Assembly (NCBI GenBank): GCA_016870715.1
Contig: VGAL01000012.1
Span: forward strand, 1 to 32,897
Source: Actinomycetota bacterium
Lineage (GTDB): Bacteria > Actinomycetota > Actinomycetes > Nanopelagicales > Nanopelagicaceae
Reading direction: 5' to 3'
Length of the DNA stretch: 32,897 nt
Every line of letters starts with the position of its first letter. The first letter of the stretch is position 1. The notes under the pieces are model-generated. The model searched no databases, was not told the DNA's origin, and saw only the letters and a program-made list of their open reading frames with translations. Of this stretch, positions 1 through 32,897 are shown piece by piece. Made by a program: the position numbers and the translations under genes.

Positions 1-1086
1 GATGATTCGTCTCTTGACTTCATCACCAAATCCAGCATCTCGAGTAAGGCTCATTACCTCTTCTGCGCTCTTGGTGCCATCGTCTCCAATTCGAAGGCCA
101 TAACGCATCGCATCAAATCGAGCCAAGTTTGATGATGCTTCGCTTGGAGCGATTAGATAATAGGCACCTAGAGCGAATGTGAAGTTAGGGCAAGAGACTT
201 CAATAATCTCTGCACCTTGAGATTCCAAGATTGCTAACGACTCTGCGAATCTCTCGGCAACACCTTTTTCGTATCCCTCTCCACTAAGCTCTTTGACGAC
301 TCCAATTTTCATTCCCTTTACATCAGCGCGTTGCGCCGCTGCAACGACATCGGGTACTGGCGCGTTAATGCTTGTTGCATCTTTGGGATCGTGGCCTGCA
401 ATCACCTGGTGTAAAAGTGCAGTATCAAGGACTGTTCTGGCGCATGGTCCGGCCTGGTCCAAACTGGATGAGAAGGCCACTAAGCCATAACGAGAGACGC
501 CACCATATGTGGGTTTCACGCCCACCGTTCCAGTGACTGCTGCTGGTTGGCGAATAGAGCCGCCGGTATCCGTTCCGATTGCAAGTGGCGCTTGGAATGC
601 AGCAAGCGCTGCTGCAGATCCCCCGCCAGATCCCCCGGGTATCCGATCGGTATCCCACGGGTTGCGAGTTGGACCATAGGCAGAGTTCTCCGTTGAAGAG
701 CCCATCGCAAATTCGTCCATATTCGTTTTTCCGAGAATGACCACGCCTGCATCTTTCAACTTGGTGACAACTGTTGCGTCATAAGGTGGTCGCCACCCCT
801 CGAGAATCTTCGAGCCACAGGTAGTAGGAATTCCTTTTTGTGCAAGGACATCTTTGAGCGCAAGTGGCACACCGTGTAGCGGAGATTTCGTAGAGTTTTG
901 ATTCTTATCAGCCATCTCCGCTTGCGTAAGAGCCCCTTCAGAATCAACGTGCAAGAACGCGTGAATCAACGAATCAGTCTGAGAAATTTGATCAAGATGT
1001 GCTTGGGTCACCTCACGCGAAGATACTTCTTTTCTTGCAATGAGTGCAGCTAACTCTGATGCGCTCTTTTTGATGAGATCGCTCAT
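1..1086 (-). CDS. gatA: Glu-tRNA(Gln)/Asp-tRNA(Asn) amidotransferase subunit A (partial, C-terminus outside window)
   Basis: This is the amidase subunit of the GatCAB complex. It releases ammonia from glutamine for conversion of Glu-tRNA(Gln) (and often Asp-tRNA(Asn)) to the correct aminoacyl-tRNA in the cytoplasm. The first 362 codons are present and the frame is still open at position 1; the family is usually near 490 residues, so about a quarter is missing. The amidase-signature triad is visible: Lys78 in LALKDV, the cis-Ser near 153 in the GGSGGGSA loop, and the nucleophile Ser177 in [11 protein letters not shown]. The ATG overlaps the TGA of gatC by 4 nt (ATGA), so the two are translationally coupled. 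No gatB is in view; it may lie further downstream. Confidence 0.97.
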
Positions 1087-1382
1087 GCTTCTTCACCCAA
1101 AATCTGCGGAACTCGAAAGCGTGACTCCTCGCTCGCTGGCGCACCACTCAAAGCCTCATCAGGAGTAAGACTTGGCACAATTACATCAGGGCGTGTGACG
1201 TTAGTGATTTCTAATGGATGCGACATCGCTGGGACGTCAGCTCCGGCCGCCTCTTGAACGACTGCAACAGCATCGAGGATGACATCAATCTGCCCCGCTA
1301 AGTCTCCGAGTTCTTCCTCGCGAAGGGTGATTCGAGCGAGCGCAGCGATACGCGCTACCTCATCGCGTGAAATTCTGGCCAT
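1083..1382 (-). CDS. gatC: Glu-tRNA(Gln)/Asp-tRNA(Asn) amidotransferase subunit C
   Basis: This small subunit (99 aa) wraps around GatA and GatB and stabilises the amidotransferase. The sequence has the expected N-terminal helix ([15 protein letters not shown]), a second helix ([15 protein letters not shown]) and an extended tail with [14 protein letters not shown], close to the family pattern and length. The ATG lies 10 nt after the proA stop codon and overlaps gatA by 4 nt. No Shine-Dalgarno is visible. Instead a TAGGCT hexamer that overlaps the proA stop stands 7 nt before the ATG, which suggests an additional leaderless transcript for gatC-gatA besides read-through from proA. Confidence 0.96.
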
Positions 1383-1389
1383 ACCGCAA

Positions 1390-1395
1390 AGCCTA
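1390..1395 (-). promoter_or_regulatory. Candidate -10 box for leaderless gatC transcript
   Basis: The hexamer TAGGCT fits the actinobacterial -10 pattern TANNNT. It is followed by 7 nt (TTGCGGT) and then the gatC ATG, so transcription would begin at or next to the start codon. Its first three bases are the TAG stop of proA. No convincing -35 element was seen. The same hexamer at the same distance precedes proA, the serine hydrolase gene and (at 6 nt) ndk, which is what raises it above chance. Confidence 0.5.
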
Positions 1396-2646
1396 CCTGC
1401 GAATCTGGCCCGTTCCGGTCACGATCCAGGTGGTGGTAGTCATCTCCTCAAGCCCCATCGGGCCGCGCGCGTGCGTCTTTTGATTCGAGATTCCAATTTC
1501 TGCACCAAAACCCATCTCCTCGCCATCAGTAAACCGAGTTGATGCATTGATCATGATGGCAGCCGCGTCCATTTGATTGATGAAATTCTCAATCGTCTCT
1601 GGATTTTCAGAGATGATAGCTTCGGTGTGATTGGTTCCATATTTGCGAATATGTGCTGCGGCCTGATTCACATCATCCACTACTCGAATGTTGATCTCGA
1701 GTACGCCATATTCGGTTGACCAGTTCTCCTCTTGAGCAAGGGTGGCATCAATCCCAAGACTTTGGGCGATTGCCAGAGATTGGGAGTCTGCATGAATCCG
1801 AACTTTCTCTCTATCGAGCGCCTCAAGTGCTGTTGGCAGGAATGTGTCGGACACATCTTTATGAACAAGAAGCGTTTCGGCAGCGTTACATACGCTTGGA
1901 CGTTGACACTTAGCATTAATTAATATCGGTAACGCTTTAGCTAAATCTCCATCCTTATCAACATACACATGGCAGACGCCAGCACCAGTCTCGATTGTCG
2001 GAACTTTCGCCTCATCGACGACAGTGCGGATCAGAGCGGCGCTTCCTCGAGGGATGACAAGATCAACTAAGCCACGAGCATGTAGCAGCTCTGTGACGCT
2101 TGAACGATTTGCTGAGGAGACGAGTTGAATCACATCTGCTGGCAATCCAACGCTTGATACTGCATCACGCATAATAGAAACGAGAATCTCATTTGATTGT
2201 GCTGCACTGGATGATCCACGAAGCAACGCACAGTTGCCAGATTTCAAAAGAATCACAGCAGCGTCAACGGTGACATTGGGTCGCGCTTCATAGACCATTC
2301 CCACCACACCAAAAGGAACAGCCACCTGTTTTAAATGGAGACCGTTCTCTAGTGTTCGCTCTCTTTTGATTACTCCCACCGGATCGGGCAGGGCTTTAAT
2401 CTTCCGCGCACCACCTGCGATACCGGCAATTCGAGCGGGATTAAGCGTTAGGCGATCGATAAGTGATTCCGAAATTCCTTCACCACGCGAACGGAGAACA
2501 TCCTCGTTATTAGCGGCGAGAATCTCATCTTGTCGCTCCAAGAGCGCGGCAGCAATTGCTTCGATTGCGCTATCTTTTTGAGCACGCGACGCATGCGCTA
2601 ACACGAGCCCAGCAGCGCGTGCAGCTTTCGAAAGCGGCTCAATCAT
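1393..2646 (-). CDS. proA: Glutamate-5-semialdehyde dehydrogenase (gamma-glutamyl phosphate reductase)
   Basis: ProA reduces gamma-glutamyl phosphate with NADPH to glutamate semialdehyde, the second step of proline synthesis. The 417-aa product has the aldehyde-dehydrogenase fold; the catalytic cysteine is in RPSVCNA (about residue 253), with the conserved stretches [17 protein letters not shown] and [11 protein letters not shown]. The ATG at 2646 is chosen because a TAGGCT box sits 7 nt upstream and no Shine-Dalgarno is visible. A TTG at 2664 would add six residues but lies upstream of that box. Its partner gene proB is about 1.2 kb upstream, separated by an oppositely oriented hydrolase gene, so proA seems to have its own promoter. 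gatC and gatA follow directly. Confidence 0.97.
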
Positions 2647-2653
2647 GGCTGAC

Positions 2654-2682
2654 AGCCTAACCAATCAGCGCTCGGATAGGCT
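2654..2682. promoter_or_regulatory. Head-to-head candidate promoters for proA and the serine hydrolase
   Basis: An inverted pair of hexamers, AGCCTA at 2654-2659 and TAGGCT at 2677-2682, is separated by 17 bp. Read outward on each strand, each is TAGGCT followed by exactly 7 nt and an ATG (proA at 2646 on minus, hydrolase at 2690 on plus). Each hexamer therefore falls where the -35 element of the opposite promoter would be. Neither start codon has a Shine-Dalgarno, so both genes are probably leaderless and cannot easily be transcribed from both boxes at once. The arrangement is seen in the sequence; promoter activity is inferred. Confidence 0.55.
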
Positions 2683-2689
2683 TACTAAT

Positions 2690-3841
2690 ATGTTCCTTCT
2701 CCGCTGGTTGCGCCGTGTGCTCCTCTTTACTCTTGCGCTCTACTTACTTCTCTTTAGCTTCACGAGGCTGATTCACTATCCAGAGCCAATAGCCGCAGCC
2801 CGGTTGGGTTTTGCCCCTGCCCATGCCACACCGAAATTGATGCCAGCCCACTACATTCCACCATCTGATAACCCGCGGGTATGGAACAACGCACAAGAAT
2901 CGCTACCTGAAAAGGTTTCCTTCAAGGGAAATGAGATTGCTTTTCAGGACTTCTTAGATCAGAGCGCAGCTAATGCATTTATCGTTCTGCGTAACGGTGT
3001 CATGAGTTACGAGTGGTACAAAAAAGGATTTGATGAGAAATTCCTCTTTCCTTCCTATTCGGTCTCCAAAACTTTAACCTCCATCATGATTGGGCAACTT
3101 ATTGAGGATGGAAAGATAAAAGAAAGCGACAAGTTCGTTGATTTCTTCCCAGAGTTCAAGAACGAGAGCTCTTTCGACGAGGTAACAATCAACCAGCTTC
3201 TCGATATGCGCTCTGGCGTGGGAGTCTCCGAAAATTACCCATCCGGGCCTAGCGGTTGGGGCGTAGCAATCGCGCAAATGTATGCATCGACTGATTTGCA
3301 CTGGTTTCTTGGAAGCAACCGCAAGATGGCATTTGAACCAGGTTCGGACGCTGAATATCGAAGCGTGGACACGATGTTACTGGGAATGATTATTAAGAAG
3401 GTGACTGGAGAGCGAGTAGCAGATTACTTCGCTCGAGAGATCTGGCAACCCATCGGCGCTCAATATGGCGCTACGTGGAATGTCGATCGGCTCGATGGTC
3501 AGGAGAAGGCCTTCTGTTGTTTCAATGCCGCCGCTCGAGATTATGCATTGGTTGGTCAATTGATTCTTGATAATGGAGTTACATCGGGAACTCAAATCAT
3601 CCCATCGCTCTGGAATAACAGATTAGCCACTCCAGTTGTGACTCTAGATCGGAATTGGGGCTACGGTGCGCAGATTTGGCATCCCTATCCAAATACGCTG
3701 ATGCTGTTGGGCTTACATGGCCAACATGTTCTGGTGGTCCCAGAGAGTAAAACTGTTATCGTTAAATTGAGCGATGATTTAGATAGCGAAAATGAAGGTC
3801 CAGTCACCAAAGTTCTCTATGACCTCGCGTTACGGAGATAG
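2690..3841 (+). CDS. Membrane-anchored serine hydrolase, beta-lactamase class C family
   Basis: This 383-aa protein belongs to the beta-lactamase/esterase/6-aminohexanoate-dimer-hydrolase family. The N-terminus (RWLRRVLLFTLALYLLLFSF) is one hydrophobic segment, either a membrane anchor or an uncleaved signal, so the enzyme domain probably faces outside. The catalytic SxxK motif is SVSK (Ser124, Lys127), preceded by a NylB-like strand FIVLRNGVMSYEWY. A family tyrosine lies in EYRS (about Tyr223), and a C-terminal HGQHVLVVP strand replaces the usual KTG-like element. The start at 2690 is preferred over ATG 2645 because it begins at the anchor and has TAGGCT 7 nt upstream. The gene is convergent with proB (29-bp gap) and divergent from proA. 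The substrate cannot be read from the sequence; esters, amides or peptidoglycan peptides are possible. Confidence 0.85.
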   Translation: MFLLRWLRRVLLFTLALYLLLFSFTRLIHYPEPIAAARLGFAPAHATPKLMPAHYIPPSDNPRVWNNAQESLPEKVSFKGNEIAFQDFLDQSAANAFIVLRNGVMSYEWYKKGFDEKFLFPSYSVSKTLTSIMIGQLIEDGKIKESDKFVDFFPEFKNESSFDEVTINQLLDMRSGVGVSENYPSGPSGWGVAIAQMYASTDLHWFLGSNRKMAFEPGSDAEYRSVDTMLLGMIIKKVTGERVADYFAREIWQPIGAQYGATWNVDRLDGQEKAFCCFNAAARDYALVGQLILDNGVTSGTQIIPSLWNNRLATPVVTLDRNWGYGAQIWHPYPNTLMLLGLHGQHVLVVPESKTVIVKLSDDLDSENEGPVTKVLYDLALRR

Positions 3842-3870
3842 TTGCTTGCTAAAGCAGAGGTAAATCTGAG

Positions 3871-4983
3871 TTAAATTAGAGTTAGATCATCGCGATGGAC
3901 AAGTTCGCGCTCATATTCGGCGCCAAAGGTCGCTGCGAGCTCCTTCGTGCTTTTGCCAAGTAATTGTGGAATCTCATCGCTATCAAATGCCACCAAACCG
4001 CGAGCAATTACTTTTTGCGAATTGTCTAATAAATCCACAACATCTCCAGCAGCAAAATCACCGGTTACCGAAGTAACACCTGCGGGCAACAACGATGTTC
4101 CTCGTTCCAAAATCGCCTTTGCTGCGCCCGGATCGAGGGTGAGTGAACCTTTAGGCATCGATGCATGAGCAATCCAGAGCGCCCGTGAAGGTGCGCGATG
4201 GGAGCCAGCATGGAAAATCGTGCCCACTTCCTCGCCATCTACTGCACCTTGAACATTGGCTAGAGAGGTGAGTACCACTGCAATCCCAGCGCTCGTAGCA
4301 ATTCGAGCAGCCTCAACTTTCGTTGCCATGCCTCCACTGCCAACTCCAGAATTTCCAGCGCCACCAAACTCTGCGCTATTGAGCGCAGCGAAATCGGAGA
4401 CTTCAGGAATTCGCTTAGCATCTGGAGATGATGGCGGCGCGTCGTAGAGCGCATCAATATCAGAGAGCAACACCAGAAGATCTGCCTGCACTAAGTGCGA
4501 GACTAATGCAGCCAAGCGATCGTTATCACCGAAGCGAATCTCCGAAGTTCCAACCGTGTCATTCTCGTTGATTACTGGAACGACTCCGAGCGCAAGTAGG
4601 CGATCGAGCGTACGTTGCGCATTTCGGTAATGGCTACGACGAACGATATCTTCGCTAGTGAGCAAGACCTGAGATGCAGTAATCGAATGGCGCGCAAATG
4701 ATTCGGTGTAGCGGTGCATCAATAACCCTTGACCTACCGATGCTGCTGCTTGTTGAAGCTCAAGTTCTTTAGGGCGAGATTTCAAACCCAACGCTGCTAG
4801 CCCAGCCGCAATCGCTCCTGAGGTGACCACTAATACATCAAGACCACGCGCTTTCGCACTCGCAACTGCATCTACTAATCGATCTACTGCTGCGCTATCA
4901 AGACCAGACCCTGCAGCACCTGTAAGTGATGAAGAACCAACTTTGACGACGATTCGCTTCGCACGGCTCACTTCACTGCGCAT
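3871..4983 (-). CDS. proB: Glutamate 5-kinase
   Basis: ProB phosphorylates glutamate with ATP to gamma-glutamyl phosphate, the first and feedback-inhibited step of proline synthesis. The 370-aa product has an amino-acid-kinase domain ([13 protein letters not shown] near the start, [42 protein letters not shown]) followed by a C-terminal PUA domain (about residues 275-365), the standard architecture. The ATG at 4983 overlaps the end of obgE by 11 nt, with a GGAG/GAGG stretch just before it. An ATG at 5001 would add six residues but reaches further into obgE. Coupling to obgE implies co-transcription with the GTPase gene. It is convergent with the plus-strand hydrolase. Confidence 0.96.
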
Positions 4984-6391
4984 CGTCCTCACTCCAATCA
5001 TCCTCTGAGGCGCTATTTTTATGTAAGCCTAACTGCACACTCTCTACTCGGACATCGTGTCCGCGACGAGTATGGAAGTGCTCGACGCCGGCTTCGATTG
5101 TGGGCTCCCACTCAAAGCGGGTGGCATCCTCCCCATCGCCAATCATCACTTCACATCCAGGCTCAGCGCCAAGTTTGAAGAGCTCCTTCTCCACACCTAG
5201 TCGCGCTAGGCGATCTGCCAGATATCCAACCGCTTCCTCATTACTGAAATTGGTCTGGCGAACCCAACGCTCTGGCTTCTCGCCAGTAACAACAAAGCGA
5301 CCATTCTTCTCTTTGCGCACGGCAAAACCGAGGTCATCGACAGCCTTTGGACGCAAGACAATTCGAGGCGCTTCGACGCTCTCTTCAGGCTTGCGATTGA
5401 TGAGGGAGGCCATTGCATACAGTAATTCGGTAATCCCTTCTCGGGTAGCCGCAGAGATTGGATAGACCTCGAGACCTCGAGCTCGTAGATTCTCGCTCAC
5501 CATCTCAGCCATGGCGCGTCCATCAGGTAAATCAATCTTGTTCAACGCAACGATTCGCGGACGATCGTCTAGCCCCCCATAGGCTTCAAGTTCCCGTTCG
5601 ATGACTTCAAAATCATGAATGGGATCTCGATCGCTTTCGAGCGTGCCGCAATCAAGAACATGTACTAGCGCTGAGCAGCGCTCAACGTGGCGTAAGAATT
5701 CAAGGCCAAGGCCTTTTCCTTCGCTCGCCCCTGGAATCAATCCGGGAACATCGGCAACAGTAAATCGATGGTCACCAATGTCGACCACGCCAAGATTTGG
5801 GACCAATGTAGTAAATGGATACTCAGCAATCTTGGGTCGCGCTGCTGAGATTGCCGCAATTAACGAAGACTTACCGGCAGATGGGTAACCCACCAAGGCG
5901 ATATCTGCAACGCTCTTGAGTTCAAGGGTTAATTCAATCTTTTCGCCAGGTTCGCCCAATAGGGCAAAACCCGGTGCGCGACGCCTGGACGATGCCAGCG
6001 CTGCATTTCCCAATCCCCCAGCGCCACCGCGAGCAACAACAAAGCGAGTACCTACTCCGAGTAGGTCGGCGATGATATTTCCATGTGAATCACGGAGCAC
6101 AGTTCCTTCAGGAACCGGCAGCGTTAGATCTTCTCCTTGTGGACCATCTTTATGTCCACCTTGACCATGGCGACCTGAGGTTGCCGTGCGATGTGGACTG
6201 TAATGAAAATCAAGGAGTGTGGTGACGCTTGGATCGACAACGAGGATGACATCTCCGCCCCGACCACCATTGCCACCATCTGGCCCACCTAATGGTTTGA
6301 ATTTTTCGCGATGCACCGAGACGCAACCGTTACCGCCACTTCCTGCCTGGGCAAGGAGTCGAGCTTGATCGATGAAGGTAATTGCTGACAT
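4973..6391 (-). CDS. obgE: GTPase Obg (ribosome assembly)
   Basis: Obg is an essential GTPase that binds the 50S subunit late in assembly and links growth to nucleotide levels. The 472-aa product has the glycine-rich Obg fold (residues 1 to about 158, with GGDGG-like turns), then the G domain with G1 GYPSAGKSS, switch [10 protein letters not shown] and G4 NKID. A C-terminal OCT domain (about 345-425) is typical of Gram-positive Obg, followed by an acidic tail ending [12 protein letters not shown] Shine-Dalgarno-like AGGAAGAGGTG precedes the ATG. A terminator hairpin separates it from rpmA upstream, so it either uses read-through or a nearby promoter. Its 3' end overlaps proB. Confidence 0.97.
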
Positions 6392-6414
6392 CTGATGTAT
6401 TCACCTCTTCCTAA

Positions 6415-6445
6415 ATAAAAAAGCGGGCCCGAATGCGGACCCGCT
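6415..6445 (-). terminator. Rho-independent terminator after rpmA
   Basis: On the minus strand the arms AGCGGGTCCG and CGGGCCCGCT pair over 10 bp with one G-U, around a CATT loop. TTTTTT follows immediately. It lies 18 nt after the rpmA stop and 24 nt before the obgE ATG. It should end most rplU-rpmA transcripts, leaving obgE-proB expressed at a lower level from read-through or from its own start. Confidence 0.88.
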
Positions 6446-6462
6446 AAAAATAAGTCCGTTGA

Positions 6463-6714
6463 TTATTGAGGGAGAACATTCACGACGCGACGACCACGTG
6501 CAGTCCCGAAGGAGACAGATCCAGCGGCGAGCGCAAATAACGTGTCATCTTTGCCGCGACCAACATTTGCTCCTGGGTGAAAGTGAGTTCCGCGTTGACG
6601 TACGAGAATCTCGCCGGTGCGAACTACCTGTCCAGCAAAGCGCTTCACGCCAAGGAATTGTGGATTAGAGTCGCGACCGTTACGGGTCGAGGAGACACCT
6701 TTTTTACTTGCCAT
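6463..6714 (-). CDS. rpmA: 50S ribosomal protein L27
   Basis: L27 sits near the peptidyl-transferase centre and its N-terminal tail contacts tRNA. The 83-aa product shows the family pattern [41 protein letters not shown] and [12 protein letters not shown]. The ATG is preceded by a strong AAGGAG. It is co-transcribed with rplU, 34 nt upstream, and followed by a strong terminator. It begins directly with MASKKG and lacks the N-terminal extension that Firmicutes L27 proteins have cleaved off. Confidence 0.98.
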
Positions 6715-6748
6715 CTCTGTACTCTCCTTATTCCTGTTATTCCTGTTA

Positions 6749-7051
6749 TTACCTGCTGTTGATTGCAGTGACTTTGATTCGAGTCTTCTTCGCGCGAAAA
6801 CCTTGACGGCGACGATAGCCAGTCTTGCTCTTGTAGCGAAGGATGTCGATCTTTGGACCCTTCACTTCATCGAGCACCTCAACGCTCACGGTCGAGCCTG
6901 CGCCAGGTGTGGAGATTTTGCCGCCATCGACGACTAGGAGCAGTGGCAAAGAGAGGGTTGCTCCGACAGAGGCCTCTACTCGATCAATATCGAGGACCTC
7001 ACCGACTGAGACCCGCTCCTGGCGTGCGCCAGCCTTAACGATTGCGTACAC
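6749..7051 (-). CDS. rplU: 50S ribosomal protein L21
   Basis: L21 binds 23S rRNA in the large subunit. The GTG at 7051 gives a 100-aa protein beginning [18 protein letters not shown], which matches the family N-terminus and length. GAGGAG lies 4 nt before this GTG. The longer reading from TTG 7063 would place the Shine-Dalgarno inside the coding region, so it is rejected. The C-terminal half holds the conserved [15 protein letters not shown]-like region ([19 protein letters not shown]). It has its own promoter behind rne and a palindromic leader (see the entries at 7070 and 7109), and rpmA follows. Confidence 0.97.
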
Positions 7052-7069
7052 GATTCTCCTCAATTTTTC

Positions 7070-7085
7070 GCGGGATTTATCCCGC
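7070..7085 (-). promoter_or_regulatory. Palindromic hairpin in the rplU leader
   Basis: GCGGGATTTATCCCGC is a perfect inverted repeat with 7-bp arms, located between the predicted transcription start and the rplU ribosome binding site (about 8 nt upstream of GAGGAG). No T-run follows, so it is not a terminator. Ribosomal protein operons are often controlled by leader structures bound by one of their products, so an L21-binding leader or an mRNA stability hairpin is a reasonable guess. The structure is seen; the role is inferred. Confidence 0.5.
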
Positions 7086-7108
7086 TTGTCACACTCTTAA
7101 GTCTGCTA

Positions 7109-7138
7109 AGGGTACGGATTGGCGCCCCCGCAGGTCAA
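7109..7138 (-). promoter_or_regulatory. Promoter for rplU-rpmA
   Basis: TTGACC at 7138-7133 and TACCCT at 7114-7109 (minus strand) are separated by 18 bp, close to the SigA-type consensus. The -35 box overlaps the rne stop codon. Transcription would begin near 7102, giving a leader of about 50 nt that contains the palindrome at 7070-7085. Confidence 0.65.
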
Positions 7139-9363
7139 ACTGAAGGGGTAATCACCCCGCCGCTACTGACTCGGCGACGACCCCGCCTCCCGCTGGAAAC
7201 CGGGCTCTGAACTGGGGTATCCACGATGGGCAGATCCGGGTGCTCCTCCTGTTCTCGCTCTTCCTCCTGATCTCGCTCTTCTCCAGTCTCATCCTGTTCT
7301 TCATCCTGTTGGCGAGTTGGCGCGGCCATTGGAACTGGATCCACATGAATATGGATGCCCCGACCATGACAACTTTCGCAGGTAGTGGAGAAGGCTTCGA
7401 TGAGCCCTTGACCAACTCGTTTACGGGTCATCTGCACCAAACCAAGGGAGGTCACTTCCGCAACTTGGTGTTTGGTGCGATCGCGACCAAGACATTCGGT
7501 TAGTCGACGAAGGACCATATCGCGATTTGATTCCAACACCATATCGATGAAATCGACCACAATAATTCCACCTAAGTCGCGCAACCGTAATTGTCGTGCA
7601 ATCTCTTCGGCAGCCTCAAGATTGTTCTTGGTGACCGTCTCTTCGAGATTTCCACCCTTACCAATGAACTTTCCAGTGTTTACATCGATGACCACCATGG
7701 CTTCGGTGCGATCAATGACTAACGAACCACCTGAGGGTAGGTAAACCTTACGATCGAGAGCCTTTGCCAGCTGCTCTTCGACTCGATGCTCAGCAAAGAT
7801 GTCTGATGGCTTATGCCATTTAGAGATCTTCTGCACGAGATCTGGCGCAACAAAGCCCAAGTAGTTATTAATCTCTTCCCACGCATCATCGCCTTGAACA
7901 TGAAGCGAGTTGAAATCTTCATTGAAGATATCGCGAACTACTCGGATATTTAGGTCAGGCTCTGCATACAAAAGTGATGGCGCACTTGCGCTCGGATCCT
8001 TTGCCTTTTGTTCGATGACTTCCCACTGCGCTTGTAATCGTGCGACATCGCGAGTGAGTTCCTCTTCGGTAGCACCTTCAGCAGCAGTACGTACGATCAC
8101 GCCCGCCTCTTCAGGCACTAAATTCTTCAAAATTGATTTAAGGCGCGAGCGCTCAGTATCTGGAAGGCGACGGCTGATTCCGCTCATCGCACCTGCAGGG
8201 ACATACACAAGGTATCGGCCAGGAAGCGAAATCTGACTGGTCAGACGCGCACCTTTTTGTCCGATTGGATCCTTCGTTACTTGGACCAAGACTGGTTGAC
8301 CAGTCTTGAGCGCGAATTCGATCTTCCGGGGCGTGCCATCGGCAAGTCCTGCAGCATCCCAGTTGACCTCACCCGCATAGAGCACGGCATTGCGCCCTTT
8401 TCCAATATCAACAAAGGCAGCTTCCATGCTGGGCAGAACGTTCTGCACTCGCCCGAGGTAGACGTTGCCAACATACGAGGTGCTCGATGCACGATTGACA
8501 TAATGCTCTACCAAGATTTTATCTTCGAGAACTGCAATCTGCGTCCGATCTCCGGTTTGTCGCACGAGCATCGCGCGATCGACATTCTCGCGTCGAGCGA
8601 GAAATTCCGATTCAGTAATGACTGCAGGCCGTCGGTTTCCGTGGAAGGAGCGCGGATGATCACGATCTCTATCGCGATCTCGGTCTCGGTCTCGGCGCCG
8701 TCCACGCTTATCAACTCGAGTAGAACTTGAATCATCGCCACGTTCTGAGCGTTGCTTCGGCTCCCGAACTTTGATGGTGGTAACAACTCCATCTTCAACG
8801 AGGGTCTGTGCCTCTACCTCACCTGATCCTGCTACCCGACGACGTCGTCGACGATGGGTTACTAAACCATCATCAGTGGTGCTCGCATTTTCTTCAGAAC
8901 CTTCGCCATCACCACTCGATGGATCATTGACATCCTGATTGCGATTACGCCCGCGACCTCTTCCACCACGTCTGCGATTGCGATGGCGAGAGCGTCCTTC
9001 ATCTGATTGGCCTGAATCTCCACTTTGGTTTGCCGCACTCGCTGACTCTGGCGCACTCTTCGAGGCAGCCGTTTTCTTGCTCGCCTCTTTGGTGGATTCT
9101 TTCCGAGTCGGAGCTTGAAAAATTGGTACCGGTATGACGCCTTTTTTCGCTCTGCTACTTGATGGGCTGCTTGCTGGTGCACTCTCTTGAGTGGAACCAC
9201 TCTCAACAGCTGGAGCGCTCTTCTTCTTGGACGTTTTAGCAGGAGCGGCGGCTTTCGCGCTCTTAGCCGGCTTGCTCCCCTTGGAGTCGGTAGATGCTTC
9301 GCTCTCGCTACTTTTTTTCGCAGCGACTTTCTTTAAGACGCGCTTACGCGCTGGTGCAGCCAT
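7135..9363 (-). CDS. rne: Ribonuclease E/G
   Basis: This endoribonuclease processes rRNA and starts mRNA decay. The 742-aa product has three parts. Residues 1 to about 245 are low-complexity, first Lys/Ala/Ser-rich and then Arg-rich with a run of RD dipeptides. The catalytic core (about 246-690) begins with an S1 domain (YVGNVYLGRVQNVLPSMEAA) and includes the DNase-I-like metal-binding aspartates in VIDVNTGKFIG and VVDFIDM, and the Zn-link cysteines in CESCHGRG. The tail is acidic (EEQDETGEERDQEEE). The disordered N-terminal extension is usual in actinobacterial RNase E. The ATG at 9363 lies behind a 145-bp spacer from rodA that holds two inverted repeats; a weak GAG is the only ribosome-binding candidate. 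Confidence 0.95.
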   Translation of the reverse strand: MAAPARKRVLKKVAAKKSSESEASTDSKGSKPAKSAKAAAPAKTSKKKSAPAVESGSTQESAPASSPSSSRAKKGVIPVPIFQAPTRKESTKEASKKTAASKSAPESASAANQSGDSGQSDEGRSRHRNRRRGGRGRGRNRNQDVNDPSSGDGEGSEENASTTDDGLVTHRRRRRRVAGSGEVEAQTLVEDGVVTTIKVREPKQRSERGDDSSSTRVDKRGRRRDRDRDRDRDRDHPRSFHGNRRPAVITESEFLARRENVDRAMLVRQTGDRTQIAVLEDKILVEHYVNRASSTSYVGNVYLGRVQNVLPSMEAAFVDIGKGRNAVLYAGEVNWDAAGLADGTPRKIEFALKTGQPVLVQVTKDPIGQKGARLTSQISLPGRYLVYVPAGAMSGISRRLPDTERSRLKSILKNLVPEEAGVIVRTAAEGATEEELTRDVARLQAQWEVIEQKAKDPSASAPSLLYAEPDLNIRVVRDIFNEDFNSLHVQGDDAWEEINNYLGFVAPDLVQKISKWHKPSDIFAEHRVEEQLAKALDRKVYLPSGGSLVIDRTEAMVVIDVNTGKFIGKGGNLEETVTKNNLEAAEEIARQLRLRDLGGIIVVDFIDMVLESNRDMVLRRLTECLGRDRTKHQVAEVTSLGLVQMTRKRVGQGLIEAFSTTCESCHGRGIHIHVDPVPMAAPTRQQDEEQDETGEERDQEEEREQEEHPDLPIVDTPVQSPVSSGRRGRRRVSSGGVITPSV

Positions 9364-9379
9364 GCGTTACTCATTTCAC

Positions 9380-9397
9380 GTTCTACCGAGGTAGAAC
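9380..9397. promoter_or_regulatory. 18-bp palindrome upstream of rne
   Basis: GTTCTACCGAGGTAGAAC has perfect 8-bp arms around a 2-bp centre and ends 16 nt before the rne ATG. As RNA it folds to a 7-bp stem with a CUCG loop close to the ribosome binding region. As DNA it could be an operator. E. coli RNase E controls its own message through 5'-UTR structures, so a similar role is possible, but no homology to that leader is claimed. Confidence 0.45.
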
Positions 9398-9452
9398 TAA
9401 TTCTCGTTGTTTTCTAGCAGTCTTCTCGTTCTCTCGAAAAAATTCTCTGGTC

Positions 9453-9486
9453 GCGCCACCGAGATCTGTTCATCTCGAGGCTGCGC
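9453..9486 (-). promoter_or_regulatory. Hairpin between rodA and rne
   Basis: On the minus strand CGAGAT, loop GAACAG, ATCTCG forms a 6-bp stem, extended with interruptions by CC/GG and GCGC/GCGC pairs. T6 follows only after about 10 nt. This could be a weak terminator for the mre-rodA operon or part of a structured rne leader. The gap between stem and T-run argues against an efficient intrinsic terminator. Confidence 0.35.
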
Positions 9487-9508
9487 TCCCCCAAAGTATG
9501 GCAGATAA

Positions 9509-10672
9509 CTAGCTCCGAGCGCGAATATTCAGCAAAAGTCCTACCCCAATCAAGGTGGCGAACATGCTTGAACCGCCATATGAGAGCAGTGGCAAGGGCA
9601 CTCCCGTCATAGGCGCAAGTCCGAGTGTCATGCCGATATTTTCGAAAATCTGGAAGCCAAACCATGCAGTCACGCCCAAGCTCACGAGTCTGCCAAAAAG
9701 ATCGTTCGCTCTTCTTGCGATAACAAATGCTCTCCACAGAAGAAGCGCATAGAGCGAAACGATGATTGCGCACCCGACAAAACCAAATTCCTCTCCAGCA
9801 ACGGTGAAGATAAAGTCAGTTTGTTGTTCGGGCACAAAGCGTCCACTTGTCTGTGGTCCATTGAACAATCCTTTTCCGAATAATCCTCCAGACCCAATGG
9901 TGATTCGAGCCTGTCGTAATTGATAACCGGTGCTCTGTGGGTCTGCTGTTGGATCAACGAAGGACTGCAGGCGATTTAATTGATAATCAGCCACTACTCC
10001 TAATTTGATTGCAGCAAAGGCTCCAACTCCAGCTAAGCCTAAAAGCCCTACGCTCCAACGTAACTGCGCCCCGGAGACAGCAATCATGGTGACTACAGAT
10101 GCCCCGATAATCGCAGTGGTACCTAAATCTGGTTGTAGAACTATGAGCAAGACAGGTATCGCTGCAACCGCAAGCGCCTGCAGAACATCGATTGCTTGAG
10201 GTTCCTCATATCCATCGTGTTTTTCAGCCAAGACCATGGCCATGCCAACGATAATCGCAATTTTGGCAAGTTCTGCAGGTTGAATCTGCAAGCCTCCTGG
10301 TAGCGCAATCCATGCACGCGCACCATTGACTGTCGCACCTATTCCTGGAATGAGAACTGCAATCAACCCTAAAACGGCAACTGCCCACACGATTGGTGTG
10401 TAGGCGCGGAGCAATCGATAATCAATCAAAGTAGTTCCAAAGGCAAGGAGGAGTCCAATGACGATGTTGAGCGCATGCCGCTTTAAGTAATACTCAGGAT
10501 CTCCCCCAATAGAGGCAAACCAATCTCGTGTAGCCGCGTACACAAGAAGGATTCCGATGACCAAAAGCGCTCCTACCGCTATGAGCAGTGGAATATCAAA
10601 ACGATCCACTATGGCAACTCGTTCAAAGCGAGAACGCTTCCCTTTCCCTCTGATACCGCTGGCAAGTGTCAT
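9509..10672 (-). CDS. rodA: Peptidoglycan polymerase RodA (SEDS family)
   Basis: RodA polymerises lipid II glycan strands for lateral wall growth, in partnership with the class B PBP encoded just upstream. The 387-aa protein is mostly hydrophobic with about ten membrane segments. It carries SEDS signatures: GARAWIALPG, QPAELAKIA, VLQPDLGTT and PLLSYGGSSM near the C-terminus. Its ATG overlaps the mrdA stop by 4 nt (ATGA), so the pair is translationally coupled. It is the last gene of the mreBCD-mrdA-rodA operon. FtsW is the related alternative, but the mre context favours RodA. Confidence 0.95.
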   Translation of the reverse strand: MTLASGIRGKGKRSRFERVAIVDRFDIPLLIAVGALLVIGILLVYAATRDWFASIGGDPEYYLKRHALNIVIGLLLAFGTTLIDYRLLRAYTPIVWAVAVLGLIAVLIPGIGATVNGARAWIALPGGLQIQPAELAKIAIIVGMAMVLAEKHDGYEEPQAIDVLQALAVAAIPVLLIVLQPDLGTTAIIGASVVTMIAVSGAQLRWSVGLLGLAGVGAFAAIKLGVVADYQLNRLQSFVDPTADPQSTGYQLRQARITIGSGGLFGKGLFNGPQTSGRFVPEQQTDFIFTVAGEEFGFVGCAIIVSLYALLLWRAFVIARRANDLFGRLVSLGVTAWFGFQIFENIGMTLGLAPMTGVPLPLLSYGGSSMFATLIGVGLLLNIRARS

Positions 10673-12771
10673 GGTTGGTCGACTTTCGGACGACGCGGTA
10701 TTTGCGTAGGTGGCCCCGATGGGAAGATTGCTTGGTCAGTGATTACTTTCTGGCCTTGAACTCCAAAGAGCGCCTCGTAGATTCTTCGAACTGATGGGCC
10801 AGAGGTGCCAGAGCCCGTTCCTCCTTGGCTAATCATCATGACGACTGCATAACGTGGTGCATCCGATGGAGCATAACTTGCAAACCATGATGTCGTATCT
10901 TTGCTAGAGCCATCGGGATTCTTCCCGTACACCTCACCTGTTCCCGTTTTGCCACTAACAGCAATGGGCATTCCATCAAAGCGCCATTGTGCTGTTCCTG
11001 ACGTGATCACTGCTCGTAATGAGCTCTTGAGAAAGGCCATAGTCTTCTTTGAAACGGGGAGCTTGCCCGCTCTCTCTGGCGCAATCTCTCGAACCAACTC
11101 GCCTGTTGGTGTGATGATTGCCCTGCCCACAGTGGGCTTCCACATCGTGCCACCATTTGCAATGGCGGCATAGATTTGCGCCATCTGAAGTGGAGTCATC
11201 GTCGTATCGCCTTGACCAATAGCAAAGTTCACTGCATCGCCTGCCCGGATCTTGCCCCCATCAACGCAATTCTCTTTTGCGATAGCAATCAAATAAGGGG
11301 TCAGTTGTGATTTCTTTGCTCGCTTCTCATAGTTACAGTAGAAATCCTTATTCCGTTCATGCCATTGGGTGCGCCATTGTCGATTGGCCAAACGACCTGC
11401 AGATTCAGATGGCAGATCGATTCCCGTTCGTTTGCCAAGATGGAATCCAGCAGCTGCTTTATAGAAGTAGTCGTTGAGTGTTTTATTTGGTCGTAACCCG
11501 CCATCTTTTAACCATTCGTTGTAGGCGATTTGATACCAGAGAGTGTCACACGAGATCGCAATTCCCTCTTCTAATGTGATGCGACCAGCGCCCTTGCTCT
11601 CATAATTACGAAAAGTTCGGTTACCCACTTGGAAATCTGCAGGGCAATCATATTTTCCATTGAGGTCATAACCCGCTTTTGCTGCCGCTGCAACTGAGAC
11701 AACTTTGAAGGCAGAGGCAGGGGCAAATGTTCCTTGAAGTGCACGAGATAAAGCAGGCACCCCAGTTTTTGTACTAAAGAGATCCTTTGCTTGCTCGGCA
11801 GTTATTCCTCGCTCCCAAATATTTGGATCGTAAGTTGGATATGAAGCAATCGCGAGGATTCTTCCGGTCTTCACATCCATAACAACTGCTGCGCCAGAAT
11901 CTGCCTTTCGAGCTCCTTTCTTATCCACCACACCAAATCGGGCGCGAGTGATTGCTGCGACCAGTTCACGTTCAACCACGGCTTGTAACTTCGCATCAAT
12001 ACTTGTGACAAGATGATTTCCAGGAATCGCTTTAGTGTCTTTGAGGATGCTAGTTGCAGATTCTTTTCGATCCACGACAATGGTCTTCACTCCGGGAACG
12101 CCGCGAAGATCAGAGTCGTATACCTTTTCCAATCCAGCCTTACCCAAATACTCGTTGAGGTAATACTTTCGCTCGACGCTTGCTGCTAATTCCTGCTCGC
12201 TCACTGGACCTACGTATCCCAGAAGGTGTGCGCCATTGACTCCCTCAGTTCCGGGGTATGAGCGAAAACCTTGTGGGGATGCGCTCACTCCCGGGTAGCG
12301 CTCTGCATGTTCCACAATTGCAAGCGCGGTTTCCTCAGTAGCATCAACAGAGATTGGTATTGGCTGGTGCCGCGAACCATTCCAGCATCGAGCCCCTCCT
12401 GTTAGAGAAGGATCCACTTTTTCACCGCACAATCGCGTCTTTCCGAAAACCTCTTCATAGGGCAATTTGAGAGCCTTCGCCGTTGCCTTCAGTGAAGCAA
12501 CGCCACGATCTGGCTCTTTATCAAGAATCGAACGATCAGCAGTGATCACTAATCCCACTCGATTGAGCGCCAACGGTTTGCCGCCACTATCGAGAATCAT
12601 TCCTCGAGTCGCTGGTGTGACTACGTTACGACTCTGAATTTCTAAGGCGGCATCTTGATATTTTTCGGTGGCCGCAACTTGGAGATAAAAAAGGCGCCCT
12701 AGAAGCGCAGCCATCAAAGAGAAGAGGAGAATCTGCAGGAAAATTGTGGCGTATCGAGATCGATCACCCAT
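10669..12771 (-). CDS. mrdA: Penicillin-binding protein 2 (class B transpeptidase)
   Basis: This D,D-transpeptidase crosslinks the new peptidoglycan made by RodA during elongation. The 700-aa protein has a short cytoplasmic tail, one membrane anchor (FLQILLFSLMAALLG), a dimerisation/pedestal region and a C-terminal transpeptidase domain. The active-site motifs are SAFK (Ser353, Lys356), SCD in the role of SxN, and SGKTGTGE. The ATG at 12771 overlaps the end of mreD by 8 nt. A TTG at 12795 would add eight residues; the ATG is preferred because it starts the usual short tail before the anchor. It is coupled to rodA. Confidence 0.95.
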   Translation of the reverse strand: MGDRSRYATIFLQILLFSLMAALLGRLFYLQVAATEKYQDAALEIQSRNVVTPATRGMILDSGGKPLALNRVGLVITADRSILDKEPDRGVASLKATAKALKLPYEEVFGKTRLCGEKVDPSLTGGARCWNGSRHQPIPISVDATEETALAIVEHAERYPGVSASPQGFRSYPGTEGVNGAHLLGYVGPVSEQELAASVERKYYLNEYLGKAGLEKVYDSDLRGVPGVKTIVVDRKESATSILKDTKAIPGNHLVTSIDAKLQAVVERELVAAITRARFGVVDKKGARKADSGAAVVMDVKTGRILAIASYPTYDPNIWERGITAEQAKDLFSTKTGVPALSRALQGTFAPASAFKVVSVAAAAKAGYDLNGKYDCPADFQVGNRTFRNYESKGAGRITLEEGIAISCDTLWYQIAYNEWLKDGGLRPNKTLNDYFYKAAAGFHLGKRTGIDLPSESAGRLANRQWRTQWHERNKDFYCNYEKRAKKSQLTPYLIAIAKENCVDGGKIRAGDAVNFAIGQGDTTMTPLQMAQIYAAIANGGTMWKPTVGRAIITPTGELVREIAPERAGKLPVSKKTMAFLKSSLRAVITSGTAQWRFDGMPIAVSGKTGTGEVYGKNPDGSSKDTTSWFASYAPSDAPRYAVVMMISQGGTGSGTSGPSVRRIYEALFGVQGQKVITDQAIFPSGPPTQIPRRPKVDQP

Positions 12772-13276
12772 TGCGTGCGCCAATTCCTTGTGCAAAGCGC
12801 GACATGCGAATAATGAGCGGCGATAACAGCGGAGTAATAAGGGCTGACCACAGTAAGACGCCAGGTGTTGTCCGAGAGAAGGAAAGTCCTTGTTCGGCGC
12901 TAATCAACCAACTTGTGAGGGCAAAGAGCATCAGTGAGATCAACAGGGCGCCCGTCACGGTAACCGTCAGTGTTAACGGTGCGCGGCGACTTGAACGAAG
13001 TTGTACCCCCATCTCGGAGGTTCCGTAACAGACTGCTGCCAACACAAAGGCCCAATGACCTATCAGCCCTACCGATAAAGGATTTAAGTCAAGTAACAAC
13101 CCAGCGATAAAACCTTGTAGCGCTGCAAACTCCGGATCCTCCAAGAATGCCCATGCAAGAATAACGATGAGGAAAATCGATGGATCAGCAAATGGGAAGG
13201 GAATCCGCGCAACAACTGCGTTTTGTAAGGCAAGTGCCACAAGGGCGATAGGCAAGAAAAATAAAGTCTTGCGCAT
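12764..13276 (-). CDS. mreD: Rod shape-determining protein MreD
   Basis: MreD is an integral membrane component of the elongasome. The 170-aa product is hydrophobic throughout, with about five predicted membrane segments (FFLPIALVALALQNAVV at the start; IFLIVILAWAFL, FIAGLLLDLNPL). The motif GLLLDL is typical of MreD. Sequence conservation in this family is low, so position between mreC and mrdA is a large part of the evidence. The ATG follows the mreC stop by 2 nt, with AAGAAGG upstream. It overlaps mrdA. Confidence 0.9.
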   Translation of the reverse strand: MRKTLFFLPIALVALALQNAVVARIPFPFADPSIFLIVILAWAFLEDPEFAALQGFIAGLLLDLNPLSVGLIGHWAFVLAAVCYGTSEMGVQLRSSRRAPLTLTVTVTGALLISLMLFALTSWLISAEQGLSFSRTTPGVLLWSALITPLLSPLIIRMSRFAQGIGARNG

Positions 13277-13278
13277 TG

Positions 13279-14223
13279 TTAATTCGCCTTCTTGCTCTTC
13301 GTTGGGGATGGCTCTGGTGTTGGAGTGATGTAGACGGTGACCGTGGGTGTAGGCGTTGGTTTTGGCGCTGGCGGAAGTAATGAATCTCGTGGATTTACTC
13401 TGACCTTCCCTGTGACAACAGCAACTACCTCCAACGAATTGAGATTGACGAATGGCTTTACAAGTGCAGTTTTTGTCAACGTTCCAGAATTCTGATCGAC
13501 TGAAGTAATTGTTCCCACGGGAACCCCTGGCACGAATGGTCGGCTATTACTACTTCCTCGAGCGACCATTCGATCCCCAGCGTTCAATTCAGATGACGAA
13601 TCAAAGAGCGTCAGAGATAATTGTGAATTGCCAGTCCCTGAAATCACACCAAGGATGCCACTTGCTTCCATGCGAATCCCCGCTTTAAAAGTCTCGTCAT
13701 CTAAGAGAAGTGCGATAGAGGTACTCTCACTCGCCGAGATAACTCGTCCAACCAAGCCAGCGCCCGAGATCACTGTCATATCGGTGGCCACGCCATCTCT
13801 AGCGCCAACATCCAGTTCAATAGTTCGGGAGAATCCCGCTGCTGATCCCGCTGCAATTACTCGCGCTGGCACGCTCTTATAACGGCCTGCTGCAGCCAAA
13901 TCCAAGACATCTTTTAACTGTTCGAGCTCTCGTGTCGCGACCTTAAATCTGCTCAGTTCTTCCTCGAGCTTTGCATTCCTCTCCTCTAACTCATTGATCT
14001 TGTCAGCACTTCGACCAAGGTTGGAAGCTTCCGAAATGAAGTTATTAATTGGGTCATAGAAAAATCGGAAGAATGATTGGAATGGCGCAAGCACCGTATT
14101 CGTAATTCCGCGAAATGTTTGACCAGGAACACTTCCCCGCAAATCTAATGTAACGATAATCAAGGAAGTTACTAGAAGGGCAATGAGAAAGAAACGTGAG
14201 CGAGATTTATCTGGTGTTGCCAA
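13279..14223 (-). CDS. mreC: Rod shape-determining protein MreC
   Basis: MreC is a bitopic membrane protein that links MreB to the periplasmic or extracellular wall enzymes and activates PBP2-RodA. The 314-aa product has an N-terminal anchor (FFLIALLVTSLIIVTLDL), a coiled coil (INELEERNAKLEEELSRFK and onward to about residue 110), a beta-rich core, and a Pro/Thr-rich tail (PPAPKPTPTPTVTV). It starts on TTG at 14223 with GGGGTG just upstream, 37 nt after mreB. The Thr-Pro tail suggests an exposed, flexible C-terminus. Confidence 0.94.
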   Translation of the reverse strand: MATPDKSRSRFFLIALLVTSLIIVTLDLRGSVPGQTFRGITNTVLAPFQSFFRFFYDPINNFISEASNLGRSADKINELEERNAKLEEELSRFKVATRELEQLKDVLDLAAAGRYKSVPARVIAAGSAAGFSRTIELDVGARDGVATDMTVISGAGLVGRVISASESTSIALLLDDETFKAGIRMEASGILGVISGTGNSQLSLTLFDSSSELNAGDRMVARGSSNSRPFVPGVPVGTITSVDQNSGTLTKTALVKPFVNLNSLEVVAVVTGKVRVNPRDSLLPPAPKPTPTPTVTVYITPTPEPSPTKSKKAN

Positions 14224-14260
14224 CGCTTCACCCCACTTTCAGCCGATGACGTTGAGGCTG

Positions 14261-15292
14261 TTATCTGCGAGGCTCAGAGATAAGTACCTTCTCAAGAGCT
14301 TCAAACTCCTCGATACAACGACCGGTCCCCATTACAACAGCATTTAAAGGATTCTCTGCGATGTTAACTGCAATTCCCGTCTCATGGCGGAGACGTTCAT
14401 CGAGTCCATGAAGGAGAGCCCCACCCCCAGTAAGAACGATTCCACGATCCATGATGTCTCCAGAAAGTTCTGGCGGACAGCTATCAAGAGTAGTTTTCAC
14501 AGCCTCCACAATTCGTGAGACCGGCTCATCAACCGCCTTACGAATCTCCTCGGCGGTGACAAGGATTGTTTTCGGAAGACCTGTCACTAAATCGCGACCG
14601 CGAATCTCGGCATCTGGTTCTCCCATAGCGGGAAAGGCCGAACCAATCGCCATCTTGATTTCCTCTGCCGTCCGCTCACCAAGGAGTAGGGAATATTCGC
14701 GTTTAATCCATGAGATGATGGATTGATCGAGTTCATCTCCACCCACGCGAATCGATTGCACAGTGACGATTCCACCCAATGAAATCACAGCAATTTCAGT
14801 GGTACCACCACCAATATCAACAACCATGTTTCCCGTTGGTTCATGGATAGGAAGTCCTGCACCAATCGCGGCCGCCATCGGCTCTTCGATGATGTACACC
14901 TTGCGCGCACCAGCTGCATAGCCGGCATCTTTTACTGCACGTTGCTCTACACCAGTGATACCCGAAGGAACACAGACAACCAAACGTGGTTTTGCGAAGT
15001 GGCGACGCTTATGAACCTTTTGGATGAAATATCGAAGCATTCGCTCTGTGGTATCAAAATCCGAGATCACACCATCTTTGAGAGGGCGGATTGCAACGAT
15101 ATTTCCCGGTGTACGGCCGATCATCTTCTTGGCCTCGAGTCCGACAGCAAGAATTCCACCGGTATCTTGATTTATTGCCACCACGCTTGGTTCGTTGAGG
15201 ACAATGCCCCGACCTCGGACATAAACCAAGGTATTTGCAGTTCCCAGATCTATTGCCATGTCGCGCCCGATGAAGGACATCGTCTTTGCCAT
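14261..15292 (-). CDS. mreB: Actin-like cell shape protein MreB
   Basis: MreB forms membrane-bound filaments that direct lateral wall synthesis. The 343-aa product has the actin/Hsp70 ATPase motifs: phosphate 1 [11 protein letters not shown], connect 1 around [11 protein letters not shown], phosphate 2 [13 protein letters not shown], and the adenosine motif [15 protein letters not shown]. The ATG overlaps the ndk stop by one base (TAATG), with GGAGGT 5 nt upstream. An internal Met five codons in ([11 protein letters not shown]) is a possible alternative start. Its presence implies rod-like or MreB-guided growth, unlike Mycobacteriales, which lack MreB. Confidence 0.97.
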
Positions 15293-15708
15293 TACTTACC
15301 TCCGAAGAAGAGTGCAATCTCACGTTCTGCTGATTCAATTGAATCTGAACCGTGCACAATATTTTGTACGACTTTAGTTCCTTGATCTCGTGCGAGATCT
15401 CCACGAATTGTTCCCGGGGCTGCGACGGTGGGATCGGTCGCACCTGCCAAGGAACGAAATCCCTCAATGACACGATTTCCTTCGGCGATTAGCGCAACTA
15501 TTGGACCAGAGAGCATGAACTCGACTAACGGTTCATAGAAGGGTTTACCAACATGCTCGGCATAGTGCTTTTCCAGTAGCGCACGGTCAGCCTCAAGCAT
15601 GCGGATATTTGCAATGAGGTAACCCTTCCGCTCGATTCGAGCAACGATCTCACCTACGAGATTGCGACGAACCCCATCGGGTTTGATTAAGACCAGAGTC
15701 CGTTCCAT
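15292..15708 (-). CDS. ndk: Nucleoside diphosphate kinase
   Basis: Ndk transfers the gamma-phosphate of ATP to other nucleoside diphosphates through a phosphohistidine. The 138-aa product has the canonical start [10 protein letters not shown] and the active site NIVHGSDS with His119. Length and motifs are normal. The ATG has no Shine-Dalgarno, but TAGGCT lies 6 nt upstream in the 17-nt spacer after the DUF4233 gene, suggesting an internal leaderless promoter. The folC-DUF4233-ndk order is common in actinobacteria as I recall. The stop codon overlaps the mreB ATG. Confidence 0.98.
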
Positions 15709-15714
15709 GGCTAC

Positions 15715-15720
15715 AGCCTA
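15715..15720 (-). promoter_or_regulatory. Candidate -10 box for leaderless ndk transcript
   Basis: TAGGCT followed by 6 nt (GTAGCC) and the ndk ATG. It is the same hexamer as at gatC, proA and the serine hydrolase. The box lies in the 17-nt gap after the preceding gene. No clear -35 was seen. Confidence 0.45.
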
Positions 15721-15725
15721 ACGGC

Positions 15726-16046
15726 TTACTGAGGGGTCAGACGAGCGCGGGCTGCCTCCCCTGCCCTGCCAACAATAATCGCGGCGATCCATAGGAGTGC
15801 GAAAAGCCCACCAAGGAAGTACATCATCGTCACGACCGACCCGAAACCGATGAAAGGAATTTGGAGCGCTGACCCTAAAATCCATCCTGATTTTCTCTTC
15901 AACAAGCCGGGCGTGAGCAAAAGCAGTAGCGCCAGGATGCCGCCCACCACCATCTCCCAGGTGTCAGATGAATCCATGGCAATCAAGAGCGCAAAGCCCA
16001 TTGTTAACGACTCCATGACAAGAACTGTCGAGCCGAGTATTCGCAT
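15726..16046 (-). CDS. Small membrane protein, DUF4233 family
   Basis: This 106-aa protein of unknown function has three or four hydrophobic segments (FALLIAMDS region, MVVGGILALLLLLTPGLL, GWILGSALQIPFIGFG, MYFLGGLFALLWIAAIIVG). As I recall, the DUF4233 family occupies the same place between folC and ndk in many actinobacteria, and both the topology and position match. The ATG lies 2 nt after the folC stop with AGAAGGGCG upstream, so it is translationally linked to folC. No catalytic motif is visible. The assignment rests mainly on context and hydropathy. Confidence 0.8.
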   Translation of the reverse strand: MRILGSTVLVMESLTMGFALLIAMDSSDTWEMVVGGILALLLLLTPGLLKRKSGWILGSALQIPFIGFGSVVTMMYFLGGLFALLWIAAIIVGRAGEAARARLTPQ

Positions 16047-16048
16047 AC

Positions 16049-17383
16049 TTATTCGCCCTTCTTTAGTAACGAACGAGCCTGTCCCACAGTCACGACAGAG
16101 CCTGTGATGAGGATACCCACCGATTGCGTTGGGTGACTCGCCCGATCAATCGCCATTTCGATAGCGCGCTTGATTGAACTTGCCGAGCTGACCATGCCAT
16201 CGTCAAAAATATCCTGAGCAATCTCAAATAGTTTTTCTGTTGGTAGCGCACGTGCAGACGAGTTCTCCGTAACAATAATTTCATCCACGACGCCAGATAA
16301 TTCAGCGAGAAAATTAGTCACATCTTTATCGCCGAGGATTGCCACGATTGCAATCAATCTGTCGAAAGTAAACTCTTCACTTAGCGCCTCACGTAACGCA
16401 GCGACACCGTGTGGGTTATGGGCGGCATCGATAATCACAGTGGGATTGCGATGAACCACTTCTAAGCGCCCAGGTGAAGAAGCATTTGCAAAACCATCGC
16501 GCACTACATCAAGATCTAAACGTTCTGCTCCGCCCCCCAGAAACGCCTCTACCGCTGTCAACGCTAACGTGGCATTTGATGCTTGATGGCGCCCATGAAG
16601 AGGAAGGAAAATCTCATCATAGGTACCGCCAATTCCTTGGATGGTTAGGAGTTGTCCGCCCACTGCAACATCACGATGGGCAAGCGCAAAATCTAAACCC
16701 TCCCTCAGTGGAATTGATTCAATGCGTGCGCTCTCGCGAATCAACACCTCTGCTGCCTCTCGGTTTTGGTGCGCGAGCACCGAAGGCTTACCGACTCGGA
16801 AAATTCCGGCTTTTGTCCGGGCTATTTGCGCGATTGTCTCTCCCAAATACTCCTGATGGTCTAATCCAATCGGAGTCATCACCGATACATCAGAATCGAT
16901 GACGTTCGTGGCATCCCACTCCCCACCCATTCCACATTCGATGATTGCGACATCAATGGGAGCATCTGCGAAAGCGGCATACGCCATCGCCGTGAGCACT
17001 TCGAAGTAGGAAAGTGGATGCTCAGAACGTGAATCGACCAATTCGATATACGGCTTTATATCCTCATAGGTGTACACAAAGAATTCTGGAGTAATGATTT
17101 CACCATTGAGTGATATGCGTTCGCGCACATCCTCGAGATGTGGGCTGGTATAGCGCCCTGTGCGAATGCCGAAGGCTTGCAGGAGTGAGTCAATCATTCG
17201 CGATGTCGAAGTCTTGCCATTAGTTCCTGCAATATGGATTGAACGGAAGCTTTCTTGCGGATTACCTAGATAATCAAGGAGCAACTTGATGCGATCGAGC
17301 GTTGCTTCAATTTTGCTCTCTGGCCAACGTTGTTTGAGTTCGTCGGTAATTTCCGACAAACGTGATTCGATGCTGATCGCCAT
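16049..17383 (-). CDS. folC: Folylpolyglutamate synthase / dihydrofolate synthase
   Basis: FolC adds glutamate to dihydropteroate and/or to reduced folates, using ATP. The 444-aa product has the Mur-ligase fold: P-loop IAGTNGKTSTSRMI, followed by TSPHLEDVRERI, the FEVLTAMAY region and a central-domain ECGMGGEWDATNV. The C-terminal domain begins around VIIDAAHNPHGVAAL. Motifs and length are normal. The ATG lies 15 nt after the valS stop, with GTGGA upstream. It belongs to the valS-folC-DUF4233 unit. Confidence 0.96.
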   Translation of the reverse strand: MAISIESRLSEITDELKQRWPESKIEATLDRIKLLLDYLGNPQESFRSIHIAGTNGKTSTSRMIDSLLQAFGIRTGRYTSPHLEDVRERISLNGEIITPEFFVYTYEDIKPYIELVDSRSEHPLSYFEVLTAMAYAAFADAPIDVAIIECGMGGEWDATNVIDSDVSVMTPIGLDHQEYLGETIAQIARTKAGIFRVGKPSVLAHQNREAAEVLIRESARIESIPLREGLDFALAHRDVAVGGQLLTIQGIGGTYDEIFLPLHGRHQASNATLALTAVEAFLGGGAERLDLDVVRDGFANASSPGRLEVVHRNPTVIIDAAHNPHGVAALREALSEEFTFDRLIAIVAILGDKDVTNFLAELSGVVDEIIVTENSSARALPTEKLFEIAQDIFDDGMVSSASSIKRAIEMAIDRASHPTQSVGILITGSVVTVGQARSLLKKGE

Positions 17384-17398
17384 CTCAATCCACTTTTC

Positions 17399-19996
17399 TC
17401 AGCGAGGCAGTTTGCTTAATTGATCAGTGATACGCGCAATCTCTTGATCGGTCTCTGCAAGGCGCGCCTTGATGGTGGCTACAACTTTTTCGGGCGCTTT
17501 CGCCATGAAATCTCCGTTATCAAGTTTTACTCGTGCCGTCTCGCGATCTTTTTCCGCTGTGGCGAGGTCTTTCTGCAACCGAGTTCGTTCCGCTGCGACA
17601 TCAACCGTGCCTGAAAGATCAAATTCGCAGGTAATTTCACCTACCAAAATCGAGCCAGATGCAGAGAACGAGCTATCGGGAACGGTGATTTTCAATACGC
17701 TTCGAATCGCTTGCTCGAAAGGTGAAATAGCGCTCTGGTCAATCCCAATAAATCGACCTGGAATATGGCTTGAGGATTTGACCCCTTGATCATTGCGGAA
17801 TCGGCGTACTTCGGTAATCACGGTCTTCACCTCTTCCATCGCAGCATTGCTCTTTTCATCAATCCGATCCTCGAGTGCCTCTGGCCACTGCGCGATTACA
17901 AGACTCTCACCACCAGTCAAACGCCGCCACAGCGCTTCGGTGATAAATGGCATCACGGGATGAAGAATGCGTAACAAATTATCGAGAACATGACCAATGA
18001 CTGCTTGAGCATGTTCAGCTTGAGTACCACCTTGATTGATTGAAGATTTGGCAAGCTCGAGGTACCAATCGCAGAAGTCATCCCAAGCGAAGTGATAGAT
18101 AACTTCACAGGCTTTAGCGAACTCGAAGCGTTCAAAGAAATCATCTGTTTCCTTGATGGTCTGGTGGAGACGCGAGATGATCCAATTATCGATCTGGGAT
18201 AGCTCCTTCGATTCCGGAAGTGATCGAGAGGTGGTGGCGCCATTGAGGAGCGCAAATCGCGATGCATTCCAAAGTTTGGTGGCAAAGTTTCTCGAACCAG
18301 CAACCCACTCTTCAGCGAGAGCTTGATCAGTCCCCGGATTAGCACCGCGGGCTAAAGAGAATCTGAGTGCATCGGACCCATATTTATCCATGAATTCCAG
18401 TGGATCGATGGTGTTGCCACGCGACTTACTCATCTTCTTGCCATGTTTATCACGGACTAAACCATGGAGCGCGATGGTATGAAATGGTGGCTTGCCATCC
18501 ATCGCAAATAATCCGAAGATCATCATGCGCGCGACCCAGAAGAAGAGAATGTCGTATCCGGTTACCAACACACTTGTGGGATAGAACTTCTTAAGATCTT
18601 CAGTGTTATCTGGCCAACCTAAAGTAGAAAATGGCCAGAGAGCGGAAGAGAACCAGGTATCAAGAACATCGGGATCTTGAACCCATCCCTCGGGAGCGCT
18701 CTCGTCGGGTCCCACTACACGAACTTCATCGTTAGGGCCGTACCAGACTGGGATTCGATGTCCCCACCAGAGTTGGCGCGAGATACACCAGTCATGCATG
18801 TTGTCGACCCACTCGAAATATCGAGGGGCCAATTCTTCAGGTTCGATTTTCACTAATCCATTCCGCACTGCATCCCCTGCCGCCTTTGCGAGAGGCGCAA
18901 CTTTGACGAACCACTGCATTGATAGACGAGGCTCTACCGTCGTATCGCAACGGGAGCAATGACCAACAGCGTGAACGTATGGGCGTTTCTCTGAAACGAT
19001 TCGACCCATCTCCCGCAAACGCTCTACTACTGCTTTTCTGGCAACAAAGCGATCCATACCATCGAATTCAGTGCCGGTGCCTTCCATGATTCCATGTTCA
19101 TTCATAATCACGATCATGGGAACGTTATGGCGACGACCCATCTCGAAGTCATTGGGATCATGGGCTGCAGTGACTTTCACAGCACCTGTTCCGAAATCGG
19201 GCTCGACTAATTCATCGGCGATGATGGGAATCATTCGATTCACTAGTGGAAGTAAAACTTCTTTTCCGATCATATGTTTGTATCGATCATCATCAGGGTG
19301 AACAGCTACAGCGCCATCGCCAAGCATCGTCTCGGGTCGAGTTGTCGCTACGGTGATATTGAGGTTCTCATCGCCATAGCGAACTTGAACGAACTCACCA
19401 GCATCATCGCTATGTTCCACTTCGATATCGCTCAATGCGGTGAGGCAACGGGTGCACCAATTGATAATTCGCTCCGCACGGTAAATCAATTCCTTCTCGT
19501 AAAGTCGTTTAAATATTGTTAACACAGCGCGCGAGAGACCCTCGTCCATCGTGAATCGCTCGCGACTCCAATCGACGCTATCGCCCAAGCGTTTCATCTG
19601 CCCGAGAATCGCTCCCCCAGACTCGGACTTCCACTCCCACACCTTTTTAACAAACTCTTCGCGCCCTAAGTCATGGCGAGATTTTTTCTGCTGCGCTAAT
19701 TGTTTTTCGACAACATTTTGCGTTGCAATACCGGCATGATCCATTCCAGGTAACCAGAGCGCTTCAAAGCCTTGCATTCGGCGACGACGAGTAAGGGTGT
19801 CTTGCAAAGTGTGATCGAGCGCGTGGCCGATATGCAGGCTTCCTGTGACATTCGGCGGCGGGATGACTATGCAGAACGGCCTCTTCTGTGATGAGGCATC
19901 GGCGGTGAAGTAGCCACGATCCAGCCAACTTTGATAGAGCGGCGCCTCAAGGTCGGCAGGCGAGAAATGCGTGGGTAACTGCTCGTCGGCTGCCAT
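17399..19996 (-). CDS. valS: Valyl-tRNA synthetase
   Basis: ValS charges tRNA-Val and edits misactivated threonine. The 865-aa class I synthetase shows HIGH within [14 protein letters not shown] near residue 55, and KMSKS within [11 protein letters not shown]. The editing domain lies between them ([22 protein letters not shown]). The C-terminal coiled-coil arm runs over the last 70 or so residues ([20 protein letters not shown]). The ATG at 19996 is chosen; an in-frame TTG at 20005 is possible. clpX ends 11 nt before the ATG, and TAAGAT 8 nt before it could act as a -10 box. Confidence 0.97.
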
Positions 19997-20007
19997 AACC
20001 GGCAATC

Positions 20008-21270
20008 TTAGGCGCTTTTCTCAGCGTCTCCATCTTCTCGAAGCACGAGAGTTGGTGGGGCCTGCTCAGTTACCGATTCGGCAGTAATTATTACGCGGGC
20101 AACATCTTTTCGGCTTGGGGTATCAAACATCACGGTGAGCAGAACCTCTTCCATGATGGCGCGAAGGCCGCGGGCTCCAGTGCCGCACTTGATCGCCTGT
20201 TCGGCCACAGCAGTAAGGGCATCGGCGGTGAATTCCAACTCCACCCCATCGAGTTCGAAGAGCTTTTGATATTGCTTGGTGAGGGCATTCTTCGGCTCGG
20301 TGAGAATCTGCATCAATGCATCATGATCGAGCGCATCGACGCTGGTGATGACGGGCAGTCGACCCACGAACTCCGGAATCATTCCAAATTTCAAGAGATC
20401 TTCCGGCAAAACGTTGCTGAAGATATCACTTGCATTCCGCTCAGCAGCGCTCTGCAGGGTTGCATTGAAGCCAAGGCCTTTACCGCCCATGCGAGTTTCG
20501 ATGATCTTATCGAGCCCTGCAAAAGCTCCACCTACGATGAAGAGCACGTTGGTGGTATCGATTTGAATGAACTCTTGATGTGGGTGCTTACGCCCGCCTT
20601 GTGGCGGCACAGATGCTGTGGTGCCTTCAATAATCTTGAGCAACGCCTGTTGAACACCTTCACCAGAGACATCGCGAGTGATGGAGGGGTTCTCACTCTT
20701 ACGTGCAACTTTATCGATTTCATCGATGTAGATGATTCCGCGCTCAGCTCGCTTAACATCGAAATCTGCTGCTTGAATCAACTTGAGCAAGATGTTCTCA
20801 ACATCTTCACCCACGTAACCTGCCTCGGTGAGCGCGGTTGCATCGGCAATCGCAAAAGGAACGTTGAGCATTCGGGCGAGGGTCTGTGCGAGCAACGTCT
20901 TGCCGCAACCAGTTGGGCCGAGAAGGAGAATATTGCTCTTGGTTAACTCAACAGCGCCCTCACGGGCATTTTCTCCACCTTGAATCCGCTTGTAGTGGTT
21001 ATAAACCGCAACCGAGAGCGACTTCTTCGCGCGCTCTTGGCCAATCACATATTGATTGAGGAATTCAAAGATCTCATGGGGTTTGGGTAGCTCTTGTAAC
21101 GAGACTGCGCTCGCCGTTGAGAGCTCCTCGACGATGATTTCGTTGCAGAGTTCGATGCACTCATCACAGATGTAGACACCAGGGCCGGCGATTAACTTCT
21201 TCACCTGCTTCTGTGATTTGCCACAGAAGGAGCACTTGAGCAGTTCACTGCTTTCGCCGATGCGTGCCAT
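20008..21270 (-). CDS. clpX: ATP-dependent Clp protease ATP-binding subunit ClpX
   Basis: ClpX is the AAA+ unfoldase that feeds substrates to ClpP. The 420-aa product starts with the zinc-binding domain (Cys13, Cys16, Cys35, Cys38). It has Walker A GPTGCGKT (residues 118-125), Walker [10 protein letters not shown], the GYVGEDVE pore loop, the RKHPHQEF pore-2 region, and an LGF tripeptide (GGKGLGFNA) in place of the IGF ClpP-docking loop. An AGGGAG ribosome binding site precedes the ATG. It follows clpP2 after 18 nt, making a full protease operon. Confidence 0.98.
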
Positions 21271-21288
21271 GGTGATCTCCCTTTCGAG

Positions 21289-21924
21289 TTACTTACCGGT
21301 GTTGGCTTTTCGGGTGGAGAGAACCTGATCGATCAATCCCCATTCGACTGCCTCTTGCGCAGTAAGAATCTTGTCGCGGTCGATATCTTTGGTGATCTGA
21401 TCGGCGCTGCGATTGGAGTGCTTGGCCAACATATCGACGAGTAGGTCGCGCATGCGCATGATTTCTTTCGCTTGGATCTCGATATCTGATCCCTGTCCGC
21501 CACCTTCACTAGAGGGTTGATGGAGCAGGATCCGTGAATTCTCGAGCGCATAGCGCTTGCCTTTGGTGCCGCCGGTCAGGATCACTGCTGCTGCTGAGGC
21601 TGCTTGGCCTAGGCAGATGGTCATGATGTCGGGGCGAACGAATTGCATCGTGTCGTAAATCGCGGTGAGCGCTGTGAACGAACCACCAGGTGAGTTGATG
21701 TACAGCATGATGTCGCGATCAGGATCCATTGACTCAAGTGTGAGCAACTGGGCCATAACATCGTTTGCGACGGTGTCATCAATCGGGGTGCCGAGGAAGA
21801 TGATGCGCTCTTCGAAGAGTTTGGTGTAGGGATCCATCCGTTTGAAGCCATATGAGGTTTTCTCCTCAATGACTGGGAGGACGTAACGGTTGGTGAATTC
21901 GCCAGGTTTCACAACTTCGCTCAT
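21289..21924 (-). CDS. clpP2: ATP-dependent Clp protease proteolytic subunit ClpP2
   Basis: This is the second of two ClpP subunits, which in actinobacteria form a mixed ClpP1P2 barrel. The 211-aa product carries the serine-protease triad Ser110 (GQAASAAA), His135 (LLHQPS) and Asp184 (IDRDKILTA). The ATG at 21924 overlaps the clpP1 stop by 4 nt (ATGA). A longer reading upstream only translates clpP1 sequence out of frame. The coupling would help make the two rings in equal amounts. clpX follows directly. Confidence 0.97.
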
Positions 21925-22547
21925 CGCTGCGTTCCTCCGCTTCCAGAAACTTGTCGCGCAGAACGAACTACGTGATCGACAAAGCCATACTCTTTCGCCT
22001 GTTCTGCGGTGAACCAACGATCGCGATCAGAATCCTCTTGGATGGTGTCGATAGTTTGTCCGGTGTGGAAGGCGATTAATTCGGCCATCGATTTCTTGGT
22101 CGCTGCCATTTGCTCTGCCTGAATTTTGATATCGCTTGCAGTTCCGCCGATGCCACCTGAGGGTTGGTGCATCATGATGCGTGCGTGTGGGAGGGCGTAT
22201 CGCTTTCCTGGAGCGCCTGCACAGAGCAAGAATTGGCCCATGGATGCGGCAAGACCCATCGCAACTGTGGCGACATCGTTCTTGATGTATTGCATTGTGT
22301 CGTAGATCGCCATACCTGCGCTGATGGAACCACCAGGTGAGTTGATGTAGAGGTAGATATCTTTTTCAGAATCTTCTGCGGCAAGGAGGAGTAATTGGGC
22401 TGCGATTGCATTTGCCATGGAATCTTCGACAACAGAGCCAAGGAAGATGATTCGCTCTTGGAGTAGTCGGTGATACACCTCGTCATCGAGTTGCCCACCC
22501 GATCGCGCACCGCGCGCTACTGGGCTATCTGGGGTTATAAGTCCCAC
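21921..22547 (-). CDS. clpP1: ATP-dependent Clp protease proteolytic subunit ClpP1
   Basis: This is the first ClpP subunit of the tandem pair. The 208-aa product has the triad Ser102 ([10 protein letters not shown]), His127 (MMHQPSGG) and Asp176 (SDRDRWFTA). It starts on GTG at 22547; the upstream AGGCAG is a weak ribosome binding site. The 128-bp gap from tig contains a nested inverted repeat (22562-22593) placed where a regulator could bind. In related bacteria the clpP operon is stress-controlled; I did not find a convincing ClgR site here. Confidence 0.96.
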
Positions 22548-22561
22548 GATCTGCCTGCTTT

Positions 22562-22593
22562 CTCGTTAGTAATGTAATTACCTTAACAACGAG
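22562..22593. promoter_or_regulatory. Nested inverted repeat upstream of clpP1
   Basis: The outer arms CTCGTT (22562-22567) and AACGAG (22588-22593) enclose inner arms GTAAT and ATTAC (22569-22573, 22577-22581) with a 3-bp centre. The element ends 15 bp before the clpP1 GTG and overlaps a possible -10 hexamer TACATT (22576-22571). It could be an operator or an mRNA leader hairpin. No known regulator consensus was matched with confidence. Confidence 0.4.
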
Positions 22594-22675
22594 GGCTGGC
22601 TTTTACTTCCGGAAAGCGCCGCTTGTTCGCTCTCAGCATACGTACCAGGATTATGAGGGCAGATTCTTTGGCGAG

Positions 22676-23959
22676 TTATTTGGCTAGCTGGGGACGGAGC
22701 GCTTCGATATCGACGCTCTTGCCATTCTTGTCGACAATTGTTGCGCGCCCAAGGACCACGGCGAGCGCTTTACTCCGTGCGACATCGGCGACTAGTGAGG
22801 AGAGTTGTCCAGCCTTGGCCACCTCGTTGGCGAATTGATCGGGAGCCATGCCATAGCGCATTGAGGTGCGGACGATGAATTCACTGAGCTCCTCTTCGCT
22901 TACTTCGACCTTCTCTTGATCGACGATGGCATCGAGGAGGAAGTTGTTCTTGAGGGATTTGCGAAGGTCGGAGTCGACCTCGGCACGGCGGGCATCATCG
23001 CTCTCTCGCCCCTCACCTTTAAGGTGCTCCTCGGTTTCGGCGAGGACATAGCTCTCAGGGATGGGAATCTCTACCTTTGCGAGTAATTCCTCGACGAGAA
23101 GATCGCGCGCTTGTGCGCCTTGTTCCAAAGATTTAACTCGCTCTAGCCGGGTCTTGAAATCTGCGCGAAGTTCTTCGAGAGTCTCGAACTCACTTGCTAG
23201 CGCTGCGAATGAATCATCGAGTGCGGGAAGTTCTCGCTTCTTAACGGCGTTGAGGGTGACTTCAACATCGCCTACCGCACCGCCTGAGCCTGGCTCACCG
23301 CCAAAGAGTTCTGTTTGGAAGCTCTTGGTCTCGCCTGCTGCCATGCCTGCGAGGGCATCATCGAGGCCAGGGAGCATCTTGTCGCTACCTACCTCATAAG
23401 AGATGTTATTTGCGGTTCCACCTTCGACTACCTCACCGTTTACCTTTGCGATGAGATTGAGTGAGACAAAATCACCGCTCTCAGCCTTCTTCTCGACAGT
23501 AGTGAGAGTGCCAAAACGAATCCGAAGCGACTCAACTTGCTCATCAATCTCTGCATCGGTGATTTCGACTGGATCGACAGTCAACTTTATCTCGGAGAGA
23601 TCAGGGAGTTCTAACTTTGGGCGAACATCTACTTCGACTGTGAATGAGAGCTTCTTGTTATCGACCAACTCTTTGATATCCACTTCAGGGCGACCGAGTA
23701 CTCGCACATCATGCTCTTGCGCTGCAGCGACATATAGCTGAGGTAGCGCGATGTTGATTGCTTCGTCGAGAACAACCGCGCGGCCTACGCGTTGATCGAT
23801 CAGTGCGGCGGGAATCTTTCCTTTACGGAAACCCGGGATTGAAACTTTGTTAGCGATCTCTTTATATGCCTTTGCGAAGTGGGGCTCGAGCTCGGAGAAT
23901 GGAGCATCGACGGTAAGGCGAACGCGGGTAGGGCTAAGAATCTCAACAGCGCTCTTCAC
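22676..23959 (-). CDS. tig: Trigger factor (ribosome-associated chaperone, prolyl isomerase)
   Basis: Trigger factor binds L23 at the ribosome exit tunnel and shields nascent chains. The 427-aa product has the N-terminal ribosome-binding domain with the signature PGFRKGKIPAALI (around residue 43), a FKBP-type PPIase domain (about 150-240, GDFVSLNLIAKVNGEVVEGG), and a helical C-terminal chaperone domain. It starts on GTG at 23959 with AAGGGAG 7 nt upstream; that ribosome binding site is inside a small hairpin (23961-23973). It is head of the tig-clpP1-clpP2-clpX cluster, with tRNA-Pro just upstream. Confidence 0.97.
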   Translation of the reverse strand: MKSAVEILSPTRVRLTVDAPFSELEPHFAKAYKEIANKVSIPGFRKGKIPAALIDQRVGRAVVLDEAINIALPQLYVAAAQEHDVRVLGRPEVDIKELVDNKKLSFTVEVDVRPKLELPDLSEIKLTVDPVEITDAEIDEQVESLRIRFGTLTTVEKKAESGDFVSLNLIAKVNGEVVEGGTANNISYEVGSDKMLPGLDDALAGMAAGETKSFQTELFGGEPGSGGAVGDVEVTLNAVKKRELPALDDSFAALASEFETLEELRADFKTRLERVKSLEQGAQARDLLVEELLAKVEIPIPESYVLAETEEHLKGEGRESDDARRAEVDSDLRKSLKNNFLLDAIVDQEKVEVSEEELSEFIVRTSMRYGMAPDQFANEVAKAGQLSSLVADVARSKALAVVLGRATIVDKNGKSVDIEALRPQLAK

Positions 23960-23960
23960 G

Positions 23961-23973
23961 AAGGGGCTCCCTT
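23961..23973 (-). promoter_or_regulatory. Hairpin covering the tig ribosome binding site
   Basis: On the minus strand AAGGG, loop AGC, CCCTT is a perfect 5-bp stem that includes the AAGGGAG ribosome binding site and ends one base before the GTG start. Folding would hide the Shine-Dalgarno, so tig translation may be sensitive to temperature or to ribosome traffic. The short stem makes any effect mild. Confidence 0.35.
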
Positions 23974-24026
23974 TTTATTTCCGGTTGATCCAAACTCTCT
24001 TGGGGTGTGGCACTACTACTGACTTG

Positions 24027-24099
24027 TCGGGGCGAGAGGATTCGAACCTCCGGTCTCCTGGTCCCAAACCAGGCGCGCTAGCCACTACGCTACGCCCCG
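24027..24099 (-). tRNA. tRNA-Pro (UGG)
   Basis: A 73-nt cloverleaf reads on the minus strand. The acceptor stem is CGGGGCG/CGCCCCG with discriminator A. The anticodon stem CCTGG/CCAGG holds loop TTTGGGA, so the anticodon is UGG. The T arm is GGAGG-TTCGAAT-CCTCT. The 3' CCA is not encoded (CAA follows). It lies 67 nt upstream of tig in the same direction. Confidence 0.97.
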
Positions 24100-24113
24100 T
24101 TGATGAAGGCAGT

Positions 24114-24119
24114 AGTCTA
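24114..24119 (-). promoter_or_regulatory. Candidate -10 box of tRNA-Pro
   Basis: TAGACT lies 14 nt before the tRNA-Pro 5' end, with a weak TTATCG 18 bp further upstream. The same TAGACT hexamer precedes the methyltransferase gene at 27548. Confidence 0.4.
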
Positions 24120-24155
24120 GGGCCTGAAGTCGCATCGCGATAACGCGCCAAAAAC

Positions 24156-24229
24156 GCGGGTGTAGCTCAATGGTAGAGTTCTAGCCTTCCAAGCTAGCTG
24201 TGCCGGTTCGATCCCGGTCACCCGCTCCA
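24156..24229 (+). tRNA. tRNA-Gly (UCC)
   Basis: A 71-nt cloverleaf plus encoded CCA. The acceptor stem is GCGGGTG/CACCCGC with discriminator T, usual for tRNA-Gly. The anticodon stem CTAGC/GCTAG holds loop CTTCCAA, so the anticodon is UCC. The T-arm core is CCGG-TTCGATC-CCGG. CCA follows at 24227-24229, unlike the neighbouring tRNA-Pro. It is divergent from tRNA-Pro with 56 bp between them. No terminator was seen before the M81 gene, which ends at 24251 on the other strand. Confidence 0.97.
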
Positions 24230-24250
24230 TATATAACTACTGGCATCCAC

Positions 24251-25723
24251 CTACATCCGTTCAAAGGGAAAAAGCGGTTTTGGTCGCTTGTTAAAGGTCA
24301 GGGTAAATAAATCTGCGCTGGTTGGGCCTTCAGTATTTGCTAACCGATACTCATTTGTCACTCGTGCAAAGCCCACTTTGAATCCATTCGGCGACTTCGC
24401 TTGAACCGCTGAGAATTGGCGAACATCGAGATCGAACAGCTCGTAGATGACTGGGTCGATGACTCGTACCGGATTGGCATGGAGCACTAGATAAGTTGTA
24501 AGTGGGCTGGTGGTGATTTTGATGAGGGCCGACGGGCCGGGGTCATCTAACGAACCACCGGCTGCTGGGTGAGTGTATTGAATCTTTTTATTGGCAACTT
24601 TTTCGATTACGCCCGTGATGGTGGTTCTCTCGTTGTACTCCCCTGGTGCGCCATCGCAGAGTGAGAGGGTTATTTCTTTGCCCGCTCCAGTTTGGTACGC
24701 ATACGTTGCTCCAGCTGCATCGGCCAGAGAGAGAATAAAAGTTCCGGAGTCGCGTGAGCGGAGCGCTTCACGGAGTAAGACGGTGCTATCTCCAGGGCTG
24801 CCGCCATTGGTGGCATCCCCGAGATCTGAGACAGCGCAGAGCCCCTCTGCTGTGACTGCTTCGTGGAGCGCTTGAGTGGGTGAGAGCGCAACTGTCTCCA
24901 TGAACTGCTCGCGTCGATTCCATGCTTCGCGCGCAATTTCATCCGCGATGGTCTGTCCATCGACATCAGCACTCGAAGTTGTCACGATAACTTTCCAGCC
25001 GAGTTCTTCGACATCGAGCCACGGTTGAGTTGCGAGCAATGAAACAGTGAGCGCTCCAGGTTTCGCTTCTGCATTGCGACAGAGATCAATCAATTCTTTG
25101 AAAGGGCCCTTGGTGTTGTCGTGGCGCTCTGCGGAGGTAATCATCGCCGCCTCAGCGCGATAGACCTTTGGCTTCTGCTTTTTCGCTAGCGCATCTACAA
25201 GAAGTTGCGCAGCCCTGGCACCTGTCTCGTATAGGTCGATATGTGGGGCGGTGCGATACGCGGTTGCGATATCGGCGTGAGCCAACATCTTTTTTGTGTA
25301 ATAGGCATGGAGATCAAGACTGATGCTGATGAGTTTTTCTGGGCCGATTTTCTCCCGGACCATCTCAAGGAGCGTTCCTTCGGGGTCGTCATCGTGTTCG
25401 CAATACGAGGCGCCGTGTAGGGAGAGATACACACCATCTACATCACTCGGGATAGCAGAAAGGATGCCGCTACTGATTACCTCGAACGCATCGCGCGTTA
25501 CGGGAGGGCGTGGCGAGGAAGTTGCCACCAAAGTGGGGACAATCTCGACGCCATGTTTTGTGAAGACATCCCACGCACCGGCAAGTTCCACAGTGGGGCC
25601 TGCACACTCTCGACTGATAGCGCTGCCCACGAAATAGATCTGCTTCTTGAAATCATCAAGAGATGTCACACCATGCGCGAAACTGTTGCTCTCGATAGAG
25701 AATGCACCAACTGCGATTTTCAC
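24251..25723 (-). CDS. M81 family metallopeptidase (MlrC/microcystinase C-like)
   Basis: The family comprises zinc metallopeptidases named after MlrC, which cleaves linearised microcystin; most members have unknown substrates. The 490-aa product matches the family length and shows the expected blocks: an N-terminal AFSIESNSFAHG, LSLHGASYCEHDDDPEG, the metal-site region SISLDLHAYYTKKM, TAPHIDLYETG, and DLGDATNGGSPGDST around residue 310. A C-terminal DUF1485-like part follows. It starts on GTG 10 nt after the mannonate-dehydratase-like gene, so the two form an operon. No signal peptide is seen, which suggests a cytoplasmic enzyme acting on imported small peptides or related amides. That role is inferred. 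Confidence 0.88.
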   Translation of the reverse strand: MKIAVGAFSIESNSFAHGVTSLDDFKKQIYFVGSAISRECAGPTVELAGAWDVFTKHGVEIVPTLVATSSPRPPVTRDAFEVISSGILSAIPSDVDGVYLSLHGASYCEHDDDPEGTLLEMVREKIGPEKLISISLDLHAYYTKKMLAHADIATAYRTAPHIDLYETGARAAQLLVDALAKKQKPKVYRAEAAMITSAERHDNTKGPFKELIDLCRNAEAKPGALTVSLLATQPWLDVEELGWKVIVTTSSADVDGQTIADEIAREAWNRREQFMETVALSPTQALHEAVTAEGLCAVSDLGDATNGGSPGDSTVLLREALRSRDSGTFILSLADAAGATYAYQTGAGKEITLSLCDGAPGEYNERTTITGVIEKVANKKIQYTHPAAGGSLDDPGPSALIKITTSPLTTYLVLHANPVRVIDPVIYELFDLDVRQFSAVQAKSPNGFKVGFARVTNEYRLANTEGPTSADLFTLTFNKRPKPLFPFERM

Positions 25724-25733
25724 CTTGTGAACT

Positions 25734-26795
25734 TTACTTGCCCGTCACCACTTCGATAAGGGCCTGGATGTACCCGATGGCGTGCGCACGTCCACGGTGG
25801 CCGTATGCGCTATCACCGGTGAGGCTTGGTGTGTGGTCATCGAGGATAGACCCGGTGAAACCATGTTTATGGAGCGCCTTGATCACCTCGTACGCGGAGT
25901 AGTTGCCCTCGCCAAGGAAGCACTCTTGGAACTTAGGGAAGGTTCCTTGTACATCGCGCAAGTGGATGTAGGCGATCTTGTTTCGAGGAGCGAAGCGATT
26001 AACAGCATCCATTACGGAGTTTGCGCCATCCATCTCGGAGACTGTGCCGAGACAGAGTTCGAGTTTGAGGTTGGGGCTATCGACGATATTCATCGCGCGT
26101 TCGAGGTTATCGACGCTCGTGAGGATACGTGCGATGCCATGGAGTTCCTGTGCTGGTGGATCATCAGGGTGGAAGGAGATGATGACGTTGGACTCTTCGC
26201 AAGTTTTGATGATGCCCTTGATAAACCACTCGAAATTCGCCCACATCTGCTCATGAGAGAGAGTGTTAATCGGTAGCGGCACGAAGGAGCCGCGAGTGAA
26301 GGTGTCTTTAAGGTCGGGATTCTGCTCGTCGCGACGGGCGACCCAGATTTCACTGTCACGGGAGCGGTCTTCAACAATCGAGTGGTCATAGACCGAGACG
26401 TATGAATCTCCTCGTCCGTAGTGGCCCATGTCGGTGCGCCAGACAATCTGTGGCATCCAGTGCATGCCGAGGATGGGAACCTTTGCTTCGCCGAGAGATC
26501 GGATTGTGTATTTCATGTTCTCGAGTTGCTCTTCGCGACCTTCGACGCCGACCATAATCTTGTCGAAGAAGTGATTGGGTACATTTTCAATTGACTCGAC
26601 ATACAGGCCTAGGTCGCGTGCTGGTTTGAGAAACTCCATGATGTCCTGGGCTTCCCACCGCTTCGTTCCTTTTATCTTCGGCGTTTGGAACGAGACTCCA
26701 GGACATCCCAGTTGTCGAGCGAAATCGAGGTACTCGCGATCGTTATCTGGATGTTGACCTGCTGCTACGCGCATAGTCGTTGGTGCTGCTGTCAT
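25734..26795 (-). CDS. Mannonate dehydratase-like TIM-barrel protein (UxuA family)
   Basis: UxuA removes water from D-mannonate to give 2-keto-3-deoxygluconate in hexuronate breakdown. The 353-aa product has the family's C-terminal metal-site motifs: FHPDDPP (His209), ELCLGT (Cys248), IHLRDV (His278) and LDDHTP (Asp319/320), at spacings like those I recall for characterised enzymes. The N-terminal third is unlike classical UxuA, and no other uronate genes (uxaC, uxuB, kdgK) are in the window. The exact substrate is therefore uncertain and no gene symbol is given. AAGGGGAG lies before the ATG. It forms an operon with the M81 gene and follows the methyltransferase after 31 nt. Confidence 0.82.
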   Translation of the reverse strand: MTAAPTTMRVAAGQHPDNDREYLDFARQLGCPGVSFQTPKIKGTKRWEAQDIMEFLKPARDLGLYVESIENVPNHFFDKIMVGVEGREEQLENMKYTIRSLGEAKVPILGMHWMPQIVWRTDMGHYGRGDSYVSVYDHSIVEDRSRDSEIWVARRDEQNPDLKDTFTRGSFVPLPINTLSHEQMWANFEWFIKGIIKTCEESNVIISFHPDDPPAQELHGIARILTSVDNLERAMNIVDSPNLKLELCLGTVSEMDGANSVMDAVNRFAPRNKIAYIHLRDVQGTFPKFQECFLGEGNYSAYEVIKALHKHGFTGSILDDHTPSLTGDSAYGHRGRAHAIGYIQALIEVVTGK

Positions 26796-26826
26796 GTCGC
26801 TCCCCTTTAATTACTGATTAGGTCAC

Positions 26827-27516
26827 TTACTTTTTCTCGAAGACTGCAAGATAGGCCGGATGTAAAGGATAGATTTTCGTTACCCATGCTGGATAGTGGG
26901 GTAGGTAGCTGTCCCGCAGAGTTTTAAAGCCATTTGCTTCAAAGATCTTTCGAACCGTCCTGCCACTAGGCCTATATATATGTGTGGGATCTGAGTCGTA
27001 TAACTTGGAGTACTCCCACTTGGTTAAGGCGTTGGCAATGGTCGGCATATGGACCAAGACAATCGATCCTTTATGGCATGCCCCGGCAATAGATTGCACC
27101 CCAGCCTCAGGTTTTTCTAAGTGTTCAATGATGTTGATAGCTAACACCAAATCAAAAGTCTCATCGAACGGTATCGGTTGTTCCAAGTTACCCTGTATGA
27201 AATATCGAGTGGGCTTTCGCTTTGCCGCTACTTCAACAGCATGGTGGGCTATATCGACTCCTGCTAATTTCTCTGCCCCGTCAAAATAATCAAGGAGCCA
27301 TCCATACCCACATCCCACATCTAAAACTTTTGATTGACTTAATGCGACTTTGCCGTATTTCTTGTAAAGCTTTACTAGTAAGCCATCACGCAATTTATCG
27401 ATCTTTGTCTGCTGTGGCTCCCCTGCGTCATCTTGAGCGCTGTATAACTTTGCAAAGTATTCGAGATCAGCCTGAGCCTTCTCTTCATTTGAGGGACGAT
27501 GCGGTTCCTGTGACAA
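26827..27516 (-). CDS. Class I SAM-dependent methyltransferase
   Basis: This 229-aa protein has a Rossmann-type methyltransferase core. Motif I is VLDVGCGYGWLLDYF, the acidic end of strand 2 is AGVDIAHHAV, and motif IV is LVLAINIIEHLEKPE, with a C-terminal SGRTVRKIFEANGF strand typical of UbiE/Methyltransf_11-like small-molecule or sugar methyltransferases. The TTG at 27516 is chosen: AAGGGG lies just before it and a TAGACT -10 box at 27553-27548 lies upstream. The longer TTG start at 27579 is upstream of that box. The substrate is unknown. It is more AT-rich than the flanking housekeeping genes, which could mean transfer. It may be co-transcribed with the two genes downstream. Confidence 0.8.
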   Translation of the reverse strand: MSQEPHRPSNEEKAQADLEYFAKLYSAQDDAGEPQQTKIDKLRDGLLVKLYKKYGKVALSQSKVLDVGCGYGWLLDYFDGAEKLAGVDIAHHAVEVAAKRKPTRYFIQGNLEQPIPFDETFDLVLAINIIEHLEKPEAGVQSIAGACHKGSIVLVHMPTIANALTKWEYSKLYDSDPTHIYRPSGRTVRKIFEANGFKTLRDSYLPHYPAWVTKIYPLHPAYLAVFEKK

Positions 27517-27547
27517 CTTGCCCCCCTTACTTCTAAAACTTGGGTGA

Positions 27548-27553
27548 AGTCTA
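27548..27553 (-). promoter_or_regulatory. Candidate -10 box of the methyltransferase gene
   Basis: TAGACT on the minus strand lies about 31 nt before the proposed TTG start, which would give a leader of about 25 nt containing the ribosome binding site. No good -35 at 17 bp; a TTGCTA lies 20 bp upstream. Confidence 0.35.
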
Positions 27554-27610
27554 GGTCGCAGCGTGGTGAAAAATAGCAATTTGAGGTCGATGAGTTTTGA
27601 TTTATGCGTC

Positions 27611-28756
27611 TTAAGAGATGGCTGTTGCGGGATTCGTTTGGTCGATTCTCGTAATTTGATTGGACTCTATTAGTTGATAGTTGCCTGTCAAAGTCATCGC
27701 TGCAGCTCCTGTGATTCCAGCGCCATCAATTATGGAGAAGGAAAGGTCTCCGGCATTACTTCCAGTAGAAAAGGTTCCAACAGCCTCGAAGATGTATTCA
27801 TGAACTGACGCTCCTGAGCGATAAGAATAAGCCTCTGTAACTAGCACCGAATATTTGAGATCCGAAACATTTGTTGTAAACACTTCCATTCCAAAGTTTC
27901 TCGTTTTCTGTGCAGTCGCTATGGCTCCAAATTGCCGAATTGAGAAGAAATATTTCTTGTTCGCCTGAAAAGTCACTACGGATTGACTTGTAACTCCCGT
28001 TCCTCCAGAACTCGTATTCAAAGTAAGCCCCAACGTGTCTCCATGAATGACCCTTGTTAAGCCCGCCGGACCAACTTCACCTCGTGCACCTGCGGCGCCT
28101 GCAGTTCCGGGCTCACCTTGAATACCTTGCAAACCTCGCGGACCTGTCTCACCTTGAATACCTTGTGCACCTGCTGGGCCTGCTACACCTGCTGCTCCGG
28201 ACGTTCCCGCAGCACCTTGCGCTCCAACTGATCCGGCAGGACCAGCGGGGCCAGCAGGACCCGTTGCACCTGCAGGTCCAGTTGCACCTGCAGGCCCGGC
28301 GGGACCAGTTCCGCCCGATCCACCGCCCGATATTCCTGCGGGTCCGCGTTCACCATCTTTTCCGTTCGCGCCATCACGCCCATCTTTACCGTTGCTACCT
28401 TGTTTACCTGGTGCTCCTTGAGCACCTGCAACTCCTGCAGGTCCTATCAAACTTTTCGGAAGTGGCCACGCATTCTTTTTCTTTGGTCCATAAATATTCA
28501 TCGCAACAGTGTCAATATAAAAATCACCGTTAATACCGATCGATGCGCTCGGCGCACCTATGCCATTAAGCAAGGTATTTACAACTGAGGATGAATTGCT
28601 TCTCTTCGCACTCTTCACAGCAACGCTCTTTGCCGATTTAGCTTTTGTGGCCGCAAATGCGCTATTCGCATCAACCATTGCAACGCTAGACATCAAGAGA
28701 AGCAGGGGGAGTGCGCGCCCTACTGAGGTCGCGACAGGGGAAGGTGTACTGCTCAC
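27611..28756 (-). CDS. Secreted collagen-like (Gly-X-Y repeat) protein
   Basis: This 381-aa protein starts on GTG at 28756, chosen because GGAGG stands exactly 5 nt upstream; the upstream GTG and ATG candidates have no ribosome binding site. The N-terminus is a signal peptide (VGRALPLLLLMSSVAMV) with likely cleavage after NSAFA. Next come a Lys/Ser-rich linker and the NGDFYIDTVAMNIYGPKK motif that often precedes bacterial collagen repeats. About 40 Gly-X-Y triplets follow (roughly residues 105-232, interrupted once by GGGSGGTG), then a beta-rich C-terminal domain of about 145 residues. No LPXTG or membrane anchor is seen, so it is probably secreted or loosely wall-bound. Function is unknown; surface attachment is a guess. 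It is divergent from the repeat protein at 29056. Confidence 0.85.
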   Translation of the reverse strand: MSSTPSPVATSVGRALPLLLLMSSVAMVDANSAFAATKAKSAKSVAVKSAKRSNSSSVVNTLLNGIGAPSASIGINGDFYIDTVAMNIYGPKKKNAWPLPKSLIGPAGVAGAQGAPGKQGSNGKDGRDGANGKDGERGPAGISGGGSGGTGPAGPAGATGPAGATGPAGPAGPAGSVGAQGAAGTSGAAGVAGPAGAQGIQGETGPRGLQGIQGEPGTAGAAGARGEVGPAGLTRVIHGDTLGLTLNTSSGGTGVTSQSVVTFQANKKYFFSIRQFGAIATAQKTRNFGMEVFTTNVSDLKYSVLVTEAYSYRSGASVHEYIFEAVGTFSTGSNAGDLSFSIIDGAGITGAAAMTLTGNYQLIESNQITRIDQTNPATAIS

Positions 28757-28781
28757 GATGGCCTCCATGGCTGAGGTGAAA

Positions 28782-28808
28782 TGGGAAATCCCAGCCGTGA
28801 AACTGGGA
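28782..28808 (-). promoter_or_regulatory. Two mutually exclusive hairpins in the collagen-like gene leader
   Basis: On the minus strand TCCCAG (28808-28803) can pair with CTGGGA (28794-28789), or TGGGA (28793-28789) can pair with TCCCA (28786-28782). The two stems share the same GGGA segment, so only one can form. The region also holds an imperfect direct repeat (GTGAAATGGGAA and GTGAAACTGGGAA on plus). It ends 16 nt before the GGAGG ribosome binding site. A switch-like role is inferred. Confidence 0.35.
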
Positions 28809-28995
28809 ACCACCTGAGCATCGAGATAAGTGAAAACCGATTACTCTCCGCTGGCAACCGTCCGAAATCACCTGAAACCTGGACTTTAGCCACCTAACCC
28901 CCATAAAAATCTGAAATCCTGAGCCCCTGAACAGCCCAAATATTCACAAACGCCTCTAAGACTTCCTGGCTAATCTCCACAGAGAGTAGGAGCAA

Positions 28996-29029
28996 CCTTC
29001 GGGATATCAGAGGGGTGCGAGGCCCTGAT
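28996..29029 (+). promoter_or_regulatory. Structured 5' leader of the GPMGK-repeat protein gene
   Basis: A small CC-TTCG-GG tetraloop hairpin (28996-29003) is followed by a 7-bp stem with one bulge (ATCAG at 29006-29010 with CTGAT at 29025-29029, plus GG/CC inside). A TAATCT hexamer at 28971-28976 is a possible -10 box. The strong AGAAGGAG ribosome binding site and ATG come about 20 nt later. I do not recognise a known riboswitch class. Confidence 0.35.
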
Positions 29030-29055
29030 GAACGATGAAGAAGAAGGAGTACTGA

Positions 29056-29808
29056 ATGAAGACGAGCATCAAGCTCGCTGCAGTCACTGCAGTAGCAGCT
29101 CTAACCCTAGGTTCTGCATCTGGCGCACTTGCCGATGATCGCGGAAAGGGAATGGGCCCTGGCGGCCCCAAAGGCGGCATGCGTATGGATGGCCCACGAG
29201 ATGGTGGCGCAGGCGTCGCTGCAGTTCTCGCTGAGTTGGTCAAAGCAGGAACCATCACGCAGGCACAATCCGATGCAATTTCCAAGGCGCTCATCAATGC
29301 ACCTGCCGCCGCCAAAGCTGCTCGTGATGCAGAGAAAGCTGCTCATGAGAAATTGCTTGCTGACACCGTTGGACTTGCATGGGCCGATATCGAAACTCGC
29401 CTCAAAGCAGGCGAAACTCTCGCTGCAATCGCAGGAGCAAAGAAAGATGCACTCATTGCCGCCCTTGTAAAAGAAGCAACTGATCGCATCGATGCAGCAG
29501 TAGCTGCCGGTCGCATGACAGCTGAGCAGGCAGCAACTGAGAAGACAGGTCTTACCGAGAGAATCACAGCCCACGTTGCAAGCGTCCATAAGGCTCAAGG
29601 CCCAATGGGTAAAGGCCCAATGGGTAAAGGCCCAATGGGTAAAGGCCCAATGGGTAAAGGCCCAATGGGTAAAGGCCCAATGGGTAAAGTCGTTGCACCT
29701 AAAGCAGCAGCGACTCCCTCAGCAACCACCGGCACAACCAATGCAAAGAGCAACGGCAAAGTTGTTGTGAAGCAGGTCAAGACAAGCACTACCAAGAAAG
29801 TCTCATAA
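29056..29808 (+). CDS. Secreted protein with GPMGK tandem repeats
   Basis: This 250-aa protein has a clear signal peptide (LAAVTAVAALTLGSASGALA, cleavage about residue 26). The mature N-terminus is rich in Gly, Met and charged residues (GKGMGPGGPKGGMRMDG). Residues 55-175 are Ala-rich helices (VLAELVKAGTITQAQSDAIS; LKAGETLAAIAGAKKDAL; IDAAVAAGRMTAEQAA), resembling short helical repeats common in exported actinobacterial proteins. Then come six perfect GPMGK units (182-211) and a Ser/Thr/Lys-rich basic tail. AGAAGGAG precedes the ATG. No anchor is visible; the basic tail could bind wall polymers. I do not recognise a named family. Confidence 0.85.
   Translation: MKTSIKLAAVTAVAALTLGSASGALADDRGKGMGPGGPKGGMRMDGPRDGGAGVAAVLAELVKAGTITQAQSDAISKALINAPAAAKAARDAEKAAHEKLLADTVGLAWADIETRLKAGETLAAIAGAKKDALIAALVKEATDRIDAAVAAGRMTAEQAATEKTGLTERITAHVASVHKAQGPMGKGPMGKGPMGKGPMGKGPMGKGPMGKVVAPKAAATPSATTGTTNAKSNGKVVVKQVKTSTTKKVS
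29599..29688 (+). repeat. Six perfect 15-bp tandem repeats (minisatellite)
   Basis: The unit GGCCCAATGGGTAAA is repeated six times without a single mismatch inside the coding sequence of the secreted protein, giving GPMGK x6. As 15 is a multiple of three, gain or loss of units keeps the frame. Identical third-codon bases in all copies indicate recent expansion or ongoing homogenisation. Confidence 0.97.
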
Positions 29809-29834
29809 TAGGTAATAAGAAAGACCCCCGATGA

Positions 29835-29883
29835 AAGATGAGGCGCGCGTGGATAATAAAATCCACCGCGTCTTATCTTTTTT
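29835..29883 (+). terminator. Rho-independent terminator after the GPMGK-repeat gene
   Basis: A long interrupted stem runs from AAGAT (29835) to ATCTT (29879): inner GTGGAT/ATCCAC, then GCG/GCG-type pairs across a C-C mismatch, AG/CT, and the outer AAGAT/ATCTT, around an AATAAA loop. A T-run follows. It ends only 16 nt before the rpiB ATG, so it may also affect rpiB expression. Confidence 0.75.
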
Positions 29884-29899
29884 CTGAGAGTATCCCCCC

Positions 29900-30364
29900 A
29901 TGAAAATCCATATCGCCAGCGATCATGCCGGGTTCGCCTACAAAACCCTCATCATCAGCCACCTCCACCTCAGTGGCCACGAAGTCGTCGACCACGGACC
30001 ATTCGAGTATGAAGCCCTCGATGATTACCCAGTCTTCTGCCTAAGGGCAGCCGAAGCAGTGGGAGCCGAAGCCGGATCACTAGGTATCGTCCTCGGCGGT
30101 TCCGGAAATGGCGAACAAATCTCCGCCAACAAAGTCGCAGGAGTCCGCGCCGCCCTCGCGTGGAAGCCAGAGATCGCCAAGCTCGCCCGCCAACATAACA
30201 ACGCCAATGTCCTCTCGATCGGCGAGCGCATGCACTCAGAAAAAGAGGCGCTCGAAATTGTCGATGCCTTCCTTGCCACTGATTACTCGAACGAGGAACG
30301 GCACACCCGACGGATCGACATGATTAGCGAATATGAAGAGAGTAAGAAACTTCCTCCGCTTTAG
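29900..30364 (+). CDS. rpiB: Ribose-5-phosphate isomerase B
   Basis: RpiB interconverts ribose 5-phosphate and ribulose 5-phosphate in the pentose phosphate pathway. The 154-aa product starts MKIHIASDHAGFAYK and has the anion-binding loop GGSGNGEQISANK. It lacks the active-site cysteine of the E. coli enzyme. Glu72 in GEQIS matches the glutamate base I recall for the M. tuberculosis enzyme, so this is the actinobacterial type. HTRRIDMI near the end is also conserved. Only a weak GAGAG precedes the ATG, and a terminator hairpin ends 16 nt upstream; its promoter is not clear. It is convergent with trmB (13-bp gap). Confidence 0.96.
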   Translation: MKIHIASDHAGFAYKTLIISHLHLSGHEVVDHGPFEYEALDDYPVFCLRAAEAVGAEAGSLGIVLGGSGNGEQISANKVAGVRAALAWKPEIAKLARQHNNANVLSIGERMHSEKEALEIVDAFLATDYSNEERHTRRIDMISEYEESKKLPPL

Positions 30365-30377
30365 TCTCGAAAGAACC

Positions 30378-31079
30378 TCATCGTTTGTAGTAGAAAAAAT
30401 CCGTTACCTGGTGCTCTTTTGTTAGCCCTTGCTCTTCAAATCGAGTAAGCGGTCGATGGGTAGGGCGTTCCACTACTCCGCCAACAAGTTGTGGAACTTG
30501 TGCAAACTCTGCCTCTATCCATTTCGCATACGGCTGCCAATCTGTGGCGATATGTAGCAACCCGTTAAATACTAACTTCGTGGCGAGTAATGGGATGAAA
30601 TCTCCCTGGAGAAGTCTCCGTTTGTGATGGCGTAACTTCTGCCAAGGGTCAGGAAAGTAAATTCGAATCTCGTCGAAACTCTCATTCACAAATTTATTCT
30701 CGAGAATCTCCTTCACATCACCATGAACAATACGAATGTTCTGTAAGCCCATCTTTTCAATTCGCCAGAGCAGCGATCCCACCCCAGGCTTATGAACTTC
30801 AATGGCGATAATTGCAGTATCAGGTTCTGCCTGCGCCATCTCTGCTGTGGCCTCGCCCATCCCGCTACCGATCTCCAATACCCGTCGCGTGGCATTGGGA
30901 AATATCTTTCGCACCTCTATCGGGTCATGATGGGAGGCAGGAAGGAGAAAGCGCTCCCCCAATCGCTCGATCGCTCCCTCTTGGGCGGGTGTAATCCGAG
31001 CGCCACGCAACTTATAGGTGCGAATCGAATTGGGGCGCTCACCGCTTTCCCTGCTTTCCCTGTTTTCCCTGCTCTCCAT
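30378..31079 (-). CDS. trmB: tRNA (guanine-N7-)-methyltransferase
   Basis: TrmB methylates G46 in the tRNA variable loop, using SAM. The 233-aa product has SAM motif I VLEIGSGMGEATAEMA and IEVHKPGVGSLL. It also carries the family signature IYFPDPWQKLRHHKRRL and the C-terminal RPTHRPLTRFEEQGL. The first 12 residues (MESRENRESRES) come from four 9-bp DNA repeats and are not part of the conserved domain. The ATG at 31079 has no Shine-Dalgarno, so the exact start is uncertain, but no other in-frame start is evident before the conserved region. It is divergent from pepN. Confidence 0.95.
   Translation of the reverse strand: MESRENRESRESGERPNSIRTYKLRGARITPAQEGAIERLGERFLLPASHHDPIEVRKIFPNATRRVLEIGSGMGEATAEMAQAEPDTAIIAIEVHKPGVGSLLWRIEKMGLQNIRIVHGDVKEILENKFVNESFDEIRIYFPDPWQKLRHHKRRLLQGDFIPLLATKLVFNGLLHIATDWQPYAKWIEAEFAQVPQLVGGVVERPTHRPLTRFEEQGLTKEHQVTDFFYYKR
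31044..31079. repeat. Four 9-bp repeats at the start of trmB
   Basis: Four consecutive units resembling GCTTTCCCT (two perfect, two with one or two changes) span the first 12 codons of trmB on the minus strand, encoding an ESR/ENR repeat. The length is a multiple of three, so copy-number change keeps the frame. Confidence 0.8.
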
Positions 31080-31164
31080 AGGGCAAGGGTGCCACCAATG
31101 GGACAGATTTCTGGCCCTGGTGGTTGGATAGTGACCTCTTTCACCGCCTACAAGGAGTCATACA

Positions 31165-32897
31165 GTGCCTGGAGTCAATCTCACCCGCGACGAAGCCCTT
31201 GCTCGCTCAGCCCACATCACCGTCGATAGCTACCGCGTCGATCTTGACCTCACTACTGGCGCTGAAACCTTCCGGGCCCAGACCACAGTCAAGTTCCGTA
31301 GCAGCAAACCTGGAACTGCAACATTCATCGATGCAGTGGGCAAGTCGATGTACAGCGCAACGCTCAATGGCGCCGCGTTAGATGCAAGTGCTTTCGATGG
31401 TGAGAGCATCCACCTGACCAACCTTGCAGCAGAGAACACTCTTGTTGTCGACCTCGAGGCAATCTATTCGGTGAGCGGAGAAGGGCTCCATCGTTTTGTC
31501 GATCCAGCTGATTCTGAAATGTATCTCTACACCCAATTTGAAGTTGCCGATGCTCGTCGTATGTATGCCTGCTTTGATCAACCAGATCTCAAGGCAACCT
31601 TCACCCTCTCTGCAGTTACTCCACAGCACTGGGAAGTGATCTCCAACAATCCCATGGATAAGGTTGAGGAACTCTCAACTGATAGGAAACGGACCTCGTT
31701 TACCACTACCCCTGTGATGTCTACCTATATCACCGCTCTCGTTGCTGGTCCGTATCACAAAGAGTTCGACACGTACAAAGGCAAAAAGGAAGTTCCACTA
31801 GGGATCTACTGCCGGAAATCACTTGCCAAACATCTTGATGCAAGTGAGATCTTCCTCATCACCAAACAAGGCTTCGAATATTTCGAACGCGAATTTGGTT
31901 TAGCCTACCCATTCGATAAATACGATCAATTGGCGGTTGCCGAGTTTAATGCCGGTGCGATGGAGAATGCAGGGTGCGTCACCTTTGCCGAGGATTACTT
32001 TGTCTTTCGCAGCAAAGTGACAGATAAGAATTACAACTGGCGAGCTAATGTCATCCTCCACGAGATGGCGCATATGTGGTTTGGCGACCTTGTCACGATG
32101 TCCTGGTGGGATGATCTCTGGCTCAATGAATCATTTGCCGAATGGGCTTCCTACACCGCGCTCGCAGATGCGACGAAATTCAAGAACTCCTGGACCACCT
32201 TCAACGCCGAGCGAAAGAATTGGGCTTACCGACAAGACCAACTCTCCTCAACGCATCCCATTGTCGTTGATATGCACGACTTGGAAGCAGTTCGCACCAA
32301 CTTCGATGGCATCACCTATGCCAAAGGCGCATCAGTGCTCCAACAATTGGTAGCGCACGTAGGGAAAGCGAATTTCGTAGCAGCGTTGAAGAAGTATTTT
32401 GCTAAACATGCATGGAAGAACACCACACTCAATGACCTGTTGGTAGAACTTGAAGCCACGAGCGGTCGCGATCTGAAGCCTTGGGTGGATACTTGGCTCT
32501 GCACCGCAGGAGTAAATACGCTCCGACCAGAGGTTTCGGTTGTCGATGGGAAGTATGCGGACGTCCACGTCAAGCAGGAACCACCCAAGATGCCAGCAGG
32601 ATCGAAAGAACTTCGACCGCATCGAATGTCAGTGGGTATTTACGATCTCGTTGGCGAAAAACTCGTCCGTCGAAAGAGCCATGAACTTGATGTGGCGGGA
32701 AATTCAACATCAGTGGACGCGTTCAAAGGCGAGGCTGAAGGTGATCTTCTGCTCATCAATGATGGTGACCTCTCCTACGGAAAGATTCGTTTCGATGGCA
32801 AATCAGTGAAGACGCTAATCGCCAAACTCTCTGGCGTGGAAGAGCCGCTCACCCGCGCACTCTGTTGGTCAGCGACATGGGACATGCTCCGCGATGG
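31165..32897 (+). CDS. pepN: Aminopeptidase N, M1 family (partial, C-terminus outside window)
   Basis: PepN removes N-terminal residues from peptides in the cytoplasm. The first 577 codons are present of a family usually near 850. The exopeptidase motif GAMEN is at 264-268 and the zinc site HEMAH at 299-303, with the third ligand Glu322 in LNESFAEW (HExxH-18-E). The start of the domain, ARSAHITVDSYRVDLDL, is typical of actinobacterial PepN. It starts on GTG at 31165 with AAGGAG 8 nt upstream. It is divergent from trmB (85-bp gap). The frame is open to the window end. Confidence 0.96.
   Translation, partial: MPGVNLTRDEALARSAHITVDSYRVDLDLTTGAETFRAQTTVKFRSSKPGTATFIDAVGKSMYSATLNGAALDASAFDGESIHLTNLAAENTLVVDLEAIYSVSGEGLHRFVDPADSEMYLYTQFEVADARRMYACFDQPDLKATFTLSAVTPQHWEVISNNPMDKVEELSTDRKRTSFTTTPVMSTYITALVAGPYHKEFDTYKGKKEVPLGIYCRKSLAKHLDASEIFLITKQGFEYFEREFGLAYPFDKYDQLAVAEFNAGAMENAGCVTFAEDYFVFRSKVTDKNYNWRANVILHEMAHMWFGDLVTMSWWDDLWLNESFAEWASYTALADATKFKNSWTTFNAERKNWAYRQDQLSSTHPIVVDMHDLEAVRTNFDGITYAKGASVLQQLVAHVGKANFVAALKKYFAKHAWKNTTLNDLLVELEATSGRDLKPWVDTWLCTAGVNTLRPEVSVVDGKYADVHVKQEPPKMPAGSKELRPHRMSVGIYDLVGEKLVRRKSHELDVAGNSTSVDAFKGEAEGDLLLINDGDLSYGKIRFDGKSVKTLIAKLSGVEEPLTRALCWSATWDMLRD

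Follow-up and report, generated by a model that had tools for sequence, protein, structure and literature searches.

The window analysed here is the whole stretch of 32,897 nucleotides of contig VGAL01000012.1 from a freshwater actinobacterium of the family Nanopelagicaceae. It raises the question of whether proA and a serine hydrolase gene, transcribed away from each other, are tied together by the placement of their promoters. The initial annotation of the stretch pointed to mirror-image -10 boxes, each in the -35 position of the other, and proposed that the polymerase bound at one box would close the other promoter; such an exclusive choice, if true, would be a regulator-free link between two unrelated genes. 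From the comparison with relatives, it appears quite likely that the junction carries two separate, -10-only leaderless promoters placed back to back with little coupling, and that the 17-bp distance between them is inherited and is not a -35 arrangement.

Architecture of the junction

The gene order in the window is obgE-proB on the minus strand, the hydrolase gene on the plus strand, and proA on the minus strand (the names proB and obgE are our assignments from sequence); proB is the upstream neighbour of proA, and the inverted hydrolase gene separates the two (Table 1). The nearest homologues of proA, from 86% identity downwards, belong to Nanopelagicaceae and acI Actinobacteria, with IMCC26077, assigned to acI-C1 in the excerpt of PMC5301498 cited here, as the closest named one. 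The hydrolase protein combines a hydrophobic N-terminus with the PF00144 domain, and the solved structures nearest to it by sequence are mostly 6-aminohexanoate-dimer hydrolases, so that the wall-facing role ascribed to it initially is unproven.

Table 1. Positions of the features at the proA/hydrolase junction of the window, and examples of shared-TA elements
Feature	Position	Strand	Remarks
proA, glutamate-5-semialdehyde dehydrogenase	1393..2646	minus	start codon 2646-2644 (ATG, read as CAT at 2644-2646)
Predicted proA -10 box TAGGCT (AGCCTA on plus)	2654..2659	minus	TANNNT before proA in 44/44 paired loci
17-bp spacer between boxes	2660..2676	no strand	length exact in 5/5 genus genomes, sequence variable
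Predicted hydrolase -10 box TAGGCT	2677..2682	plus	TANNNT in 44/45 loci
Serine hydrolase gene, beta-lactamase-fold, PF00144	2690..3841	plus	start codon 2690-2692 (ATG)
proB	3871..5001	minus	ORF; homologue adjoins proA in hydrolase-less relatives
Shared-TA element examples	L106:14550-14559; L130:12493-12517		G001 sample

The pattern AGCCTA-N17-TAGGCT at 2654-2682, with TAGGCT followed by 7 nt and an ATG on each strand, is read directly from the window as first described, and a Shine-Dalgarno is absent from both 7-nt stretches before the ATGs. The window has a single copy of the exact pattern, and 100 shuffles have none; the 1.41-Mb genome has it in two places, with 0 for the reversed control. 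The geometry is more than chance, as TANNNT on both sides and the 17-bp distance are kept in 5/5 genus genomes although the spacers, taken in pairs, differ at up to 12 sites. No match was found at the junction in a scan for the sigma-70 consensus, as is expected for a TANNNT promoter. The leaderless signal of Actinobacteria, in the portions of PMC3160421 and PMC3898074 cited here, places TANNNT some 12 bp before the start codon, without a -35 motif. In an 800-kb sample of the genus genome G001, with a crude gene caller of our own, TANNNT was enriched 6-9 nt before the called starts (at 6 nt, 8.7% vs 0.2% of internal ATGs), and this start-associated TANNNT is the signal described for Actinobacteria. 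The promoters at the junction share with those described there the same box, the lack of a -35 element and the predicted lack of a leader, and no difference in kind is seen from the cited portions; here, two of them face away from each other with 17 bp between the boxes. A literature search on acI promoters gave nothing relevant among the papers listed.

Conservation of the boxes and of the gene order

The survey of gene order covered 61 genomes of the family, each at least 90% complete, a strong hydrolase match being one with E of at most 1e-60. Such a match was found in 37 of the 61 genomes, in 30 of which, as paired by reading two tables, the hydrolase gene and proA diverge at a distance of up to about 100 bp. 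Seven genomes depart from this: G053 and G024, with the two genes on different contigs and the G024 hydrolase a stop-containing fragment; G016, G012 and G018, in which proA was not found; and G027 and G007, in which hydrolase and proA are 1.3 kb apart with what we take, from its sequence alone, to be an amidohydrolase-like gene between them in the direction of the hydrolase. On a proA tree of 97 rows, made by a quick method and with two long rows meeting, presence and absence of the hydrolase require at least 15 changes, starred branches forcing 9 of these (seven rows with too little upstream sequence were left uncounted). Six of seven outgroup rows have proB at 461-2274 nt from the proA match; no proB turned up in the seventh, L077.

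The loci with the hydrolase divergent from proA number 45, i.e., 44 relatives and the window, and TANNNT stands 5-8 nt before both starts in 44 of them, the window included; L064 is the sole one without the hydrolase-side box. This count is somewhat lenient by design, as the scan accepted any candidate start with TANNNT 5-9 nt from it. Of the 44 proA boxes, 35 read TAGGCT, and the hydrolase boxes come in 13 different forms, every one TANNNT. Within the genus of the window, TANNNT is kept on both sides in 5/5 genomes, four of which have TAGGCT on both and the fifth, G001, TACGCT on one. The starts at 2646 and 2690 also fit the relatives; the prediction of two leaderless promoters is thus borne out at the level of sequence, and both promoters look real and old.

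Either partner may be missing. In 36 family rows without the hydrolase (covered loci were scanned, L144-L156 being judged by eye), proA follows straight after proB without a box in 31, and the proA box is kept in five (L027, L029, L045, L145 and L147). In L027 and L147, the proA -10 box begins with the TAG stop codon of proB, and the retained box likewise lies at a stop codon in L029; L045 has another gene in between, and in L145 both boxes still stand 8 bp apart beside a five-residue hydrolase stub. On the other side, the complete genome G016 has neither proB nor proA beside the hydrolase and no proA elsewhere; the hydrolase, whose divergent neighbour is now gatC, keeps TAGGCT 6 nt upstream but has no mirror box. 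In G012, proBA is absent beside the hydrolase and no TANNNT was seen at the usual distance, and the hydrolase of G053 lies behind two codirectional ABC permease-like genes and has no such box. Each promoter can, on these sequences, persist without the other. The same divergent pair, predicted to be leaderless, is traceable through dozens of acI genomes with either partner sometimes missing, which suggests that the two promoters may evolve separately.

Some of these loci merit a separate remark. Between obgE and gatC of L137 (G016) and L139 (G012), proB and proA are missing and the inserted hydrolase remains; as no proA was found elsewhere in G016 and G012, proline auxotrophy is predicted. At L142:4540-4680 (G018), apparently only the first and last proA codons remain, beside an amidohydrolase-hydrolase pair, which is either a large internal deletion or an assembly fault.

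Distance between the boxes and the -35 region

The alignment of the interval in relatives, proposed initially as a check on both boxes and their 17-bp distance, upheld the former (44/45 loci) and confined the latter to the genus. Across 44 loci, the distance between boxes is 17 bp in five, 8 bp in 34, 9 bp in three and 7 bp in two; all five 17-bp loci belong to the genus of the window, whose 5/5 genomes have it exactly, and the 9-bp loci L004, L005 and L070 group with this genus in the proA tree with support 88. The position of a -10 box in the -35 region of the other gene is, therefore, a trait of the clade. The 17-bp spacers within the genus share, pair by pair, 5 to 16 of 17 bases. Four changes of spacer length are needed on the proA tree. 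For 3 length changes among the 7-, 8- and 9-bp loci, parsimony counts 53 substitutions in the 8-bp spacers, a proportion not clearly below neutral indel rates, and the spacer length is thus not clearly constrained, mild constraint being compatible with this comparison.

Supply of the -35 element by the -10 box of the other gene was considered and rejected, as the 148 leaderless sites of G001 gave no -35 signal and the distance is not conserved beyond the genus. At these sites, the signal was at most 0.09 bits at any position from 45 to 1 before the box; TTG occurred 17 and 18 bp before it 7 times each vs 2.3 by chance, slightly above, and the mirror hexamer ANNNTA at 17 bp 4 times vs about 2.3 expected. 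As AGCCTA is not TTG-like and is unlike TTGACA, the box in the -35 region of the other gene has no visible role, and the importance attached to the 17-bp position finds no support, the distance being 7, 8 or 9 bp in 39/44 loci. A -35 meaning should not be read from a 17-bp distance where promoters show no -35 element. The 17-bp TANNNT pattern with 7-nt distances was found in just 4/61 family genomes (three at the proA junction and one elsewhere, in G013; control 1), so the geometry has no wide distribution. With 8 bp and 6-nt distances, the pattern gave 19 places vs 2 in the control; by our own comparison with the gene-order table, 10 of these are the proA junction.

Coupling of the two promoters and alternative explanations

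The boxes, their spacing and conservation, and the variety of gene order, all directly observed, would be accommodated by two separate housekeeping-sigma promoters of the -10-only TANNNT kind, back to back, each starting a leaderless mRNA presumably at the first base of its gene or adjacent to it, with 17 bp as the inherited state of the genus and not a working -35 arrangement. The boxes would be close because the inverted hydrolase separates proB from proA and the genome is small and densely packed, which leaves 43 bp between the start codons. Given the footprint size of the polymerase, overlap of the two sites would follow from the 17-bp distance, so that two polymerases presumably cannot initiate there together; at ordinary promoter strength, the coupling would probably be weak. 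Against this reading count the exact 17 bp in the genus and its recurrence at a second junction, nadE/panB, in 4/5 genus genomes.

A mutually exclusive switch, in which the polymerase at one -10 box occupies the other promoter and the geometry is kept for the inverse expression, is considered unlikely. The overlap of footprints expected from the geometry, the exact distance in 5/5 genus genomes and the divergent pairing held in 30/37 family genomes with the hydrolase would suit it, as would the competition at E. coli bidirectional promoters, which in the cited part of PMC12825309 appeared only once one direction was strengthened. However, in that same part, basal transcription was too weak for the polymerases to compete at all five E. 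coli promoters tested, and the divergent, leaderless pair prpD/Rv1129c of M. tuberculosis is induced together according to a figure legend of PMC3898074, a paper which, in the part cited, calls closely juxtaposed divergent promoters common in that species. The distance, moreover, varies between clades, and each box persists without the other gene; this survival of either promoter after loss of its partner counts against an obligate linked switch. Competition between the two promoters is possible, exclusivity being an assumption; neither it nor the inverse linkage proposed initially finds support, and the refuting cases named with that proposal do exist, in hydrolase-less relatives with the proA box lost (31/36) or kept (5/36). 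As nothing shows mutual switching-off, the arrangement is an ordinary compact one.

It is highly improbable that the hydrolase starts at the in-frame ATG at 2645, which would make the plus-strand box coding and have the reading frame preserve the 43-bp gap. In 5/5 genus genomes the frame stays open over the 15 extra codons, and this ATG arises from the C preceding the proA ATG (CATG being the same on both strands); however, only SLTN of the extra peptide, the complement of the proA box region, is common to all five, which makes 2690 the better start, the other extra codons change amino acids, no TANNNT lies 5-8 nt before 2645, and the box of relatives stands just before the equivalent of 2690. 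That AGCCTA-N17-TAGGCT is an operator for a dimeric regulator and not two -10 boxes is hardly credible, for all its perfect dyad and the same dyad at nadE/panB in the genus, as the half-sites of relatives vary, with only TA and the last T in common, and their distance to the starts holds at 5-8 nt whatever the spacing.

The two back-to-back promoters of the preferred reading may be compared with known systems, as far as the cited parts of the sources describe them. The bidirectional promoters of Warman and Grainger (PMC10268837; PMC12825309) likewise give divergent transcription from overlapping polymerase sites, as is expected here, but in them one -10 element is shared or overlapped, and the starts are 18, 10 or 23 bp apart; the proA/hydrolase pair is outside that class, its boxes being separate at 17 bp from each other and its predicted starts at 44 bp. 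Overlap of polymerase sites at divergent promoters is described also for lysG-lysE of M. tuberculosis (PMC5648196), where one lysE transcript is leaderless, and for EcoRV CR/M (PMC5333194), but in both one gene encodes a regulator, as neither proA nor the hydrolase gene does.

Second divergent pair and other elements

The second place of the exact pattern in the genome is also a divergent junction, that of genes which we take from sequence to be nadE and panB. AGCCTA-N17-TAGGCT stands there in 4/5 genus genomes, and the stretch was not found in G003. AGCCTA-N{0,30}-TAGGCT occurs in eight places of the five genus genomes, all with N17; with 31 spacings allowed, coincidence at 17 bp in both junctions is about 1 in 31. 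These mirror TAGGCT promoters 17 bp apart at two divergent pairs prompt the reading that the fixed geometry may be a recurring exclusive-choice promoter linking biosynthetic genes to their neighbours, which is regarded as very unlikely.

The panB leader contains a hairpin (L001:1539-1575, i.e., G000:C8:11108-11144; also L157, L158 and L162) with two conserved bulged A. The hairpin gave no match in Rfam at E up to 1, and a model built from the four sequences matches only those four genus genomes among 121 in the order. By its bulged A, it resembles the pan motif as presented in the cited part of PMC2864571.

In the G001 sample, 24 divergent pairs have TANNNT on both sides, and six of them share the TA of one 10-bp element, ANNNTANNNT, in a count that omitted overlaps of at least 7 bp and thus the 18-bp class of bidirectional promoters; its geometry works out as that of the 23-bp class. 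This shared-TA pattern with 6-nt distances occurs in 68 places of the 61 family genomes vs 22 in the control (sums made by hand). The A four bases before the box is present in 21 of 148 leaderless sites of G001 vs 16% of all TANNNT; as it is not enriched, the shared-TA class is read as sequence symmetry.

The Rfam search of the window returned only two tRNAs, and at 24026-24229 lie divergent genes for tRNA-Pro (TGG) and tRNA-Gly (TCC), 56 bp apart.
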